Assembly: GCF_014202225.1 (NCBI RefSeq)
Contig: NZ_JACHGE010000001.1
Coordinates: 477,320-541,319 of the forward strand
Length of the DNA: 64,000 nucleotides
DNA from: Algibacter amylolyticus
Lineage (GTDB): Bacteria; Bacteroidota; Bacteroidia; Flavobacteriales; Flavobacteriaceae
Direction: 5' to 3'
The notes beneath the pieces were generated by a model. It was given only the letters and a program-made list of their open reading frames with translations, searched no databases and was not told where the DNA came from. Made by a program: the position numbers and the translations under genes. Shown in pieces: positions 1-64,000 of the stretch (its first letter is position 1; every line of letters starts with the position of its first letter).

Positions 1-759
1 TTTTAAACCTCTCAAAGAGGGTTCTGTTTTTAAAGTATAATTCTTTCGTTTTTTTTCAAGTTTTATTTCATTTTTTGAAAGTGTTGGCCACCAAGCAGAA
101 ATAGTTTTATTCCAATTTTTTAGTTCAATCTCCCAACATTTTTTGTCTTGGAGTGGATAAACTGAGGTGGTTATTCTTAAACGATTTTCTTTTTCTTTAT
201 CTGTCAAATCATTACCAAATCGGAATTTTCCATCTGTAGATATTTCAAAAAACAAAGCCCAATTATTGTCGCTTGGTAATTCTAGCCCTATTTCCTTTGC
301 CCATTTATATGATTCTATCTCATTTTGCTTAGATAAGAAGTAGTTTTCAATATCTTTAGTCAATGGTTCGTAGGCTGGATCTTTAATAAACCCCAGTATT
401 CGCCTAAATAGAAATAAATCATTGTGTTCTGTTTTAAGAAATTGATTTCCTAAATTTATAGGGAATTTCCTTGCCTCTTCTATATTAGATAACGCCAATA
501 AACATATGCTATACCAATAAGAAACTATATCAAACGGATATTTACTTTCTTCAGGATATTTGTAATCATCTAATACCTTTAGAACAAAGTTTACTAAAAA
601 AGCATTAGATGAAAAAGAAATCATTCGCTCAAATTCTTTTTTGTTTGTTGGAACGTGAATATAAGATTCTAGCCGTTTTGAAAATTTCAAAATTTCCTTT
701 TGCTCAGATTTTGAGAGATTTACTACACTTTCATTTATTTTGTTAATTAATTCACTCAT
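1..759 (-). CDS. Uncharacterised protein, C-terminus cut by window edge
   Basis: An uninterrupted frame runs from an ATG at 759 down to base 1 without a stop, so at least 253 codons are present and the C-terminus lies outside the window. The protein starts MSELINKINESVV. It is charged, has no signal peptide or membrane segment, and is rich in Trp and Phe in its second half (for example SYWYSI and SAWWPTL). I do not recognise the family. The helical first half followed by a more beta-like part rich in Trp, Lys and Asn would suit a cytosolic protein of an accessory region. It is separated from the next minus-strand gene by about 195 bp containing a 7-bp inverted repeat. Coding status is supported by frame length and codon use; function is unknown. 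Confidence 0.75.
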   Translation of the reverse strand, partial: MSELINKINESVVNLSKSEQKEILKFSKRLESYIHVPTNKKEFERMISFSSNAFLVNFVLKVLDDYKYPEESKYPFDIVSYWYSICLLALSNIEEARKFPINLGNQFLKTEHNDLFLFRRILGFIKDPAYEPLTKDIENYFLSKQNEIESYKWAKEIGLELPSDNNWALFFEISTDGKFRFGNDLTDKEKENRLRITTSVYPLQDKKCWEIELKNWNKTISAWWPTLSKNEIKLEKKRKNYTLKTEPSLRGLK

Positions 760-788
760 TATTTGTCAAAATTATTGCTAATATTTCG

Positions 789-821
789 CGGATATGAAAT
801 CGTTTTAATGTTTTATATCCG
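789..821. repeat. Small inverted repeat upstream of the edge gene
   Basis: CGGATAT at 789-795 is complementary to ATATCCG at 815-821 with a 19-bp loop. It lies in the 195-bp gap between two minus-strand genes and has no T-run, so it is not a standard terminator. It could be a protein-binding dyad or the end of a mobile cassette. Confidence 0.35.
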
Positions 822-954
822 ACGTTAAACGAAGTTGTAATTTTTTTCTGACAAAGTCAAGTGTATTTATTCCTATTGATTCAACAATTAATTAAACAAA
901 AAAAACAGCTTTAGTATTAACTAGAACTGTCTTTTCATTTATGTTATGTGTATT

Positions 955-1143
955 CTATTTATTGGATTCCAGTTGCTTTTCTAGCGCCTCGGCTTTATCC
1001 TTATACTTCTGCATAGCCTTTTTTAGTTGACCTATTTTTTTTACCAATTCGTCATCTTGTATGGCTAGGTAAGTTGTTTTACCCTTGGTTTCTGTTATTT
1101 TCGATTTGCCGCCACAGGTTGGGCAGCTAGCTACATTACTCAT
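955..1143 (-). CDS. Small zinc-ribbon/coiled-coil protein
   Basis: This 62-residue protein begins with a CPTCGG knuckle (Cys7 and Cys10) followed by a Lys/Glu/Gln-rich heptad-like helix (about residues 30-60) that should form a coiled coil. Only one CxxC pair is present, so metal binding would need dimerisation or may be absent. It begins one base after the stop of the MoaF-like gene upstream, so the two are probably cotranscribed. Small proteins of this layout are common in Bacteroidota, and I know of no assigned function. Its tight coupling to the neighbour and a sensible composition argue that it is real. Confidence 0.65.
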   Translation of the reverse strand: MSNVASCPTCGGKSKITETKGKTTYLAIQDDELVKKIGQLKKAMQKYKDKAEALEKQLESNK

Positions 1144-1144
1144 A

Positions 1145-1585
1145 TTAATTAGTTTTTAAATGATCTATAACTCCTGTTAAAAACACTGTTTTTAATGGTC
1201 TTTCGGGTTTGTTCTCATAACCTATTATTATAGAACTATGTACTACCATCTTTTCAAAATCGAAAACAATGGTTAAATAATCTTTAATACCTGTTTCGTG
1301 CCAATTAACGATATAAAGTTGGTCTCCAATTTTGCGCGAGCGGTAAGGAATATCTTTGTTGCCTCTTCCTTTTCCTGGGCCTAAAATCCACTTGTATTCG
1401 GCTTCTCCGTTGTTAAACTCCATGTGTATGGCTTTACCATCTTGATATTGGAAGTTTAAGGAATAGCCATCTAAAAGGTGTTCTGCTGTTCCAAACTCAA
1501 ATGTATTTGTTTCTGTGGTTTTGCTTTGTGCAAACCCTAAGCCAAAGGTTATAAGGCTTATTAAAGTTATAAGTTTCAGTTTCAT
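1145..1585 (-). CDS. Secreted MoaF-like (lipocalin-fold) protein
   Basis: A 146-residue protein with a clear signal peptide (MKLKLITLISLITFGLGFAQ). The mature part (about residues 30-140) contains segments such as TFEFGTAEHLLDGYSLNFQY and YIVNWHETG that resemble the MoaF-related, lipocalin-like domain found in many small bacterial proteins of unknown function. It should be a periplasmic single-domain beta-barrel, possibly binding a small hydrophobic ligand. It lies 11 bp downstream of the SnoaL-like gene and 1 bp upstream of the zinc-ribbon gene, suggesting one transcript. The family call is from pattern resemblance only; the ligand is not predictable. Confidence 0.6.
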   Translation of the reverse strand: MKLKLITLISLITFGLGFAQSKTTETNTFEFGTAEHLLDGYSLNFQYQDGKAIHMEFNNGEAEYKWILGPGKGRGNKDIPYRSRKIGDQLYIVNWHETGIKDYLTIVFDFEKMVVHSSIIIGYENKPERPLKTVFLTGVIDHLKTN

Positions 1586-1596
1586 TGTTGCTGTTT

Positions 1597-2460
1597 TTAA
1601 AAGTTAAACTTTCCGTTATCGTTTTTTCTATCTTCCTCCGGTAAAATGGTTTCAATAGTATCCCAATGTTCTGCAATTTTCCCGTTTTCTATTCTAAACA
1701 AATCGTAGAACGATGTTGGGTTTCCTGCAAATGTGCCTTCGCTAACCGATAATACAAAATTACCTTCTCCTAAAACAATGTGGTTTTTGGTAAACACCAT
1801 AGTAATACCTTGTTTTGCCATGTCTTCTAGGGCTTTTGCTAAACCAGAAACACCATCGGCAATCATGGTGTTGTGTTGTATGTAAGCGTCGCCATCAAAA
1901 TAGTTTGGCATTTTATCGAACTCGCCATTAATTAAAACGGTATTAACAAAATCTTTTACCAAGGCTTTGTTTTGTTCGGTTTTATCTAAATCTGTAATTG
2001 TTACAATGCCATCTGTTTGGGTTCTTCCGCTTGGGTTTGCTGCTGCCAAATCAGAAAAGTTATCCCAATGTTCTGTAATTAGGCCATTTTCAAACTTAAA
2101 AATATCGAACCCTACTTTTGGTCCAAAAAAGTCGTATTCTGTGTGTGTAATAGCATAATCGCCATCTTGAAATGCACGCACTACATTGGCTTTAAAACCG
2201 CCTTCGGGTGCGTGTTGTAATACTTCGCCAAAACCCTTTAATCCTTCTGCTACGGCAAGATTATGTTGTGTATAATTAGTTGGGTTAATGTGTGCAATAG
2301 CCGATTGATCTCCGGTTTCTAAACTAGAAATTAACGCTACGGCTTTGTCTTTGTTTGATAATGCTGTTGTTGTTTCCATGTTATCTAAATTAGTATTGTT
2401 TTGTGAGTCGCAAGCGGTCATTATAAGAACGAGTGCAACGGTTGTGATTATTTGTTTCAT
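1597..2460 (-). CDS. Lipoprotein with two SnoaL-like (NTF2-fold) domains
   Basis: 287 residues with a lipoprotein signal (MKQIITTVALVLIMTACDSQ; the Cys follows a hydrophobic stretch). Two SnoaL-like domains follow in tandem, about residues 35-155 and 160-280. Each contains the family-typical DGDYAITHTEYDFFG-like strand and a segment ending EHWD (EHWDNFSD in the first, EHWDTIET in the second). SnoaL-like proteins are small cone-shaped folds used by polyketide cyclases and many uncharacterised enzymes. Predicted SnoaL lipoproteins are frequent in Bacteroidota. The gene is 91 bp downstream of the AraC regulator gene on the same strand, so it may be the target of that regulator. Substrate unknown. 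Confidence 0.8.
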   Translation of the reverse strand: MKQIITTVALVLIMTACDSQNNTNLDNMETTTALSNKDKAVALISSLETGDQSAIAHINPTNYTQHNLAVAEGLKGFGEVLQHAPEGGFKANVVRAFQDGDYAITHTEYDFFGPKVGFDIFKFENGLITEHWDNFSDLAAANPSGRTQTDGIVTITDLDKTEQNKALVKDFVNTVLINGEFDKMPNYFDGDAYIQHNTMIADGVSGLAKALEDMAKQGITMVFTKNHIVLGEGNFVLSVSEGTFAGNPTSFYDLFRIENGKIAEHWDTIETILPEEDRKNDNGKFNF

Positions 2461-2551
2461 TGTCTTTGTTTTTAATTATGGTACAAAGATGATGCAACTA
2501 CAAGCTTTAGAAAAGATAAAAACGAGAGTTAAAATGGTTAAAGTGGAACCA

Positions 2552-3433
2552 TTAATCTTCTTGAAGTGATTTTACAAAGGCTTTTGGGGTTAAACCTGTA
2601 TTTTTTTTGAAATATTTGGTGAAATTTGTTGGGTCTTCAAAGCCCAAACTATAGGCTAATTGAGCACTGGTTATTTTAGTGTTTATTAAACTGCGTTTGG
2701 CTTGCAGTATTACAAAATCGTCAATAACGTTTTTGGCAGTTTTGTTTACCAGTTCCTTACAGATTTTATTTAGGTGTTTGTAGGTTATGGCTAATTCTTT
2801 GGCATAATACCTTGCGCTTCTGCTTTTGGTTAGGTTTTTTGCGATTAGCGAAATAAAATTTTGATAAATAGCCACTTTTGAGGTGTCTGATATATGAAAG
2901 GTTTGCTTTTGTTTTAAATTTTCGGCTTTCGATATTAAAATGGTTAAAAGCGAATTGACAATATTTTTATGATTAAAGGTGCTAGAATTTTTATACTCTG
3001 TACATAACAGGTTAAAATAGGTTGTAAACTCTGAGTTTTGAGGAATTTGAAGAATTGGCGAAAACAGCTCTGGATTAAAAAGTCTAAACACAAAATCGTC
3101 TGCTAAATTGGTAAAGCTATTTACAAAATAGGCTTCGGTAAAAATGATGCAATAGCCTTTTAAACGGTCTGAAAACTCGAAAGCATTAACTTGGTCTTTT
3201 GTTAAATAAATCAAGCTGTTTTGTTGTACCGGAAACCAGTTAAAATCTACAAAGTGTCTCCCAGAACCTTCGGTAAAAAAAATAAGGTTATAAAATTTTA
3301 GCTGATGCGGTAATTCTGGATCATGATTATGTTCGTTTTTACTCTTAGCAATGTCTTCAATAGGCACAATTTCGAAACCAAAATTATTGGTTGTTGCAGG
3401 GTTAAATGTAATTTGAGGAATATCTTTTGTCAT
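2552..3433 (-). CDS. AraC-family transcriptional regulator
   Basis: 293 residues. The N-terminal half (about 1-160) looks like a cupin-type sensing domain, with IFFTEGSGRHFVDFNW near residue 52. The C-terminal part (about 190-290) carries the two helix-turn-helix motifs of the AraC family, including ELAITYKHLNKICKELV and the conserved SLGFEDPTNFTKYFKKNTG signature close to the C-terminus. It should be a DNA-binding activator acting in the cytoplasm. It lies upstream of, and on the same strand as, the SnoaL lipoprotein and MoaF-like genes, which are plausible targets. The effector is unknown. Confidence 0.92.
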   Translation of the reverse strand: MTKDIPQITFNPATTNNFGFEIVPIEDIAKSKNEHNHDPELPHQLKFYNLIFFTEGSGRHFVDFNWFPVQQNSLIYLTKDQVNAFEFSDRLKGYCIIFTEAYFVNSFTNLADDFVFRLFNPELFSPILQIPQNSEFTTYFNLLCTEYKNSSTFNHKNIVNSLLTILISKAENLKQKQTFHISDTSKVAIYQNFISLIAKNLTKSRSARYYAKELAITYKHLNKICKELVNKTAKNVIDDFVILQAKRSLINTKITSAQLAYSLGFEDPTNFTKYFKKNTGLTPKAFVKSLQED

Positions 3434-3595
3434 GTTACCTACAATATGCTACGTTTAAAAAGGCATTAATACCAATGCGAGTTCTGCTTTTTTGCTGTTT
3501 TTGCTAAGCGTGGCACGAAGTTATCTTTTATTTGGGTAAAAATCAAGTGCGTCAATACATCTATTTTAAACTTAACGCCTAAACCTAGTTTGCAG

Positions 3596-3659
3596 CCCGC
3601 GTTAAGGATTTGTGGGCATGTTTGAGCTTCTTAACATTGGGAGGTAGCGCGTAGTGAAA
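3596..3659 (+). repeat. Degenerate copy of the GCGTTA...AACGC intergenic repeat
   Basis: The 264-bp gap 3434-3697 holds a decayed relative of the repeat at 50581-50676. Shared landmarks in the same order are CCCGCGTTA, GGATT, the TGTTTGA block and AGTGAAA. The 3' half with the AACGCCC end is missing. The rest of the gap shows nothing I can assign. Confidence 0.5.
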
Positions 3660-3697
3660 TATTTTTTACTGCTACTATTTTGAAAATTAAGACCTTT

Positions 3698-4204
3698 CTA
3701 TTTTTGGGCAACATCGCTTAATATAATCGGGTCGATATTAGTTCCGTTTGAGCTATGTAGAACTGAAATATCGCCTGTACTCTCAAATATTACAGCTTGC
3801 ACTTCTGAAAGCTGATGGACATTGGCTTCTCTTAATTTTGCCATTAAATCACTTATGTCCACATTGCAATTTTTTAGGTTTTCATAATATATTTCTCCAT
3901 CCTTCATGAGCATTTGCGGTTTGTTTGTAAATAGATTTTTAAATAAATCTATTTTTCTTACTAAAAAGGCAAAGAGTGTTTGAAACCCAATGATACATAC
4001 TAATGCCAGTGCTCCTTTAAGTATGCTCTGGTCTTTGTTTATTATAATTGATGCTAAAATAGAACCTACGGCTATTGTGGATGCAAAATCGAAGCTCGAC
4101 ATTTTTGCAAATGTTCTTAAACCAAAAATTCTTGTTATAACTATGGTTATTGAAAAAATTGTAAAAACTGAAATAATAACTAATAAAGCCGTGTCTAATT
4201 GCAT
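3698..4204 (-). CDS. DUF421 (YetF-like) membrane protein
   Basis: 168 residues with three hydrophobic segments in the first 90 residues (about 5-25, 38-58, 62-82) and a soluble C-terminal domain. TRIFGLRTFAKMSSFDFA and a following LMKDGEIYYENLKN segment are characteristic of the DUF421/YetF family of cytoplasmic-membrane proteins. No biochemical role is firmly established for the family; some members are linked to stress or sporulation. The C-terminal part is at the short end for the family. It stands alone, with a 226-bp gap to ppc on the same strand. Confidence 0.85.
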   Translation of the reverse strand: MQLDTALLVIISVFTIFSITIVITRIFGLRTFAKMSSFDFASTIAVGSILASIIINKDQSILKGALALVCIIGFQTLFAFLVRKIDLFKNLFTNKPQMLMKDGEIYYENLKNCNVDISDLMAKLREANVHQLSEVQAVIFESTGDISVLHSSNGTNIDPIILSDVAQK

Positions 4205-4370
4205 AGGGTTTAGGTTGTAAAGTTCATATAAATGTAGCCAATAATATTTGGAATAGCTATGGGGTTTTCTGTTTTAATCTATTGAGGTGCTTATAAAGCC
4301 CTAGTGTTTTAGGTAATCTGCTAGCCAGAAGGTAAGTCAGCCTGCTTTTAATACTTGGAATTTAGGGTAT

Positions 4371-4400
4371 AAAAATAGCCTCCGTTTTTATAACGAAGGC
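4371..4400 (-). terminator. Rho-independent terminator of ppc
   Basis: On the minus strand, a nine-pair stem with one mismatch (GCCTTCGTT against AACGGAGGC, plus-strand 4378-4400) is followed by a T-rich tail, 31-60 bp after the ppc stop. Confidence 0.8.
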
Positions 4401-4430
4401 TTTGGTTTTAATCTATAATGTAAAGCTTTT

Positions 4431-7028
4431 TTAAGCTGAATTTCTACTGGCGTTAATATTACCAAATAATGATCGTGTTACGATTTTCTCGTAAATTAAC
4501 TTGTCTGGATCATCGGCAGCTACACCGGCTTTTTCTAACTCTTGAAGCTTTTTAAGCGCAAACTGTTGTATGGTAAGTAATGGTAATACAATAGATTCTC
4601 TAACTTGTATAGAGGCTCTTCCCGAAGGTTCGTTTTCCATTAACTCGCTATAACCTGTAAGTTTTAATAATAGGCGTTTGGTAGTTAAATATTCCTCATG
4701 AATAATGTTCCAGAAACCTCCAAACTCTTCGTCTTTAGACATGTATTTTGTTAAATCGAAGAATGACTTGGTTAAAGACATCATACTGTTTTCTAACAAT
4801 GTTCTGAAGAATTTAGAGTTGTGATATAGTTGTTCTACTTTATCGAACTCTCCATTTTCTTCGTATTTTTTAAGTGCTGTACCAACACCGTAAAAACCTG
4901 GAACGTTTTGTTTTAATTGACTCCAAGACCCTACAAAAGGAATGGCTCTTAAATCTGAAAACACCAACTTATCTGATGTGCCACGTTTTGATGGTCTACT
5001 ACCAATGTTTGTTTTAGCATAGAATTTTAGAGTACTCATGCGCTCTAAATACGGTATAAACATTGGGTGACCTTTAAAGTCTTTGTAGGTTGTATAACTT
5101 GTTTCTGCTAAATCTGTCATAACCGCTCTATCGGCATCGGACATTTTATTTTTAGCGCCATCAATTCTGTTTTTAATACCAGAACTTATAAGTTGCTCTA
5201 AGTTAAATTGAGCAGAATCTAAGGTTCCGAAATTAGAACTAATAGTTTGCCCTTGAATGGTAAGTTGTACTTCTTTATCTTCAATTGTTGGTCCTAAAGA
5301 TGAGTAGAACTGATGTGTTTTTCCACCACCACGTGCAGGAGGTCCACCACGACCATCGAAAAATATGGCAGTAACATCGTATTTTCTAGACATTTCGGTT
5401 AGCAACTCTTTGGCTTTGTAAATACCCCAGTTGGCCATTAAATAACCACCATCTTTTGTACCATCAGAGAAACCTAACATAATGTGTTGTTTACTTCCTC
5501 TGGCTCTAAGATGTGCCATGTATTCTGGGTTAGTATACAATTGCTCCATAACTCCAGGTGCATTTTCTAAATCTGGAATAGTTTCAAAAAGTGGAGCAAC
5601 ATCTACTGTTAATTGATCTTTAAAAGCAACCATTCTTAACATAGCAAATAATTGCATAACGTTAAGTGCTGTTTGGTTGTTACTAATAATGTATCGGTTT
5701 GCACCGCGCTCGCCATTACTTTTTTGAATGTCTTTAATTATGGCAATGGTTTTTAGTGTATTGCAAACCATTTCATCTTCAAAGGCATCTAAGCTCGAAA
5801 CATCGTCAGTAGCTTTCGATAGGATTTGAATTTGTTCGCTTTCCGATAAATCATGATAATTAGCTGGGAAAGAAGATGTTCCTGTTGCAATTAAACTATC
5901 AATAACGGTAGTGAATACATTATGGTGAATTCTACTATCTTGTCTAATATCTAAGGATGCAAAACTGTATCCAAAAAGATGAACTCTATTAATTAGGTTG
6001 TTAAGATCGCTAACATATAATGATTGATGTTCTTGCGTAATAACGTCTCTAATACTTAGTAATTCTTTTATGAAATCTTTTGAAGACATGATATCTTCAT
6101 TGTCTCCATTTTGGTTAGTACTGTAGTTGTAAAATAAAGTTTCTAAACTTATAATACGCTCCTCGACACCTCTAAAAGTTAGTTTCTTTCTTAAGTCTCT
6201 TAAGTCTTCATAATATTTTTTATGAATAGACTGTTTCAGTTTTTTAGCAACTTTTAATGTTGTATCTGGTTTTACAAATGGGTTACCATCTCTATCTCCA
6301 CCTGGCCAGAAGCCAATGTTTACAATTTCGTTATGGCGTTTACCATCATCATAAATACTAGTTTGAATGTAGTTGTAAATCGATCCAAAGGTCTTGTAAA
6401 ATACGTTTTCTAAATACCAAATTAAACTTTTAGCCTCATCGTAAGGTGTTGGTTTTTGGTGTTTAAAAAATGGTGTTTTTCCTAATTGTCCAAATAAGTT
6501 ATTTATTTCGGACAAATCATTTTCTTTTATCGCTTTAGTTAAGTTTGTAATAATACCTAAAACCGACCCTGGGTAAAATTGTGTAGGGTGGGCAGTTAAT
6601 ACGATTCTTACTTTAAACTCTTCTAAATATTTTTGTAACTCCTCAAGATTACCTTCGGCAGCTGCAGTACCTTTCAAGTTTCTTAAAGTACCCACACCTT
6701 CCATGTTATTTACAATCGGGAAAGCGGCATCTTCAATAGCATCAAATAAAACGACTTGGCGTTCTATGTATTGAATAAACCTGAATAATAAGTTTATTTG
6801 ACTTTCTTTATTTCGACGTGCCTGGTATTTTTCAAAAAAAGTTTCAACTATTGTGGTTGGATTATCACCTTGTTTAAATCCATTTTCGCAAGTTTCATGA
6901 AACAAAGGAAGTAAAACCCCTGTTTTAGTAACTGCATCAAAAGGCAAGGTCATGAATATACTATTGTATATCTGATATTTTGATAAAACACTTTGGTTGA
7001 ATCTAGTTAATTTTGGCTCTACGGACAT
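4431..7028 (-). CDS. ppc: Phosphoenolpyruvate carboxylase
   Basis: 865 residues, close to the normal length for the family. It catalyses PEP plus bicarbonate to oxaloacetate and phosphate, an anaplerotic step feeding the citric acid cycle in the cytoplasm. Visible signatures are LTAHPTQ with the catalytic His147, GGDRDGNP at 243-250, DIRQDSRIHH near 360-369, GFSDGTKDGG near 519-528 and the mobile-loop FFDGRGGPPARGGG at 556-569. The C-terminus ends in NINASRNSA rather than the enterobacterial RNTG tail, as is usual for this bacteroidete branch. The gene is monocistronic, with a terminator directly behind it and a 260-bp gap shared with the divergent gene at 7313. Confidence 0.98.
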   Translation of the reverse strand: MSVEPKLTRFNQSVLSKYQIYNSIFMTLPFDAVTKTGVLLPLFHETCENGFKQGDNPTTIVETFFEKYQARRNKESQINLLFRFIQYIERQVVLFDAIEDAAFPIVNNMEGVGTLRNLKGTAAAEGNLEELQKYLEEFKVRIVLTAHPTQFYPGSVLGIITNLTKAIKENDLSEINNLFGQLGKTPFFKHQKPTPYDEAKSLIWYLENVFYKTFGSIYNYIQTSIYDDGKRHNEIVNIGFWPGGDRDGNPFVKPDTTLKVAKKLKQSIHKKYYEDLRDLRKKLTFRGVEERIISLETLFYNYSTNQNGDNEDIMSSKDFIKELLSIRDVITQEHQSLYVSDLNNLINRVHLFGYSFASLDIRQDSRIHHNVFTTVIDSLIATGTSSFPANYHDLSESEQIQILSKATDDVSSLDAFEDEMVCNTLKTIAIIKDIQKSNGERGANRYIISNNQTALNVMQLFAMLRMVAFKDQLTVDVAPLFETIPDLENAPGVMEQLYTNPEYMAHLRARGSKQHIMLGFSDGTKDGGYLMANWGIYKAKELLTEMSRKYDVTAIFFDGRGGPPARGGGKTHQFYSSLGPTIEDKEVQLTIQGQTISSNFGTLDSAQFNLEQLISSGIKNRIDGAKNKMSDADRAVMTDLAETSYTTYKDFKGHPMFIPYLERMSTLKFYAKTNIGSRPSKRGTSDKLVFSDLRAIPFVGSWSQLKQNVPGFYGVGTALKKYEENGEFDKVEQLYHNSKFFRTLLENSMMSLTKSFFDLTKYMSKDEEFGGFWNIIHEEYLTTKRLLLKLTGYSELMENEPSGRASIQVRESIVLPLLTIQQFALKKLQELEKAGVAADDPDKLIYEKIVTRSLFGNINASRNSA

Positions 7029-7247
7029 ATTTCTTCTTTAGTAATTTTCGCTATAAAAATACTAAAGGTTTGGTGAACCACCCAGATGATTCTAAGTTTT
7101 GTCAATTATTCCCGATTCGCGATTTCTAATTATGAATAATTAAATAAAATAAGGGATTAGCCCGAATTTTTTTAATTCATACAGCCTAGTTTAGGACAAA
7201 AGAGCGATCTTAAAATTAAATTGTATGAAATTGATGTGGTTTAAAGC

Positions 7248-7291
7248 ATGACATAAGTCATATTCCTAGATGAGTCGCTTCTATACCTTTG
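7248..7291 (+). promoter_or_regulatory. CRP/FNR-like dyad plus TAnnTTTG promoter of the 7313 gene
   Basis: A perfect dyad ATGACATAAGTCAT (7248-7261) matches the half-site geometry of CRP/FNR-family regulators (GAC-N4-GTC). TACCTTTG at 7284-7291 is a -7 box of the Bacteroidota type. With transcription starting about 6 bp after the box (near 7297), the dyad would be centred about 42 bp upstream, the class II activator position. No clear TTG -33 element is present, as expected for an activator-dependent promoter. Confidence 0.6.
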
Positions 7292-7312
7292 TTGATTAAT
7301 TATAAAGTAATT

Positions 7313-9118
7313 ATGAAAAAAACACATTCATTTCATATTCCTGTAATGGGCATTGGGTTTACAATAGATACACCATTAAAAGTAGCACAATACGGTATGG
7401 ATTCTGTAATTTCTTTGGTAGATGATATTTTACTAGAGAAATTAAGAAAAATGTACAGTGATAAATTTGAGGTTTCTTATCATGAGATTACAGATAAAAT
7501 TGAAGATTTCAGAGCAAAGCGAATTACAGCTTACCTTAATTTAATTAGTGATTTGGCTGAGCAAAAATTTGAATCGCTAAAAACCATGGCATCAGAGAAA
7601 AGCGATGCATTACTAGCTTACGTAAATATGCTCCCGGATACCTCTAAAGCAAAGCAAGAATTTAAGAAACTAACCTCAAATGGTTTTAATGCTTCTGAAA
7701 TTAAAAAATGGGCGAGCATAAAATTACAAATGGGTAGTATTGATGTAAATATAATGACCAAGGTGGATAAGGATAATTACATTAAAAACGAAAAGCTTGA
7801 GGTTAAGTATAACGATGCGCATGCAGCTTTACGTGGTTTTGCTAATAGTAAATTAAGTTCTTCGGTAGTGCTATCGGCAGGAATGAATCCTAGATTATTT
7901 GCTTATATGGCTCAGTTTAATGATTTTTTTCCGGATAAAAACGGCCAGTTAAAAAAACGCATTATTTTAAAAGTAAGTGATTATAGATCGGCATTAATAC
8001 AAGGTAAATTTTTAGCCAAAAAAGGCTTGTGGGTTTCGGAGTATAGAATTGAATCTGGCTTAAATTGTGGCGGACATGCCTTTGCAACCGATGGGTATTT
8101 GTTAGGTCCTGTTTTATCTGAATTTAAAGTAAAACGTAAGGAATTACAAGACACTATTGAAGCCGTATGGCATCAAGAATTAATAAATACTAACCGCACA
8201 ATTCCCGAAAAACGAGCAACCTTTAAGGTTTCCGCGCAAGGTGGTGTAGGAACTGATGAAGAACATACTTTTTTACTTAACCATTACAATTTAGATTCTG
8301 TAGGTTGGGGAAGTCCGTTTTTACTAGTTCCAGAAGCTACGACTGTAGATAGTGAAACATTAAATAAATTAGCTAAAGCGAAAGAGGAAGACTTGTATTT
8401 AAGCGATATTTCGCCGCTTGGTGTTCCTTTTAATAATTTAAAAAACAACACTAAAGATTTAGAGAAGCAAGCTTTAATAAACAAAGGCAGACCAGGAAGT
8501 TCTTGTCCTAAAAAGTTTGTGGCCTTGAATAATGAGTTTAAGGATAAAGGTATGTGTACAGCCTCTAGAGAATATCAATTTAATAAAATTAAAAATTTAG
8601 AAAAGCAAAATTTACTACAGGCAGATCACTTAAAACAATACAACAAAATTATCGAGAAATCTTGTACATGTGTAGGTTTAGGCACTTCTGCTTTGTTGGC
8701 ATATAATTTAGATACTAAGGTTGAAGGTAATGGTGTCTCTATATGTCCAGGGCCTAATATGGCGTATTATGATAAAACCATGAGCCTTGAAAATATTACT
8801 GATCATATATACGGCAGAGCGAATATGGTTTCGCGTAGCGACAGACCTAATTTGTTTATTAAAGAGTTGGATATTTATATTGATTATTTAAAGAATAAGA
8901 TGGAAGATGCTAAATCGTCAATGAGTAAAAAGGAAGAGAAGTATTTAAAAACGTTTTCTGAGAATTTGAAAGCAGGTATATTATACTATCAAGATTTATT
9001 TCAAAACGTAAAACATAGTTTTGAAGATATTAGACTAACGGTTTTGAAAAATTTAGAAAATAGCGAGCTTATTCTTAACAAAATTTGCTTTGAGATAACG
9101 GAACTGCAAGTAAAATAA
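7313..9118 (+). CDS. Cys-rich TIM-barrel-like protein, nitronate monooxygenase/glutamate synthase-like
   Basis: 601 residues from the ATG at 7313. An in-frame TTG 24 bp upstream lies inside the -7 box and was rejected as start. The N-terminus (IPVMGIGFTIDTPLKVAQYG, about 9-28) resembles the first strand and phosphate-site region of FMN-dependent TIM barrels such as nitronate monooxygenase. GLNCGGHAFATDG (249-261) and GGVGTDEEHTFLL (310-322), followed by VGWGSPFLLVPEA, resemble the later barrel strands of that fold. Cysteines at about 252, 398, 415, 451, 453 and 478 are grouped after the barrel and could hold an Fe-S cluster. An ATPase- or coiled-coil-like insertion fills 40-140. I recognise it as a conserved Bacteroidota protein without known function; flavin and cluster binding are inference. 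The FNR-like dyad upstream suits a redox role. Confidence 0.7.
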   Translation: MKKTHSFHIPVMGIGFTIDTPLKVAQYGMDSVISLVDDILLEKLRKMYSDKFEVSYHEITDKIEDFRAKRITAYLNLISDLAEQKFESLKTMASEKSDALLAYVNMLPDTSKAKQEFKKLTSNGFNASEIKKWASIKLQMGSIDVNIMTKVDKDNYIKNEKLEVKYNDAHAALRGFANSKLSSSVVLSAGMNPRLFAYMAQFNDFFPDKNGQLKKRIILKVSDYRSALIQGKFLAKKGLWVSEYRIESGLNCGGHAFATDGYLLGPVLSEFKVKRKELQDTIEAVWHQELINTNRTIPEKRATFKVSAQGGVGTDEEHTFLLNHYNLDSVGWGSPFLLVPEATTVDSETLNKLAKAKEEDLYLSDISPLGVPFNNLKNNTKDLEKQALINKGRPGSSCPKKFVALNNEFKDKGMCTASREYQFNKIKNLEKQNLLQADHLKQYNKIIEKSCTCVGLGTSALLAYNLDTKVEGNGVSICPGPNMAYYDKTMSLENITDHIYGRANMVSRSDRPNLFIKELDIYIDYLKNKMEDAKSSMSKKEEKYLKTFSENLKAGILYYQDLFQNVKHSFEDIRLTVLKNLENSELILNKICFEITELQVK

Positions 9119-9143
9119 GTAGTGTTGTTAGGGCGTTTTGCGC

Positions 9144-11534
9144 TTAGGCAATTTGTAAATTCATGGACTTGTCGTCGTCGTCGTCCTTATCATTCTGCTT
9201 ATTAAAATTGCAAGCATTTATGTTTTCGAAAAGTAGCGTTTTATTTATAGGCTTGGTCATGTAAGCATTCATGCCTAAATCTAAAACACGTTTTTTGGTT
9301 GCTTCCATAGCATCGGCAGTTACGGCAATAATAGGTGTGGTGTGTATGGTATTTCCTAATTCGCCACTTCTTATAATTTGAGTTGCTTCATAGCCATCCA
9401 TTATTGGCATTTGTAAATCCATTAAAATAATGTCGTAAACATCCTTTTTTAAGGCTTCAATAGCTTCTTGACCGTTATTAGCAATGGCAAAAGTTATTTG
9501 AGAATTGGTGCTTAAAATCTTTTTCATTACCATTTGGTTAAGCTTGTTATCCTCTACAACCAAAATGTGTAATGGTGTTTCGTTTTGTTTGCTCGTTGCT
9601 GGAGTTGTTTTTTGTTCAATGCTATATTTTAAGTTTAAATCTATAAAGACATCGGTACCTTTATCTGGTTCGCTTTCAATGGTAATGCTGCCGTTAAATA
9701 ATTCAACAATATGTTTTACAATAGTTAATCCTAAACCTATACCTCCAAATTCCCTTTTGTGGTTTAGTTTCATTTGGTTAAAACTATCAAACACTTCGTT
9801 TTTGTTTGTTTTGTCAATACCAATTCCAGTATCGGAAATTTGGAATGAAAAACGGCATATATCGTTAGGTTGTTTTAAACATTTAAGTTTGAAAAACACA
9901 TCGCCTTTATCAGTAAATTTAATAGCATTGGATAGTACATTGTTTATTATTTGAACAAATCGATCTGGGTCTGCATTAATATTAGCAGGTATTTCGGAAT
10001 CCATCTCAAAAGTGTAGTTTAATCCTTTTTTTAGAGCTTCAGCTTTCCAGTTGCTACTAATTTGATTTAGTTTTATGGATGGGTTAAATGTTTGAAAGTT
10101 TAACGTTAAAGCTTTGTTTTCAATTTTTTCAAAATCTATAATATCATTAACATTACTTAATAAGCTAAGTGACGCATTTTTAATTATTTGATACGGTTCT
10201 CTACTTTTTTTGTCCTTTTGAAATTCTAACTCGTTTTCCGCAACGCCCATAATAGCATTAATGGGAGTACGCAACTCATGACTCATGTTAGACATGAAAT
10301 ACGTTTTTAAAGCACTTATTTCTTGAGATTTTAGTAAAGCTTCTTCTCTCGATTTATCTTTCTCTAAGCGAAGTTGTTTAATTAAGTTGGTCATGGATAA
10401 CGACAAGAAAATAACCTCGAATCCCGAGCCAAATTTGGCGCTATTTAAAGTGAAAAAGTTATTAGGTAACAAACTTAAATTGTTCATTACAAAACCTAAC
10501 ATACCTACTACAAGGAAAATAATTCCGATGGAAAAAAACGGATCTACTTTAAAACCTTTTACGCGCATGGTTGTTATAGTAGTTAATATAACAATTAAGG
10601 TAATTAAGGCCGATAAGTTGGTTAAAGGATATGCAATTTCTATTGTGCTTTTATTAATAAATAAGAATAAAAATATTAAGGCTATTAATCCGTAAAGCAC
10701 ATTAAAAGTTGTCATTAAACCTTTAAAAGTGTTTTTAATTCTTAAAAAGTGTTCGCAATATTTTAGAAAAAATAAATTAGAAAGTAAACCGGCTATTAAT
10801 ACAGAATTACTGTTTAAAAAACCAGCATCTTGTAATATATATTGGTGTATTAAACCATCTAGTGAGGCTTGCATTAAAGCAATAGAAAACACATATAGGC
10901 CATAATAGAAAAATGCCAATTCTTTTAAACTGGTGTAAAAAAACAAATAGATTATTCCTGCTAAAAACAGTAAGCCATAAAACAACCCAAGGAATAATTG
11001 TTGATTGTAATTTACCATCCAAAACGAAGATTCATCATTTAAAATGAGCGGTAAATTTATAGTTTCGCCATCACTTTTATAATTAATGTAAATGTGTTGT
11101 ATGTCGTTTGGTGGTAACGTTAATTTGAATATGGTAGATCTGTGTTGTACTTGTTTTTGGCTAAAATCAATATTATCACCATTTAAAAAATGCTGCGTAT
11201 TACCTTGGCTAATTTGGTATAAATTGACATGATCTGTAATAGGTCTTGCAGTTTTTAGGTAATAGGTGTTGGCTGTTGTGGAGCTGTTTTTAAGTTTAAA
11301 ACGTACCCAGTAATTATCTGAAGTAAAACCAATACTATGATTGTCCGTTTCAAGTTTGCTGTATTGCAATTCTGAGTTCTCGATAATTTCAGAAATACTA
11401 AAATCCAATTTTTCAGCATTTGCAAATTCAGCATATTCATATAACTCACCTGTACTTTCTTGAATATCATAAACATCGTTTTGGGCTAATAGACCAAAAC
11501 TAAAAATGTAGATAACTATAAGTAAGCGTTTCAT
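9144..11534 (-). CDS. Hybrid sensor histidine kinase (7TMR-DISM type) with receiver
   Basis: 796 residues from ATG 11534, which opens a signal peptide (MKRLLIVIYIFSFGLLAQ); an upstream TTG at 11555 is less likely. Order: periplasmic 7TMR-DISMED2 sensor (about 25-170), seven membrane segments (about 178-385), HisKA with His419 in MSHELRTP, an HATPase with N box near NNVLSNAIKF (531-540), DTGIGID and GGIGLGLTIV, then a receiver (656-775) with Asp706 in ILMDLQMP and the TAD and Lys761 switch residues. It should pass phosphate from His to its own Asp, and no DNA-binding output is attached. It ends in a low-complexity tail with five Asp in a row. No partner regulator is adjacent; it converges on the 7313 gene 25 bp away. 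Confidence 0.93.
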   Translation of the reverse strand: MKRLLIVIYIFSFGLLAQNDVYDIQESTGELYEYAEFANAEKLDFSISEIIENSELQYSKLETDNHSIGFTSDNYWVRFKLKNSSTTANTYYLKTARPITDHVNLYQISQGNTQHFLNGDNIDFSQKQVQHRSTIFKLTLPPNDIQHIYINYKSDGETINLPLILNDESSFWMVNYNQQLFLGLFYGLLFLAGIIYLFFYTSLKELAFFYYGLYVFSIALMQASLDGLIHQYILQDAGFLNSNSVLIAGLLSNLFFLKYCEHFLRIKNTFKGLMTTFNVLYGLIALIFLFLFINKSTIEIAYPLTNLSALITLIVILTTITTMRVKGFKVDPFFSIGIIFLVVGMLGFVMNNLSLLPNNFFTLNSAKFGSGFEVIFLSLSMTNLIKQLRLEKDKSREEALLKSQEISALKTYFMSNMSHELRTPINAIMGVAENELEFQKDKKSREPYQIIKNASLSLLSNVNDIIDFEKIENKALTLNFQTFNPSIKLNQISSNWKAEALKKGLNYTFEMDSEIPANINADPDRFVQIINNVLSNAIKFTDKGDVFFKLKCLKQPNDICRFSFQISDTGIGIDKTNKNEVFDSFNQMKLNHKREFGGIGLGLTIVKHIVELFNGSITIESEPDKGTDVFIDLNLKYSIEQKTTPATSKQNETPLHILVVEDNKLNQMVMKKILSTNSQITFAIANNGQEAIEALKKDVYDIILMDLQMPIMDGYEATQIIRSGELGNTIHTTPIIAVTADAMEATKKRVLDLGMNAYMTKPINKTLLFENINACNFNKQNDKDDDDDKSMNLQIA

Positions 11535-11646
11535 ATTTGGGGAAATATGAGTCAAACATAGTTAATATTTACGTGAATTTCTATGATTTAGACCTTAAAT
11601 AGTGTATTTAATCTATAAAATGTGTAGTTCGTCGGTGTTTTTAATG

Positions 11647-11674
11647 AAATGGGCTGCTTTTATACAGCCCATTT
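11647..11674 (-). terminator. Terminator of ssb
   Basis: A ten-pair perfect stem (AAATGGGCTG with CAGCCCATTT) around an 8-base loop begins 8 bp past the ssb stop. The minus-strand tail is A/T-rich, so termination in that direction fits. Confidence 0.8.
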
Positions 11675-11681
11675 GGTTTAA

Positions 11682-12014
11682 TTACTTCCCTAACATTAGT
11701 AATTCGTTACATACAATTTCTGTGATGTAGCGTTTATTACCATCTTTATCATCATACGTTCTAGAGGTTAATTTGCCTTCAATAGCAACTTCTTTACCCT
11801 TAGTAATATACTTTTCAATAATTTGTGCAGTCTTTCCCCAGGCAACAATATTATGCCACTGTGTGTCTGTTATTTTTTCACCTTTATTGTTGGTGTAGCT
11901 TTCATTTGTAGCAATATTAAATTTAGCTAATGTTTTTCCTGATTCTAGATTGATGATTTCAGGATCGTTTCCTAAGTTGCCAATCAACTGTACTTTGTTT
12001 CTAAGTGTGCTCAT
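11682..12014 (-). CDS. ssb: Single-stranded DNA-binding protein, short form
   Basis: 110 residues, essentially only the OB-fold: LRNKVQLIGNLGNDPEI at the N-terminus, the WHNIVAWGKTAQI core near 53 and VAIEGKLTSRTYDDKDGNKRY near 75. Full-length SSBs are about 150-180 residues and end in an acidic DDIPF-like tip that recruits partners. This one stops at NELLMLGK, so the tail is missing. It should bind ssDNA but may not recruit the usual repair proteins, and a second, full-length SSB probably exists elsewhere. It is transcribed alone and divergently from a zinc-ribbon gene, with a 10-bp phased repeat array in the shared region. Confidence 0.95.
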   Translation of the reverse strand: MSTLRNKVQLIGNLGNDPEIINLESGKTLAKFNIATNESYTNNKGEKITDTQWHNIVAWGKTAQIIEKYITKGKEVAIEGKLTSRTYDDKDGNKRYITEIVCNELLMLGK

Positions 12015-12072
12015 AATTTTAAATTTACGTGTTAAACAGTTAATACTATCGAGTTCTTATGTTTCGACACTG

Positions 12073-12149
12073 CAAAGATGAATCGGTTTTAAACTTTTAA
12101 TCGGTTGGTAAATGTTTGTGTTCGTTTGTAAACGTTTGTAGTCGTTTAA
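12073..12149 (-). promoter_or_regulatory. ssb promoter with 10-bp phased GTTTGT array
   Basis: On the plus strand GTTTGT starts at 12114, 12124 and 12134, with near matches GTTGGT at 12104 and GTTTAA at 12144, all exactly 10 bp apart. The minus-strand -7-like box CATCTTTG is at 12080-12073, so the array covers about 24-70 bp upstream of it, on one face of the helix. This suggests cooperative binding of a regulator, or of SSB itself, but no regulator is identified. Confidence 0.55.
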
Positions 12150-12234
12150 ATTGTTTTATTAACTTGTTATACTTGAGGAGTTTGTAAATTAAAATTTTAA
12201 TTTAAAATGCATATATTTATATAAATTAATTATT

Positions 12235-12582
12235 ATGACTAAAGTTTGTTTAGAATGTAGTGAGAAATTAGTGGGCAGAAGTGATAAAAAATTCTGTAGC
12301 GATTATTGCAGAAACGCCTATAACAACACGATTAATAAGGACTCTAAAAATTTAATTAGAAATATAAATAACCGATTGCGAAAAAATTGGAGAATTTTAG
12401 AGACCTTAAACCCTAAACAAAAAACCAAAACAACAAGAACTAAATTAATTCAAAACGGATTCGATTTTAATTACTTTACCAGTATTTACACTACCAAGGC
12501 AGGCACTATTTATTACTTTGTTTACGATCAAGGGTATTTACCCTTGGATGGCGATTTTTATGCCCTTGTAAAACGGGAGTAA
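12235..12582 (+). CDS. Small protein with N-terminal zinc ribbon
   Basis: 115 residues. A four-Cys site (Cys5, Cys8, Cys21, Cys25 in CLECSEKLVGRSDKKFC and DYC) should bind zinc. A basic helical segment follows (30-70, many Lys/Arg/Asn) and then a Tyr/Phe-rich C-terminus. The composition suggests a nucleic-acid-binding protein. Such proteins recur in Flavobacteriia as hypothetical genes. It is divergent from ssb, sharing a 220-bp region that also contains an 18-bp AT-only palindrome at 12186-12203, so a link to DNA metabolism is possible but unproven. Confidence 0.75.
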   Translation: MTKVCLECSEKLVGRSDKKFCSDYCRNAYNNTINKDSKNLIRNINNRLRKNWRILETLNPKQKTKTTRTKLIQNGFDFNYFTSIYTTKAGTIYYFVYDQGYLPLDGDFYALVKRE

Positions 12583-12649
12583 GGCTATGTAACATTCTTA
12601 GTTAAAGTATTACTAATACGTGTAATAATAAATCTTTTTAATTTAAAAT

Positions 12650-13342
12650 ATGAGTGCACTTTATATTGTTATTATTGCTGTTACCCTTTTTAGCATACTG
12701 GCTTATTTAATATATTACTATAGTCCTAAAACCATAATTTTAAGACGTTTAAAAAACTTGCCCAATCAACGTATAGGTAGTTTAAAAACCAAAACATACT
12801 CTAAAATTGAAGGCAAAGCATTGCAAATTGATGTGCCATTAATAGCACCATTAAGTAAACGAAAATGCGTGTTTTATAAAATGGTAATACAAAAAAAAGT
12901 GCGTTCTGGTAAAAACTCTAGATGGAAAACAATTATTAACGAAGAAAAAATTCAGGATTTTTTTATCGAGAAAACCGGAGAACGTTTGGTGGTGTTGCCA
13001 ACTACAAACCCTAAAAATTATTACGATTATTTAGTAACCGATAAAACGGCAAGTTCTGGTTTGTTTAAAGAACTTACACCAGAGTTTGAGGCGGTATTGC
13101 AATCTTACAACATTAAAAGCGATACGCTATTTGGTTTTAAAAGGCAGTTGCGCTACAAAGAATCTATAGTGGAGGTTGGCGAGCGCATTGTCGTTGCGGG
13201 TTATGTAACCTGGGAAAAGTTAGATAATCCTGTAAAAGACTATAACTACTCCAATATAGCAGCAATAAGAGCCAACGGTAAGGATAAAATTTTAATTACC
13301 GATAGCCCTTCAGCGCAAAAACCCAAAGCCGGCAGGCTATAA
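12650..13342 (+). CDS. Membrane-anchored GIDE-like domain protein
   Basis: 230 residues with one N-terminal membrane segment (about 3-24) and a soluble domain. SKIEGKALQIDVPLIAPLSKRKCVFYK (about 56-82) followed by the basic RSGKNSRWKTI and a late VEVGERIVVAGYV resemble the GIDE domain, best known from the eukaryotic mitochondrial E3 ligase MULAN and present in many bacteria without a RING finger. No RING is present here. The bacterial function is unknown. The gene is 68 bp downstream of the zinc-ribbon gene on the same strand and ends at a strong bidirectional terminator. Confidence 0.65.
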   Translation: MSALYIVIIAVTLFSILAYLIYYYSPKTIILRRLKNLPNQRIGSLKTKTYSKIEGKALQIDVPLIAPLSKRKCVFYKMVIQKKVRSGKNSRWKTIINEEKIQDFFIEKTGERLVVLPTTNPKNYYDYLVTDKTASSGLFKELTPEFEAVLQSYNIKSDTLFGFKRQLRYKESIVEVGERIVVAGYVTWEKLDNPVKDYNYSNIAAIRANGKDKILITDSPSAQKPKAGRL

Positions 13343-13376
13343 AAATGGCCTTGGTTTACCAGAGTTAAGAAATAAA

Positions 13377-13400
13377 AAAATCGCCCCAAAAGGCGATTTT
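13377..13400. terminator. Bidirectional terminator between convergent genes
   Basis: A nine-pair perfect stem (AAAATCGCC with GGCGATTTT) around a 6-base loop, flanked by an A-run on the left and a T-run on the right. It serves the GIDE-like gene (+) and the CBS gene (-). Confidence 0.88.
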
Positions 13401-13428
13401 AATTTTATATAAAATGTTTTAAAACACG

Positions 13429-13896
13429 TTATTTCCAGTTTTGTCCTTTTAACTGCATAGCAGCTTTAAGTACATCTTTTTGGCTTATTTGCCCTACTAA
13501 TTTACCGTTTTCTACAATTGGAAAACGACGTCTGTGTGTTTGCACAAACTTGCTTGCAGCATCAAATATATTCATGTTTCCATCAATAGTATCTACATCT
13601 TTGGTTACGTATTTTTCAATGGTTGCATCCTGCATAGGCATATTGTAATAACGGCTTTCACTAATTTGTTTAATACAATCTGTTTCAGAAATTATACCAA
13701 TCAATTCATGCTTATCGTTAATTACAGGTCCACCAGAAATTCTATTAGTAATTAAAGATTGCATAACACTCTCCACGGTTTGGTCTGGAGTAAATGTTAT
13801 TAAATCTTTAGTCATATAATCACTTACCGAAAAAGGAATATCATCGGTCGTATTGTTTTGTTGTCTTCTAGCCCCTTGAAAACTCTTTATTGCCAT
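13429..13896 (-). CDS. Two-CBS-domain protein
   Basis: 155 residues: a short basic N-terminus and two CBS repeats forming a Bateman module (about 25-80 and 92-150). Signatures are VSDYMTKDLITFTPDQTVESV and GGPVINDKHELIGIISETD in the first, and RRRFPIVENGKLVGQISQKDV in the second. Such stand-alone modules sense adenine nucleotides and normally act on a partner protein, which is not evident here. The gene is monocistronic; the 204-bp upstream region (13897-14100) shows nothing I can assign. Confidence 0.92.
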   Translation of the reverse strand: MAIKSFQGARRQQNNTTDDIPFSVSDYMTKDLITFTPDQTVESVMQSLITNRISGGPVINDKHELIGIISETDCIKQISESRYYNMPMQDATIEKYVTKDVDTIDGNMNIFDAASKFVQTHRRRFPIVENGKLVGQISQKDVLKAAMQLKGQNWK

Positions 13897-14100
13897 AGTT
13901 ATAGATTTTAGTAACTCTAAATATAGATATTATTTTTTAGAAATCCTAAAATTGCACCACTAGAGTGTCCTTTAAAACCGTTAAAATAGAATGGCTAAAC
14001 TTTTAATTTTAAGTAAAATAGCAGTTTTTAGGTAGATGTTTTTATAAAGAAGTGCAACACTAGCGTTTAAAAAAGAGCGTATAAGCAAGCTTAAATAAAA

Positions 14101-14619
14101 CTAAGGTTTTTCAATAACACGCGAGTCAAATTCCACCTTTTTATTCATTTGAAAGTTTAAATTAGAAAACGCTATTAAAAACTCTTTAATACCAGCAATA
14201 AGTTCCGCTTTGCTTGTAGTACTAAGGCTATAAAGACTTTCAAGTTTAAGCAATTGGGTTTCCATAACTAAAATTCTAGAGTTTATAGATTCAGCTTTTA
14301 AAGCATCAGGAAGATTTTGTTTTAATTCTCTTAAAAGCAGTAAAAGCACTTTTTTATCTTCGGTAAAATAAGTTAAATCGGCTTTTTTTATGTTTGCAAC
14401 AAGCGTTTCTAACTGTTTATACTCTTGCCAATCTTTAATGGCATCTTCAGTTTTAGAGTCTAAAATATAATCAATATACTTTATTTTCTTTACGTCTTGC
14501 TCTGTTATGTCGTGCGTTTTGTTTTGTTCAACGTGTTCGTTTACAGTTTCCTCTGGAGCTTTTTTACAACCAGAAAATGACAACAAAAAACATAAAAGGG
14601 CAAGAGTTTTAATACGCAT
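14101..14619 (-). CDS. Helical lipoprotein of unknown function
   Basis: 172 residues with a lipoprotein signal peptide (MRIKTLALLCFLLSFSGC, acylated Cys18 followed by Lys-Lys). The mature part is almost entirely amphipathic helix rich in Leu, Lys and Glu, suggesting a helical bundle in the periplasm. No family is recognised. It is divergent from the HupE-like gene with 235 bp between them. Envelope location is well supported; function is unknown. Confidence 0.8.
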   Translation of the reverse strand: MRIKTLALLCFLLSFSGCKKAPEETVNEHVEQNKTHDITEQDVKKIKYIDYILDSKTEDAIKDWQEYKQLETLVANIKKADLTYFTEDKKVLLLLLRELKQNLPDALKAESINSRILVMETQLLKLESLYSLSTTSKAELIAGIKEFLIAFSNLNFQMNKKVEFDSRVIEKP

Positions 14620-14854
14620 TAGGCTTTATTTAAGTATTCTACAAATATAAATTAATAAACAAAATAGAAAGTAAAAACACTTAAGTAAACCTGTATTTAA
14701 TTTTTGGCATTCACTTTTCTTTATTTGTATATTTGAAAACACTAAGTTAACCTTAAAAAAAAGTTTAATTACCTACTGCATCCCAAAAGCAATAAAGTAG
14801 CTATAAGTACTGTTTTAAAGTTATACAAAGTGTTCACCCTAAATCCTAATTAGT

Positions 14855-15445
14855 ATGTTTCAAAATTTTTGGTTTAATGTAGAGTACGGTATAAACCATG
14901 TACTAGATATAAATGCCTACGATCACGTTTTATTCCTTATCGTATTAACAGTGCCGTATATGTTTAAGGACTGGAAGCGGGTATTTCTACTCGTATCCAT
15001 GTTTACACTTGGCCATACGCTATCGCTTGTATTATCGGCTTATAATGTAGTACGAGTAAATGCTAGCGTTGTAGAGTTTCTTATACCCATAACTATTATG
15101 GTTGTTGCGCTATTTAACGTATTTACATCGGGTAAAGGTGCACAACGCGAAAAAGTAGGCGTACTATTTTTATCCACCCTGTTTTTTGGATTAATACACG
15201 GATTGGGCTTTGCGCGCGAATTTCAAATGCTGTTAGGCGATAGCGATAATAAGCTTGTTTTACTTCTAGAATTTGCTTTAGGTATAGAAATAGCACAAAT
15301 AATAATTGTATTTCTAGTGCTCTTTTTAGGCTATATTGTGCAAACTATATTCAGGTTTTCAAAACGCGATTGGATCATGGTAATATCTGCCATTGTAGTA
15401 GGTTTGGTTATCCCAATGATTTTAAACAGCGATTTTTTAAAGTAA
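14855..15445 (+). CDS. HupE/UreJ-family membrane protein
   Basis: 196 residues with about six membrane helices. The conserved N-terminal YGINHVLDINAYDHVLFL motif, FTLGHTLSLVL near 67 and a LIHGLGFAREFQ segment near 124 are the His-rich signatures of the HupE/UreJ family. Family members are linked to nickel or cobalt uptake for hydrogenase and urease, but many Bacteroidota homologues are not near such enzymes, and none is near here. The regularly placed histidines suggest metal transport in the cytoplasmic membrane. Substrate is inferred from the family only. Confidence 0.88.
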   Translation: MFQNFWFNVEYGINHVLDINAYDHVLFLIVLTVPYMFKDWKRVFLLVSMFTLGHTLSLVLSAYNVVRVNASVVEFLIPITIMVVALFNVFTSGKGAQREKVGVLFLSTLFFGLIHGLGFAREFQMLLGDSDNKLVLLLEFALGIEIAQIIIVFLVLFLGYIVQTIFRFSKRDWIMVISAIVVGLVIPMILNSDFLK

Positions 15446-15486
15446 CCCGTTCTTATTTAAAAACCCTGTAATACGATAATTTTCTT

Positions 15487-15576
15487 GGGCGTTACCACCA
15501 GGGTCGGGCTTTCACTACTCGCTCCCTCCTAAGGTCGGGGAGCTCAAACATGCCGTTCAATCCCTAACGCGGGTTG
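15487..15576 (-). repeat. Copy of the GCGTTA...AACGC intergenic repeat
   Basis: The 374-bp gap 15446-15819 is dominated by this element. Read on the plus strand it starts GGGCGTTACC, contains GGTCGGGCTTTCACTACTC and ends CGTTCAATCCCTAACGCGGG. The same blocks occur at 44519-44618 and, in the opposite orientation, at 50581-50676. I see nothing else in the gap apart from the AT-rich run-up to the next gene. Confidence 0.85.
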
Positions 15577-15819
15577 CTTTGTGTACTTTTGGTTTAAACT
15601 CAAATCCAGTCCTTCTTTAAATAAGTTTATTTAATTTTTACCTTAAAAAAGGTAGCGCAAAATATAGCCAACCACAGAATGTTAGATTTTAATGCTTCAA
15701 CTGTCATTTGTTATTAAATTAACCAAAAACAGGTGTTTTCTAGTTAGTAAACGCCCCGCACATTATGCACCGTTTTTTATATATTTGTTAATCGTTTTAG
15801 ACCTTAAAAACCTATTAAT

Positions 15820-16419
15820 ATGGCCTTTTACAATAAAATAAAGTGGATACTCGGAATTTTAATGATTTTTGTTTTAATCATTGCTACCAATTTAATTGAC
15901 AAGAATAATTTTGTTCGCGTTCGAGATGCTGTGGTTACCATTTATGAAGATAGGTTAATTGCTAACGATTTAATTTTTGAAATGGCAAAGTCGGTTCACC
16001 AAAAAGAGTTAGCGGTGTTGGTATTAGACTCTACTTTTTTTAAAAGTAAAAATGCGAAGGTTAACATTAACTTAAAAGCTTTAGTGTCTAGATTCGAAGA
16101 CACCAAATTAACCTTAAAAGAGGCCAACGTATTTAAAGATTTAAAAAGTAATATTGAGGGGTTGGTAGCTGCCGAAAATCAATTTTTAAATTCTAATTTC
16201 ACTAATAAAGCACCAGTTATTGGACATATTGAAAATTTAAAAGCTAACCTAGACGATTTATCTAAAATCCAACTTAATGAAGGTAGCAGGCAAATGTCTA
16301 TTAGTAAACGCGCGCTAGATACCGTAGAATTGTTTACCCAAATTGAGATTTACATACTAGTGTTTTTAGCTATTTTAATTCAAATTATAGTAATGTATAA
16401 ACCAAAAGAAAAGGCTTAG
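15820..16419 (+). CDS. Four-helix-bundle (MCP-type) sensor protein without output domain
   Basis: 199 residues with a membrane segment near each end (about 8-26 and 173-192). The long helical periplasmic region between them includes AVVTIYEDRLIANDLIFEMAK, the usual signature of the 4HB_MCP_1 ligand-sensing bundle of chemoreceptors. The protein ends 8 residues after the second membrane helix, so there is no HAMP, methyl-accepting, kinase or cyclase domain. It may act as a membrane co-receptor. It is a complete gene: it starts and stops cleanly and is not followed by a frameshifted continuation. Confidence 0.8.
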   Translation: MAFYNKIKWILGILMIFVLIIATNLIDKNNFVRVRDAVVTIYEDRLIANDLIFEMAKSVHQKELAVLVLDSTFFKSKNAKVNINLKALVSRFEDTKLTLKEANVFKDLKSNIEGLVAAENQFLNSNFTNKAPVIGHIENLKANLDDLSKIQLNEGSRQMSISKRALDTVELFTQIEIYILVFLAILIQIIVMYKPKEKA

Positions 16420-16460
16420 GTCTATGCTTGTTTGTTTTAGGGAAATAGGGTAAAACGTTT

Positions 16461-16979
16461 TTAATTTTCTGTATTGTAAGCTTCGTAACTTTTAATTATT
16501 TGAAATTCGCCACAAGCCTTCATGTCTTTTATCAGCCCTGTTTTGTTATAATGCATTTTAAACTTTTCTGGTACAATTTTATTTATTATTTCAATGGCAG
16601 GACTTAACTCTTTATGATAATAGTTTTGTAGACTTACATGTTTAGATTTTCCATTTTTAGTAAATCGGAATGATTTAATATCTCCGTCTTCAATACAACT
16701 GTTGGAGTACATAACATTAAGGTTGTCAATATTTATGTTGGATAATTGTCGGATTTTGTTTTGTGGTAATTTGGTTGTGGAGAAGAGAACACTATCTTTT
16801 TCATTTTTCAAGTCTCCTTGAAATGTTATAGTCAGATTATTGTTTGAGAGGATATAGAGAATAGAATATGCAAGGGAATAATTGTGGTCTGTAATTGATA
16901 ATTCAAATGTTTCAATAGGTTTGTTATTACACGAAACGGTAATAATTAAAACGAATATCAATTTGAATGCTTTTTTCAT
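16461..16979 (-). CDS. Lipoprotein of unknown function
   Basis: 172 residues with a lipoprotein signal (MKKAFKLIFVLIITVSCNN, acylated Cys17). The mature part alternates short beta-like segments with charged loops and has two more Cys (SNSCIEDGD and KACGEFQ) that could form a disulfide in the periplasm. I do not recognise the family. It is convergent with the four-helix-bundle gene (41 bp) and lies 62 bp downstream of the GDSL hydrolase gene on the same strand. Confidence 0.75.
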   Translation of the reverse strand: MKKAFKLIFVLIITVSCNNKPIETFELSITDHNYSLAYSILYILSNNNLTITFQGDLKNEKDSVLFSTTKLPQNKIRQLSNINIDNLNVMYSNSCIEDGDIKSFRFTKNGKSKHVSLQNYYHKELSPAIEIINKIVPEKFKMHYNKTGLIKDMKACGEFQIIKSYEAYNTEN

Positions 16980-17041
16980 TTGTTTTTAAAGGTTTTGTAT
17001 GCTGAGATTTTACAAAGGAAATCAGGTGAAATAAGTTTGTT

Positions 17042-18232
17042 TTACTCAATTCCCGTAAATAAGTCTAAGTCCACCGATTTACCTAAAAGGACATAGCCAT
17101 CAACATTAGGGTGCAACCAATCATTCGAATATTTTTCCAAGAGCTTTTCTGTGTCATTCGGGTCACGTATGGCTTTGTCGAAATCGATGCAGACATCAAA
17201 ATTTCCTGGTGTCCTAATCCAAGCATTTACTTCATTTCGAACAACTTCATGAGCTGCCGAATAATGGCCACTGCCTTTAAAAGGTGTTATTGTAGCACCA
17301 TAAACTTTAATGTTTTTTGCATGGGCATCTTTAATGATTGTTTTGTATGCATCAACAATAGAATTTGCAGAGGCATTAGAATAAATATCGTTGGTGCCAT
17401 AAAAAATAATAATATAGCGCAAACCAGATTGCGCTAATAGATCGTCCTTGTAGCGGTTAATTCCAGAATTTCTTATTAAGGAACCTCCTATGCCTAAGTT
17501 TAAAACCCCAACATTCTTGGTGCGAGTATCATTTAACAACTGTTCAGAAAAAAAATCTGTCCAGCGATTTTGTAAACCACCGTGTAATCCAAAACCATCG
17601 GTTATAGAGTTTCCAAGTACACCTACACAACTTGCAGAGTCAGGACCTAAAACGTCTATTGTGTTAATGTGAAACCAGTGCTCAGTTATTGTTGCTCCAC
17701 TAAAAGAAGCTGAAGAAGAGTGGTCGCCTTTAAGAATATACGAATCGGTTCTAGATGCTACATGACTAGTAATGTCTGCTGAAGATGCTGCTTCACCATA
17801 ATAAATGGTTATTGCTACACGCATACTTGGGGTTAAAGGAAATGCAATAGCATCTGAAATAACTGAAGAAAAAGGATCGATTGTTATAGACGAACTTCCA
17901 TTGAATTTAAGAGGGGTAATTGTGGCCGCATTAATAGTGCTACCACCTTCTGAAACTGCAATATTTACAGCGTTCATGGTAACAGGTGTTGCGCATGTTT
18001 TGTTGTTAAGCTTAATGCGTAAAGTGTCTCCGCCAATTGATACTCTTACCACTTGGCGTAAAGTATTATTTGCTAGAAAGGGAGCGGGAGGTGTGTTTTT
18101 TGAGCCTGCCGCATAAGGCGCACAACTCCAGCTTCCAACCCATTTATCAAATTGAGTTTCGTTAGAAGTTTGACAAACGGAAACCGTATTTGTAGCAAGA
18201 ATTAAAATTATGGTGAGAAAAATCTTTTTCAT
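17042..18232 (-). CDS. Secreted SGNH/GDSL-family hydrolase
   Basis: 396 residues from ATG 18232, which opens a signal peptide (MKKIFLTIILILATNTVSVC). The frame is open for 34 more codons upstream, but the internal start gives a proper export signal. All SGNH blocks are visible: block I GNSITDG with Ser209, block II around GIGG (247-250), block III GTND with Asn281, and block V DWLHPN with Asp371 and His374. The 180-residue N-terminal beta-rich part (SWSCAPYAAG) is typical of rhamnogalacturonan- or sugar-acetylesterase-like secreted members. It should remove acyl groups from carbohydrates or lipids outside the inner membrane; the substrate is not predictable. Confidence 0.9.
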   Translation of the reverse strand: MKKIFLTIILILATNTVSVCQTSNETQFDKWVGSWSCAPYAAGSKNTPPAPFLANNTLRQVVRVSIGGDTLRIKLNNKTCATPVTMNAVNIAVSEGGSTINAATITPLKFNGSSSITIDPFSSVISDAIAFPLTPSMRVAITIYYGEAASSADITSHVASRTDSYILKGDHSSSASFSGATITEHWFHINTIDVLGPDSASCVGVLGNSITDGFGLHGGLQNRWTDFFSEQLLNDTRTKNVGVLNLGIGGSLIRNSGINRYKDDLLAQSGLRYIIIFYGTNDIYSNASANSIVDAYKTIIKDAHAKNIKVYGATITPFKGSGHYSAAHEVVRNEVNAWIRTPGNFDVCIDFDKAIRDPNDTEKLLEKYSNDWLHPNVDGYVLLGKSVDLDLFTGIE

Positions 18233-18383
18233 ATTTGGTTTGTTTTTAGCTGAAAGCATATTTTTATATGCATTGCAACGCATGTCAAATCTACTAAATT
18301 TTAGTTCTTGTAAAATTCTTCGACTGTAAAGCATAAGCGGAAGATTTTGTACGGGGAATGACTGCCACGGTTACGTATAAGAA

Positions 18384-18445
18384 TAGTGCGGTTTTGTGTG
18401 CGAGGATTTTCCGCAGGAAAATCAGAAGCTAGCAAAAGCGCACTA
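18384..18445. repeat. Long imperfect hairpin element beside the HxlR cassette
   Basis: Nested inverted repeats: an inner perfect 8-bp stem (GATTTTCC 18405-18412 with GGAAAATC 18416-18423, three-base loop) inside an outer imperfect 18-bp pairing of 18384-18401 with 18428-18445 (14 of 18). It sits in the 246-bp gap between the GDSL and HxlR genes. I believe similar sequences recur beside accessory genes in Flavobacteriaceae, but only one copy is visible here. Confidence 0.6.
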
Positions 18446-18478
18446 ACCTTTGATTAAGCACTAAACTACGCATTATTT

Positions 18479-18898
18479 TTATATAATGTTGTGGGTAGTT
18501 TTTATTCGGTCAACTATTTCCGATGTCACTTTATTAAAATTAGAATTCACTTCATTTTTAAATTCACTATTAGCATTATTTCCGTCAATATTGTTTGCTC
18601 CCCATTTATAAATTTCAATAACAATCGGAATTAAATCAATTCCTTTTTCTGTTAACGAATACAGATATGAAGATTTATTATTCCTATCAACTTCTTTTTT
18701 TACAATATCATTTTCAAGTAGTTTATTTAATCGGTCAGCAAGAATATTTGTAGATATTTTTTCAACTGTTACTAACTCGTTAAAGTGTCTGTTGTTAAAG
18801 AAAATAAAATCTCTTAAAATTAGTAAAGTCCATTTGTCTCCAAAAATGTCAAGCGATAAGCTAATTGGACAGTCCGACCTTCTTTCAATCTGTTTCAT
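18479..18898 (-). CDS. HxlR-family transcriptional regulator
   Basis: 139 residues from ATG 18898; upstream in-frame codons run into the promoter region and are unlikely to be translated. The winged helix-turn-helix core is clear: CPISLSLDIFGDKWTLLILR at 10-29, FNELVTVEKISTNILADRL near 40-58 and YSLTEKGIDLIPIV near 78. The N-terminal Cys (Cys10) is the position used by redox- or aldehyde-sensing members of the family. It probably binds as a dimer between itself and the divergent SRPBCC gene. The last codons contain one arm of an 11-bp inverted repeat whose partner lies just after the SRPBCC stop. Confidence 0.92.
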   Translation of the reverse strand: MKQIERRSDCPISLSLDIFGDKWTLLILRDFIFFNNRHFNELVTVEKISTNILADRLNKLLENDIVKKEVDRNNKSSYLYSLTEKGIDLIPIVIEIYKWGANNIDGNNANSEFKNEVNSNFNKVTSEIVDRIKTTHNII

Positions 18899-18920
18899 AT
18901 GCAAATATATAAAAATGCAC

Positions 18921-18955
18921 TTGTAAAATAAAAGTACTTTCATATATTTGTACTT
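18921..18955 (+). promoter_or_regulatory. SRPBCC promoter overlapped by probable HxlR operator
   Basis: TTG at 18921-18923 lies 19 bp before TATATTTG at 18943-18950, fitting the -33/-7 promoter pattern. AAGTAC at 18932-18937 and GTACTT at 18950-18955 form a dyad across the promoter, a typical HxlR operator layout in a divergent region. ACTTGTAA also occurs twice (18919-18926 and 18953-18960 region). Confidence 0.6.
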
Positions 18956-18993
18956 GTAATTCGCAAGCACTATTAATATTTTAAAATTAAATT

Positions 18994-19437
18994 ATGTCTT
19001 ACACAACAATGGTTTCGATTAATGGAACTACACAACAAGTATTCAATGCTATTTCACAACACGTCCAAAAATGGTGGGGAAATACAGATAATTCAGTTTC
19101 TTCAGTTGGTGATGAATTCACAACAAGTTTTGATAGTACTTATTGGAAGTTTAAAATCTCCGAATTTGAACCTAATAGAAAAATAGTATGGAAGTGTACT
19201 GAGGCTAAACATATTCACAATGGTTATGAAGGAATTGAAAAAGAGTGGGAAGGAACTTTTGTTGAATGGGTTTTGGAAGATAATGGTCAAAACTCAACAA
19301 TTCTAAATTTCGCACATAATGGATTAGTTCCCGAGTTAAACTGTTATGAGATTTGTTTTCCTGCTTGGGAAAGATTTGTAACTCAAAGTTTAAAGAGTTT
19401 TGTTGAAACTGGAACTGGAATGCCTCATCTTTCTTAA
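18994..19437 (+). CDS. SRPBCC (AHSA1/START-like) domain protein
   Basis: 147 residues forming a single SRPBCC domain. Signatures are VSINGTTQQVFNAISQHVQKWWG at the N-terminus, KFKISEFEPNRKIVWKC near 50, and the C-terminal helix ending near QSLKSFVETG. These small proteins bind hydrophobic ligands or act as chaperone-like modulators. Pairs of a HxlR- or ArsR-type regulator with an SRPBCC protein are common and may respond to small toxic compounds. It is divergently transcribed from the HxlR gene and probably controlled by it. Confidence 0.88.
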   Translation: MSYTTMVSINGTTQQVFNAISQHVQKWWGNTDNSVSSVGDEFTTSFDSTYWKFKISEFEPNRKIVWKCTEAKHIHNGYEGIEKEWEGTFVEWVLEDNGQNSTILNFAHNGLVPELNCYEICFPAWERFVTQSLKSFVETGTGMPHLS

Positions 19438-19675
19438 ATTACCCACAACACCTCATAAAGTTACTATTATATTCTATAAACCGTAAATAAATCTAGATAT
19501 AGTAAGTTTTTATCGTTGTTATGCTGTAAATATAATTTTTATGATAAAGTATTTCAATGCTGTTTAATTTATAACTTAAGCTCATTTTAATAAATTAAAT
19601 AATAAACTTTCGTAAAACTTTAACGCTATGGCATTGTAAATAAAACACATACTAACTATATTCGTTATACATACT

Positions 19676-19846
19676 GCGTTAAGGATAGAAGCGGCATCCT
19701 TTTTTATGTTAGTTCGAGTATTTCGAGTTTTTTTTAAAATAGAAATATATCGAGAACCATAAAAAAGATATAGCGGATAGCCTGACCTTTTACTAACCTA
19801 AAAAGTTTAATTTTATGGCGTTTTATAAAAGTAAAAGGTAACGCCC
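19676..19846 (+). repeat. Long copy of the GCGTTA...AACGC intergenic repeat
   Basis: This fills most of the 424-bp gap 19438-19861. It starts GCGTTAAGGAT, continues with GCGGCATCCTTTTTTA and ATATAGCGGATAGCCTGACC, and ends GGTAACGCCC. Block order matches 50581-50676 (GCGTTAGGGATTGAACGG through GGAACGCCC). Two extra inverted repeats sit inside: one around TTCGAGTATTTCGAG, and a perfect 10-bp pair ACCTTTTACT (19785-19794) with AGTAAAAGGT (19830-19839). The bases 19438-19675 are AT-rich with no assignable feature beyond the repeat arm at 19440. Confidence 0.75.
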
Positions 19847-19861
19847 AAATAATTAAAATTA

Positions 19862-20293
19862 ATGCCAAATAATAAACAACTTAAGTACGATAAGGCTTAT
19901 TTAAGAATTGCACAAGAGTGGGGTAAATTATCGTATTGCAAGCGCAGGCAGGTTGGTGCCATAATAGTTAAAGATAGAATGATAATTTCTGATGGTTACA
20001 ACGGTACACCATCGGGTTTCGAGAATTTTTGTGAGGACGATGAGGGTTACACAAAATGGTACGTTTTACATGCCGAGGCTAATGCTATTTTAAAGGTTGC
20101 GGCATCCACACAATCGGCCAAAGGTGCGACGCTTTATATAACTATGTCGCCCTGTAAGGAATGCAGTAAATTAATCCATCAGGCTGGTGTGGTAAAAGTA
20201 GTGTATCATGAGGCTTATAAGGACGATTCTGGATTGCAGTTTTTAGCAAAAGCAGGTATAGAAATAGAGCAAATAGAAGATTTAAAAGCATAA
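19862..20293 (+). CDS. dCMP deaminase
   Basis: 143 residues, usual length for the family. It converts dCMP to dUMP, the precursor of dTMP, in the cytoplasm. The zinc-binding deaminase motif is complete: HAEAN (His, catalytic Glu near 72) and PCKEC near 100. GYNGTPSGFENF near 42-53 is the dCMP-deaminase-specific substrate loop, which separates it from cytidine and tRNA deaminases. The stop and the start of the protease gene overlap as TAATG, so the two are translationally coupled. Confidence 0.95.
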   Translation: MPNNKQLKYDKAYLRIAQEWGKLSYCKRRQVGAIIVKDRMIISDGYNGTPSGFENFCEDDEGYTKWYVLHAEANAILKVAASTQSAKGATLYITMSPCKECSKLIHQAGVVKVVYHEAYKDDSGLQFLAKAGIEIEQIEDLKA

Positions 20294-21885
20294 TGTCGAA
20301 TCAAAAAAAATATTTACCATTAATTATTGGTGTTGCTATTGCGGCAGGCATTTTTATAGGCGGAAAGTTAGATTTTAACGACTCGTCCGATAGGTTGTTT
20401 TCTACAAATAGCAAAAAAGACAAGCTAAATAGGCTTATTGATTATATTGAATACGACTATGTAGATGATATTAATACCGATAGCATAGTAGATGTTACGG
20501 TTAATGGAATTCTAGAAAATTTAGATCCGCATTCGGTATATATTCCAAAAGAGGATATGGCTCGTGTAGCCGAAGAAATGAAAGGCGATTTTGTTGGTAT
20601 TGGTGTTAGTTTTTACACTTATAAAGATACCATTGCTGTTATTCGTGCTATTGAAAACGGACCAAGTGCTAAAGCGGGTATTTTAGGTGGCGACAGAATT
20701 GTTATGGCCGATGGCGACTCGTTATACGGTAAAAATATTGCCGATGGCGAAATTATTAAAAAATTAAAAGGTGCAAAAAACTCTAAGGTTAAACTTAAAG
20801 TGTACCGACGTGGCGAGCCAGAATTACTAGAGTTTACCATTAAAAGAGGCGAAATACCTATTAAAAGTGTGGATGCTGCTTATATGCTAACCGAAAAATT
20901 AGGCTATATAAAAATTAATCGTTTTGCAGAATCTACGTATAAAGAATTTAAAGCCGGTATCGAGAAATTAGAGGCTCTTGGTGCTACCGAAATTGCTTTA
21001 GATTTACGCAATAACCCTGGTGGCTTTTTGGGTATTGCCGAAAAAATTGTAGATGAGTTTCTAGAGGATGATAAGCTTATTTTGTTTACCAAGAATAAGC
21101 GTGGTGATATTGAGGAGAGTTTTGCAACCAGTAAAGGCGATTTTGAAGATGGTAAGGTGTATGTGTTAATTGATGAAAACTCTGCATCTGCTAGCGAAAT
21201 TGTTGCTGGTGCACTACAAGATAACGACAAAGGTACTATTGTTGGTCGACGCTCTTACGGCAAGGGTTTAGTGCAGCGCGAAATGGATTTAGGCGATGGT
21301 AGTGCGGTGCGTTTAACCGTGTCGCGTTATTATACACCAACGGGAAGGTCTATACAAAGGCCATACGACCATGGTAATAAAGATTATTACGATGAGTATT
21401 TTGAGCGTTTAGATAGTGGCGAACTACTGGAAGCCGAAAATATTAAAGTAGACGATTCGTTAAAATTTACCACACCAAAAGGCAAGATTGTGTACGGCGG
21501 CGGTGGTATTATTCCAGATGTTTTTGTGCCTATTGATAAAAGTATGCAAAACGAAACCTTATCATTTTTACAGCGTCGAGGGTTTTTTGGCAATTTTGTT
21601 TTTGAAGAGTTAGAAAAAGACAGACACCTTTATGATAATGTGTTGAGACAAGATTTTATTGATTCGTTTGAAATTGGAGACGATTTAGTATTCGCTTTTC
21701 AAGATTACTTAAACCTACGTACCGATTCTAAAATTACCTTTGTGGCTTACCACGATGAGGTTAAACAGTATATTAAAGCTACACTTGCCGACCAACTTTT
21801 TGGGTCTGGTGCCTTCGAGGAGGTTTATAACCAACGCGATATTATGATTGATGAGGTTATAAAGTTGAGTGACGAGAATGAATAA
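20293..21885 (+). CDS. Carboxy-terminal processing protease (S41, CtpA/Tsp type)
   Basis: 530 residues. One N-terminal membrane helix (about 7-24) anchors it with the rest in the periplasm. A PDZ domain (about 90-180, with GIGVSFYTYKD and SAKAGILGGDRI) is followed by the S41 domain: LDLRNNPGGFLGIAEK near 236, NSASASEIVAGALQD with catalytic Ser299, and SYGKGLVQ with catalytic Lys324. It cleaves periplasmic proteins from the C-terminus. The start overlaps the dCMP deaminase stop by one base. A small CAGG-type palindrome directly follows the stop. Confidence 0.95.
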   Translation: MSNQKKYLPLIIGVAIAAGIFIGGKLDFNDSSDRLFSTNSKKDKLNRLIDYIEYDYVDDINTDSIVDVTVNGILENLDPHSVYIPKEDMARVAEEMKGDFVGIGVSFYTYKDTIAVIRAIENGPSAKAGILGGDRIVMADGDSLYGKNIADGEIIKKLKGAKNSKVKLKVYRRGEPELLEFTIKRGEIPIKSVDAAYMLTEKLGYIKINRFAESTYKEFKAGIEKLEALGATEIALDLRNNPGGFLGIAEKIVDEFLEDDKLILFTKNKRGDIEESFATSKGDFEDGKVYVLIDENSASASEIVAGALQDNDKGTIVGRRSYGKGLVQREMDLGDGSAVRLTVSRYYTPTGRSIQRPYDHGNKDYYDEYFERLDSGELLEAENIKVDDSLKFTTPKGKIVYGGGGIIPDVFVPIDKSMQNETLSFLQRRGFFGNFVFEELEKDRHLYDNVLRQDFIDSFEIGDDLVFAFQDYLNLRTDSKITFVAYHDEVKQYIKATLADQLFGSGAFEEVYNQRDIMIDEVIKLSDENE

Positions 21886-21905
21886 ATTCCTGCGCAGGCA
21901 GGAAT
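21886..21905. repeat. Short CAGG palindromic repeat after ctp gene
   Basis: ATTCCTGCGCAGGCAGGAAT begins at the base after the protease stop and folds as an 8-bp stem (ATTCCTGC with GCAGGAAT). The CCTGC/GCAGG core recurs at 44524-44539 inside a larger repeat. It lacks a T-run, so it is more likely a REP-like unit than a terminator. Confidence 0.65.
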
Positions 21906-21920
21906 CTCACAAATTATATC

Positions 21921-21984
21921 TTAAACCTTATCATGTTTACTATCATTCCATAGCGTTAAAATATGCGTTGCCACATGTGTATCA
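21921..21984 (-). pseudogene. Relict 3' end of the oxidoreductase gene
   Basis: On the minus strand this stretch reads through HVATHILTLWNDSKHDKV and a stop, matching the C-terminus of the intact oxidoreductase encoded at 22621-23223 (HVATDILTLWNGGKH...DKV). The first 15 bases (TTAAACCTTATCATG) are identical to 22621-22635; after a 12-bp gap the similarity continues at roughly 80 percent for about 50 bp. Nothing of the upstream coding region remains. The ParDE genes lie exactly between this relict and the intact gene. Confidence 0.75.
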
Positions 21985-22053
21985 TGTTTTTTAATATCCA
22001 TATTTGCTAAATACGGACATAACCTTTATATTTGATGTATAAATTATATAGCA

Positions 22054-22287
22054 ATGAACGTAAGTTTAACAAAAAAGCAACAAGCATATATTGCAGAACA
22101 AATTGAGTCTGGCGATTTTCAAAATGCAAGCGAATTAGTTCGTGACGCTTTACGATTACATGAAGTATATAGGCACCGAGTGATTACAGATTTAAAAGCT
22201 GAAATTGAAAAAGGATGGTCTGGGGCAACAAGTAACCGAAATGTAAAAGATATTATTGCAAGCAAGCGAAGCAATAAAGTCGGCTAA
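22054..22287 (+). CDS. parD: ParD-type antitoxin
   Basis: 77 residues. The N-terminal ribbon-helix-helix (MNVSLTKKQQAYIAEQIESG and NASELVRDALRLHE) is characteristic of ParD antitoxins, which bind DNA as dimers and repress their own operon. The C-terminal tail (about 45-77), basic and probably unfolded alone, should wrap the toxin. The stop is immediately followed by the ParE ATG with no intervening base. The promoter should lie just upstream, in a region derived from a relict gene end. Confidence 0.92.
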   Translation: MNVSLTKKQQAYIAEQIESGDFQNASELVRDALRLHEVYRHRVITDLKAEIEKGWSGATSNRNVKDIIASKRSNKVG

Positions 22288-22590
22288 ATGTTTAAAAAAA
22301 TAAAAGATTACAAATTATCTGCGGAATCAGATTTTGATCTTGAAGCTATTTTTAATTATACTGAATATAATCATGGCTTTAATCAAGCAGTAAAATATCT
22401 TATGGATTTAGATATGGTTTTTGAACAATTAGTATTAAATCCAGAATTAGGACGTAAACGCAATGAATTAAAACGTGGTTTGTTTAGTATTTCGGAACAA
22501 GAACATACTATTTTCTATAGGATTATGGAAAATCATATTAGAATAGTAAGGGTGCTTCATGGAAGTAAAGATTTGCCAAAACATTTTTAA
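22288..22590 (+). CDS. parE: ParE-type toxin of the RelE/ParE superfamily
   Basis: 100 residues. YKLSAESDFDLEAIFNYTEYNHG at the N-terminus, NPELGRKRNELKRGLFSISEQEHTIFYR in the centre and IRIVRVLHGSKDLPKHF at the C-terminus form the standard ParE pattern. Family members usually inhibit DNA gyrase, some act on ribosomes. It should be neutralised by the ParD encoded immediately upstream. The gene is intact and full length, and converges on the oxidoreductase gene 30 bp away. Confidence 0.92.
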   Translation: MFKKIKDYKLSAESDFDLEAIFNYTEYNHGFNQAVKYLMDLDMVFEQLVLNPELGRKRNELKRGLFSISEQEHTIFYRIMENHIRIVRVLHGSKDLPKHF

Positions 22591-22620
22591 CCTTAGTTTC
22601 TGTAGGCTTTTATAAGGTAA

Positions 22621-23223
22621 TTAAACCTTATCATGCACCTTAGCATGTTTACCACCATTCCAGAGAGTTAAAATATCGGTTGCCACATGCGCACCACTTC
22701 CAGATGCTATGGCAAATTGGCTACGCCATCCAGCTAAAGTACCCGCAACATATAAATTAGGTTCAATTAAATGGTCTGCGTTTTTTAACCATATACGGTC
22801 TTTTTCTATAGCTGCTCTTGGGTGTGGTTCAATGTACTGTTCTAAACCTTCTATATTTGTTAAGCTAGTATAACCAACAGTAATAACTACAATTTTAGAT
22901 GTATAGGTGCTTTTGTTAGTGGTTACCTCAAAACCATCATTTTGTTTTAATATTTTTAAAACCTTTTCATTATCAATTTGCTCAATATGTGAATACAAAT
23001 CCGAAAGCTGTTTTTTACCACTTTCTAGAATAGAAGCGCCAGTGGTTCCAGGAGTTAATCCTAAAACATTATTAAACAATGCGGTTTGTAAATGCGATGT
23101 TTTTTGGTGAGTAATAATGCCAATAGTTTTATCTGAGGCATAGGCTCTTGATTGTGCAGAGCCAATAACTAAGGCACAAGATAAACCTGCTGCTCCACCA
23201 CCAATTATTAAAGCATCGTACAT
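22621..23223 (-). CDS. Short FAD-dependent oxidoreductase, thioredoxin-reductase-like
   Basis: 200 residues, far below the about 310 of thioredoxin reductase. The N-terminal FAD-binding motif is present (ALIIGGGAAGLSCALVIGSA, about 4-23) and the C-terminal flavin signature is NLYVAGTLAGWRSQFAIASG. The central NADPH-binding domain and redox CxxC are missing, as in a recognised group of short NAD(P)/FAD-dependent bacterial proteins. The role is uncertain. It is the last gene of a minus-strand run after MarC and a small membrane protein, one base after the latter. Its 3' end is duplicated as a relict on the far side of parDE. Confidence 0.88.
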   Translation of the reverse strand: MYDALIIGGGAAGLSCALVIGSAQSRAYASDKTIGIITHQKTSHLQTALFNNVLGLTPGTTGASILESGKKQLSDLYSHIEQIDNEKVLKILKQNDGFEVTTNKSTYTSKIVVITVGYTSLTNIEGLEQYIEPHPRAAIEKDRIWLKNADHLIEPNLYVAGTLAGWRSQFAIASGSGAHVATDILTLWNGGKHAKVHDKV

Positions 23224-23224
23224 A

Positions 23225-23428
23225 TTATTTACCCGTTTTTACTTTTTGTTCTATACGCTTTGAAATCCTTAAAATAGCCATCATAACAATAACACATAAA
23301 GAGGCTACAATAGTTATTAATGCAACTATGCTTTCATCTTTAAAAGGCGCGTTAAAATCAATTTGAGTTACATTAAAAATAATTAAACCCAAGGCAATTA
23401 TACTAAGTATTATGGTGAAAATTTTCAT
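23225..23428 (-). CDS. Small two-helix membrane protein
   Basis: 67 residues with two hydrophobic segments (about 4-22 and 34-54) and a basic C-terminal tail (RISKRIEQKVKTGK), so both ends should face the cytoplasm. It sits one base upstream of the oxidoreductase gene and 42 bp downstream of the MarC-family gene, suggesting one operon. Composition and position support a real gene; function unknown. Confidence 0.75.
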   Translation of the reverse strand: MKIFTIILSIIALGLIIFNVTQIDFNAPFKDESIVALITIVASLCVIVMMAILRISKRIEQKVKTGK

Positions 23429-23470
23429 CTATTTAAATTTTAATATCGTTTTTATAACCTAGTGTTTTTT

Positions 23471-24058
23471 TTAAACAATGTCAAACAAAGCTTTAATGTT
23501 GTGTGCAAATAATTTTACTGCAATAGCTAATAAAACAACGCCAAAAACTTTCCTAATAATATTAATACCATTGGCTCCTAAAAAACGCTCAATTTTTGCC
23601 GATGTTTTAAGTACAATATAAATAATTATAACATTTAATAAAACAGCAACAATAATATTCTCTATGTAATACTCGGCTCTTAAAGATAATAAGGTAGTTA
23701 AACTACCGGGTCCTGCAATTAGCGGGAATGCTAAAGGAAAAACTGCTGTTGTCATGGATGCGTTTTCATCCTGTTTGTATAGTGTAATACCAAGAATCAT
23801 TTCTAGGGCAATAAAAAATAATATAAATGCACCTGCAACTGCAAACGAGTTAACATCTATACCAATTAGGTTTAATATGCTTTTTCCTAAAAACAGAAAA
23901 ATGATTAAAATGGCTCCGGCTATTAAGGAGGCTTTTTCACTTTGTATATGTCCGGCTTTTTTTCTTAAATCAATTACAATAGGAACATTCCCAATAATAT
24001 CTATTACGGCAAATAGTACCATAAAAACTGTAAATATTTCTTTAAAATTAAATTGCAT
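23471..24058 (-). CDS. MarC-family integral membrane protein
   Basis: 195 residues with six predicted membrane helices. FTVFMVLFAVIDIIGNVPIVIDL at the N-terminus and the PLAFPLIAGPGSLTTLLSL motif (about 108-126) are the two conserved features of the MarC (NAAT) family. Despite its name, the family is not established in drug resistance, and transport of small metabolites is suspected. It heads a likely three-gene minus-strand operon and is divergent from the DUF3109 gene with a 132-bp shared upstream region. Confidence 0.92.
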   Translation of the reverse strand: MQFNFKEIFTVFMVLFAVIDIIGNVPIVIDLRKKAGHIQSEKASLIAGAILIIFLFLGKSILNLIGIDVNSFAVAGAFILFFIALEMILGITLYKQDENASMTTAVFPLAFPLIAGPGSLTTLLSLRAEYYIENIIVAVLLNVIIIYIVLKTSAKIERFLGANGINIIRKVFGVVLLAIAVKLFAHNIKALFDIV

Positions 24059-24190
24059 GACGTGTTAATTTAAATTTTTAAAAGTTTCGCAGATTTTTGC
24101 GTTTTTAAATTTCTTCAAAAGTAGATTAATATCTTAATTAAATAAACCCAAAGTTTAACTATTTTTGTCATCTACAAGATAAAAACATTT

Positions 24191-24754
24191 ATGTTTCAAT
24201 TAGGCAAAACTATTGTTTCTGAGGATATTATAGAAAAGGACTTTGTGTGTAATATATCGGCATGTAAAGGCGCGTGTTGTATTGACGGCGATGCTGGTGC
24301 ACCTCTTGAAGCAGACGAAGCGAAGATACTAGACGATATTTATCCAAAGGTAAAACCGTTTTTAAGACAAGAAGGTATAGACGCTATTGAGGCGCAAGGT
24401 ACTTATGTTACTACCGAGGATGGCGAACTAGAAACCCCTTTAATTAATGGTGCAGATTGTGCATACGTTATTTTTGATGAAAAAAAGGTAGCGCTTTGTG
24501 CTATAGAGGAAGCTTATAACCAAGGAGAAGTTACCTGGAAAAAACCAGTTTCATGTCATTTGTACCCAATACGCGTTCAAGAATATAGTGAGTTTTCTGC
24601 AGTCAATTATCATAAATGGCAAATTTGCGACGTAGCATGTACACTAGGTGAAGAATTACAAGTTCCTATCTATAAATTTGTAAAAGAAGCCCTCATAAGA
24701 AAGTTTGGTGAGGATTGGTATATGGAACTAGAAAAAGTTGCAAAAAACTATTAA
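24191..24754 (+). CDS. DUF3109-family Cys-rich protein
   Basis: 187 residues. CNISACKGACCIDGDAGAP near 20 is the conserved cysteine cluster of DUF3109. Further cysteines (DCAYVIF, ALCAIEE, SCHLYPIRV, QICDVACTLG) complete a probable metal site, related in pattern to the zinc- or iron-cluster-binding CxxxCxxCC proteins (YkgJ-like). It has no signal peptide. The function is unknown, though a metal-binding cytosolic protein is likely. It is monocistronic; a 7-bp inverted repeat (ACAAGTG/CACTTGT) lies about 15 bp after the stop. Confidence 0.88.
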   Translation: MFQLGKTIVSEDIIEKDFVCNISACKGACCIDGDAGAPLEADEAKILDDIYPKVKPFLRQEGIDAIEAQGTYVTTEDGELETPLINGADCAYVIFDEKKVALCAIEEAYNQGEVTWKKPVSCHLYPIRVQEYSEFSAVNYHKWQICDVACTLGEELQVPIYKFVKEALIRKFGEDWYMELEKVAKNY

Positions 24755-25034
24755 AAACCTTGCTTAACAAGTGTAAAAATAGGCCTTGAAGCACTTGTAA
24801 ATCTTTTATTTCGTTTTCTTCTGAAAGCCCAGTGAATGGGTTGTAAATTTATGATTATCAATGATTTATATTTTTTAATTTGGAAAACCAATTTTTTTTA
24901 GTTTGTTTTTAATTGTTAAAAACTTGTTGAAAAGGTTTCAAAGATTTAGTTAAATCATGTTAATGAATTTACAATCTTTGTTGTGGGTAAAAAACAAAGT
25001 ATTTTTCAGTTCTAAAGGAAAATAAGTTTTGACA

Positions 25035-25111
25035 CTTTACCCTTTTTTTTGAGGGGAACTAATAGCACATTTTATAGAAATTGCACAAGAGCGTTGGGTA
25101 AAGATGCCCAA
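25035..25111 (+). promoter_or_regulatory. Candidate structured leader of nrdBA with alternative pairings
   Basis: The 396-bp gap 24755-25150 upstream of nrdB contains CTTTACCC (25035-25042), exactly complementary to GGGTAAAG (25096-25103). The latter also forms the left part of a competing hairpin TTGGG (25094-25098) with CCCAA (25107-25111). Two mutually exclusive folds 40-115 nt before the start codon would suit an attenuator or riboswitch-like control. I do not recognise a known class. No NrdR-type box was convincing. Confidence 0.4.
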
Positions 25112-25150
25112 TATTCTAATGGCTGTTTAATATTTTAAATTAAATTTTTT

Positions 25151-26425
25151 ATGGAAATCACACAGATTATAAAAAGGGATTACGAAACCAGTCCTTTTGT
25201 TTTAAATAAAATTTCGAACGCCATTGAAAAAGCAATGCTTTCTGTAGGGAATGGTAGTAAAGAAGATGCAAACACAATTTCTGTTAAAGTTTTACAAATC
25301 TTATTAGATAGAAAAGGGAAAGACCATAACTATTTACCTACTGTAGAAGAGGTGCAAGATCTTGTTGAAGAAACATTAATGACAAGTTCTTTTCCTGGTG
25401 TTGCAAAAGCCTATATCTTATATAGAGATGAGCAAGCTAGAAATAGAAAAACAAATATTTTTGAAAAACGTATAAACTTAAAACCATACGAGTATCCAGA
25501 ATTAAACGAGTATGTAGATGCTATTAGACACTCGTATTGGATACATTCTGAGTTTAACTTTACAAGTGATATTCAGGATTTTAAAACGAGACTTACTGTT
25601 GTAGAGCAAAATGCTATCAAAAACACCATGCTTGCTATTTCGCAAATTGAAGTTGCAGTAAAATCTTTTTGGGGCGAGATTTACAACAAAATGCCAAAAC
25701 CAGAAATAGGATCGGTAGGTGCAACATTTGCTGAAAGTGAAGTACGTCACCACGATGCTTATTCGCATTTATTAGAAATTTTAGGTCTTAATAACGAATT
25801 TAAAAACTTAAAGAAAAAGCCTGTAATAATGAGACGTGTTCATTATTTAGAAACAGCTTTAAAAAACGCAAAAAGTGAAGATAATAAAGAGTATGCAGAG
25901 TCTATTTTACTGTTCTCTCTGTTTATCGAGCATGTGTCGTTATTCTCTCAGTTTTTAATTATTATGGCTTTTAATAAGCATAAAAACATGCTTAAAGGGG
26001 TTTCAAATGTTGTTGAGGCAACTTCTAAAGAAGAGCAAATACACGGCGATTTTGGAATTGATGTTATTAGAATTATTAAAGCTGAAAACCCAACATGGTT
26101 TGATGAGGAACATAACGCTTTAGTAAAGGAACTATGTGAAGAAGCTTTTAAATCTGAAAGTAAACTTGTGGATTGGATTTTTGAAGCCGGAGAATTAGAT
26201 TTCTTACCTAAAAACGTAATAAACGAATTTATAAAGAACAGATTCAATAACTCGTTAGAGAGTATTGGTATCGATAAAGTATTCGAAATAGACGAATCTT
26301 TAGTAGCACAAACCGAATGGTTTGATGACGAAATTATAGGAACTAAACACGGAGATTTCTTCGTAAAACGTTCTATCAATTATAGTAAAAGAACAAAAAG
26401 TATAACCAGCGACGACTTATTTTAA
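25151..26425 (+). CDS. nrdB: Ribonucleotide reductase beta subunit with N-terminal ATP-cone
   Basis: 424 residues, about 100 more than classical NrdB because an ATP-cone (1-100, with SPFVLNKISNAIEKAML and VQDLVEETLM) is fused to the N-terminus. The radical-generating part keeps its ligands: Glu197 and His200 in ESEVRHHDAY, the likely radical Tyr204, and a second Glu-x-x-His set in EATSKEEQIHG. The DDLF tail should dock into NrdA. In Bacteroidota with this layout, dATP inhibition acts through the beta subunit, as shown for Leeuwenhoekiella NrdB. It is 3 bp upstream of nrdA in an operon. It provides deoxynucleotides for DNA synthesis. Confidence 0.97.
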   Translation: MEITQIIKRDYETSPFVLNKISNAIEKAMLSVGNGSKEDANTISVKVLQILLDRKGKDHNYLPTVEEVQDLVEETLMTSSFPGVAKAYILYRDEQARNRKTNIFEKRINLKPYEYPELNEYVDAIRHSYWIHSEFNFTSDIQDFKTRLTVVEQNAIKNTMLAISQIEVAVKSFWGEIYNKMPKPEIGSVGATFAESEVRHHDAYSHLLEILGLNNEFKNLKKKPVIMRRVHYLETALKNAKSEDNKEYAESILLFSLFIEHVSLFSQFLIIMAFNKHKNMLKGVSNVVEATSKEEQIHGDFGIDVIRIIKAENPTWFDEEHNALVKELCEEAFKSESKLVDWIFEAGELDFLPKNVINEFIKNRFNNSLESIGIDKVFEIDESLVAQTEWFDDEIIGTKHGDFFVKRSINYSKRTKSITSDDLF

Positions 26426-26428
26426 ACC

Positions 26429-28225
26429 ATGAACGAACACCTTAATCCAGATCTCGAACAAAAAGTGAATACAGAAACAGTAAAAACGTCTAACCACGAC
26501 GAATTATTAAAAGCTAGAAAAGAAGCTATTAAAGAAGGCAAAGCAGAACCAGAAATAAAATGGTTAACAGAGCATAGTCGTCAATTTTTAGCATCTGGTT
26601 ATCTTACTGATAATACGACTCCAGAACAACGTATTAGAGAAATTGCTGACAATGCTGAAAAAATCTTGAAAATAGATGGTTTTGCAGATAAGTTTTATGG
26701 CTATATGGCAGAGGGTTATTACTCTTTAGCATCGCCAGTTTGGTCTAACTTTGGAAAAAGACGTGGCTTACCAATTAGTTGTTTTGGTTCGCATATCTCT
26801 GATGATATGGGAGATATCCTTTATACACAATCTGAGGTTGGGATGATGTCTAAATTAGGAGGTGGTACTTCTGGTTACTTTGGAAAACTTCGTCATAGAG
26901 GTGCGCCAGTTAAAAATAATGGTGAATCGTCTGGAGCAGTACACATCATGCAATTGTTCGAGAAAATGGTGGATGTTGTTAGTCAAGGTTCTGTAAGAAG
27001 AGGTCGTTTTTCTCCTTATTTACCAATCGATCATAAAGATATTCATGAGTTTTTAGAAATAGGAACAGAAGGTAACCCAATACAAGAATTAACACATGGT
27101 GTAACAGTTGGAAACGATTGGATGCAGTCTATGATTGATGGTGATGCCGATAAAAGAGCAATTTGGGCTAAAGTGTTACAACGTAGAGGAGAAATAGGAT
27201 ATCCTTATATTTTCTTTAAGGATAACGCTAATAATGCAGCACCAGATTGTTATAAAGATAACGCACATGAAATTTACGCAAGTAACTTATGTTCAGAAAT
27301 CATGTTGCCAACAAACGAAAGATGGTCTTTTGTATGTGTATTATCTTCAATAAATGTATTGCATTATGATAAGTGGAAAGATACCGATGCTGTTGAAACT
27401 ATGGTGTATTTCTTAGATGCTGTTTTAGAAGAGTTTATTACAAAGCTAGAAGCATACAGAGATTCTGATGATCGTGATGATAGACAAACTTTCATGTTTA
27501 TGGAGAAAGCGTATAACTTCTCTAAAGAAAACAGAGCATTAGGAATGGGAGCATTAGGATGGCACTCGTTACTACAATCTAAAATGGTAGGTTTTGATAG
27601 TCAAGAAGCATTTAATTTAAATAGCGAAATCTTTAAAACGATTCAAGATAAATCGGTTAAAGCTTCAGAAGAATTAGCAAAATTATTTGGAGAGCCAGAA
27701 GTATTAAAAGGATATGGCAGACGTAACGCAACATTAAATGCTGTTGCGCCAACAACATCTTCAGCATTTATTTTAGGACAAGTTTCTCAAGGTATCGAGC
27801 CAATTTGGTCTAACAGTTATGTAAAAGATATTGCGAAAATAAAAACAACTATTAAAAACCCGTATTTATTAGAGCTTTTAAAAGAAAAAGGCATGAATAC
27901 TGTTGAGGTTTGGAAGAGTATTAGAGATTACGACGGTTCTGTACAACATTTAGAAGGGCTTACGGATCATGAAAAAGATGTGTTTAAAACCTATTCTGAA
28001 ATTGACCAAATGACAATAATTTATCAGGCGGCAAACAGACAAAACCACATTGACCAAGGACAATCTTTAAACATTATGGTGCATCCAGATATGCCTGTTA
28101 AAGATATTAATAAGCTATATGTTAACGCATGGAAACTTGGTGTAAAGTCTTTATACTACCAACACAGTATGAATGCAGCACAAAAATTTAAGCAAAAGAA
28201 AGAATGTACTAGCTGCGAAGGGTAA
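26429..28225 (+). CDS. nrdA: Ribonucleoside-diphosphate reductase alpha subunit
   Basis: 598 residues, short for NrdA because it has no N-terminal ATP-cone, which complements the cone on NrdB. The active-site region includes ISCFGSH (Cys of the redox pair), the SNLCSEIMLP motif with the thiyl-radical Cys, and QVSQGIEPIWSN. The C-terminus ends in KECTSCEG, a swinging-arm CxxC for reduction by thioredoxin. It reduces NDPs to dNDPs. It follows nrdB by 3 bp and is closed by a terminator 22 bp after the stop. Confidence 0.97.
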   Translation: MNEHLNPDLEQKVNTETVKTSNHDELLKARKEAIKEGKAEPEIKWLTEHSRQFLASGYLTDNTTPEQRIREIADNAEKILKIDGFADKFYGYMAEGYYSLASPVWSNFGKRRGLPISCFGSHISDDMGDILYTQSEVGMMSKLGGGTSGYFGKLRHRGAPVKNNGESSGAVHIMQLFEKMVDVVSQGSVRRGRFSPYLPIDHKDIHEFLEIGTEGNPIQELTHGVTVGNDWMQSMIDGDADKRAIWAKVLQRRGEIGYPYIFFKDNANNAAPDCYKDNAHEIYASNLCSEIMLPTNERWSFVCVLSSINVLHYDKWKDTDAVETMVYFLDAVLEEFITKLEAYRDSDDRDDRQTFMFMEKAYNFSKENRALGMGALGWHSLLQSKMVGFDSQEAFNLNSEIFKTIQDKSVKASEELAKLFGEPEVLKGYGRRNATLNAVAPTTSSAFILGQVSQGIEPIWSNSYVKDIAKIKTTIKNPYLLELLKEKGMNTVEVWKSIRDYDGSVQHLEGLTDHEKDVFKTYSEIDQMTIIYQAANRQNHIDQGQSLNIMVHPDMPVKDINKLYVNAWKLGVKSLYYQHSMNAAQKFKQKKECTSCEG

Positions 28226-28246
28226 TTAGTAAAAACATATCTATTG

Positions 28247-28278
28247 AAAGTACCTTATTAAATTAAGGTGCTTTTTTT
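28247..28278 (+). terminator. Terminator of nrdBA
   Basis: The stem AGTACCTTA with TAAGGTGCT (28249-28272, one mismatched pair) is followed by seven T, 22 bp after the nrdA stop. Confidence 0.85.
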
Positions 28279-28401
28279 AGCGCTTAATTTGAAAAAAATA
28301 AATTAATATAAGATGCTGAAATTTAGCGTTATAAGTGTAATTTTTAAAAAATAAATAAATTTATGTAGCGTATTAGAATGCTGAAGATAAGTACAAAAAA
28401 A

Positions 28402-28648
28402 GGGATAATTAAAAAATTATCCCGCTTGTCAATATTTTATACAATAATTGGATTGGACCCCCTAATTTTGTAAAGAATAATATGAGATGTAAATCTCTTA
28501 CTTTCTTCTTCAAAGAAACAAAAAAAGTTTCATCCTGACAAGTTAATAATCACTAGTAGATATTGTTAATCAGGAAACCTTAATATTAATAAGGGTTTTC
28601 GGAATATTTAAATTATTAACGACTCTTGTTAATAAATATACAAGAGTC
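28402..28648 (+). other. Stem-loop-dense noncoding region before an unknown gene
   Basis: The gap 28226-28664 after the nrdA terminator is packed with inverted repeats: GGGATAATT/AATTATCCC (28402-28423), GAGAT/ATCTC (28484-28497), GAAAC/GTTTC (28515-28531), CCTGA/TCAGG with an extended AT stem (28534-28574), AAACCTTA/TAAGGGTTT (28575-28598) and the perfect GACTCTTGT/ACAAGAGTC (28621-28648). The last ends 16 bp before the start codon at 28665. This could be a structured noncoding RNA, a long regulated leader, or AT-rich chance pairing in part. A segment TTGGACCCCCTAATTTTG (about 28453) vaguely recalls IS3-type ends. Confidence 0.5.
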
Positions 28649-28664
28649 AAAATTCTATTTTAAG

Positions 28665-29615
28665 ATGAAATTAATTATTTATCGAGTGGCTCTCTTGAAC
28701 AAAGCCAATGAAGAACAAGTCTTAAGCCGGTTCAATGGTGAAAATGATTTGTTTACTGTTTGTAATCATTACTATCATTCTTTAAAAAAGAATCGGTTAG
28801 ATTATATAGACAGTCAGGGAAATAAAAGGGTTTTTTATATAAATTCTGAAATCGATTTTTTAATATCAGAAAGGACTCTGATAACTTATTTTGATTCTGC
28901 TTATACAGGAGATGAACCCGAAATAAGAAACGGAAAGACAAATGCCTTGAACTATAAGGTTAGCAATACAGAGTTGATTACTAAAAAGCTATTTTCTTTA
29001 TTTTATATACCTGAAAATTCAAAATACGGTTATGTGATTTTTGAAAATAAGGCTAAACATGGCGTAAAAGTCATGTTCGAAAGACAGTTACAAGCATTTT
29101 TAAAAACCTCAGGTTATATAGATTATAGGGTTGTCTTAACACCTGCATTAAATTACAACTATTTGTCTAATTTTATTAATAATGGTTTGCTTAAGAAAGT
29201 ACGTTTAATTGTTAATGTTCTTAAGAAGGATATTCAATTAACACTATGGAATGATGTAGATTATTTTTGCACTGATAAGGATATTAGAGAATTTAATTTT
29301 AAAAGTAGAAGTCGAAATACTATTCTTAAGGATGAACTATATAATCTTTTCTTTTCGAGGTTAAATAGCTATGATAAAATACATTTTATGAATAAATATG
29401 ATGTTGATGATATATCATTTGAGATTAATAAGAAGGGAGAGACTAAAACTTTTTATATTAAGGATAGAAGTCGAATGAGATCTATTATAGATGTTTATGA
29501 TTTATTAGAATATGTAGATAGTGATCCAACTTATAGTTCCATGATTGAAGTTTCGCTAAGTATGATAAAGCAAATAATTGGTTTTAATTCTCTAAATTTT
29601 GAGGAGGCAGCTTAA
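28665..29615 (+). CDS. Uncharacterised accessory protein, possibly defence-associated
   Basis: 316 residues from ATG 28665; an earlier in-frame TTG falls inside the last leader hairpin. No signal peptide or membrane segment. The centre, GYVIFENKAKHGVKVMFERQ (about 135-154), then VVLTPALNYNYLSNFINNG and KKVRLIVNV, has a pattern I associate with large, uncharacterised families of single proteins in accessory regions: a 'view-file' strand, a loop with Lys-His-Gly, and a later xLTPxxxxxYLxxFIxxG helix. The C-terminus (FEINKKGETKTFYIKD) looks like a second beta-rich part. I cannot assign a function. It stands alone between two terminators, and its preceding noncoding region is unusually structured. 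Confidence 0.7.
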   Translation: MKLIIYRVALLNKANEEQVLSRFNGENDLFTVCNHYYHSLKKNRLDYIDSQGNKRVFYINSEIDFLISERTLITYFDSAYTGDEPEIRNGKTNALNYKVSNTELITKKLFSLFYIPENSKYGYVIFENKAKHGVKVMFERQLQAFLKTSGYIDYRVVLTPALNYNYLSNFINNGLLKKVRLIVNVLKKDIQLTLWNDVDYFCTDKDIREFNFKSRSRNTILKDELYNLFFSRLNSYDKIHFMNKYDVDDISFEINKKGETKTFYIKDRSRMRSIIDVYDLLEYVDSDPTYSSMIEVSLSMIKQIIGFNSLNFEEAA

Positions 29616-29636
29616 AAAGTGTTTTAATTGAATACC

Positions 29637-29667
29637 AAAAAAGCACCTCAATTGAGGTGCTTTTTTT
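29637..29667. terminator. Strong bidirectional terminator
   Basis: AGCACCTC and GAGGTGCT pair perfectly around AATT, with six A on one side and seven T on the other. It separates the unknown gene (+) from the OmpA-like gene (-). Confidence 0.92.
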
Positions 29668-29690
29668 ATGTTTATATAAGTTGATGTAAC

Positions 29691-30548
29691 TTAATCTAAA
29701 ATATTATTTTCTGCTAAACCTTCGTTGTTATCAGCCATTAAAGCGAAAAACTTATCAATGTTTGGAAGAATGATAATACGTGTTCTTCTGTTTTTTGATC
29801 TGTTTTCAGACGAATCATTAGCGGCAACAGGTTGGTAACTACTTCTACCAGCTGCAATTAATTTTTCGGGAGCTACGTTGTATTTTTCTTGTAGTTTACG
29901 AACCACAGATGTCGATCTTAAAACACTTAAATCCCAGTTATCGGCAATGTGTCCTGTTTTTATAGTTCTAGCGTCTGTGTGGCCTTCAACCATAACATCT
30001 AAACTAGGTTCAGAGTTTATAACATCGGCTAATTTTTGCAACACCGTATCGGCTTTAGAGCTTAATCTGTAACTTCCAGAGTTAAATAACATATTATCTG
30101 CAATAGAAATCATAACTACAGTTTCATTAATATTTACTGCAAAGTCTTCATCTTCACTCATGTTACTTTCGTTAATAGTTTTTTGAAGATTATGTGCTAC
30201 AGCCAAATTCATTGAATCTTTTAGCGTTTTAGCTTGACTTAGTTTATTAGCATCAACATGTTTAAGTGTTTCGCGCATTTTAGACTTAGTAGCATTGGAC
30301 ATTACAACATTACCAACAACATCTAGTTTGGTGTCGTTTTCTTGCTTTAAAGTGGCTAATTTGGTATTGTAAGCATCTACACGAGATTGAATTTTATCAA
30401 ACTTAGCTTCTAAGTCTTCCTTAGCTACAATAGTTTTAAGTAATTCACTTTTTATTTCGCCATTTTCTTGCTCTAGGGCTAAGTATTTCTTTTTTGAAAC
30501 ACAAGAAAAAGTGAGGGCAATTAATAATACAATTGAAATTTTCTTCAT
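29691..30548 (-). CDS. OmpA-family peptidoglycan-binding lipoprotein
   Basis: 285 residues. Lipoprotein signal MKKISIVLLIALTFSCVSKK (Cys16), a coiled-coil stretch (about 20-75), a helical linker, and a C-terminal OmpA domain (about 140-265) with DVMVEGHTDARTI, the NWDLSVLRSTSVVRKL helix and the NRSKNRRTRIII signature. It should tie the outer membrane to peptidoglycan. It stands alone on the minus strand and faces the unknown gene across a shared terminator. Confidence 0.93.
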   Translation of the reverse strand: MKKISIVLLIALTFSCVSKKKYLALEQENGEIKSELLKTIVAKEDLEAKFDKIQSRVDAYNTKLATLKQENDTKLDVVGNVVMSNATKSKMRETLKHVDANKLSQAKTLKDSMNLAVAHNLQKTINESNMSEDEDFAVNINETVVMISIADNMLFNSGSYRLSSKADTVLQKLADVINSEPSLDVMVEGHTDARTIKTGHIADNWDLSVLRSTSVVRKLQEKYNVAPEKLIAAGRSSYQPVAANDSSENRSKNRRTRIIILPNIDKFFALMADNNEGLAENNILD

Positions 30549-30684
30549 AATAATAAACTTTTAAGTTACTCTATTTACGTTGAAGAGTTGTTTTTAGACG
30601 TTAACGTGTAGTTTGTTTTTTTATTTGTTTGAATAGCGTAGTTGTAAGTAGTTTATAGCTAGTGTTATAGGTGGCAAAACAAAA

Positions 30685-30709
30685 AAAGCACACTTATTAA
30701 GTGTGCTTT
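30685..30709 (-). terminator. Terminator of ppnP
   Basis: AAAGCACACTT pairs with AAGTGTGCTTT around a 3-base loop; the minus strand continues into a T-run. It starts 28 bp after the ppnP stop. Confidence 0.9.
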
Positions 30710-30736
30710 AAACTATGTATTTAAATTGTTTTGGGC

Positions 30737-31018
30737 TTATTTATATTGGCATAAGTAAGCGGTCTGGTTTGCTACCTTTACTTGAAATTTCTGGTTGGCT
30801 TCAATTTGATATGAACTACCTGCTTTGTATGTAGACCAATCTGTTTCGCCTGGTAATTTAACCATCATTTCACCTTCTACAACAATCATTGTCTCGTGTG
30901 TTGAGGTTCCAAATTCATACTCACCAGGTTCCATAACGCCTACTGTAGAATTTCCAGTTTCAGATTTGTAACCTAAAGATTTTACTTGGCCGTCAAAATA
31001 TTCGTTTGCAGAAATCAT
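30737..31018 (-). CDS. ppnP: Pyrimidine/purine nucleoside phosphorylase, PpnP type
   Basis: 93 residues forming a single cupin, exactly the family length. EYFDGQVKSLGYKS near the N-terminus, VGVMEPGEYEFGTSTHETMIVVEG and a final AYLCQYK match the PpnP (formerly DUF1255/YaiE) family. The E. coli enzyme cleaves nucleosides with phosphate to the base and pentose-1-phosphate with broad specificity. It stands between two terminators and thus is a single-gene unit. Phosphate is a substrate, but no Pho-type box is seen upstream. Confidence 0.93.
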   Translation of the reverse strand: MISANEYFDGQVKSLGYKSETGNSTVGVMEPGEYEFGTSTHETMIVVEGEMMVKLPGETDWSTYKAGSSYQIEANQKFQVKVANQTAYLCQYK

Positions 31019-31067
31019 ATGCTTAATTTAATTTGATTATAAAATAATTGGAATGCTAATTTAATAG

Positions 31068-31095
31068 AAAAGCACCTTATTATAAAGGTGCTTTT
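31068..31095 (-). terminator. Terminator of the PiT gene
   Basis: AAAAGCACCTT pairs with AAGGTGCTTTT around ATTATA, 22 bp after the PiT stop; the minus strand continues in T-rich sequence. Confidence 0.9.
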
Positions 31096-31117
31096 ATACT
31101 AAAATTATGAAATTATT

Positions 31118-33421
31118 TTATTCTTCTTCAGGACTAGCAATAGTTGCCGGTTTAATAGAAGCATCATGCGAATTATGATATTCTTCTAAAAGGTTCATAG
31201 TCGCTGTTAGTAAATCTTTAGTTTCTAAAAGTACACCAAAGTATAATGTTGTATTTTTTGGACTAGATTCTTCAGTACGCGTACGCTCTACTTGTTTTTG
31301 GATTTTTTCAGAAAGTATATTTAATACCTCTTCTTTTCTATCTAAAATTCCTGCTATTTCAGCAAAAGCATTAGAATCGAACACCGCTTTGGTATCATTA
31401 AATAAACATTCTAGAGCCGCATCAACTTCTTTTAATTCTTTAATTTGATTAAATTTAAGTTTCTTGTGGTTATTGTTTACGTGTTTATAACTCACCTTAG
31501 AGATGTACTCTAAAGACTGTGTCATATCTTGTAAATACCCTAAAATATTAATGTAGAAATTACTAGCGCCAACACTAGATTCGTCTAGGTTTTTGATAAA
31601 GTAGAAAATGTTATCTCTTAATTCATCAACTTCTAACGAAAGTTTATCAATTTGTTTTTTATTCTTTTTAAGCGATAATAAATCTTGTTTAGCAAGACCG
31701 TTTATGGCGTTAGTATAAATCTTATTACCACGTTTAACAACGTTAGCAACATTATTAGCACTTTCATATATTACACCTTGTACAGAACTACTTTCTGCTT
31801 TAATTAGGCTGTCTTCTGCTTTTACTTCTTTAGATTTTTTAGTGTGCAGCATAGAACTTCTAATTAATAATATAAGGGCAGCTACAAGTAGCACTGGAAA
31901 CATTACTGTTAAGTTTAAATTTAACAAGTAAGCCACTAAAGCCGCTGCTGTAAATGCGCTAAATGCAGTAAAAAACCAACCACCAATAACGTTTATAACA
32001 CCTGCAACTCTATATACAGCACTTTCTGCACCCCAAGCACGATCGGCTAATGATGAACCCATGGCTACCATAAATGTAACATAAGTTGTAGATAAAGGCA
32101 GTTTGTATGATGTAGCAATAGAAATTAAAACAGCAGCAACCATTAGGTTTACAGCAGCTCTAACTAAATCGAAAGCTGGTAATTCATACGCTTTATCCTT
32201 TGGCATTTTTATAACAGGTTTTTCAAATTGTTTATCAATTTTTTCCTGAACAGATTGTGGTAATAAATATGATGATACTTGAGACATTACCATCGCTGTT
32301 CTTACAAAACCACGAGATAAAAAGTTAGGTTGAAAACGTTCTTTAGTTTCGCCTTGACTAGATAAATCTAAAGATGTTTTTACAACTCCTTTTGCTTTAG
32401 TAGAAAACCAAAGGGTTAAAACCATAATCATACCAGCCATAAATAATAACCAGTTGTTTGTTGGTACTTTTTCTGCTAAAACATCCATTGGGAATTCGTG
32501 TGCAGGAATTCCAGAAGCAGACCATTCTAAAAATGCATTATAAGCTGCAACAGGTACTCCAATAAAATTCACTAAATCGTTACCAGCAAAGGCTAATGCT
32601 AGTGCAAACGTTCCTACTATAATAATAAGTTTATATATGTTAGTTTTTGCAAAGGCTATTAAGCTATATGATAATAAAGACCAGAACGTAAAACTAACAA
32701 GAACAATAGGTAAAACGTTTGTTTCAAGAAAATGAGACATGGTGTTTCCTCCAAGAATATCGTAAGATTCTTTTGCATAAGAAGTTCCTTTTAAACCCTT
32801 CATGAAAATAAAATACGTAATGGCTGTTAAAGCAAACCCACCAAATAAAGCGCCAACCCAATGTGCTTTCTTTTCGAAGTTGTATGATAATAAAACCCTA
32901 GAAAACCATTGTACTAATGCTCCAATGGAGAATGCGACGACCACCGAGAGTAGTATACCGAATATAATTTGTGAAGCTTTTGATGTGTTTATGTAATTGA
33001 TAACATCGCCAAAACTACCACCATCATGACCTATTTTAATTAACGCTATGGCAACGGCAGCACCTAACAATTCGAAAACAATAGATACTGTTGTAGATGT
33101 TGGCATACCTACCGAGTTGAAAAAATCGAGTAGGAGGATATCCGTTATCATAACCGCCATGAAAATAATCATGATCTCATCGAACATAAATTCGCTCGGG
33201 TTAAAAATACCTTTTCGTGCTACTTCCATCATACCGCTAGAAAACACAGCACCAACTGCAACACCGGCACTTGCCACTATCATTACAGTTTTAAAAGAAA
33301 TAGCTTTAGAACCGATGGCGGAATTTAAAAAGTTTACCGCATCGTTACTAACACCAACAACCAAATCCGCAATTGCTAAAATGGCTAAGGCAATAATCAT
33401 ATATAAATAAATATTATCCAT
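31118..33421 (-). CDS. PiT-family inorganic phosphate transporter with PhoU-like tail
   Basis: 767 residues from ATG 33421 (MDNIYLYMIIAL), preferred over an ATG-like codon 33 bp upstream because a -7 box lies between. The N-terminal half has the PiT signature GVSNDAVNFLNSAIGSKA near residue 23 and the repeated later GNDLVNFIGVPVAA near 280, with about ten membrane helices to 530. The C-terminal 200 residues are cytosolic and helical, resembling PhoU (two helical bundles with repeated Glu/Asp). It should import phosphate with protons or sodium, with the tail as regulator. It lies behind the porin gene but has its own promoter with TAAC repeats. Confidence 0.93.
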   Translation of the reverse strand: MDNIYLYMIIALAILAIADLVVGVSNDAVNFLNSAIGSKAISFKTVMIVASAGVAVGAVFSSGMMEVARKGIFNPSEFMFDEIMIIFMAVMITDILLLDFFNSVGMPTSTTVSIVFELLGAAVAIALIKIGHDGGSFGDVINYINTSKASQIIFGILLSVVVAFSIGALVQWFSRVLLSYNFEKKAHWVGALFGGFALTAITYFIFMKGLKGTSYAKESYDILGGNTMSHFLETNVLPIVLVSFTFWSLLSYSLIAFAKTNIYKLIIIVGTFALALAFAGNDLVNFIGVPVAAYNAFLEWSASGIPAHEFPMDVLAEKVPTNNWLLFMAGMIMVLTLWFSTKAKGVVKTSLDLSSQGETKERFQPNFLSRGFVRTAMVMSQVSSYLLPQSVQEKIDKQFEKPVIKMPKDKAYELPAFDLVRAAVNLMVAAVLISIATSYKLPLSTTYVTFMVAMGSSLADRAWGAESAVYRVAGVINVIGGWFFTAFSAFTAAALVAYLLNLNLTVMFPVLLVAALILLIRSSMLHTKKSKEVKAEDSLIKAESSSVQGVIYESANNVANVVKRGNKIYTNAINGLAKQDLLSLKKNKKQIDKLSLEVDELRDNIFYFIKNLDESSVGASNFYINILGYLQDMTQSLEYISKVSYKHVNNNHKKLKFNQIKELKEVDAALECLFNDTKAVFDSNAFAEIAGILDRKEEVLNILSEKIQKQVERTRTEESSPKNTTLYFGVLLETKDLLTATMNLLEEYHNSHDASIKPATIASPEEE

Positions 33422-33444
33422 AGGGTTTATTTGTAAAATGTGTG

Positions 33445-33490
33445 CAAATATCATCGTTTTAAATAATTGTTATGTTACGTGAATGTTATC
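33445..33490 (-). promoter_or_regulatory. PiT promoter with Pho-type 11-bp repeats
   Basis: On the minus strand, GATAACATTCA (33490-33480) and CGTAACATAAC (33479-33469) place TAACA twice at 11-bp spacing, 25 and 36 bp before GATATTTG (33452-33445), a -7-like box. Geometry matches other genes of this block and the TTAACA-N5 repeats of PhoP/PhoB sites. Confidence 0.6.
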
Positions 33491-33492
33491 AA

Positions 33493-34686
33493 TTAGAAGT
33501 GGATATCCATTTGAAGCCTGAACATTAGCTCGTTATCGCTACCATGAATATTGGTGTAACTTATATCGCTTTGTACTTTAAGTTTGTGCCCCGCTATATA
33601 TTTTGAGAGGCCTAATGTATACATGTCATCAGAATTGCTATTTGAAACAGCATCCATATTAATGTCCGTATATCGGCCTGTAATTTCCCAGTTTGAAGGG
33701 AATAGATATCCCGTTACTAAGTTTAAACCGTTTCCAACTTGTACAGCATCTCCGGTCTCTGTACCATCTGTGTTTTTTGCAATGGGATTGTCTGCAGTTC
33801 TATCTACATATTCAAACATAAAGGAATAGCCTTTGTATTTAAACATACCGTCAACAAAAACGGTGTTCACATTAGTTTTATGAAAATCAGTTCCGCCATC
33901 AATAAACATATAAGACCCTCTGTTACTTCGCGTTCTAACAGCGTCATTATTGATTTCGTAACTTGCACCTACCGATAATTTAGGTTTTTGTTCTCGTTTT
34001 AAATCTGAACCTCGGTAATCGCCTTTGCTGCTAAAATTCCCGAAAGGTAAAAACTCTAATCTTCCAACATATTGGTAACCACCTAAGTTAATTCCGGTAA
34101 CGTTTCTGCCTTCACCTTGAGACACTGAAAGTGTTTCGTTAATAAGGAATTTATCTGTAACATTAAAATGATGTTTTAGCATGGCTCCAATATCTCTATC
34201 AATATTAAAGCGGCTATTTAATCGAGATCTATCAACAAGTTGTAAATCGCCAGAAGATATAACACGTTCTCTGTTACCAGGAAGTTTGCCTTGACCTACC
34301 CATAATTCGAAATTTTCGTGAAAATTCCACATGATACGAGCATCCATAATATATCTAGGAGAATTGCTAGTAAAAGCTGAAGCGCCAGACATATCTCTAT
34401 TCGATAAACCAAGTTCAAATTTATATTTTAATTTAGGAGAGAATGCAAAACCGTCAAATTTTAGTCTAGATCGTCTTACCAAAAAGTTTGATTCATTAGG
34501 TCCATTTTCATTCCAGGTAGAAGTACCAAGTAATTGGAACCTAAAACCTACTTTCATGGTCCAAGAGCTATCTTGACCTACAAGATTAAAAAGGCCTTTT
34601 CCGAATTTGCCAGAATTAACTTCTTGCGCATTTAAAGAAGTTAATGCAAACAGAAATACCCAAATAAGGGTAATTTTAGTTTTCAT
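33493..34686 (-). CDS. OprP/OprO-type phosphate-selective porin
   Basis: 397 residues with a signal peptide (MKTKITLIWVFLFALTSLNA). The mature part is a beta-barrel with alternating polar and apolar strands and a C-terminal aromatic residue (QMDIHF). FGKGLFNLVGQDSSWTMKVGFRFQLLG and SNFLVRRSRLKFDGFAFSPKLKYKFE are signatures of the porin O/P family, whose pseudomonad members take up phosphate or pyrophosphate across the outer membrane. Adjacency to the PiT transporter gives an outer-to-inner membrane path for phosphate. Its promoter carries 11-bp repeats. Confidence 0.92.
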   Translation of the reverse strand: MKTKITLIWVFLFALTSLNAQEVNSGKFGKGLFNLVGQDSSWTMKVGFRFQLLGTSTWNENGPNESNFLVRRSRLKFDGFAFSPKLKYKFELGLSNRDMSGASAFTSNSPRYIMDARIMWNFHENFELWVGQGKLPGNRERVISSGDLQLVDRSRLNSRFNIDRDIGAMLKHHFNVTDKFLINETLSVSQGEGRNVTGINLGGYQYVGRLEFLPFGNFSSKGDYRGSDLKREQKPKLSVGASYEINNDAVRTRSNRGSYMFIDGGTDFHKTNVNTVFVDGMFKYKGYSFMFEYVDRTADNPIAKNTDGTETGDAVQVGNGLNLVTGYLFPSNWEITGRYTDINMDAVSNSNSDDMYTLGLSKYIAGHKLKVQSDISYTNIHGSDNELMFRLQMDIHF

Positions 34687-34708
34687 TTAGTATTAGTTTT
34701 TGTCGCTG

Positions 34709-34759
34709 CAAATAACTAAAACTAATGTTAACTTAATGTTTCCTAATGATTAACTTTAG
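34709..34759 (-). promoter_or_regulatory. Porin promoter with Pho-type 11-bp repeats
   Basis: Three 11-bp units occupy plus-strand 34727-34759 (GTTAACTTAAT first; the others start at 34738 and 34749). On the minus strand these put TAAT, AAAC and TAAC tetramers at about 36, 25 and 14 bp before GTTATTTG (34716-34709), the -7-like box. The leader following it is about 20 nt with the sequence CGACAAAAACTAATA just before the ATG. Confidence 0.65.
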
Positions 34760-34761
34760 AA

Positions 34762-34879
34762 CAAAAAAAAGACTGCCTCGGCCAAAGACAGTCCATTAGA
34801 AATCATAATAATGTAGTCGACAAAAACTAATAGATTATATGAAAAACTAATTTTTTTGTCTTAAGACAATACAAATATC
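34762..34879 (-). ncRNA. Candidate small RNA upstream of the porin gene
   Basis: On the minus strand, a GATATTTG -7-like box (34879-34872, identical to that of PiT) is preceded by TTAAC-type repeats (34879-34911). About 95-105 nt later comes a strong intrinsic terminator: stem 34793-34786 with 34778-34771, one G-T pair, then eight T. No ORF lies between, so this predicts a short RNA from about 34866 to 34763. It contains the perfect palindrome TTGTCTTAAGACAA (34856-34869) near its 5' end and a 15-nt stretch (34832-34818) complementary to the porin leader at 34705-34691. Expression is not shown by sequence; it is inference. Confidence 0.45.
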
Positions 34880-34986
34880 TAGGTTTAACATCACGTTAAG
34901 GTAACCTGTATATTAAGGAATTATTAATTTCCAATGTTAAATCTTTAATAATTGTTAACTGTTAAAACACTGTAAATGAGTTGTTT

Positions 34987-35051
34987 GCGAGTTTAATGTT
35001 AATTTAAGGTTAACAAGGTGTTGTGTAAATGTTAACTATTGTTTATCTTTG
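34987..35051 (+). promoter_or_regulatory. Promoter of the MORN gene with 11-bp GTTAA repeats
   Basis: GTTAA or GTTGT begins at 34998, 35009, 35020 and 35031, exactly 11 bp apart. TTG (35021-35023) and TATCTTTG (35044-35051), spaced by 20 bp, form a regular -33/-7 promoter. The array overlaps it, with a register a few bases different from that of the other genes in the block. Confidence 0.6.
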
Positions 35052-35078
35052 AGGTATAATGTTAAAACCCCCATAATT

Positions 35079-35393
35079 ATGAAGAAGTTATTATTTGTTT
35101 TTGCCTTTTTAATTACTGTGGTATCTTTTGGACAACAAAAGAGAGACTTAAAACTTAATAAAGACACAAACTTAATTGATGTTGTTTATTATCATGACAA
35201 TGGTGTTGTAAGCCAAACAGGTTCTTACACAGCAGATGGTAAACTACAAGGAGTTTGGTTAAGCTTTAACGAAGAAGGCAAAAAAACAGTTTCTGCAAAT
35301 TATGATAATGGAACAAAAGTCGGCAAATGGATTTATTGGATTGACGGATCTAAAAAGGTAGTCAATTATGAAAATAATGTCGCTTCGCTATAG
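35079..35393 (+). CDS. Secreted MORN-repeat-variant protein
   Basis: 104 residues from ATG 35079; the in-frame TTG 30 bp upstream overlaps the -7 box. Signal peptide MKKLLFVFAFLITVVSFGQ. The mature part has three repeats of the MORN-variant type (VVSQTGSYTADGKLQGVW, KTVSANYDNGTKVGKWIYW and a final partial copy). Family relatives are often called YwqK-like antitoxins, a label that I would not adopt here. It is periplasmic or surface-exposed. Its position within the phosphate block and the GTTAA array suggest phosphate control. Confidence 0.85.
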   Translation: MKKLLFVFAFLITVVSFGQQKRDLKLNKDTNLIDVVYYHDNGVVSQTGSYTADGKLQGVWLSFNEEGKKTVSANYDNGTKVGKWIYWIDGSKKVVNYENNVASL

Positions 35394-35413
35394 GTTATAT
35401 AGTAAAGTGTAAA

Positions 35414-35447
35414 ACAAAAAAAAGCATCCTATTAAGGATGCTTTTTT
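35414..35447. terminator. Bidirectional terminator
   Basis: AGCATCCT and AGGATGCT pair around ATTA (35423-35442), with A- and T-runs on both sides. It serves the MORN gene (+) and the lipoprotein gene (-). Confidence 0.92.
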
Positions 35448-35466
35448 ATTATATGTTGTTTAGCTT

Positions 35467-37473
35467 TTATAGGCTAGCATTTTTCCAAGTCCAAGTAGAG
35501 ATGTCTACTAGCGCTCCTGTATTGTATGCATCAGTTGTTGTTGCAGCAACACCTTCGATAATTACGTTAGCTAATGGACCATCATCTTTCATGTCGATGT
35601 TAGTATCATATCCGCTTAAGTAAAGACCTGTAATGGTTGCACCAGATTGTTTTTTGAATTGTAAAGCAGTTCCACCTACAGTAGAAATAGCAGTCACATT
35701 TACAAATTTAGGGTTTCCGTTATCTTTATCACCTTCAAAAGCTGTAGAGAATCCTTCAACAGTATTTGAAATATATGTGTTTGTTACCGTTCCGTTCCAT
35801 CCTTCAGTCCAATCAACAGCATCATCACTATTGTTTTCTAAGTAGATGTTAGTTACAGATACAGTACCACCAAAGAACTCAATTCCATCGTCATCTCCAT
35901 TAATTACAGAGATGTTTTCTAGAGTTGTTCCTGTACCTACAGCGTATAACGAAACACCATTGTATTGAGACTCCGAGTTAATTTGAGCACCAGTTCCTTT
36001 AAGAACTAAGTATGTTACAGAACCAGAGTTATCAGCATCATTAGTTCCACCGTAAATAAATCCACCAACTTCGGCAGTTGCATCAACACCAGCGGTAGTT
36101 GTTGCATTACCACATATTGTTAAACCTCCCCAATCTCCAGGACTTGCAGATGCAGAAGAAATAACAACAGGGTTAGTAGCAGTACCTTGAATATCTATTT
36201 CGCCACCTTGTAATACAGCAATGTAAACTCCTGTTCCGCCATCTCTAGCAGTAATTTTTGTTCCAGCAGGAATTGTTAATTTTCCACCATCTTGTACAAT
36301 GTAAGATGAGTTAAGAACATAAGATAGAGAAGCGTTTAAAGTAACATCGCCTGTAACAGCACCTTGAAGTAAAGTACTTTCAAAAGAAATATTTGTATCT
36401 ACCCATGGAAAGTCTTGAGCGGTTGTATTTGCTACAACTGTAGTGTTAAGTGTGTAAAAATATTCTGAATTAGCTGCTTGCTCTTCTTCTGAAGCAAGGG
36501 CAACAGGAGAATAACCATCTACAAAAGTTACATTTGTTACTGCGCCACCATCTTTCATGTCTAAATCAACATCATAACCAACTAAAGAAAGACCATCAAT
36601 AGTACCACCAGAAGTTTTCTTGAATTGTAATGCAGTACCACCAACTGTAGAAACAGCTGTAATGTTATTAAATTTAGGGTTTCCGTTATCTTTATCGCCT
36701 TCAAAAACTGTAGAGAAACCAGCAACTGTGTTAGAAATGTAAGCATTAGTAATGCTACCGTTCCAACCTTCAGTCCAGTCAATAGAATCATCACTATTGT
36801 TTTCTAAGTATAGGTTACTTACTTCAACAGAACCACCAAAAAACTCAACACCATCATCATCACCATTAATAACAGCAATGTTATCTACTAATGTTCCAGA
36901 TCCAACAGCGTAAAAAGAAACACCATTGTATTGAGATTCTGAGTTAATTTGAGCACCAGTACCAGAAATTTGTAAATATCTAATAATACCTGAACTATCA
37001 GAATCATCAGTCCCACCGTAAATAAATCCACCAACTTCGGCAGTTGCATCAACGCCAGCAGTAGTTGTTGCTTTACCACATAATGTTAATCCGCCCCAAT
37101 CGCCAGGGTTACCATCTGCAGAAGACATAATAACAGGGTTTCCAGCAGATCCGTTAATGTTTATTGTTCCTCCCATTAATGTTGCGATGTAAACATCTGT
37201 TCCACCGTTATCAGCAAGAATTTTTGTTCCAGCAGGAATGTTTAATGTTGCGCCATCGTCGATAATAAATTGTCCAGTTAAATTATAGGTAGTAGTTGAA
37301 GACAGCGTATAATCTTCAGTTAAGGTACCTTTTAAAATACCAGCATCTAGGTTCTCTATAACTGCTGTTGTACCACCAGTTATAGGTGCTGGATCGTCAG
37401 AATCACAACTCGTTAAAGTAATAGCACCAAAGGCCATTGAGATGCTAAGTAGTTTTACAAATAAATTTTTCAT
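35467..37473 (-). CDS. Two-repeat beta-helix lipoprotein beside a TonB receptor
   Basis: 668 residues with a lipoprotein signal (Cys23 in TLTSCDSDD). The rest is two near-identical halves, about 322 residues apart, each with an N-terminal LTEDYTLSSTTTYNLTGQF- or LNASLSYVLNSSYI-like strand, a DWGGLTLCGKATTTAGVDA motif, a QYNGVSFYAVGSGT block and NNSDDSIDWTEGWNG. The pattern of short, repeated beta strands suggests right-handed parallel beta-helices at the cell surface. The substrate is unknown. It is 253 bp downstream of a TonB-receptor gene on the same strand and likely works with it. Confidence 0.88.
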   Translation of the reverse strand: MKNLFVKLLSISMAFGAITLTSCDSDDPAPITGGTTAVIENLDAGILKGTLTEDYTLSSTTTYNLTGQFIIDDGATLNIPAGTKILADNGGTDVYIATLMGGTININGSAGNPVIMSSADGNPGDWGGLTLCGKATTTAGVDATAEVGGFIYGGTDDSDSSGIIRYLQISGTGAQINSESQYNGVSFYAVGSGTLVDNIAVINGDDDGVEFFGGSVEVSNLYLENNSDDSIDWTEGWNGSITNAYISNTVAGFSTVFEGDKDNGNPKFNNITAVSTVGGTALQFKKTSGGTIDGLSLVGYDVDLDMKDGGAVTNVTFVDGYSPVALASEEEQAANSEYFYTLNTTVVANTTAQDFPWVDTNISFESTLLQGAVTGDVTLNASLSYVLNSSYIVQDGGKLTIPAGTKITARDGGTGVYIAVLQGGEIDIQGTATNPVVISSASASPGDWGGLTICGNATTTAGVDATAEVGGFIYGGTNDADNSGSVTYLVLKGTGAQINSESQYNGVSLYAVGTGTTLENISVINGDDDGIEFFGGTVSVTNIYLENNSDDAVDWTEGWNGTVTNTYISNTVEGFSTAFEGDKDNGNPKFVNVTAISTVGGTALQFKKQSGATITGLYLSGYDTNIDMKDDGPLANVIIEGVAATTTDAYNTGALVDISTWTWKNASL

Positions 37474-37513
37474 TTCTATTTTTAATTTTGGTTTATTATG
37501 TATGTTTATTCTG

Positions 37514-37612
37514 CAAATTAAGCGGATTTATGTTGCTTACTGTTTAATTAAATATTAAGCATAAGTTACCTTTAGCACCTTAAATAAGCCTTCATGTTAA
37601 GCGAGTGTTAAT
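37514..37612 (-). promoter_or_regulatory. Lipoprotein promoter with Pho-type 11-bp repeats
   Basis: On the minus strand TTAATTTG (37521-37514) is the -7-like box. TAAC, TAAT, TAAA and CAAC tetramers stand at about 47, 36, 25 and 14 bp before it, 11 bp apart. A second pair, ATTAACACTCG (37612-37602) and CTTAACATGAA (37601-37591), lies further upstream, also at 11 bp. Confidence 0.65.
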
Positions 37613-37645
37613 AGCTAATTATCACTTAAGATTAGTGTATAAATG

Positions 37646-37678
37646 AACAAACCTCAATACATAGTATTGAGGTTTGTT
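37646..37678 (-). terminator. Terminator of the TonB-receptor gene
   Basis: AACAAACCTCAATAC pairs perfectly with GTATTGAGGTTTGTT around ATA, about 50 bp after the receptor stop. The tails are T/A-rich on both sides. Confidence 0.85.
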
Positions 37679-37726
37679 TTGAGATTTTAAACCTTTTAAG
37701 CGGTTTAGATATAGTCTTGATTATAA

Positions 37727-40465
37727 TTAAAAATCGTATTTTAAACTTAAGTTTAATTGTGCTCCTTTTTTATAAGAAAGAACCACTTCGTCAGTTTCAA
37801 CACCGGTATTAATGTTTCTTACTAATTGTGTTTGTTGAATGTCTGGGTTAAGTAAGTTTCTACCAACTAATTTAATTTGTAATTTTTCAGTTAGCATTTT
37901 ACTTACAACGAAATCTAGAGTGAAAAATCCTTTCTCAATTATTTCATCATTATAAAGTACAGCACTGTTACTAAAATCTTCTGGCGATCCTAAAGCGAAT
38001 ACCTTATCTGAAGAGTAGTTTCCTGTTAACGTAGCATTAAACTCTTTTTCAGTTTTACTATTGTAGCTTAAAGAACTGTTTAAGATTAAATCTGAAGCAC
38101 CTTGTAAATCTGATTCTGTGATGCCTTTGTATTGAAAACCTTCTAATAAATCTTGATTAAACCACATTTTAGTAATGTTGGTATTAAAATCTAAAAGACT
38201 TTCTTCGTCTTCATTTTTAAGAAGTTCAATTCTTGTTTCAAATTCGAAACCAAAAATATTAGCATTATTTCCTGTGTTCGCATATTCAAATATTCCTGAA
38301 GATCCTCTAGTTTGTGCTAAGTTAATTGGGTTTTTAATGTCTTTATAAAATGCTGTTGCAGAAATTAATTGTCCTTTTGAAGGGAAAAATTCATATTTTA
38401 AATCGACATTAAATACATCCGATTTTTCTAAATTTGGATCACCTCTAGTAACACGTCCTGTTGGCGATACATATTCAAAAGGTGCTAATTCTTTAAACTC
38501 TGGTAAAGTTTGTGTTAAACTAGAAGCAAAACGAACGGCATGCTTATCGTTTAATTCGTATTTTAAGTTTAAACTAGGGTATAATTCAGTGTATTCTTTT
38601 TTAATAGAACCAATACGGCCAACAAAGTTAGCAACATCCCAAAGTACATTAATTTCATCGCGCTCAAAACGTACACCGGCGTTACCAGAAAGTTTTTGTC
38701 CTAAATGGAAATCTAAATTAGCATAACCTGAAATAGCATTTAAATCGGCATCGTATCTATCGGCTTCTCTTTCTCTTAAAACTAAGCCGTTTTCGAAATT
38801 TTCTGTAGTAAATGTTTCAGAAAATTGATCGACAGATGGTACTTGAAAATCTCTCGCTCTAACTCCAATAAACAAAGAACTAAATACTCTGTCTTTTTGA
38901 CGGAAATTTGCTCCGAAGTTTAATTTAAATGGGTGGTTATCATCTTCATCTAACGTTCCAAAAGAAATGGCGTCGTTAATATAGGCGTTGTATTCTGTAT
39001 CCTCAATTTTCTGGTTAGACTTTCTTTGTTGAAAATCTCCAACGTGAGCATATTGCACGGTGTTTTCATCTAAAATATTAGCTTCATTTCTAACTCTGTT
39101 AGGTTCTTGCGCTAATACATAGTTATACCCAGCAGCCCAAGTTAATTTGTTGTTTTCTTTAATTTGGTGAGAACCTTCAATTTGGTTTACTAATAAAATA
39201 GTTTGTTTAAAGTTTTGGTCTCTAACAAAAGCACCATCTTCTTGTGGATCCTGATCAAAAACATAACCTTCAGCATTTCTACCTTGCTCGTAAACATTAT
39301 CATTACTTGTGTTAACAGATAAGCTGCTAATTTTAAGTCTGTGGTTATCACTTAATTTTAATCCTAAATTAACATAACCTGTTGTATTTGTTTTAGTAGT
39401 AAACGATTCGGTATCTGTAAACTCGTTATCTAAGATATTCGATCTGTAACTTCTAAAAAGACCTTCTTGGTATTCTGAAGATTTAGAGTGAGAACCCGCA
39501 ACAAATACTTTAAGTTCTTTTCCAAATACCTCAAATTTTTGGCCACCAGAAAGTGAAATTCCATAGTTACCAGTGCTTTTTTGTTTAAGTGGATCCCAAC
39601 CTTGTCTTGTAACTAAATCTACAAGTGCATATTCTTTTTTATGGAAACCTAAAGTGGCATCTTCTGTAGCAACACTTCTTTTAAAACCACCATCTATACC
39701 AAATACATTAGTGTTGTAACCAGAGCTTAAACTAACAGATGCTCCTTTTTTAGAATAGCCTTTTGAAGTAATATCTACATTACCCGAAGTTTGATCTGCA
39801 TAGCTAGATGTCGCGTATGTTTTGCTAATTCCAACATTTTCAATAATGTTAGTTGAAAACAAGTTAAGGTTAATGTTTTTGTTGTTTACATCATCAGAAG
39901 GTATTGGTAAACCGTTCATGGTTGTAGATAAGTATCTATCACCTAAACCTCTAATATAAATATCTCCAGAGCCTTCACTTTTAGAAACTCCTGCAATTTT
40001 AGTAGTTGCAACAGCAGCATCAGAAACACCAATTTTAGATAAACGTTCTGCTCCAATACTTTCTTTAATTACAACCGCTTTTTTCTGCTCAAATAAAAGG
40101 GCAGACTCACTTTCTCTTCGTGTTGTAGTGGTAATAACAACCTCGTCTAAAGAGGCAGCACTTGCACTCATTACCACATTAAGTTCTAATTCTTTTCCAG
40201 CAACTACAGTAACAGGTATTTCTTGAGTTTGATACCCAACAAAACTTACTATTAGTATATAGTCTTTGGCTTCTAAATTGTTTAAGGTGTAAAACCCATC
40301 AAAGTCCGATGTTGTACCTGTAGTGGTTCCTTTTACAATAACATTAGCAAATGCTAACGGTTCATTGTTGTATTCTTTATCTGTTAATTTACCTTTAATA
40401 GAGCCTGTTTGGGCATAAGAAAATACAGTTGTTAACAGCGTAAGTACTAGTAATAGTTTTTTCAT
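37727..40465 (-). CDS. TonB-dependent receptor of the phosphate block
   Basis: 912 residues: signal peptide (MKKLLLVLTLLTTVFSYAQ), a CarboxypepD_reg-like domain (about 22-105, with TSDFDGFYTLNNL), a plug (about 120-240; SGDIYIRGLGDRYLSTTMNG) and a 22-strand barrel ending LNLSLKYDF. It imports a large substrate using TonB-ExbBD energy. No SusD partner is adjacent; instead a beta-helix lipoprotein follows. The upstream region has five TAAC-type units at 11-bp spacing, so the substrate may be a phosphorus source. No ligand can be read from sequence. Confidence 0.94.
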   Translation of the reverse strand: MKKLLLVLTLLTTVFSYAQTGSIKGKLTDKEYNNEPLAFANVIVKGTTTGTTSDFDGFYTLNNLEAKDYILIVSFVGYQTQEIPVTVVAGKELELNVVMSASAASLDEVVITTTTRRESESALLFEQKKAVVIKESIGAERLSKIGVSDAAVATTKIAGVSKSEGSGDIYIRGLGDRYLSTTMNGLPIPSDDVNNKNINLNLFSTNIIENVGISKTYATSSYADQTSGNVDITSKGYSKKGASVSLSSGYNTNVFGIDGGFKRSVATEDATLGFHKKEYALVDLVTRQGWDPLKQKSTGNYGISLSGGQKFEVFGKELKVFVAGSHSKSSEYQEGLFRSYRSNILDNEFTDTESFTTKTNTTGYVNLGLKLSDNHRLKISSLSVNTSNDNVYEQGRNAEGYVFDQDPQEDGAFVRDQNFKQTILLVNQIEGSHQIKENNKLTWAAGYNYVLAQEPNRVRNEANILDENTVQYAHVGDFQQRKSNQKIEDTEYNAYINDAISFGTLDEDDNHPFKLNFGANFRQKDRVFSSLFIGVRARDFQVPSVDQFSETFTTENFENGLVLREREADRYDADLNAISGYANLDFHLGQKLSGNAGVRFERDEINVLWDVANFVGRIGSIKKEYTELYPSLNLKYELNDKHAVRFASSLTQTLPEFKELAPFEYVSPTGRVTRGDPNLEKSDVFNVDLKYEFFPSKGQLISATAFYKDIKNPINLAQTRGSSGIFEYANTGNNANIFGFEFETRIELLKNEDEESLLDFNTNITKMWFNQDLLEGFQYKGITESDLQGASDLILNSSLSYNSKTEKEFNATLTGNYSSDKVFALGSPEDFSNSAVLYNDEIIEKGFFTLDFVVSKMLTEKLQIKLVGRNLLNPDIQQTQLVRNINTGVETDEVVLSYKKGAQLNLSLKYDF

Positions 40466-40489
40466 TGTAATAATCTATTTTTGTCGCTG

Positions 40490-40568
40490 CAAAGAAACCA
40501 ACGTTTTAAAAACTTAACGTTACCTACGGATTAAATAACTGTAATAAAAGTGTTAGTTAAATGTTAAT
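40490..40568 (-). promoter_or_regulatory. TonB-receptor promoter with five 11-bp Pho-type repeats
   Basis: Five 11-bp units fill plus-strand 40514-40568 (starts at 40514, 40525, 40536, 40547 and 40558). On the minus strand TAAC, TAAT, TTAC, TAAC, TAAC stand at 25, 36, 47, 58 and 69 bp before the -7-like TTTCTTTG (40497-40490). The leader begins CAGCGACAAAAA, shared with the porin leader. Confidence 0.7.
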
Positions 40569-40679
40569 TGAAACCCTATATTTCTTTTAATAGTTTACAA
40601 TGAGTTAACATAAAAAAGCGTGTTAGGAAAGTAATAAACAGTTTTACTCTATTTTAAAACATTTAATTGAGGTATAAAA

Positions 40680-40711
40680 AAAGCAGCTTTCATTTACATG
40701 AAAGCTGCTTT
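40680..40711 (-). terminator. Terminator of the CarboxypepD_reg-like gene
   Basis: AAAGCAGCTTTCAT pairs perfectly with ATGAAAGCTGCTTT around TTAC, 35 bp after the stop of the 40746-41123 gene. It separates that gene from the receptor downstream, so they are independent units. Confidence 0.9.
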
Positions 40712-40745
40712 ATATATAATGTCTTTATTAACTAAGTAATACTAA

Positions 40746-41123
40746 TTAGTTGTTGCTGGCCGATGCACTATTATCTGCGCTAGCCATGGTAGCCATTAAA
40801 TCTTCTAAAGATAATGTGCTAGGTTCTAGTATTACCTTCACTAGTGCAGCATCTGATGCTATCGTGATTTTTGTTTCTTTAGTGTTATAACCAACAAAGC
40901 TACTTACTAAGGTGTATTCGCCATTTTCTAGGTTATCGAACTTAAAAAAGCCTTTATCATCCGATAAAACTTGAGCTCCAGTTTCCTTTAAAACCACTTT
41001 AGCAAGTATTAAAGGCTCGTTATTAGATTCAAAATCTAATAAGTTACCATGTATAGCACCTGTATCTTGACCAAAAGATAGTGCCGAAATAAAAAATAAA
41101 GTGATGTAAATTATGTGTTTCAT
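40746..41123 (-). CDS. Secreted CarboxypepD_reg-like domain protein
   Basis: 125 residues from ATG 41123, with signal peptide MKHIIYITLFFISALSFGQ; an ATG 18 bp upstream falls in the promoter. The mature protein is one CarboxypepD_reg-like domain (about 25-105: NEPLILAKVVLKETGAQVL, KGFFKFDNLENGEYTLVSSFVGY) and a short Ser/Ala-rich tail. It corresponds to the N-terminal extension of TonB receptors, here on its own. It may dock to the receptor at 37727 or another barrel. TAAC repeats lie upstream. Confidence 0.85.
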   Translation of the reverse strand: MKHIIYITLFFISALSFGQDTGAIHGNLLDFESNNEPLILAKVVLKETGAQVLSDDKGFFKFDNLENGEYTLVSSFVGYNTKETKITIASDAALVKVILEPSTLSLEDLMATMASADNSASASNN

Positions 41124-41143
41124 AATGGTTATAATATCCACTG

Positions 41144-41224
41144 CAAAAATACACCCCTTTACAAGTTTAGTATGTTACCAAATCATTAAACGTAAATGAT
41201 TAAAAGGTTACCCTAATGTTAAGT
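41144..41224 (-). promoter_or_regulatory. Promoter with five 11-bp Pho-type repeats
   Basis: Five 11-bp units at plus-strand 41170-41224 carry TAAC or TAAT in four units on the minus strand, the nearest 26 bp before TATTTTTG (41151-41144), a perfect -7 box. It places transcription about 15 nt before ATG 41123. Confidence 0.7.
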
Positions 41225-41287
41225 AATTTACCAACTTATTAAGTCAACAATTTATTATCTTGCCACAAGTTAATTGAATACAATATT

Positions 41288-42628
41288 ATGAACTGGGAGC
41301 AACTTTTATCCTTAAAACGCTTTGGCGACACAAGTAAACGTATACGTAAAGAACAAGACGAAACCCGTTTGGGCTTCGAGGTAGATTACGACCGTGTTAT
41401 TTTCTCATCGGAGTTTAGGAGTTTACAAGATAAAACGCAAGTTATCCCATTATCTGAAACCGATTTTGTACACACGCGCTTAACGCACAGTTTAGAGGTT
41501 AGCGTAGTGGGTCGATCGTTAGGCAGACGCGTAGGGCAAAAGTTATTAGAAAAGCATCCGCATTTACAAAGCTCACTTGGGTATCAAGCCAACGATTTTG
41601 GAGCTATAGTAGCAGCTGCAGCATTGGCTCACGATATTGGAAATCCACCTTTTGGACATTCTGGAGAAAAGGCTATTGGCGAGTTTTTTAAAACAGGCGA
41701 GGGTAAAACATTTAAATCTGAATTAACCGATAAGGAATATCAAGATTTATGCGATTTTGAGGGTAATGCTAACGGATTTAAAATCTTAACCGAAGATAGA
41801 GCAGGTCGTCTTGGTGGACTCCGCTTAAGCTACGCCACACTTGGGGCATTTATGAAATATCCAAAAGAGTCGTTACCAAAAAGGCCAACAAAACATATAG
41901 CCGATAAAAAATATGGCTTTTTCCAAAGTGAAAAAGAAGCCTTTCTAGATGTTGTAAAGGAACTCGGGTTAACTAAACGAAATGAAACCGATTTAAGCTA
42001 CGCCAGACATCCATTAACCTATTTGGTAGAAGCTGCAGATGATATTTGCTACACCATTATCGATTTTGAAGATGGTATTAACCTCGGTCTCATTCAAGAA
42101 GAATTTGCCCTAGAATATCTTTCTAAAATAATTAGGCACACCATTAGGCCCGAAAACTATTATGCCCTTTCTACCAAGGAAGATCGTGTAGGTTATTTGC
42201 GTGCCCTTGCCATTGGTTCGCTTATTAACGAGGCTGTCGATATTTTTATGGCCAACGAAGATGCCATTTTAAACGGAAATTTCGATTGCGCATTGCTCGA
42301 TAAAAGTAAATACGATGCACAAATAAAAGATATTATTAAAATAAGTGTTGATAATATCTATCAATCTACCGAGGTTGTCGATAAAGAAATTGCGGGTTAT
42401 GGCGTAATAAACACACTATTAAAAACTTATACCAAGGCCGTAAACAACTGTTTTAATAACTCTGGTTCCAATTACGATAAGCTTATTTTAAAAGGCTTGC
42501 CAAAAAACATAAAAGTTGAGGATTCCAGTTTATACAACCGTTTATCAAGCGTATGTTATTATGTGTCTTTACTGTCCGATAGTAAAGCTATTTTAGATTA
42601 CAAGAAGATAAAGGGGATTAGTTTTTAA
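41288..42628 (+). CDS. dgt: Deoxyguanosinetriphosphate triphosphohydrolase
   Basis: 446 residues. The HD metal-binding set is complete: LTHSLEVSVVG (His) near 75 and AALAHDIGNPPFGHSGE with the His-Asp pair near 118. LVEAADDICYTIIDFEDG near 250 is another family signature. It hydrolyses dGTP, or dNTPs in general, to nucleoside and triphosphate and so regulates dNTP pools. It is the first plus-strand gene after the phosphate block, divergent from the CarboxypepD_reg-like gene. The following 281-bp gap holds nothing that I can assign. Confidence 0.95.
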   Translation: MNWEQLLSLKRFGDTSKRIRKEQDETRLGFEVDYDRVIFSSEFRSLQDKTQVIPLSETDFVHTRLTHSLEVSVVGRSLGRRVGQKLLEKHPHLQSSLGYQANDFGAIVAAAALAHDIGNPPFGHSGEKAIGEFFKTGEGKTFKSELTDKEYQDLCDFEGNANGFKILTEDRAGRLGGLRLSYATLGAFMKYPKESLPKRPTKHIADKKYGFFQSEKEAFLDVVKELGLTKRNETDLSYARHPLTYLVEAADDICYTIIDFEDGINLGLIQEEFALEYLSKIIRHTIRPENYYALSTKEDRVGYLRALAIGSLINEAVDIFMANEDAILNGNFDCALLDKSKYDAQIKDIIKISVDNIYQSTEVVDKEIAGYGVINTLLKTYTKAVNNCFNNSGSNYDKLILKGLPKNIKVEDSSLYNRLSSVCYYVSLLSDSKAILDYKKIKGISF

Positions 42629-42909
42629 ATTTATGATTCCTAATTTTTTATAGAATTACTGGAAAAGTTTATGTGTTATTCTTATCGGCATTCGTTTAGA
42701 AATAACGTTGTAGGAGCTAAAATAGAACAGCTTTTACTATTTAAATTATGCTGGTTTTTATAAAAATAAAACTACTATAGCGTTATCTAGAAACAAGTCA
42801 TGCTAAGTTAAATTAATTCGTATATTTACAATTGTAATAATACACTATCTCCCTATGGTTTATTAATTATTGAATAGCAAAGTACTAATCATTAATATAA
42901 TAAATCATT

Positions 42910-44496
42910 ATGATCAATTCTACTTTCAAACCATGTACTCTTATTTATTCTCAAATTAGTTGTTATTCTAAAGCACTATTTCTATTTATTTTTTTAAGTG
43001 CTACTTTGGTGGCCGCTCAAACACACACTTTTACTAGTTTTAATGTAGGTACGGTTACCAGCGGAACAACAGGTACATCCGTCGCATTACCAACTGCAGG
43101 CGTTACTGGAAATTATTTAATTTACGAAATATCTGCCGACTTTGCAGGAACAGGCTCAGGAACTACTGCTTGGTCAGAAGAAATTCAAATGGAATTGAAT
43201 GATGGTGGTACTGTTATATTTTCAGAAGTTTCCAAGTCAACATCAGGATTTATGAGTAACGATAGCCCAACAACTTTATATTGGACCGGAATATTAAACA
43301 AGGCATATGTAGGCGGCGATAATTTAACAATACGCTTTTTCAGTTCGTTTAATGATGCGTTGGGGCCATACACCTCTAATATAACCAATGTAAATGTTAA
43401 TATTACAGAAGCAAACCCTTATGCTATTGCAAGTTTCGATGTAGGTACTGTTACTAGTGGAACAGCAGGTACGTCTGTTCCGGTAACTACAACAGGAATT
43501 ACAGGTAATTATTTAATTTACCAAATATCAGCTGATTTTGCGGGAACAGGAACCGGAACTACCGCTTGGTCAGAAGAAATTCAAATGGAATTGAATGATG
43601 GTGGTACTGTTATATTTTCAGAAGTTGCCAAGTCAACATCAGGATCAATGGGTAACGATAGCCCTACAACCTTGTTTTGGACCGGAATACTAAATAAAGA
43701 ATATGTAGGTGGCGATAATTTAACAATACGCTTTTTCAGTTCGTTTAATGATGCGTTGGGACCTTACACATCCAATATAAGTAACGTAAACATAAATATT
43801 GCAGAGGCAAACCCTTACGCTTTTGCAAGTTTCGATGTAGGAACAGTTACAAGCGGAACAACAGGCACGTCTGTAGCAGTTGCTACCACAGGAGTTACGG
43901 GCGATTATTTATTGTATCAAATATCAGCCGATTTTGCAGGGACCGGATCAGGAACCACAGCTTGGTCAGAAGAAATTCAAATGGAATTGAATGATGGCGG
44001 TACTGTTATATTTAAAGAAGTTGCCAAATCGACATCAGGCTCAATGGGTAGCGATAGCCCTACAACCTTATACTGGACTGGATTTTTAAATAAAGAGTAT
44101 TCAGGAGGCGACAATTTAACAATACGCTTTTTTAGTTCGTATAATGTTGATGGTCCATACACCTCAAACATATCCAATGTAAATGTCGTTTTAGCGAATT
44201 TAGATAATTCGACTTTAACTGTTAATGCTTTGGATAACAACAGTAAATTTAGTGTATATCCCGTACCGTTTGAAAACGAGTTGTTTATAGATTATTCTTT
44301 CGATTACCAAACCGATGTTGCAATTCAAGTATACGATCTTAAGGGCGCATTAGTAGAAAGTGTAGTAAACAAAAACTATACAAGTCAATCTCAAGCTAAA
44401 AGCAAATTAGATTTAACAGCATATAGAAACCAGATGTTTTTTGTAAAACTAATTACCAACAAGGGTGTTAGCGTAAAAAAAATCATGTCTAAATAA
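42910..44496 (+). CDS. T9SS-secreted protein with three 132-residue repeats
   Basis: 528 residues. A long signal region (MINSTFKPCTLIY to LFIFLSATLVAAQ) leads to three tandem 132-residue repeats starting near 43036, 43432 and 43828, each 396 bp apart. Each includes FDVGTVTSGT, DFAGTGSGTTAWSEEIQME, GGDNLTIRFFSSFNDALGPY and SNVN. The C-terminus (about 450-528: SVYPVPFENELFIDYSF and VKLITNKGVSVKKIMSK) is a type A T9SS sorting domain. It should be released or anchored at the cell surface by gliding-type secretion. The repeats are almost identical in DNA, indicating recent duplication or gene conversion. Binding partner unknown. Confidence 0.93.
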   Translation: MINSTFKPCTLIYSQISCYSKALFLFIFLSATLVAAQTHTFTSFNVGTVTSGTTGTSVALPTAGVTGNYLIYEISADFAGTGSGTTAWSEEIQMELNDGGTVIFSEVSKSTSGFMSNDSPTTLYWTGILNKAYVGGDNLTIRFFSSFNDALGPYTSNITNVNVNITEANPYAIASFDVGTVTSGTAGTSVPVTTTGITGNYLIYQISADFAGTGTGTTAWSEEIQMELNDGGTVIFSEVAKSTSGSMGNDSPTTLFWTGILNKEYVGGDNLTIRFFSSFNDALGPYTSNISNVNINIAEANPYAFASFDVGTVTSGTTGTSVAVATTGVTGDYLLYQISADFAGTGSGTTAWSEEIQMELNDGGTVIFKEVAKSTSGSMGSDSPTTLYWTGFLNKEYSGGDNLTIRFFSSYNVDGPYTSNISNVNVVLANLDNSTLTVNALDNNSKFSVYPVPFENELFIDYSFDYQTDVAIQVYDLKGALVESVVNKNYTSQSQAKSKLDLTAYRNQMFFVKLITNKGVSVKKIMSK

Positions 44497-44518
44497 ATTA
44501 TTTTAAATATAAGTGTTT

Positions 44519-44618
44519 GGGCGCCTGCCGGCAGGCAGGTTACCACAAGGGTCGGGCTTTCACTACTCAATCCCGCCTTAGGGCGGGGATTTCAAACATG
44601 GCGTTCAATCCCTAACGC
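44519..44618 (-). repeat. Copy of the GCGTTA...AACGC repeat with nested CAGG palindrome
   Basis: Same blocks as at 15487-15576: GGGCG, TTACCACAAGGGTCGGGCT, TTCACTACTCAATC, CATGGCGTTCAATCCCTAACGC. Between GGGCG and TTACC the palindromic CCTGCCGGCAGGCAGG (44524-44539) is inserted, a unit related to 21886-21905. It lies between the T9SS gene (+) and the propeller kinase (-). Confidence 0.85.
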
Positions 44619-44674
44619 ACATATCTACCAATATCTTGTTTTTATTACAGTTATTATGTTATACTAAAGGTTAA

Positions 44675-47600
44675 TTAGTTTTTTACTTCCGGAAGACTAA
44701 CAATAAACGCTGTTCCTTCACCTAATTTACTAACTATGCTAATAGAACCTTCAAGGTTTTCAACCAGTGTTTTTACAATAGCCAAACCTAAACCATGAGA
44801 ACTCTCGCCCTCGGTTGGTCGTGCCGATAGTTTTTGAAACATTTTAAATGCCTTGTTTTTATCGGTATCAGACATACCAGGACCATAATCCTTAAAAGTA
44901 ATAACTATAAAACCATTACTAGACTTTGTCAATAAATCAATATGGCTTCCTCGTTTCGAAAACTTAATAGCATTGGTCATTAAATTATCAAAAATACGAC
45001 CCACCAATTTTTTGTCTGCATGAATTTTAAGAGGTGCTTTAGCGATATACTTTCTTAGCTTTTGCTCTTTTTTCTGTAGTCTGGTTATATAACTTTTTTC
45101 CCATTCTTCAATAAATTCAGAAAGGTCAAAATCTTCAGAATCCACTCTCGTTTCTGGGTGGTTTACGTTACTCATTATAAGTAAATCTGTAATTAAGCTA
45201 TTTCCACTTTCAACAGATTCATTAATATAACCAATATATGTTTTTTGTTCTTCATCTAAATTTTCGTTGTCTTCCAGTAAATGGCTAAGGCCATAAATAT
45301 TGTTTAAAGGCCCTCGCAAATCATGGGCTATAATTCCAATAATCCCATCCTTTTCTCTATGTAACTCCTCTAATTCTTTATTGTTTTCTAGCAGCTCTTT
45401 GGTTTGTTTCGATACTTCCTTTTGCAAGAAGGCTTCTCTTCTCTTTAATGCTGTTACGCGTAAATAAAAAATTGTAAAAATAGACCCAAAAAATAGGAGG
45501 ACACTAAGTATTTTAAACCAAAGTGTTCCCCACCAAGGTGGTTTTATTTTTATAATTAGTGTTGTTGGTTCTTCATTCCAAACACCTTCATTGTTAGAGC
45601 CTTTTATTTTTAATACGTATTTTTTTGGATCTAAATTTGTAAAGGTAAGATCGTGTTTGTTGCCATATTCCACCCAATCATCATTAAATCCTTCTAATTT
45701 ATACTGGTATCTATTAAGTGGCGAATTAGTATATTCTAAAGCTGCAAATTCAAAAGTTAAGTTGTTTTGGTCATACAGCAAGTCTATAGAGGTCAATTCA
45801 GGGAAACTTTTATCAAAAACTATAGTTTTATTATTAACCTTAATATCTGTAAAAACAACTTCTGGTATGTACGGATTAGTTTTTAAATCATTAGGGTTAA
45901 AAATTGTAAATCCCGTTGTTCCTCCTACCAATAAATAGCCATCCAACCCTTGTGCATGACCTCCCATATCTAGAATGTTATTTTCAGGAACTGTTATGTT
46001 TTTAAATTCCATATTACTTGGGTTTACTCTAGTTAACCCATTGGTGGTTGTTAGCCAAATATTACCATCAATACCCCGTAAAATGCCATAGATAACATCA
46101 CTAGGTAGGCCTTCATTTATGCCGTAGTTTTCAAAATTTTCAGAAACCGGATTAAATATTGATAAGCCACTCCTGGTTCCAATCCATATTTTATTACTAC
46201 TATCGCGGTATAAAGAACGAATTTTATTGCCAACAATGCAGTTTTCGCAACCTTCAGTATAATCCCATAATTTATAGGTATGGGTTTTGGTGTTTAGTAA
46301 AATCAATCCTCTGTTACTACCAATCCATACTTCTGTTTCAGAATGTTTTAATACACAGTTTACATATAGATTAAGTAAAGGTTTTTCTGCGATATTTTTT
46401 GGATATATTGTTTTAAACTCGTTAGTTACTGTGTTGTAGGAAAGTATGCCAGTTCCTATGGTACCAAGCCATAATATGCCATCTTCTGGCTCATAAATAG
46501 TTTCAATGTGACGTATTTTAGTTGCTAACGGATTATTGGCAAAATCCTTTGCCAATATAAATCGGTCTTGTTTTTGGTGATATTTATACAGTGCGCCGCC
46601 TTGTGTAGCTACCCACAAATCTTTATTTTTAGAACGGTAAATAGCTCGTATTTTTGGTTTTTTGGCATCGGCTTTATAATTAAAGTCTTTTATGTAATTT
46701 TTGAATAAATTAGATGCAGGGTTAAATCGACTTAGGCCATTGCTAGTCCCAATCCATACGGTACCGTTGGCATCTTGATGCATAGCCCTAACATCATTAT
46801 TTATTAACGAATTACTATTGTTGCTGTCGTATTCCCAATGTTTAAAAATGAGGTTTTTTAAATTGAATTTATTCAATCCGTTTCCTCGTGTGGCTATCCA
46901 AATGTTTTTAGATTTGTCAACAAGTACATCTTGTACTAAATTATTGCCAATTTTATAATCGGAGTTTCCATCGGCTTTGTAAATAGAAACATGGTTTGTG
47001 CCTATTTTGTAGTGTATTAAACCATTACCATTTGTACATAGCCAAATCCCTCCATTATTATCATTATAAAGGCTCCATATATAAACGTTTTCTACTAAAT
47101 TTTTATCGTTAATATCTTCTATAGGAATGTTTTCATAGGTTTCGGTTAGCGTATTTAATAATGCAATGCCATTATCTGTGGCTACATAAAGGGTGCCTTC
47201 ATGGAAATCTAAATCATGTATAAAATCTGATGGTAATCGATGTTCTCCATTGTAATTTAAATGAGGTTTGGTAAATTCTCCGCTCTCAGGGTTAAAGTAA
47301 TAAAGTCCATAAAATTCATCGCCTATCCAAAGGTTTCCCTTATGATCTTCTACGATACCTTTAATAGAATATTTACATGTTTCGCACGTATTAGGTTGCA
47401 ACCAACTTTTAAAAGTCATGGTTGTAGGGTCCAATGAATTTAAACCGTTTTTTGTGGCCACCCAAAGTCTAGACTTGCTGTCTTGGTATATTTGATTTAC
47501 AATGTTACTGCTTATGGACGTTGCATCGTTTGTGTTTTGCTCCAAACGTGTTATAACATCTGTAGTTGTATTGTAAAGGTTTAACCCACCACCACTGGTT

Positions 47601-47911
47601 CCAATCCATATATTTCCATTAGAGTCTTCTAATAAATTAGTTATCAAATTATCAGAAATGGTATTGGTGTTGTTAGCATCGTACTTGAATATTTTAAACT
47701 GATAACCGTCGTATCTATTTAATCCATTGTTGGTGCCTATCCAAATAAAGCCTTTTGAGTCTTGAATAATATTATTAGGATAATTGGATGAAAGCCCTTT
47801 CTCAATACCAATTTGCTCTAAGAATTTATTATTAGACTGAGCATTAAGGCTAGTAATTATTAGTGTGTAGAATATTATAGTAAAAAATATTCTACTTAAA
47901 AAATGTGCCAT
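44675..47911 (-). CDS. Beta-propeller sensor histidine kinase without receiver
   Basis: 1078 residues. Signal peptide (MAHFLSRIFFTIIFYTLIITSLNAQ), then about 14 Reg_prop blades across 30-700 (repeated GFIWIGTNNGLNRYD-like units), a Y_Y_Y domain (about 705-785), one membrane helix (about 795-815), a HisKA with His863 in AHDLRGPLNN, and an HATPase (NLMTNAIKFSKRG, DYGPGMSD, SHGLGLAIV). Classic hybrid systems of this kind also have a receiver and AraC output; this protein ends after the kinase, so it needs a separate partner. The ligand is probably a polysaccharide fragment in related proteins; not known here. Confidence 0.94.
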   Translation of the reverse strand: MAHFLSRIFFTIIFYTLIITSLNAQSNNKFLEQIGIEKGLSSNYPNNIIQDSKGFIWIGTNNGLNRYDGYQFKIFKYDANNTNTISDNLITNLLEDSNGNIWIGTSGGGLNLYNTTTDVITRLEQNTNDATSISSNIVNQIYQDSKSRLWVATKNGLNSLDPTTMTFKSWLQPNTCETCKYSIKGIVEDHKGNLWIGDEFYGLYYFNPESGEFTKPHLNYNGEHRLPSDFIHDLDFHEGTLYVATDNGIALLNTLTETYENIPIEDINDKNLVENVYIWSLYNDNNGGIWLCTNGNGLIHYKIGTNHVSIYKADGNSDYKIGNNLVQDVLVDKSKNIWIATRGNGLNKFNLKNLIFKHWEYDSNNSNSLINNDVRAMHQDANGTVWIGTSNGLSRFNPASNLFKNYIKDFNYKADAKKPKIRAIYRSKNKDLWVATQGGALYKYHQKQDRFILAKDFANNPLATKIRHIETIYEPEDGILWLGTIGTGILSYNTVTNEFKTIYPKNIAEKPLLNLYVNCVLKHSETEVWIGSNRGLILLNTKTHTYKLWDYTEGCENCIVGNKIRSLYRDSSNKIWIGTRSGLSIFNPVSENFENYGINEGLPSDVIYGILRGIDGNIWLTTTNGLTRVNPSNMEFKNITVPENNILDMGGHAQGLDGYLLVGGTTGFTIFNPNDLKTNPYIPEVVFTDIKVNNKTIVFDKSFPELTSIDLLYDQNNLTFEFAALEYTNSPLNRYQYKLEGFNDDWVEYGNKHDLTFTNLDPKKYVLKIKGSNNEGVWNEEPTTLIIKIKPPWWGTLWFKILSVLLFFGSIFTIFYLRVTALKRREAFLQKEVSKQTKELLENNKELEELHREKDGIIGIIAHDLRGPLNNIYGLSHLLEDNENLDEEQKTYIGYINESVESGNSLITDLLIMSNVNHPETRVDSEDFDLSEFIEEWEKSYITRLQKKEQKLRKYIAKAPLKIHADKKLVGRIFDNLMTNAIKFSKRGSHIDLLTKSSNGFIVITFKDYGPGMSDTDKNKAFKMFQKLSARPTEGESSHGLGLAIVKTLVENLEGSISIVSKLGEGTAFIVSLPEVKN

Positions 47912-48172
47912 TTTATCAATCTATTTGTAATAAAAATAGTAAAATATTAATCAATTCTATGAGTAAACACCCTTTTTTAAAGTGGTTTCGTAGCTTTTAA
48001 GACTAATTTGTATATTTTATGTTATTGGTCGATTAAATAAATGTCTACATTTTAAAATATCCCGGATTTTCCATGAGTTAGTAATCCCTTATGTGAGTTT
48101 GTTATAATAAAACTGGTTATTAAGCGCTGAAGGAAATTAAATAATTTAAATAAAATAGTTGGGAAGCAATTG

Positions 48173-49927
48173 TTAGGAAAGTTCACTAAAAATCGACTTC
48201 AAGCTTTCAACATCCAAACCTACAGATTCCTGAAGTTCGGCTAAAGTACCCTGTTCCACAAAATCATCAGGAATCCCCAATGTTTTAATAGTATTTTTAT
48301 AACCATTTTCAGAAGTAAACTCTAAAATAGCACTTCCAAATCCGCCTTTAATAGTATGGTCTTCAACGGTAACAACAGTCCCATAAGTTTTAAAAATGGT
48401 ATGAAGCAAATTTTCATCTAAAGGTTTTACAAAACGCATATCGTAATGCGAAACATTTAAATCTTTTATGGCTTCGGAAACATTTTGCGCCATAGTGCCA
48501 ATGCTTAAAACAGCAAGTTTGTTTCCTTTATTAAGGGTAACTCCTTTACCAATCTCAATTTTAGAAAATGGTTGTTTCCAATCTATAGTAACACCACGTC
48601 CTCTTGGGTATCGAATCGCAATAGGTTGCTTTAAACCTAATTGCGCAGTGTACATTATGTTACGTAACTCTATCTCGTTTTTTGGCGCAAATATGATGAG
48701 GTTCGGGATGCAACGTAAATAACTTAAATCGAAAACGCCGTGGTGTGTAGCACCATCTTCACCAACCAAACCAGCACGATCTAAACAAAAAATAACGGGT
48801 AGTTTTTGTATGGCTACATCGTGTATTATTTGATCGTAAGCACGTTGTAAAAACGTGGAGTAGATATTACAAAACGGTATTAAACCTTGTGTCGCCATTC
48901 CTGCGGCTAGAGTTACGGCATGTTGTTCGGCAATGCCAACATCGAAAGCGCGATCTGGAATTTGCTCCATCATGTATTTTAAGGAGCTTCCTGTGGGCAT
49001 TGCAGGTGTAATACCTACAATGTTTTTATTTAGTTTTGCTAATTCTACAATGGTGTGTCCAAAAACATCTTGGTATTTTGGTGCTTGAATTTGGGTAGAT
49101 TTAATAGGTAAGTCGCCAGTTTTAGCATCAAATTTTCCTGGAGCGTGGTACTTAACTTGGTCGGCTTCGGCTTGTTTTAAACCTTTACCTTTTGTAGTAA
49201 TAATGTGCAAAAACTTTGGGCCTTTTACGGTTTTTAAACGTTCTAACTCTTTAATGACTTCATCTAAATTGTGGCCATCAATAGGTCCGGAATAGTCAAA
49301 ATTTAAGGCTTCAAAAATATTATCTTGTTTTTGGGTGCCTTTTTTTACGTTTGTTAAATACATTTTTAATGCGCCAACACTTGGGTCTATGCCAATGGCG
49401 TTATCATTTAAAATAACTAACAAGTTAGCATTTGTAACGCCTGCATGATTTAAACCTTCAAAAGCCATTCCGCTAGCAATGGAAGCATCTCCAATTACTG
49501 CAATATGGTGTTTGTTATCGCCTTTTAATTGTGAGGCAATTGCCATTCCTAAGGCTGCAGATATTGAGGTAGAAGAATGCCCGACACCAAAAGTATCATA
49601 TATGCTTTCTTCTCGTTTTGGGAATCCGCTAATGCCTCCAAGTTGGCGGTTGGTATGAAAATTGTCTCTTCGACCTGTTAAAATTTTATGTCCGTAGGCT
49701 TGGTGACCAACATCCCAAATAAGTTGGTCTGTTGGTGTGTTAAAAACATAATGCAAGGCTATGGTAAGTTCAACAACACCTAAACTAGCTCCTAAATGCC
49801 CTTCTTTTGTAGCGACAATATTAATGATGAATTCGCGTAGCTCTTTGGCAAGTTGAGTTAGGTCTTTTTGGTTTAAAAGACGGAGTTCTTTAGGGGTGTT
49901 AATTTGTTTTAATAGACTTTTTTGCAC
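48173..49927 (-). CDS. dxs: 1-deoxy-D-xylulose-5-phosphate synthase
   Basis: 584 residues from GTG 49927; no ATG is found before a conserved start region, and the TTG at 49942 lies within the -7 box. It condenses pyruvate and glyceraldehyde-3-phosphate to DXP, the first step of the MEP isoprenoid path, using thiamine diphosphate. Signatures are HQAYGHKILTGR, GVGHSSTSISAALG, GDASIASGMAFEGLNHAG (with GDA instead of the usual GDG) and FDVGIAEQHAVTLAAGMA with the catalytic Glu. Length is normal for Bacteroidota. It is divergent from tadA with a 39-bp spacer and little leader. Confidence 0.93.
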   Translation of the reverse strand: MQKSLLKQINTPKELRLLNQKDLTQLAKELREFIINIVATKEGHLGASLGVVELTIALHYVFNTPTDQLIWDVGHQAYGHKILTGRRDNFHTNRQLGGISGFPKREESIYDTFGVGHSSTSISAALGMAIASQLKGDNKHHIAVIGDASIASGMAFEGLNHAGVTNANLLVILNDNAIGIDPSVGALKMYLTNVKKGTQKQDNIFEALNFDYSGPIDGHNLDEVIKELERLKTVKGPKFLHIITTKGKGLKQAEADQVKYHAPGKFDAKTGDLPIKSTQIQAPKYQDVFGHTIVELAKLNKNIVGITPAMPTGSSLKYMMEQIPDRAFDVGIAEQHAVTLAAGMATQGLIPFCNIYSTFLQRAYDQIIHDVAIQKLPVIFCLDRAGLVGEDGATHHGVFDLSYLRCIPNLIIFAPKNEIELRNIMYTAQLGLKQPIAIRYPRGRGVTIDWKQPFSKIEIGKGVTLNKGNKLAVLSIGTMAQNVSEAIKDLNVSHYDMRFVKPLDENLLHTIFKTYGTVVTVEDHTIKGGFGSAILEFTSENGYKNTIKTLGIPDDFVEQGTLAELQESVGLDVESLKSIFSELS

Positions 49928-49931
49928 AACG

Positions 49932-49961
49932 CAAAAGTACAAGAATGAATTTGTATTTTTG
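49932..49961. promoter_or_regulatory. Back-to-back -7 boxes of dxs and tadA
   Basis: The minus-strand TACTTTTG (49939-49932) lies 4 bp before the dxs GTG, and the plus-strand TATTTTTG (49954-49961) 5 bp before the tadA ATG. Both transcripts should start at or next to their start codons. Confidence 0.55.
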
Positions 49962-49966
49962 CTATC

Positions 49967-50416
49967 ATGATAGAACCTTTTGACGATACTTATTTTATGA
50001 AGAAAGCGCTACAGGAGGCTGAAGCTGCTTTTGAACAAGGTGAAATTCCTGTTGGTGCTGTAATTACTATTGATAATAGAGTAATTGCTCGCGGACATAA
50101 CTTAACCGAAACATTAACGGATGTTACGGCTCATGCCGAAATGCAAGCCATAACTGCGGCCTCTAATTTTTTGGGTGGTAAATATCTTAATAAATGTACC
50201 TTGTATGTAACGTTAGAGCCTTGCCAAATGTGTGCGGGCGCGTTGTATTGGAGTCAGATTTCTAAAATAGTTTATGGTGCTAGAGATGAAGCTCGTGGTT
50301 GCATTAATTTAAATACCAAGTTGCATCCTAAAACTGAAATTTCTGGGGGTGTATTGGCTGAGGAGGCTTCGGCGCTTATGAAACGATTTTTTGTTGAGAA
50401 ACGGAATTTGAATTAG
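49967..50416 (+). CDS. tadA: tRNA-specific adenosine deaminase
   Basis: 149 residues, normal length. It converts A34 of tRNA-Arg to inosine for wobble decoding. The zinc and catalytic motif is complete: HAEMQA (His and Glu near 56-58) and PCQMCAGA near 85. YFMKKALQEAEAAFEQGEIPVGAVI at the N-terminus is the TadA signature. ATG 49967 is preferred over the internal Met11 because relatives share the residues before it. It diverges from dxs. Confidence 0.96.
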   Translation: MIEPFDDTYFMKKALQEAEAAFEQGEIPVGAVITIDNRVIARGHNLTETLTDVTAHAEMQAITAASNFLGGKYLNKCTLYVTLEPCQMCAGALYWSQISKIVYGARDEARGCINLNTKLHPKTEISGGVLAEEASALMKRFFVEKRNLN

Positions 50417-50427
50417 AATATAAATTT

Positions 50428-50530
50428 ACACCTCCCTTAAGGAAACTGTTGCCTTAAAAAAAACGAATACTTGTTATAATTATTTAGCGCATGAGTTTCC
50501 CCTCTAATAAGAGGGGATTAAGGGGTGTGT
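50428..50530. repeat. MITE-like inverted repeat
   Basis: ACACCTCCCTTAAGG at 50428 and GGATTAAGGGGTGTGT at its other end (to about 50530) are near-complementary ends of a 103-bp element; inside, CCCCTC/GAGGGG forms a further hairpin. It shares the gap 50417-50681 with the repeat at 50581. Confidence 0.6.
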
Positions 50531-50580
50531 TGTTTTAGGATGCTAAATACATGTTAATTGTGCACTGTCTTTTGCTGACT

Positions 50581-50676
50581 AACCCGCGTTAGGGATTGAA
50601 CGGTTTGTTTGAAATCCTTTTTGCTTTTCACAAAAAGATTGAGTAGTGAAAGCCCGACCCTTTTCGGGGAACGCCC
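50581..50676 (+). repeat. Best-preserved copy of the GCGTTA...AACGC repeat
   Basis: It reads CCCGCGTTAGGGATTGAACGG, GAAATCCTTTTTGC, AAAAAGATTGAGTAGTGAAAG, CCCGACCC and GGGGAACGCCC. GCGTT and AACGC ends are complementary, and the AAATCCTTTTTG and CAAAAAGATT parts form an inner stem. It ends 5 bp from the stop of the 50682 gene, so the element may serve as its terminator. Confidence 0.85.
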
Positions 50677-50681
50677 AAATT

Positions 50682-50918
50682 TTAATACTTTTTATGCTTT
50701 TGGGTTTCGCGCATTTTATCAAGGTTTTCTTTGGTGAGCATGTAATCTTTCATGTTTTTATCTTTCCAGCTGTAGTAGGTGTACAATGGAAATACCACTA
50801 AAAATAAACCGGTTACGCCGAAACCTATTAGTTTTTCGGAATATTCGACATCTAGGGAGAACCCTAAAATGATACTTGTAAATGCGGCAATGGCTAGAAT
50901 ATAAATAATGTATCTCAT
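50682..50918 (-). CDS. Small two-helix membrane protein next to ClC
   Basis: 78 residues from ATG 50918 (MRYIIYILAIAAF); the frame is open further upstream but then overlaps the ClC gene. Two membrane segments (about 2-22 and 30-50) are followed by a charged tail (NMKDYMLTKENLDKMRE) with many Lys. It starts 8 bp after the ClC stop and is probably cotranscribed with it. The function is unknown. Confidence 0.75.
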   Translation of the reverse strand: MRYIIYILAIAAFTSIILGFSLDVEYSEKLIGFGVTGLFLVVFPLYTYYSWKDKNMKDYMLTKENLDKMRETQKHKKY

Positions 50919-50926
50919 GCTGAATG

Positions 50927-52714
50927 CTATTGGGTGAAGTTGATTAATTGTTGCCTGTACGCGGTTAGGAGTTTGGAGCGGGATATGTAGCCGTAATATT
51001 TGCCGTTTTTTACCACTGGCAAGTTCCATGCACCACTGGACTTGAATTTATCCATGATGACGTTCATGTTATCGCTTTCGTAATTTATAATGCCAGCATC
51101 GGCGTGTAATAGGCTTGCAGCGTCTACTTTGTCGTATAGTTCGGTGTCGAACATCATGTGGCGGATATCGTCTAAACGGATGACACCTAAAAATTCGTGA
51201 TTGTCATTAACTACAGGGAAATGGTTTCTAGAGGATTTTGCGACTGCGTTTTTTAGTATGTCCCCTAGTTTCATTTCGGGTTTTAGGATGATAAAATTGG
51301 TTTCTACAACCTTATCGATATCTAAAACCATAAGTACATTTTTGTCTTTATCGTGAGTCATAAGCTCACCACGTTCTGCTAATTTTAAGGTATATATGGA
51401 ATGAGATACGTAGTATTTTGTAATGGCAAATGAAATTGCAGAAACAATCATTAATGGTACAAAAAGCTCGTATCCTCCAGTAATTTCGGCAATAAGGAAA
51501 ATAGCGGTTAGTGGCGCGTGAAGTACTCCTGCCATTAAACCCGTCATACCAATTAATGTGAAATTGGACTCGGATACGTGAAAGTCTAACCCCATATTAT
51601 TGATGATTTTTGCAAACGCATTTCCTAAAACATTTCCCATTACTAAGGTTGGGATAAATACTCCACCAACGCCGCCGGCACCAAAAGTGGTGGTCATGGC
51701 AATGGCTTTAAATATACCGATGCCTAGTAGTAATGCAATAACTATCCAGATATTGGTTAAATCTAAATCGAAAGGTGTTGTGCCAATGGCTGCTAAGTGA
51801 TCGCCTTTTAAAAGGTTGTTCATAATACCATAACCCTCACCATAAAGTGGTGGCACAAAATAAAGCATGGTGCCAATGGCTAAACCACCAATTATTAGTC
51901 GCACGGCTCTACTTTCAAATTGCTTAAAAAAGTTGGTTATGCCAAAAAATACTTTTGAAAAATATACGGATGCAAGACCGGTAACAACTGCTAATAGCAC
52001 GTAAAATGCAATGTCGTTTATTTCAAATTTATCGGTTAATTGGAAGCGTAGTAATACATCGGTTCCTAAAAACATATAAGAAGTTACCACTGCTGAAACA
52101 GATGCTAAAAGTAAAGGTACTAGGGATGCAAATGCAATATCGAGACTGAAAATTTCTATGGCGAAAATAATGGCTGCAATGGGCGCTTTAAACATGGATG
52201 CCATAGCACCTGCGGCGGCACAACCAATAAGTAGCATGCGTGTTTTGGTGTTCATTCTAAACAAGCGTGCAGCATTAGAGCCTAACGCGGAACCTACACT
52301 TACTGCGGGACCTTGTAAACCTACCGATCCACCAAAACCAGCAGTTAATGGTGCTGTTATTAATGCAGCGTAAATATTGTATCGTGGAATGATGCCATTA
52401 AGTTTTGAAATGGCGTATAGTGTTGATGATATACCATGACCAATATGTTTTTTTAACCAAATTTGTTTTATAACATACACCAGGAACAGTCCTATCATTG
52501 GGAAAATGAAGTACAACGAGTTTTGATAATTATTAAAAAACTCTAACTTAAAAAGTAAGCGTATATAGTGCGTTAAGTTTTTAAGTGTTACCGTACCTAA
52601 ACCTGCTAAGAAGCCTACGAGGATACTTAGTGCATAAATAAATTGTCGCTCTGAAATATATTTATATTTCCAGAGTAGAAATTTACGTAGTGGTTTTTTT
52701 GTTAGTGATGGCAT
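50927..52714 (-). CDS. ClC-family chloride channel/transporter with CBS domains
   Basis: 595 residues: about 16 membrane helices (20-435) and two CBS domains (about 460-595). Selectivity-filter motifs are visible: GHGIS (92-96), GLQGP (132-136), GGVFIP (350-355) and Tyr441. The usual gating glutamate of the GxEGP motif is Gln134 here (CAA codon), and the position of the internal proton glutamate is Ile188 after Glu187. Loss of both suggests anion conduction not coupled to protons. The CBS pair should respond to nucleotides. Followed by a small membrane-protein gene 8 bp downstream. Confidence 0.93.
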   Translation of the reverse strand: MPSLTKKPLRKFLLWKYKYISERQFIYALSILVGFLAGLGTVTLKNLTHYIRLLFKLEFFNNYQNSLYFIFPMIGLFLVYVIKQIWLKKHIGHGISSTLYAISKLNGIIPRYNIYAALITAPLTAGFGGSVGLQGPAVSVGSALGSNAARLFRMNTKTRMLLIGCAAAGAMASMFKAPIAAIIFAIEIFSLDIAFASLVPLLLASVSAVVTSYMFLGTDVLLRFQLTDKFEINDIAFYVLLAVVTGLASVYFSKVFFGITNFFKQFESRAVRLIIGGLAIGTMLYFVPPLYGEGYGIMNNLLKGDHLAAIGTTPFDLDLTNIWIVIALLLGIGIFKAIAMTTTFGAGGVGGVFIPTLVMGNVLGNAFAKIINNMGLDFHVSESNFTLIGMTGLMAGVLHAPLTAIFLIAEITGGYELFVPLMIVSAISFAITKYYVSHSIYTLKLAERGELMTHDKDKNVLMVLDIDKVVETNFIILKPEMKLGDILKNAVAKSSRNHFPVVNDNHEFLGVIRLDDIRHMMFDTELYDKVDAASLLHADAGIINYESDNMNVIMDKFKSSGAWNLPVVKNGKYYGYISRSKLLTAYRQQLINFTQ

Positions 52715-52731
52715 GATATAAAACTAATAAA

Positions 52732-52754
52732 AAATCCTGCAAAGCGCAGGATTT
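52732..52754 (-). terminator. Terminator of aspS
   Basis: AAATCCTGC pairs with GCAGGATTT around a 5-base loop, 5 bp after the aspS stop; the minus strand continues with TTTTATT. It separates aspS from the ClC gene. Confidence 0.88.
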
Positions 52755-52759
52755 AATTT

Positions 52760-54514
52760 TTATGATTTTAAATTAAGTTTTAAGCTTAATTCGCTTAACT
52801 GCTCATCATCAATTGGAGCAGGAGCGTCTATCATGACATCGCGACCCGAATTGTTTTTTGGGAAAGCAATAAAATCTCTAATAGTTTCTTGTCCGCCTAA
52901 AATAGCAACCAATCTATCTAAACCAAAAGCTAAACCACCGTGTGGTGGCGCGCCATACTCGAAAGCATCCATTAAAAAGCCAAATTGTGCTTTAGCGTCT
53001 TCGTCAGAGAAGCCTAAATGTTTTAGCATTATGGCTTGTGTTTGTTTATCGTGAATTCTTATAGATCCACCACCAATTTCGTTTCCGTTTAAAACTAAAT
53101 CGTAAGCATTAGCTTTTACTTCTCCAGGGTTAGTTTCTAATAATTCTAATTGGCCTGGTTTAGGCGAAGTAAATGGATGGTGCATAGCGTGGTAATGACC
53201 CGTTTCTTCATCTAATTCTAATAAAGGGAAATCTATAACCCATAATGGTGCGAATACTTTGGGATCTCTTAAGCCTAAGCGCTCTGCTAATTCCATACGT
53301 AATGCACTTAATTGTGCACGCACTTTATTAGTATCTCCAGAAAGTACACAAACTAAATCGCCTTTTTTGGCTCCAGTAATTTCTGCCCATTTGGCTAAAT
53401 CCTCTTGGTCGTAAAACTTGTCTACTGAAGATTTAAATGAACCATCGTCGTTACAACGCGAATAAATCATGCCTAAAGCTCCTACTTGCGGACGCTTTAC
53501 CCAATCAATTAATTTATCTATTTCTTTTCTGGTATAACTGTTTCCTCCTGGAACCGCAATACCAACTACTAATTCAGCATTATTAAAAACACCAAATTCT
53601 TTATGTTGCGTTACTTCGTTTAGCTCGCCAAATTCCATCCCAAAACGAATGTCTGGTTTGTCGTTTCCGTATAAACGCATAGCATCGTCGTATAATAGTC
53701 TTGGGAATTTTTCAACATCAACACCATTTACTTCTTTCAGTAAATGTCTTGTTAAGCCTTCAAAAGCATTTAATATATCTTCTTGCTCGATAAACGCCAT
53801 TTCACAATCAATTTGTGTAAATTCTGGCTGCCTGTCGGCACGTAAATCTTCGTCTCTAAAACATTTTACAATCTGGAAGTACTTATCCATGCCACCAACC
53901 ATAAGCAATTGCTTGAATGTTTGTGGCGATTGCGGAAGGGCGTAAAATTGTCCTTCGTTCATTCTAGATGGTACCACAAAATCGCGCGCACCTTCTGGTG
54001 TAGATTTAATTAAATATGGCGTTTCAACTTCTATAAAACCTTCTTTTGAAAGGTAATTACGAACTTCTTGAGTTACTTTATGTCTAAATATTAAGCTGTT
54101 TTTTACAGGGTTACGACGAATATCTAAATATCGATATTTCATTCTAATATCCTCGCCACCATCGGTTTTATCTTCGATAGTAAAAGGTGGTAACAAAGAT
54201 TTGTTTAAAATTGTTAATTCTGAGACTAAAATTTCGATATCACCAGTTGGGATATTTGGATTTTTAGAAGCACGCTCAATAACCTCTCCTTTAACTTGAA
54301 TTACAAATTCGCGACCTAAGTTTTGAGCTTGTTCAATTAGCGTTTTCGAGGTACGTTCCTCGTCGAAAACAAGTTGTGTAATACCGTAACGATCGCGTAA
54401 ATCGACCCAAACAATAAAACCTTTATCTCTAGACTTTTGTACCCAACCAGATAGGGTAACTTCTGTATTTATATTTGCTGCTGTTAATTCGCCGCAATTA
54501 TGACTTCTGTACAT
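52760..54514 (-). CDS. aspS: Aspartyl-tRNA synthetase
   Basis: 584 residues, normal for bacterial AspRS. An N-terminal anticodon-binding OB-fold (about 1-110: [24 protein letters not shown]) is followed by the class II catalytic domain with motif 2 ([18 protein letters not shown] near 215) and motif 3 ([15 protein letters not shown] near 535). The GAD insertion is in between. It charges tRNA-Asp with aspartate using ATP. The start fits the conserved [10 protein letters not shown]. It is monocistronic with its own terminator. Confidence 0.98.
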
Positions 54515-54692
54515 AGTAAAATTTTGATGTGCAAATTTAATGAAATAGAGTAGAGTATTAATTTTTATATATGTTTTTTTAAGTAAATGAGGTTTTTGGA
54601 ATATAAGTGTGCTATTTTTTAGATTGTGATTGATGTATTTTTCTAAGATCTTGATATTTTTTAGATTAAATAAAATAATTATTGATCGGCAA

Positions 54693-54715
54693 TAAAACGT
54701 TAAATGTACGTTTTA
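54693..54715. repeat. Inverted repeat in the long AT-rich gap
   Basis: TAAAACGT (54693-54700) and ACGTTTTA (54708-54715) pair perfectly. They lie in the 431-bp, strongly AT-rich gap 54515-54945 between aspS and the first of two TonB-receptor genes. It could be an operator. I see no gene or clear promoter in the gap otherwise. Confidence 0.4.
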
Positions 54716-54945
54716 ATTTTATGTAGTGTGATTTATAGTTTTTTTTTTAGGTGTCTGAATGTTATGTGTTTATGTGTTTTTTTTGAATTTTTATTTACAA
54801 TAAAGTTGAGGCGATTAAGTTTTTTTTATTTAGAAGTTTTTACTCAGTTAAGTCTATTATGTAAATAATGTTTTGCGTGTAAGTATTTAAATTACAATAT
54901 AATATGCATATATTAGCTAGAACTAATTCAAAATAAATAATAACT

Positions 54946-57885
54946 ATGAGTAAAATTTTACATTTAAAATGTCTGATGTTTCTATTTTTTATAGGTCTAT
55001 CAGGATCGGCAATGGCCCAAGAAGTTTCAGGAACTGTTAAAGATGATTCTGGTGGCTTACCAGGTGTGTCTGTTATTGTGAAAGGTACCACAACTGGTAC
55101 AACAACAGACTTTGACGGAAAATACAATGTTAATGCAAAAACGGGAGATGTTTTAGTGTTTTCGTATGTAGGTTATGAAACGCAAGAAAAAAGCGTTTCA
55201 GGTACGGTTATTAATGTGACAATGCAATCTGGAGTTGCTTTAAATGAAGTGGTTTTAATTGGATCTAGAAATCCAAGCAGGACATCTGTTGATACAGCAG
55301 TTCCTGTAGATGTTATTGATATGGCCGATTTAGTAACAGCTGGTCCGCAAGTTTCGGTAACACAAATATTAAATTATGTGGCGCCTTCATTTTCATCTAA
55401 TACACAAACAGTTGCCGATGGAACAGATCATATTGATCCTGCTCAACTAAGAGGTCTTGGACCAGATCAAGTATTGGTTTTAGTAAATGGAAAAAGAAGA
55501 CATACCTCATCTTTAGTAAATGTTAATGGTACGCCAGGGCGAGGTTCTGTTGGTACAGATTTAAATGCTATTCCTGCTGCATCAATTAAACGAATTGAAG
55601 TTTTACGTGATGGTGCTGCTGCGCAATATGGATCTGATGCTATTGCGGGGGTTATTAATATTGTATTAAAAGACAATGTTAACGAGCTAACGGCTGCAAT
55701 TACCACGGGTGCTAATATGTCTAAAAATGGAAATGATCATGAAGGTGGAACCGATGGAGAGAAAACTCAAATCGATCTAAACTACGGTATTCCATTAGGT
55801 GAAAATGGCGGGTTCATTAATATGACGGGTTCATTAACAACACGTGAAAGAACGTCTCGTGCTCGTGCGAATAGTGGTGCGATTTTCCATGCTTATAATT
55901 CTATAGAATGGCAAGCCAATCAAGCTGGTTTTAATCTATCAGATTTACGAACTGATTTAGATGCTATTAAAGATTTTGCAGCCCAAGTAGATCATTTTGA
56001 TGCCGGATTGCAAGGGCAAATTGCAGGAGCTTCAAGTATTGAAGAATTGTCAGGATACAATACAATTACTGGAGATCAGACTGCTGGAATTTTATCTGGC
56101 TTGGATGTTACGGACGCAGAATTAGCTGCAAGAGGACAAACAAGAAGTGATTATAATATGAGTGTAGGGCAATCTGCTTTAGATCAAGGTCAATTTATGG
56201 GGAACCTAGAAATCCCTTTAGGAGATGCTGAAAGTGAAGCCAAATTATATGCTTTTGGTGGTTTATCTTATCGTCATGGTGATGCTTCTGGGTTTTATAG
56301 AACGCCTGGGCATTCATCTGGTAGAGGAAATACTTTATCTTATATTAATGGATTCTTACCAGATATCGAGTCTGATATCATTGATAAATCTTTAGGTTTT
56401 GGTATTCAAGGTAAAATTAATGATTGGAATATCGATTTATCTCATACTTGGGGTTTAAATACTTTTGCATACAATATTACCAATACTACTAACTTTTACT
56501 TACAAGCTTCATCTCCAACGGAGTTTGATGCTGGATTAAACGGTTTTCAACAAAACACGGTTAATTTTGATATGTCTAAGTTTTATGATGATATTATGTC
56601 TGGCTTAAATATTGCTTTTGGTGCAGAATATCGTGTTGAAAATTACTTTATTGAAGCTGGTGAAGAGTCGTCTTATGCTAAGTATGATGTAAATGGAGAA
56701 GTGGAAACAGCAGCTGCGGCTGAAGACCCAACGTTACAAGTTACTGACTTTTTTGGTAATCAGGCAAGTGCTGGAGCTCAAGTGTTTTCAGGGTTTACAC
56801 CAGAAAATGCTATTGATGCTAGAAGAAATAGTATGGCTTTGTATGTTGATGTTGAAGCAGATATTACTGAGGAGTTTTTGATGAGTGGTGCAGTGCGTTT
56901 TGAAGACTTTAGTGATTTTGGAAGTACATTAAATGGTAAATTAGCAATGCGTTATAAACTTAGCGATAATACAAACATTAGAGGTGCTTTAAGTACTGGT
57001 TTTAGAGCGCCTTCTTTACATCAGCAATTTTATAGCAAATCGAATACATTATTTAATGACCAAGGAATTGCACAAGAGGTAGGGACGTTTACTAATAGTT
57101 CTAGAGCGGCTAAACTAGTTGGAATTCCTAAATTAAAGGAGGAAACTTCATTTAATGCTAGTTTAGGATTTACTACTAAAATACCAGATGCTAATTTAAC
57201 AGTAACTATAGATGGATATTTTATAGCTATAGATGACAGAATTACATATACAGGAAATTTCGGTAATCCTAATGATGGAACACCATTATCAGATATTTTT
57301 ACGAACCTTGGAATTGGTCAAGCGGCATTTTTTGCCAACGCCATAGATACGGAAACAAATGGTTTAGATGTGGTTGTTTCTCATAAAGCAAATGTGGGTG
57401 AAGGAAGATTAACTAATAATTTAGCTGCCACGTACTCAAAAACTAAAAAAGTAGGCGCTACAAAAGGTAGTGATCTTTTAACTGATGCAGGTTTATTAGA
57501 TAACTATTTTGATGAAGGTTCTAGAGTATATTTAGAACTTGCCGTACCTCGAGTTAAAGCGAACTTATCTCATAACTTAGAAATGGGCGATTGGAGTATC
57601 TTCTTAAGAAATGCATTTTTTGGTAGTGTTTTCGATACAGGAAACTTAACAGATGGTGGTCACCCAGAAATAGGATCTAATGTGGTTACCGATTTAACTA
57701 TAGGTTATAACTTTAGTGATGAGTTAAGACTAACAGTTGGTGCAAATAACTTATTAGATGTTTATCCAGATGAATTACCAGGATATTTAACTTCCAGTAA
57801 TCAATTTGTTTACTCACGTCGTGTGTCGCAGTTTGGTAACAACGGACGTTATGTATTTGGTAGGTTAACATTCGTATTAAAATAA
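54946..57885 (+). CDS. TonB-dependent receptor, first of a paralogous pair
   Basis: 979 residues: signal peptide (MSKILHLKCLMFLFFIGLSGSAMA), CarboxypepD_reg-like domain (about 25-100), plug (about 115-235; AQLRGLGPDQVLVLVNGKRRH, RIEVLRDGAAAQYGSDAIAGVINIV) and a large barrel ending RYVFGRLTFVLK. It shares its whole layout with the receptor at 58165. No SusD gene follows, so it is not a classical glycan system; siderophores, cobalamin or peptides are possible ligands. Ends at a terminator. Confidence 0.95.
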   Translation: MSKILHLKCLMFLFFIGLSGSAMAQEVSGTVKDDSGGLPGVSVIVKGTTTGTTTDFDGKYNVNAKTGDVLVFSYVGYETQEKSVSGTVINVTMQSGVALNEVVLIGSRNPSRTSVDTAVPVDVIDMADLVTAGPQVSVTQILNYVAPSFSSNTQTVADGTDHIDPAQLRGLGPDQVLVLVNGKRRHTSSLVNVNGTPGRGSVGTDLNAIPAASIKRIEVLRDGAAAQYGSDAIAGVINIVLKDNVNELTAAITTGANMSKNGNDHEGGTDGEKTQIDLNYGIPLGENGGFINMTGSLTTRERTSRARANSGAIFHAYNSIEWQANQAGFNLSDLRTDLDAIKDFAAQVDHFDAGLQGQIAGASSIEELSGYNTITGDQTAGILSGLDVTDAELAARGQTRSDYNMSVGQSALDQGQFMGNLEIPLGDAESEAKLYAFGGLSYRHGDASGFYRTPGHSSGRGNTLSYINGFLPDIESDIIDKSLGFGIQGKINDWNIDLSHTWGLNTFAYNITNTTNFYLQASSPTEFDAGLNGFQQNTVNFDMSKFYDDIMSGLNIAFGAEYRVENYFIEAGEESSYAKYDVNGEVETAAAAEDPTLQVTDFFGNQASAGAQVFSGFTPENAIDARRNSMALYVDVEADITEEFLMSGAVRFEDFSDFGSTLNGKLAMRYKLSDNTNIRGALSTGFRAPSLHQQFYSKSNTLFNDQGIAQEVGTFTNSSRAAKLVGIPKLKEETSFNASLGFTTKIPDANLTVTIDGYFIAIDDRITYTGNFGNPNDGTPLSDIFTNLGIGQAAFFANAIDTETNGLDVVVSHKANVGEGRLTNNLAATYSKTKKVGATKGSDLLTDAGLLDNYFDEGSRVYLELAVPRVKANLSHNLEMGDWSIFLRNAFFGSVFDTGNLTDGGHPEIGSNVVTDLTIGYNFSDELRLTVGANNLLDVYPDELPGYLTSSNQFVYSRRVSQFGNNGRYVFGRLTFVLK

Positions 57886-57908
57886 TTAAATTTTATATTA
57901 ATAAGAAA

Positions 57909-57945
57909 AGGCATGTTAGTTTTTAATTAACATGTCTTTTTTTTT
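57909..57945 (+). terminator. Terminator of the first receptor
   Basis: GCATGTTA pairs with TAACATGT (one mismatch) around a 9-base loop and is followed by nine or more T, 25 bp after the stop. Confidence 0.85.
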
Positions 57946-58164
57946 ATTACACCTTGAAATGAGTCTTTTTGGGTTATTGGTAATTTTTTTATAATTCAAT
58001 GTTTTTTTTGTTAATTTCATATTAATAGTTCTTTAAAACATGTAAAATGATATTATTTCGTTGTTATTTTTATTAAATAACGGTATATATACGTGTTGTT
58101 TTTTGAGTCTTTTGTCAAAAAAGTATATATTCGTATTAACTAATTCTAAACTAAAAATTATAAT

Positions 58165-60846
58165 ATGAGAAAATTATTTCATTTTAAACCGCTGGTTTTT
58201 TTAATGTTCCTAGGTATGTCTAATTTAATGTTAGGACAGAATGTTTCGGGTGTTGTTAAAGATGATACAACGCAACCCGTACCTGGGGTTTCAGTCGTTG
58301 TTAAAGGAACCACAGTTGGAACCACAACCGATTTTGATGGCAATTACGCAATAAACGCAAATAATGGAGATACACTAGTTTTTTCTTATGTAGGTTACGA
58401 AACTCAAGAAATTGAAGTGTCATCTAGTATATTAAATGTGACTTTACAATCTGGGGTAGCGCTAGATGCTGTAGTTTTAACCGGAAATAGATCAAAACCA
58501 AGAACAATATTGGATTCTGCAGTGCCTATTGATAATATAGGTCTAGAGGAAATGCGCAATACAGGCCAGCCAACAATAGATAAAATGTTGACTTACAAGG
58601 TGCCTTCTTTTAATTCTTCAACTCAAACGATATCCGATGCAACAGCGCATTTTGATCCAGCAGATTTACGTGGTTTAGGTCCAAGTAGAACCTTGGTTTT
58701 AGTAAATGGAAAACGAAAAAACCAAAGTGCTTTAGTTTATATTAATGATACACCAGGAAAAGGTGAAGTTGGTGTTGATTTAAAAAGTATTCCTGCAGCG
58801 GCTATTGAACGTATTGAGGTATTACGTGATGGTGCTTCGGCACAGTACGGATCTGATGCGATTGCTGGTGTAATTAATATGGTATTAAAAAAGAACGTAG
58901 AATATACAACGGTAAATGTAAAATCTGGAGTTACTACGGAAGGTGATGGTTTTAATTTTGGAGTGGATTTAAATACAGGATTATCAGGTGATAATGGAGG
59001 ATATTTAAATGTAACCGCAGGATATTATGAACAAGAAAAAACAAATAGACCTGGAACTCCAGGAACAGATGTTTTAATTGGTGTTGAAGCAGGCGACCCA
59101 ACTTGGGGATCTTGGTTAGCAGATAATCCAGATTTAGGAATGACTGTTGGTCAGCCTGAATTAAAAAAACTTGATTTGTTTTTTAATGCCGGAATTCCGT
59201 TTAAAAACGATTCGGGTGAGTTTTATACATTTGGTGGAGTAACAACTAGACAAGGTAAAAGTTTTGCTTTATACAGAGCACCATATTGGGTAGGTGACCC
59301 TCATAACTTATTACACGAAGCAGGTACCGACTATAACGGTTTTCAACCTACTTTTGAAACTGATGTTTTGGACAATAACTTAACAGCGGGTGTTAAATGG
59401 AACATGTTTAATTTCGATGTTGATTTTAGTGGGACCTACGGAAGGAATAGAATTGATTATGATGTAAATAATACTTTAAATATAGATTTAGGAGCAAACA
59501 GTCCAACCGAATTTGGAGTTGGAGGTTACACATTTAGTAACTCGTTAGCAAATTTAGATTTTTCAAGAAGTTTAGGTCAAGTTAATGTTGCTTTTGGAGC
59601 AGAAATTAAGCAAGAAAATTTTTCTGCTAGAGCAGGAGATGCCGCGTCTTATTACAATCCTACAGGAAATGGGGGAGCACAATCTTTTCCTGGTTTGCAG
59701 CCTTCAAACGCTGTTCGTGCAGATAGACATAACTACGGTGTTTATGGAGATTTAGAGTGGGAGCCATCTGATGCTTTGTTAATTGGTGGAGCAGTGCGAT
59801 ATGAAGATTTTAGCGATTTTGGAGATAATGTATCATGGAAAGTTAGTGGGCGTTATTCTTTAGGAGATAAAGGAGCTTTAAGAGCATCCTATAGCACAGG
59901 GTTTAGAGCACCATCTTTACATCAAATATACTTAAGTAATGTACAGACTTTAGTGTCTGGAGGGAGTATTTCAAATCAAGGAACATTTAATAATGTAGAT
60001 CCTATTATTAGAGAAGATTTAGGTGTGCCTCAACTTACGGCAGAAACATCAAAAAATATTTCGGCAGGTATTACTTATAAAATTAAATCTAATTTGTCTG
60101 TTTCGGCAGATTTCTATAATGTAAAAGTGGACGATCGTGTTTTATTTACAGGAGAAATTGGTTTTGATGGAGACGACGCTTCTACAAACCCAGTGGAAAC
60201 TATATTAATAGCTAATTCTATTACAAGTTTAAAATTTTTCGTAAATGCTGTAAATACGAATACTACTGGTTTAGATTTAGTGGTTAACTATACTAATATC
60301 GATTTAGGTGAAGGTAGGTTAAACGCTACTTTGGCTGCCAATTTTAACGAAACTACTATTGAAGGAGAAATTGATACACCTGCATTGTTAGAAGCAAATG
60401 GTTACAATATTTTTAATAGAAAGGAACAATCTAGAATAACTTCATCTAGACCTAAATCTAAAATTTTATTAGGTTTGGATTACAATATAAATAAATGGAA
60501 TTTTATATTGAATAATACTTATTTTGGAGAGGTTAGCTGGCAACATGCTAATAATGGTTTAAATGGAGCGGATTTAGGAAATGGTCCATTGCCTTTAGAT
60601 GATGCTGCTTTCGATCAAACTTTTGCTGGTAAAGTAATTACAGATTTAATTGTTGGTTATGAGTTTAGCGAAAAAATTTCAGCTAATATTTCGGTAAATA
60701 ATTTACTTAATGTTTATCCAGATGAAATTGATACTAAAGGTGATTTTGTTACCGATCTTGGAGGGCGTTTTAAATACCCTTGGGAAGTAAATCAATTTGG
60801 TTTTAATGGAACCGTTTTAAATGCAAGTGTAGCCTTTAAATTTTAA
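58165..60846 (+). CDS. TonB-dependent receptor, second of a paralogous pair
   Basis: 893 residues with the same order of signal peptide, CarboxypepD_reg-like domain (VVVKGTTVGTTTDFDGNY), plug (ADLRGLGPSRTLVLVNGKRKN, RIEVLRDGASAQYGSDAIAG) and barrel ending NASVAFKF. It is clearly homologous to the upstream receptor, but about 85 residues shorter in the barrel (differing loops). Upstream bases resemble the 5' leader of the first gene (AACTAATTC followed by A/T-rich run). The 279-bp gap before it has its own promoter-like AT-rich stretch, so it is probably a separate unit. Ligand unknown. Confidence 0.95.
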   Translation: MRKLFHFKPLVFLMFLGMSNLMLGQNVSGVVKDDTTQPVPGVSVVVKGTTVGTTTDFDGNYAINANNGDTLVFSYVGYETQEIEVSSSILNVTLQSGVALDAVVLTGNRSKPRTILDSAVPIDNIGLEEMRNTGQPTIDKMLTYKVPSFNSSTQTISDATAHFDPADLRGLGPSRTLVLVNGKRKNQSALVYINDTPGKGEVGVDLKSIPAAAIERIEVLRDGASAQYGSDAIAGVINMVLKKNVEYTTVNVKSGVTTEGDGFNFGVDLNTGLSGDNGGYLNVTAGYYEQEKTNRPGTPGTDVLIGVEAGDPTWGSWLADNPDLGMTVGQPELKKLDLFFNAGIPFKNDSGEFYTFGGVTTRQGKSFALYRAPYWVGDPHNLLHEAGTDYNGFQPTFETDVLDNNLTAGVKWNMFNFDVDFSGTYGRNRIDYDVNNTLNIDLGANSPTEFGVGGYTFSNSLANLDFSRSLGQVNVAFGAEIKQENFSARAGDAASYYNPTGNGGAQSFPGLQPSNAVRADRHNYGVYGDLEWEPSDALLIGGAVRYEDFSDFGDNVSWKVSGRYSLGDKGALRASYSTGFRAPSLHQIYLSNVQTLVSGGSISNQGTFNNVDPIIREDLGVPQLTAETSKNISAGITYKIKSNLSVSADFYNVKVDDRVLFTGEIGFDGDDASTNPVETILIANSITSLKFFVNAVNTNTTGLDLVVNYTNIDLGEGRLNATLAANFNETTIEGEIDTPALLEANGYNIFNRKEQSRITSSRPKSKILLGLDYNINKWNFILNNTYFGEVSWQHANNGLNGADLGNGPLPLDDAAFDQTFAGKVITDLIVGYEFSEKISANISVNNLLNVYPDEIDTKGDFVTDLGGRFKYPWEVNQFGFNGTVLNASVAFKF

Positions 60847-60891
60847 GGTAGAGACTATTAAGATAATATAATGGCGAAATGCCAATAATCA

Positions 60892-60919
60892 AAAAGCCCC
60901 AACATAAGTTGGGGCTTTT
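60892..60919. terminator. Bidirectional terminator
   Basis: AAAAGCCCCAAC pairs perfectly with GTTGGGGCTTTT around ATAA. It terminates the second receptor gene and could act on the RND gene from the other side, 162 bp past its stop. Confidence 0.92.
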
Positions 60920-61080
60920 CTTGCTATTAACTAATCCTGATGATCAAAGAACAAAAGGATTCTTTTAAAACAACCTATAGGAAAGTTGTTTTAAACTGTA
61001 TTGTCAATTCCACTATAAAGCGAACGACAATTTCAAAATTAAAGTCTCGACATATATCAAGAACTTACAATATGTTTTAA

Positions 61081-64000
61081 TTAATCTAAACGTTTGTCTA
61101 AATTAAAGTTTTCTTGTTCAATTAACTCGATTTCATCTGAAACGCGGTCTTTATATAACCACATTTTAAATTGGGTTACAAGATAAAATAAAATTGGAAC
61201 AACTATCAATGTTAAAAATGTAGCTATAAATAGCCCGTAAATTACTGTCCAAGCAAGTGGGCCCCAGAAAATTACGTTATCACCACCCATATAAATATTA
61301 GCATCAAACTCACTAAATAGGGTGAAAAAGTTGATATTTAAACCTGTTGCCAGCGGAATTAATCCTAAAATAGTGGTAATTGCAGTAAGTAAAACAGGTC
61401 GTAAACGTGCTTTTCCTCCTTTAACTATCGCTTCCATTAAATCATTTTTTCCTAAATATTGGTCGGCTTCTAAATTGTAATTTAGTTTCTTTCTATCAAT
61501 TAAAAGCTGCGTATAATCTAGCAGTACCACACCGTTATTTACCACAATACCGGCTAGTGATATAATTCCCATCATGGTCATCATTATAACGAAAGAGCTT
61601 CCCGTAGCCACAATACCTCCAAATACGCCAATTAAACTTAAAAATATAGCAATCATAATAATTCCGGGTTTGGAAACCGAATTAAATTGGAATATTAATA
61701 TGAAGAAAATTAAACCTAAACCTGTAAAAAAGGCACCCATTAAAAAGGCCATTTGCTTGTTTTGCTCTTCTATTTGACCGGTATAATCGATACTTACATT
61801 ATCTGGTTTTTGAGTAAACCCTTGCATTTCGTTTTGAATTTTAGCTACAATGGCTGCAGCATCTGTAAAACCAGGAGCTAAAGCGGAATATAGCGTAACA
61901 ACTCGTTTAACATCTTTATGTTTAATAGCGCTAAAACCAGAGTTATTACTTTGTTTTGCAACAGTAGATACAGGTACTTCTTTTATTTGTCCAGAAGCCA
62001 TATCTCTAAACGTTATTTTCTGGTTAAAAATAGCACTTGTATTGTATCTGTTCTCTTCATTAAAACGAACATAAATATCGTAATCTTCTCCATCTTCTTT
62101 GTAAACACCTGCTTTAGCTCCAAAAATAGAATTACGAAGTTGCTGTCCAACTTGTCCGGCGCTAACACCTAACTCACCAGCTTTTTTTCTATCAACCAAA
62201 ACTTGCATTGATGGTTTCGATTTATTAACGTCAATTTTTAGTTCATCAATACCTTGTATGTTTTTAGTATTAATAAAATCGCGCATGTTTTCGGCAGTAG
62301 CAATTAATTCGCTGTAATCATCACCTTCTAACTCTACGTTAATGGGGTATCCTGCCGGTGGTCCCGCAGCATCCTTTTCAACAGAAATAGCAACTCCTGG
62401 ATAAATGTCTTTTAAATCTTCTTGAACTTTTTTAAGAAGTTCTTGACTATCCGTACCTCGCCTAAATTTGTATTCGCGCATGGTGGCTGTAATTTTTCCA
62501 CGATGCGGCATTTCGGCAGCAGAACCACCATCGGTTTGAGGGTTGCCAGCACCTTCACCAACTTGCGATACAGCGCTTTCGGTTAAGAAATTAAAATCAC
62601 CGTCCATATAAGCTTCATCATTAATGATTTTATATACACGTTGTTCTATATCTTTTGTAATGGCATTAGTTTTTTTAATATCTGTACCTTCAGGGTATTC
62701 TATATAAACTATAATTTGATTTGGTGTGTTATCTGGAAAGAATTCTACTTTTGTACGTTGGCTTCCAACCGATGCACCAAAGCCCATAAAGGCTACTATA
62801 AGCAGTGCAAAAGTGCTAATGGTAATCGCAATAGGTTTTCTTCCGCTTAAAGCAAATCGTAATGATTTCTCGTAAATACGCTCCCATGTTGGCAATATTT
62901 TATTTTGAAACCCGTTGGACCAACTTCTTAAAAATAAGCGGTAAATCCAAAGTAAAATCACCGTTACAATCATTAAAGTTCCTAAACCACGATAAGCGCC
63001 TCCAGTAATTAAAATTAATAACCCAAGACCTCCAACAATAGCTGAAATTTTTATGATGTTTTTTAGCGGCATGTCTTTATCTTCAATGGTCATAAATTGA
63101 GATACCATAACCGAGTTAAAGAAAATGGCAACAAATAATGAAGACCCTAAAACTACTGATAAGGTTATGGGGAAATACTTCATAAACTGCCCCATTACAC
63201 CTGGCCATAAACCAAGCGGTACAAAAGCTGCAACTGTTGTTAAAGTTGAAATGATAATAGGGTATGCAATTTCGCCAATACCTTTTTTTGCGGCTTCAAT
63301 TCTGCTCATGCCTTCTTCGCTCATTAAACGGTACACGTTTTCTACCACAACAATACCATTATCTACAAGCATACCAAGCCCCATAATTAATCCGAAAAGA
63401 ATCATGGTGTTCATGGTGTAGCCTAAAAGGTCTAATATCATTAACGACATAAACATAGACATAGGAATGGCAAACCCAACAAATAAGGCATTTTTAAATC
63501 CTAAAAAGAACATTAAAACGGTTACAACCAATATAATACCGAATATGATATTGTTTACTAAATCGTCTACCTGACCAATGGTTTTTGAAGATTGATCGTT
63601 GGCAATTGTAACGGTTAAATCTGGAGGAAAGGTGTTTGCAATAGCGTCTTTAACTATGGCTTGAATTTGTTCGGCGGCAGCAACCATGTTTTTTCCAGCT
63701 CGTTTTTTAACATCCAGCATTACTACTGGATGACCAAATTCGCGGGCGTAGGTAGTTTTGTCTTCATCCTTAAAACTAACAACAGCGACATCTTTTAAAT
63801 AAATAGGGTTGTTGTTTTCTGCCTTTACTACAAAGTTTTCAAGTTCTTTGGGCTCGTCAATTTCCCCTATAATTCTTATAGTTCGGCGTTGTCCGCTAGT
63901 AATTAAATTACCCGCAGACATGGTAACATTTTCTCTACTTATAGTGTTTATAATATCGTCGAAACTTACTTGAGCTGCCATCATTTTGTAAATGTCCACG
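61081..64000 (-). CDS. RND efflux permease, N-terminus cut by window edge
   Basis: The frame is open to the right window edge, so about 973 codons are present and roughly 150-200 N-terminal residues are missing. An apparent GTG start at 63999 is only the edge. The RND architecture is clear: GQRRTIRIIGEIDEP, the membrane block around FLGFKNALFVGFAIPMSM and GMLVDNGIVVVENVYR, periplasmic domains, and the second membrane half ending with ARLRPVLLTAITTILGLIPL. It resembles the AcrB/MexF hydrophobe family, or the heavy-metal branch, of inner-membrane proton-driven pumps. Adaptor and outer-membrane partners are not in view; they may lie to the right. Confidence 0.93.
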   Translation of the reverse strand, partial: VDIYKMMAAQVSFDDIINTISRENVTMSAGNLITSGQRRTIRIIGEIDEPKELENFVVKAENNNPIYLKDVAVVSFKDEDKTTYAREFGHPVVMLDVKKRAGKNMVAAAEQIQAIVKDAIANTFPPDLTVTIANDQSSKTIGQVDDLVNNIIFGIILVVTVLMFFLGFKNALFVGFAIPMSMFMSLMILDLLGYTMNTMILFGLIMGLGMLVDNGIVVVENVYRLMSEEGMSRIEAAKKGIGEIAYPIIISTLTTVAAFVPLGLWPGVMGQFMKYFPITLSVVLGSSLFVAIFFNSVMVSQFMTIEDKDMPLKNIIKISAIVGGLGLLILITGGAYRGLGTLMIVTVILLWIYRLFLRSWSNGFQNKILPTWERIYEKSLRFALSGRKPIAITISTFALLIVAFMGFGASVGSQRTKVEFFPDNTPNQIIVYIEYPEGTDIKKTNAITKDIEQRVYKIINDEAYMDGDFNFLTESAVSQVGEGAGNPQTDGGSAAEMPHRGKITATMREYKFRRGTDSQELLKKVQEDLKDIYPGVAISVEKDAAGPPAGYPINVELEGDDYSELIATAENMRDFINTKNIQGIDELKIDVNKSKPSMQVLVDRKKAGELGVSAGQVGQQLRNSIFGAKAGVYKEDGEDYDIYVRFNEENRYNTSAIFNQKITFRDMASGQIKEVPVSTVAKQSNNSGFSAIKHKDVKRVVTLYSALAPGFTDAAAIVAKIQNEMQGFTQKPDNVSIDYTGQIEEQNKQMAFLMGAFFTGLGLIFFILIFQFNSVSKPGIIMIAIFLSLIGVFGGIVATGSSFVIMMTMMGIISLAGIVVNNGVVLLDYTQLLIDRKKLNYNLEADQYLGKNDLMEAIVKGGKARLRPVLLTAITTILGLIPLATGLNINFFTLFSEFDANIYMGGDNVIFWGPLAWTVIYGLFIATFLTLIVVPILFYLVTQFKMWLYKDRVSDEIELIEQENFNLDKRLD

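Follow-up and report, generated by a model that had tools for sequence, protein, structure and literature searches.

The promoters of a gene block in the Flavobacteriia species Algibacter amylolyticus carry short TAAC-type units repeated every 11 bp, and our analysis confirms that these phased boxes are real. The block lies in a 64,000-nucleotide stretch of DNA (the window, to whose positions coordinates refer unless noted). Within the arrays, units stand 40, 29 and 18 nt ahead of TTTG, which corresponds to the Bacteroidota -7 element. The evidence supports assignment of the block to a PhoB-type phosphate-starvation regulon, and it is very probable that the arrays are PhoB-binding sites through which low phosphate would activate a set of uptake genes. 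Much of the breakdown of organic matter in the sea and in soil is due to Flavobacteriia. With exact units and register, their phosphate regulon becomes predictable from sequence, and the box ties an uncharacterized receptor, lipoprotein, CarboxypepD_reg-like protein (CPD) and "MORN" protein to that regulon. The analysis also revealed a candidate Pho-linked small RNA in Bacteroidota that is open to direct test.

The box type is already known. As an earlier sequence-only reading of this DNA had stated, 11-bp repeats are the layout of PhoP/PhoB boxes, and the accessible part of PMC4415409 describes PhoB boxes as 11-nt direct repeats. Apart from the in vitro motif that PMC9603813 gives for R. anatipestifer and the putative Pho boxes that PMC4796936 places near plcP in marine bacteria, no Pho box in Flavobacteriia was described in the portions of the literature searched. 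The literature searched likewise held no description of the flavobacterial register, the inverted MORN array or the small RNA.

Genes and promoter arrays of the block

The clearest arrays precede the genes for a TonB-dependent receptor (TBDT; 37727..40465, minus strand) and the stand-alone CPD protein (40746..41123, minus; Pfam PF13715, 68.5 bits). The receptor has CarbopepD_reg_2 and Plug domains and scores 148.3 bits against TIGR01782, under that model's cut-off of 310. Its five-unit array (40488..40569, minus), which is conserved in relatives, has units every 11 bp at -101, -90, -79 (here TTAC), -68 and -57 from the ATG, and 25 nt separate the last TAAC from TTTGC. The CPD array (41144..41221, minus) has the same form, with units at -98, -87, -76 (TCAT), -65 and -54 and 26 nt between the last TAAC and TTTGC. 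Both match our four-unit pattern exactly, and they are the only two exact matches in the whole genome.

The gene for a PiT/PHO4-type phosphate transporter (31118..33418, minus; Pfam PHO4, 110.6 bits) probably starts at the ATG at 33418, where alignments with relatives begin, rather than at the listed ORF start at 33454, because the longer ORF would contain the -7 element. Its promoter (33442..33498, minus) has two units, TAACATTCACGTAAC at 33488-33474, followed by TTTGC; the second TAAC lies 25 nt from TTTG. The porin gene (33493..34686, minus; Porin_O_P, PF07396, 45.6 bits) has TAAT, AAAC and TAAC at 40, 29 and 18 nt before TTTGCAG (34706..34767, minus).

A beta-helix lipoprotein gene (35467..37473, minus) lies directly 3' of the TonB receptor gene in 79 of 79 cases. 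Its product consists of two tandem homologous halves (consensus of A5; AlphaFold2 model with mean pLDDT 88.1 and pTM 0.56). A sequence comparison with the PDB gave no match, and we assign no enzyme activity: the 50 Foldseek matches listed are beta-helix enzymes acting on carbohydrates, none with a TM-score above 0.24. The proximal array of this gene (37511..37569, minus) is weak, reading TAAC-TAAT-TAAA-CAAC at -95 to -62, with the last two units degenerate, before TTTGC. A distal array, TAAT-TAAC-TAAC, occupies -148, -137 and -126 (37591..37622, minus).

The MORN gene (35079..35393, plus; 104 aa) keeps its label from the sequence-only reading. Its product has no Pfam match and a weak match to an NCBIfam adhesin model (20.5 bits, where the cut-off is 250). 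The array upstream (34996..35051) matches the four-unit pattern with one mismatch on the minus strand. It is therefore inverted relative to the gene, whose own strand reads GTTA at 34998, 35009 and 35031 and GTTG at 35020. The -7 element, TATCTTTG, is at 35044-35051 on the plus strand, and GTTA 35009 lies exactly 35 nt from this element (TAnnTTTG). At Bacillus promoters that are repressed, PhoP boxes may occupy the noncoding strand, although a description of this arrangement was not found in the portions of the literature searched.

The sequence-only reading had assigned 11-bp TAAC/TAAT units to six promoters. This holds for PiT, TBDT and CPD, whereas the porin and lipoprotein arrays are partly degenerate, and the units at MORN proved to be inverted. 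The same reading placed a unit 25-26 bp ahead of the -7 box in five promoters; at that position PiT, TBDT and CPD have TAAC, and porin (AAAC) and lipoprotein (TAAA) have degenerate forms.

Spacing, register and conservation

Spacing was assessed in a target set of 87 promoters from 21 loci (the window and 20 relative loci) and a control set of 205 other genes from the same loci and four more stretches of the same genome. Control genes were called mechanically, operon-internal ones included, so the comparison of spacings inside the target set is the cleaner control. Per 100 promoters, TAAC pairs at 10, 11 and 12 bp number 5, 67 and 0 in the targets, versus 0, 2 and 1 in the controls, and further target peaks occur at 22, 33 and 44 bp. 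Equal frequency of the 11-bp pattern at unrelated genes, which the sequence-only reading had named as evidence against its boxes, was thus not found (67 versus 2).

For counts by gene, a pair was defined as TAAY-TAAY with at least one C. In the 21-locus set, this pair is present at PiT (14/14), TBDT (20/21) and CPD (9/9), less often at porin (3/10, with units in register in 6/10) and lipoprotein (5/21), and at MORN in 4/12 forward but 11/12 reversed. It occurs in 12 of the 205 control genes and in 4-7% of shuffled targets. The named-locus set, comprising the best 80 of 585 relatives and sharing three genomes with the 21-locus set, gives 75/84 for TBDT, 31/32 for PiT, 15/16 for CPD, 6/19 for porin (14/19 in register), 24/80 for lipoprotein, and 4/35 forward and 24/35 reversed for MORN, against 29 of 712 other genes. 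All such counts are over relatives, which are non-independent samples. Among the block's own six genes, the pair is present at five and the register at four. Array units are kept across genera while the flanking sequence differs.

The register is rare elsewhere. In a 400-kb sample of the same genome, it occurs at 1 of 282 genes, with a TAAC pair at 11 bp at 6 of 282. The strict register appears at 2 of the 205 controls, both in pst locus L055, and at 4 of the 712 other genes of the best 80 of 585 relatives, two of which are CPD homologues.

The genome was also scanned with R1, a promoter model trained outside the window, by scoring 150 of 8325 first-look candidates. Among those scored, the porin, PiT and TBDT promoters are in the top four, with porin the best match (35.1 bits), PiT at 31.4-31.6 bits and TBDT at 26.1 bits. 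The CPD promoter, with a spacing one base longer, scores 13.9 bits, and the proximal and distal lipoprotein arrays score 12.6 and 11.5 bits. An R1 match at C3:433433 (23.8 bits) was set aside as a probable chance hit because it points in the direction opposite to the gene that starts there. Two simpler patterns were rejected. Two units plus TTTGC with a variable gap gave three matches, versus one in the control, with only PiT from the block. A loose three-unit TTAAC pattern gave 74 genome matches, versus 60 for its reversed control; since it is barely enriched, the pattern without exact units and register must be common in this A+T-rich genome. Separately, choice-of-anchor I genes have weak upstream arrays composed of a single TAAC unit and TAAA.

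PhoB and phosphate genes

The genome encodes only two response regulators of the PF00486 type, one PhoB-like and the other RprY-like. The PhoB-like gene (contig position C1:827612-828289, approximately 310 kb from the block) is followed by a PhoR-like kinase gene. The best named matches of the two products are PhoB and PnpS/PhoR, with the PhoB-like protein under its equivalog cut-offs (214.8 versus 296.2 bits and 205 versus 270 bits) and the kinase also below its own. The genome gave no match to PhoU, which makes a Pst-PhoU system unlikely in this strain.

In many relatives, phoB and the TBDT-lipoprotein pair are neighbors. At 23 of the 80 named loci (best 80 of 585 relatives), phoB directly adjoins TBDT, and among 37 TBDT-bearing genomes the distance between the two is no more than 300 bp in 9 and no more than 3 kb in 11. 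Some relatives have pst/phoU genes beside the TBDT-lipoprotein pair, and all four pst-linked promoters that were read (porin-pst in L041; pstS in L055, L143 and L210) have units in register. F. limicola, F. soli and F. zepuense share the order phoR-phoB-TBDT-lipoprotein, the precise 40/29/18 register and a GT28 glycosyltransferase at the locus; no porin was found beside phoR in these three species (the phoR of L212 was located by tblastn).

Through these species and by locus tags, the arrangement can be likened to PUSIV of F. johnsoniae (Fjoh_0541-0549), where a receptor and a pectin-lyase-fold lipoprotein lie beside phoBR, a porin and a glycosyltransferase (PMC8115612). In A. amylolyticus, by contrast, phoBR is elsewhere, together with the glycosyltransferase, and the receptor-lipoprotein pair is accompanied by PiT, porin, MORN and CPD. 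According to the accessible part of PMC8115612, the F. johnsoniae receptor and lipoprotein rise by 8.02 and 9.91 log2 units under Pi depletion, OprP does not change significantly (-1.3, p 0.25), Table 1 lists no PiT, and FI-FIII are 31-36% identical to a Caulobacter low-Pi lipoprotein. The word "motif" is absent from its main text. Compared by description, Caulobacter ElpS/Cc0171 is also a phosphate-starvation lipoprotein adjoining a TonB receptor, but it is Proteobacterial and lies beside T2SS genes, and cc0171 is reported as constitutive (PMC2996285, in part).

These synteny data, the in-register pst promoters and the published F. johnsoniae induction lend good support, short of proof, to the PhoB-type phosphate block that the sequence-only reading proposed. 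The phosphorus role that it extended to further proteins gains support for receptor and lipoprotein through F. johnsoniae, with the CPD and MORN proteins tied in through promoter and synteny alone.

In the mechanism we favor, low phosphate would cause the PhoR-like kinase to phosphorylate PhoB, which would align head-to-tail on the 11-bp units at 40, 29 and 18 nt before TTTG(C). PhoB would then occupy one face of the helix adjacent to RNA polymerase and increase transcription. The TonB receptor and the surface beta-helix lipoprotein would perform the first uptake step at the cell surface, the phosphate-type porin the outer-membrane step and PiT the inner-membrane step, with the CPD protein co-regulated. 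PhoB probably acts at MORN too, as an activator or a repressor, given the same array, inverted, at a fixed distance from the -7 element. As at the E. coli PhoB and B. subtilis PhoP boxes, there are several 11-nt direct repeats per promoter and a PhoB-type regulator is encoded; the differences from the available descriptions of those boxes are the TAAC(A) unit, the TTTG element after 18, 29 or 40 nt in place of a sigma70 -10 element, and one conserved inverted array (MORN).

Two other explanations for the arrays were considered. The arrays might be read by the RprY-like OmpR-family regulator, or by both regulators, with the block answering another signal such as envelope stress. OmpR-family proteins commonly bind repeats head-to-tail, and the genome does encode the RprY-like protein, yet we regard this as unlikely: phoB adjoins the block in relatives, no RprY match of at least 50% identity is annotated in the named loci (best 80 of 585 relatives), and pst-linked promoters carry the same array. 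Loss of arrays with PhoB does not separate the two regulators. Of the 41 PiT genes whose genomes have a PhoB match, 32 carry the pair and 9 lack it; where there is no PhoB match (E <= 1e-60, which a diverged PhoB might escape), it is absent from 3/3 PiT genes and 1/1 TBDT gene. The four PiT genes whose identity does not exceed 51% but whose genomes do have PhoB (G031, G038 and two of G042) lack it as well, so divergence explains the absence equally well. In Flavobacteriia, an R. anatipestifer Pho-type regulator binds a TTAAC-like site, TTTAACA, in vitro (DAP-seq; PMC9603813), which fits the PhoB reading. In favor of the RprY reading, its motif resembles that of ArcA and it binds 583 peaks. The available part of that source describes genome-wide peaks in vitro and no 11-bp array or promoter register. 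Against RprY, Pi depletion induces receptor and lipoprotein in F. johnsoniae, whereas neither N nor Fe limitation does (PMC8115612, in part). It is highly improbable that the repeats merely reflect what A+T-rich promoters have in general, such as bending or phased tracts, with no specific regulator. The slight excess of the loose TTAAC pattern would suit such a feature, but the rarity of the strict register elsewhere, the near absence of TAAC pairs at 10 or 12 bp, and the conservation across genera of units but not flanks all argue against it.

A small-RNA candidate upstream of the porin gene

Missing from the sequence-only account of the block is a small-RNA candidate of 108 nt (34764..34871, minus) with a 5' hairpin (GTCTTAAGAC), a core (TATTAGTTTTTGTCGAC) and a terminator hairpin followed by a T run. 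Its own promoter (34870..34928, minus; R1 15.3-15.6 bits) has TAAT, TAAT, TTAC and TGAT at 51, 40, 29 and 18 nt before TTTG, and 12 of 20 such promoters read have TAAT at 40 and TTAC at 29. Fifteen nucleotides of the core are complementary to the porin 5' leader. The candidate thus combines its own promoter, an intrinsic terminator and a conserved pairing region. Rfam matches in 33000-41600 were under gathering scores and were discarded; none up to E = 1 overlaps the candidate.

We tentatively suggest, from sequence, a Pho-controlled small RNA that would be co-induced with the porin and pair with the 5'-terminal nucleotides of its mRNA, probably also with the TBDT mRNA in this species, forming a feed-forward loop. 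If true, the small RNA would tune phosphate entry at the outer membrane. A somewhat less likely interpretation is that the core and leader form an inverted repeat that is a protein's DNA operator or part of a long, attenuated porin leader. Strong conservation of both halves fits this interpretation, as do the modest swap test, with 36 of 5000 permutations scoring at least the own total, and the 15 of 30 loci that do not surpass all of their 200 shuffles. A pairing small RNA is better matched by the double-sided, compensating changes at 7 of 7 pairs of the terminator stem, by the in-register promoter of the region itself, and by the variable distance between halves, with the core at -128 to -231 from the porin ATG (L039 left out, its core being misassigned). 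Also, core and leader halves change together in L192 and L203. A second array-driven short-RNA candidate was observed upstream of a DUF4230 gene.

Promoter arrays in the gene block

Sequence and gene order support the proposal of a phosphate-starvation block made by the sequence-only reading, and its prediction as a PhoB-type block is well supported on this basis. In the window (G000:C1:477320-541319; genome of 4.35 Mb in 25 contigs), the minus strand carries genes for a phosphate transporter (PiT; PHO4, 110.6 bits), a porin (Porin_O_P), a lipoprotein, a TonB receptor (TBDT) and a stand-alone CarboxypepD_reg-like protein (CPD). The sixth gene, on the plus strand, encodes 104 amino acids and owes its name, MORN, to that first reading; searches for Pfam matches to its product and to the lipoprotein found none. 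An HD-domain gene, presumably dgt, adjoins CPD in divergent orientation. The lipoprotein (35467-37473) is built from two homologous beta-helix halves that share a conserved DDGVEFFGG...DD..DWTEGW region, present in each; several relatives have a single half. The annotated start of PiT (31118-33454) is probably 12 codons upstream of the true one, because a conserved TTTGC element falls inside the extended reading frame.

The TBDT and CPD promoters each carry five TAAC/TAAT units at 11-bp spacing, with TTAC or TCAT as the middle unit in this pair, and PiT carries two units. Units lie 40, 29 and 18 nt before the -7 element TTTG (plus one base at CPD), an arrangement that we call the register. A forward pair is present at five of the six genes, and the register at four. 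Phased units had been claimed for all six promoters; this holds for TBDT, CPD and PiT, and partly for the porin (three units, one of them AAAC) and the lipoprotein (two separate, weaker groups). MORN has an array too, but in inverted orientation, with its units on the other strand (GTTA at 34998, 35009 and 35031; GTTG at 35020). New elements are the way the units are set relative to the Bacteroidota promoter, the inverted array at MORN and a small-RNA candidate.

Frequency at block genes and other genes

A first set combined the promoters of the six gene families in the window with those of 20 relative loci, with 205 other genes from these loci and four more stretches of the same genome as controls. 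Per 100 target promoters (n = 87), TAAC-TAAC pairs spaced by 11 bp numbered 67, those spaced by 10 bp 5 and those spaced by 12 bp 0; spacings of 22, 33 and 44 bp gave 15, 39 and 30. The controls had 2 per 100 at 11 bp, far from the equal frequency at unrelated genes that the sequence-only reading had named as evidence against itself. TAAY pairs, with at least one unit ending in C, were found at PiT (14/14), TBDT (20/21), CPD (9/9), porin (3/10), lipoprotein (5/21) and MORN (4/12 forward, 11/12 reversed), in 12/205 controls forward and 14/205 reversed, and in 4-7% of dinucleotide shuffles of target promoters. The register, scored when at least two of the three positions were TAAY and one of those TAAC, occurred at PiT (13/14), TBDT (17/21), CPD (8/9), porin (6/10), lipoprotein (0/21) and MORN (0/12). 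The two control genes with the register (2/205) both come from one locus, L055, and are pstS and the gene preceding it, with a porin-type promoter layout.

A second set, sharing three genomes with the first, consisted of 80 named loci, the best 80 of at least 585 relatives. Among these best 80, pairs were present at TBDT (75/84), PiT (31/32), CPD (15/16), porin (6/19), lipoprotein (24/80) and other genes (29/712), and the register at TBDT (66/84), PiT (25/32), CPD (14/16), porin (14/19), lipoprotein (1/80), PstS (2/2) and other genes (4/712: two CPD homologues and two genes without a family). Reversed pairs at phoB (28/30) and dgt (31/34) in the same best 80 are expected, because these genes share an intergenic region with TBDT or CPD. 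Across 400 kb sampled from the own genome, the register was found at one of 282 genes and a TAAC pair at 11 bp at six.

Among 47 MORN promoters (44 distinct), 24 have both a GTTA pair and TAnnTTTG, separated by 35 nt in 23 and 36 nt in one. The unit centres deviate from the forward register by no more than about one base, which would place the inverted array on the same helix face as the forward arrays.

Regulator, synteny and genome-wide matches

Two regulators in the genome have an OmpR-type DNA-binding domain, one PhoB-like and one RprY-like. The PhoB-like gene is followed by a PhoR-like kinase gene, with a convergent glycosyltransferase; a genome search for PhoU found none. In 9 of 37 TBDT-bearing genomes, no more than 300 bp separate phoB from TBDT, and in 11 no more than 3 kb (hand count). 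Of the best 80 loci from at least 585 relatives, 23 have phoB directly beside TBDT, and 62 contain phoB, phoR, pst, phoU, PiT or porin. The TBDT-lipoprotein pair adjoins porin-pstS-C-A-B-phoU in L041 and pstS in L055, and the pst-linked promoters of both have in-register units. In genomes with a PhoB match, 32/41 PiT genes have the pair, vs 0/3 without a match at E <= 1e-60 (two of one genus); it is likewise missing from all four PiT genes of at most 51% identity in genomes with PhoB (G031, G038 and two genes of G042). At TBDT, the pair is present in 27/29 cases with PhoB and 0/1 without.

The order phoR-phoB-TBDT-lipoprotein recurs in Flavobacterium limicola (L210), F. soli (L212) and F. zepuense (L219), with units at 40/29/18 of TAAC/TAAC/TTAC, TAAT/TAAC/TTAC and TAAC/TAAC/TTAA, respectively; a GT28 gene adjoins phoR in the latter two and lies past pst genes in L210. 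By locus tags alone, this resembles F. johnsoniae Fjoh_0541-0546 (glycosyltransferase, OprP, phoR, phoB, receptor, lipoprotein), although the porin was not found at the three loci. In F. johnsoniae, Pi depletion changed the receptor by +8.02, the lipoprotein by +9.91 and phoB by +3.06 log2, with no significant change in OprP (PMC8115612). Caulobacter ElpS with Cc0171, as outlined in PMC2996285, is a similar pair.

The four-unit pattern with up to two mismatches has 52 genome matches vs 22 for a reversed control. The two exact matches are the TBDT and CPD promoters, and the MORN array is one of four one-mismatch matches (minus strand). A sequence model (R1), built on 69 sites of the named loci and none from the window, was applied to 150 of the 8325 first-look candidates and may therefore have passed over weaker members; among those scored, it ranked porin (35.1 bits), PiT (31.4), C4:44879 (26.1), TBDT (26.1) and C3:433433 (23.8) highest, with all others at 17.8 or lower and CPD at only 13.9.

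The C4 array (C4:44879-44940; L222, L267-L277) lies upstream of a DUF4230 gene, with an intrinsic-terminator-like hairpin about 75 nt beyond, and may represent a second candidate array-driven short RNA or a leader. Among the relatives read, 7/25 have a TAAC-containing pair within 170 bp; the array of the own genome is just farther out. A weak array (C4:60293-60333, L231; 15.2 bits) precedes a choice-of-anchor I lipoprotein gene; in F. johnsoniae, Fjoh_3414 is a Pi-induced lipoprotein with propeller-type domains (PMC8115612). In the own genome, the region that separates phoB from a T9SS-tail protein gene contains a four-unit array (L003:12418-12613; TAAC-TAAC-TTAC-TAAC) directed away from phoB. 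Two 330-aa genes without a Pfam or NCBIfam match have in-register units (L156:1669-2661, with pstB-phoU also in the locus; L164:15814-16806, with PiT).

A small-RNA candidate between MORN and porin

The candidate (34764-34871, minus strand) has a promoter with TAAT/TAAT/TTAC/TGAT at 51/40/29/18. Of the 20 such promoters that were read, 12 combine TAAT at 40 with TTAC at 29, and three have TAAA and TAAC instead; TTTG was not found in four further sequences. Folding of the candidate's sequence in the window gives z -3.61, and the terminator has double-sided changes at 7/7 pairs in 18 aligned sequences. No Rfam family matched, and no such RNA was recognised in literature listings. Under strict criteria, a script recovered core plus terminator from 23/30 loci with the porin and 3/71 without (two of those three end at MORN), and misses the window's own copy.

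In the window, the core TATTAGTTTTTGTCG and the porin leader show reverse complementarity over 15 nt. Among 30 loci with the porin, some from one genome, the longest match ranges from 8 to 17 nt; it includes the core in 25 and beats all 200 shuffles in 15. Swapped pairings reached the own-pairing total in 36 of 5000 permutations (26 distinct pairs, one with a mispicked core, L039), a modest preference for own pairing. Exact copies of TTTGCAGCGACAAAAA are present at two places in the genome, porin and TBDT; if as many as two mismatches are allowed, it has 9 matches vs 8 for its reversed control. Duplexes with porin leaders have a mean energy of -30.8, vs -11.5 to -20.2 for leaders of seven other genes.
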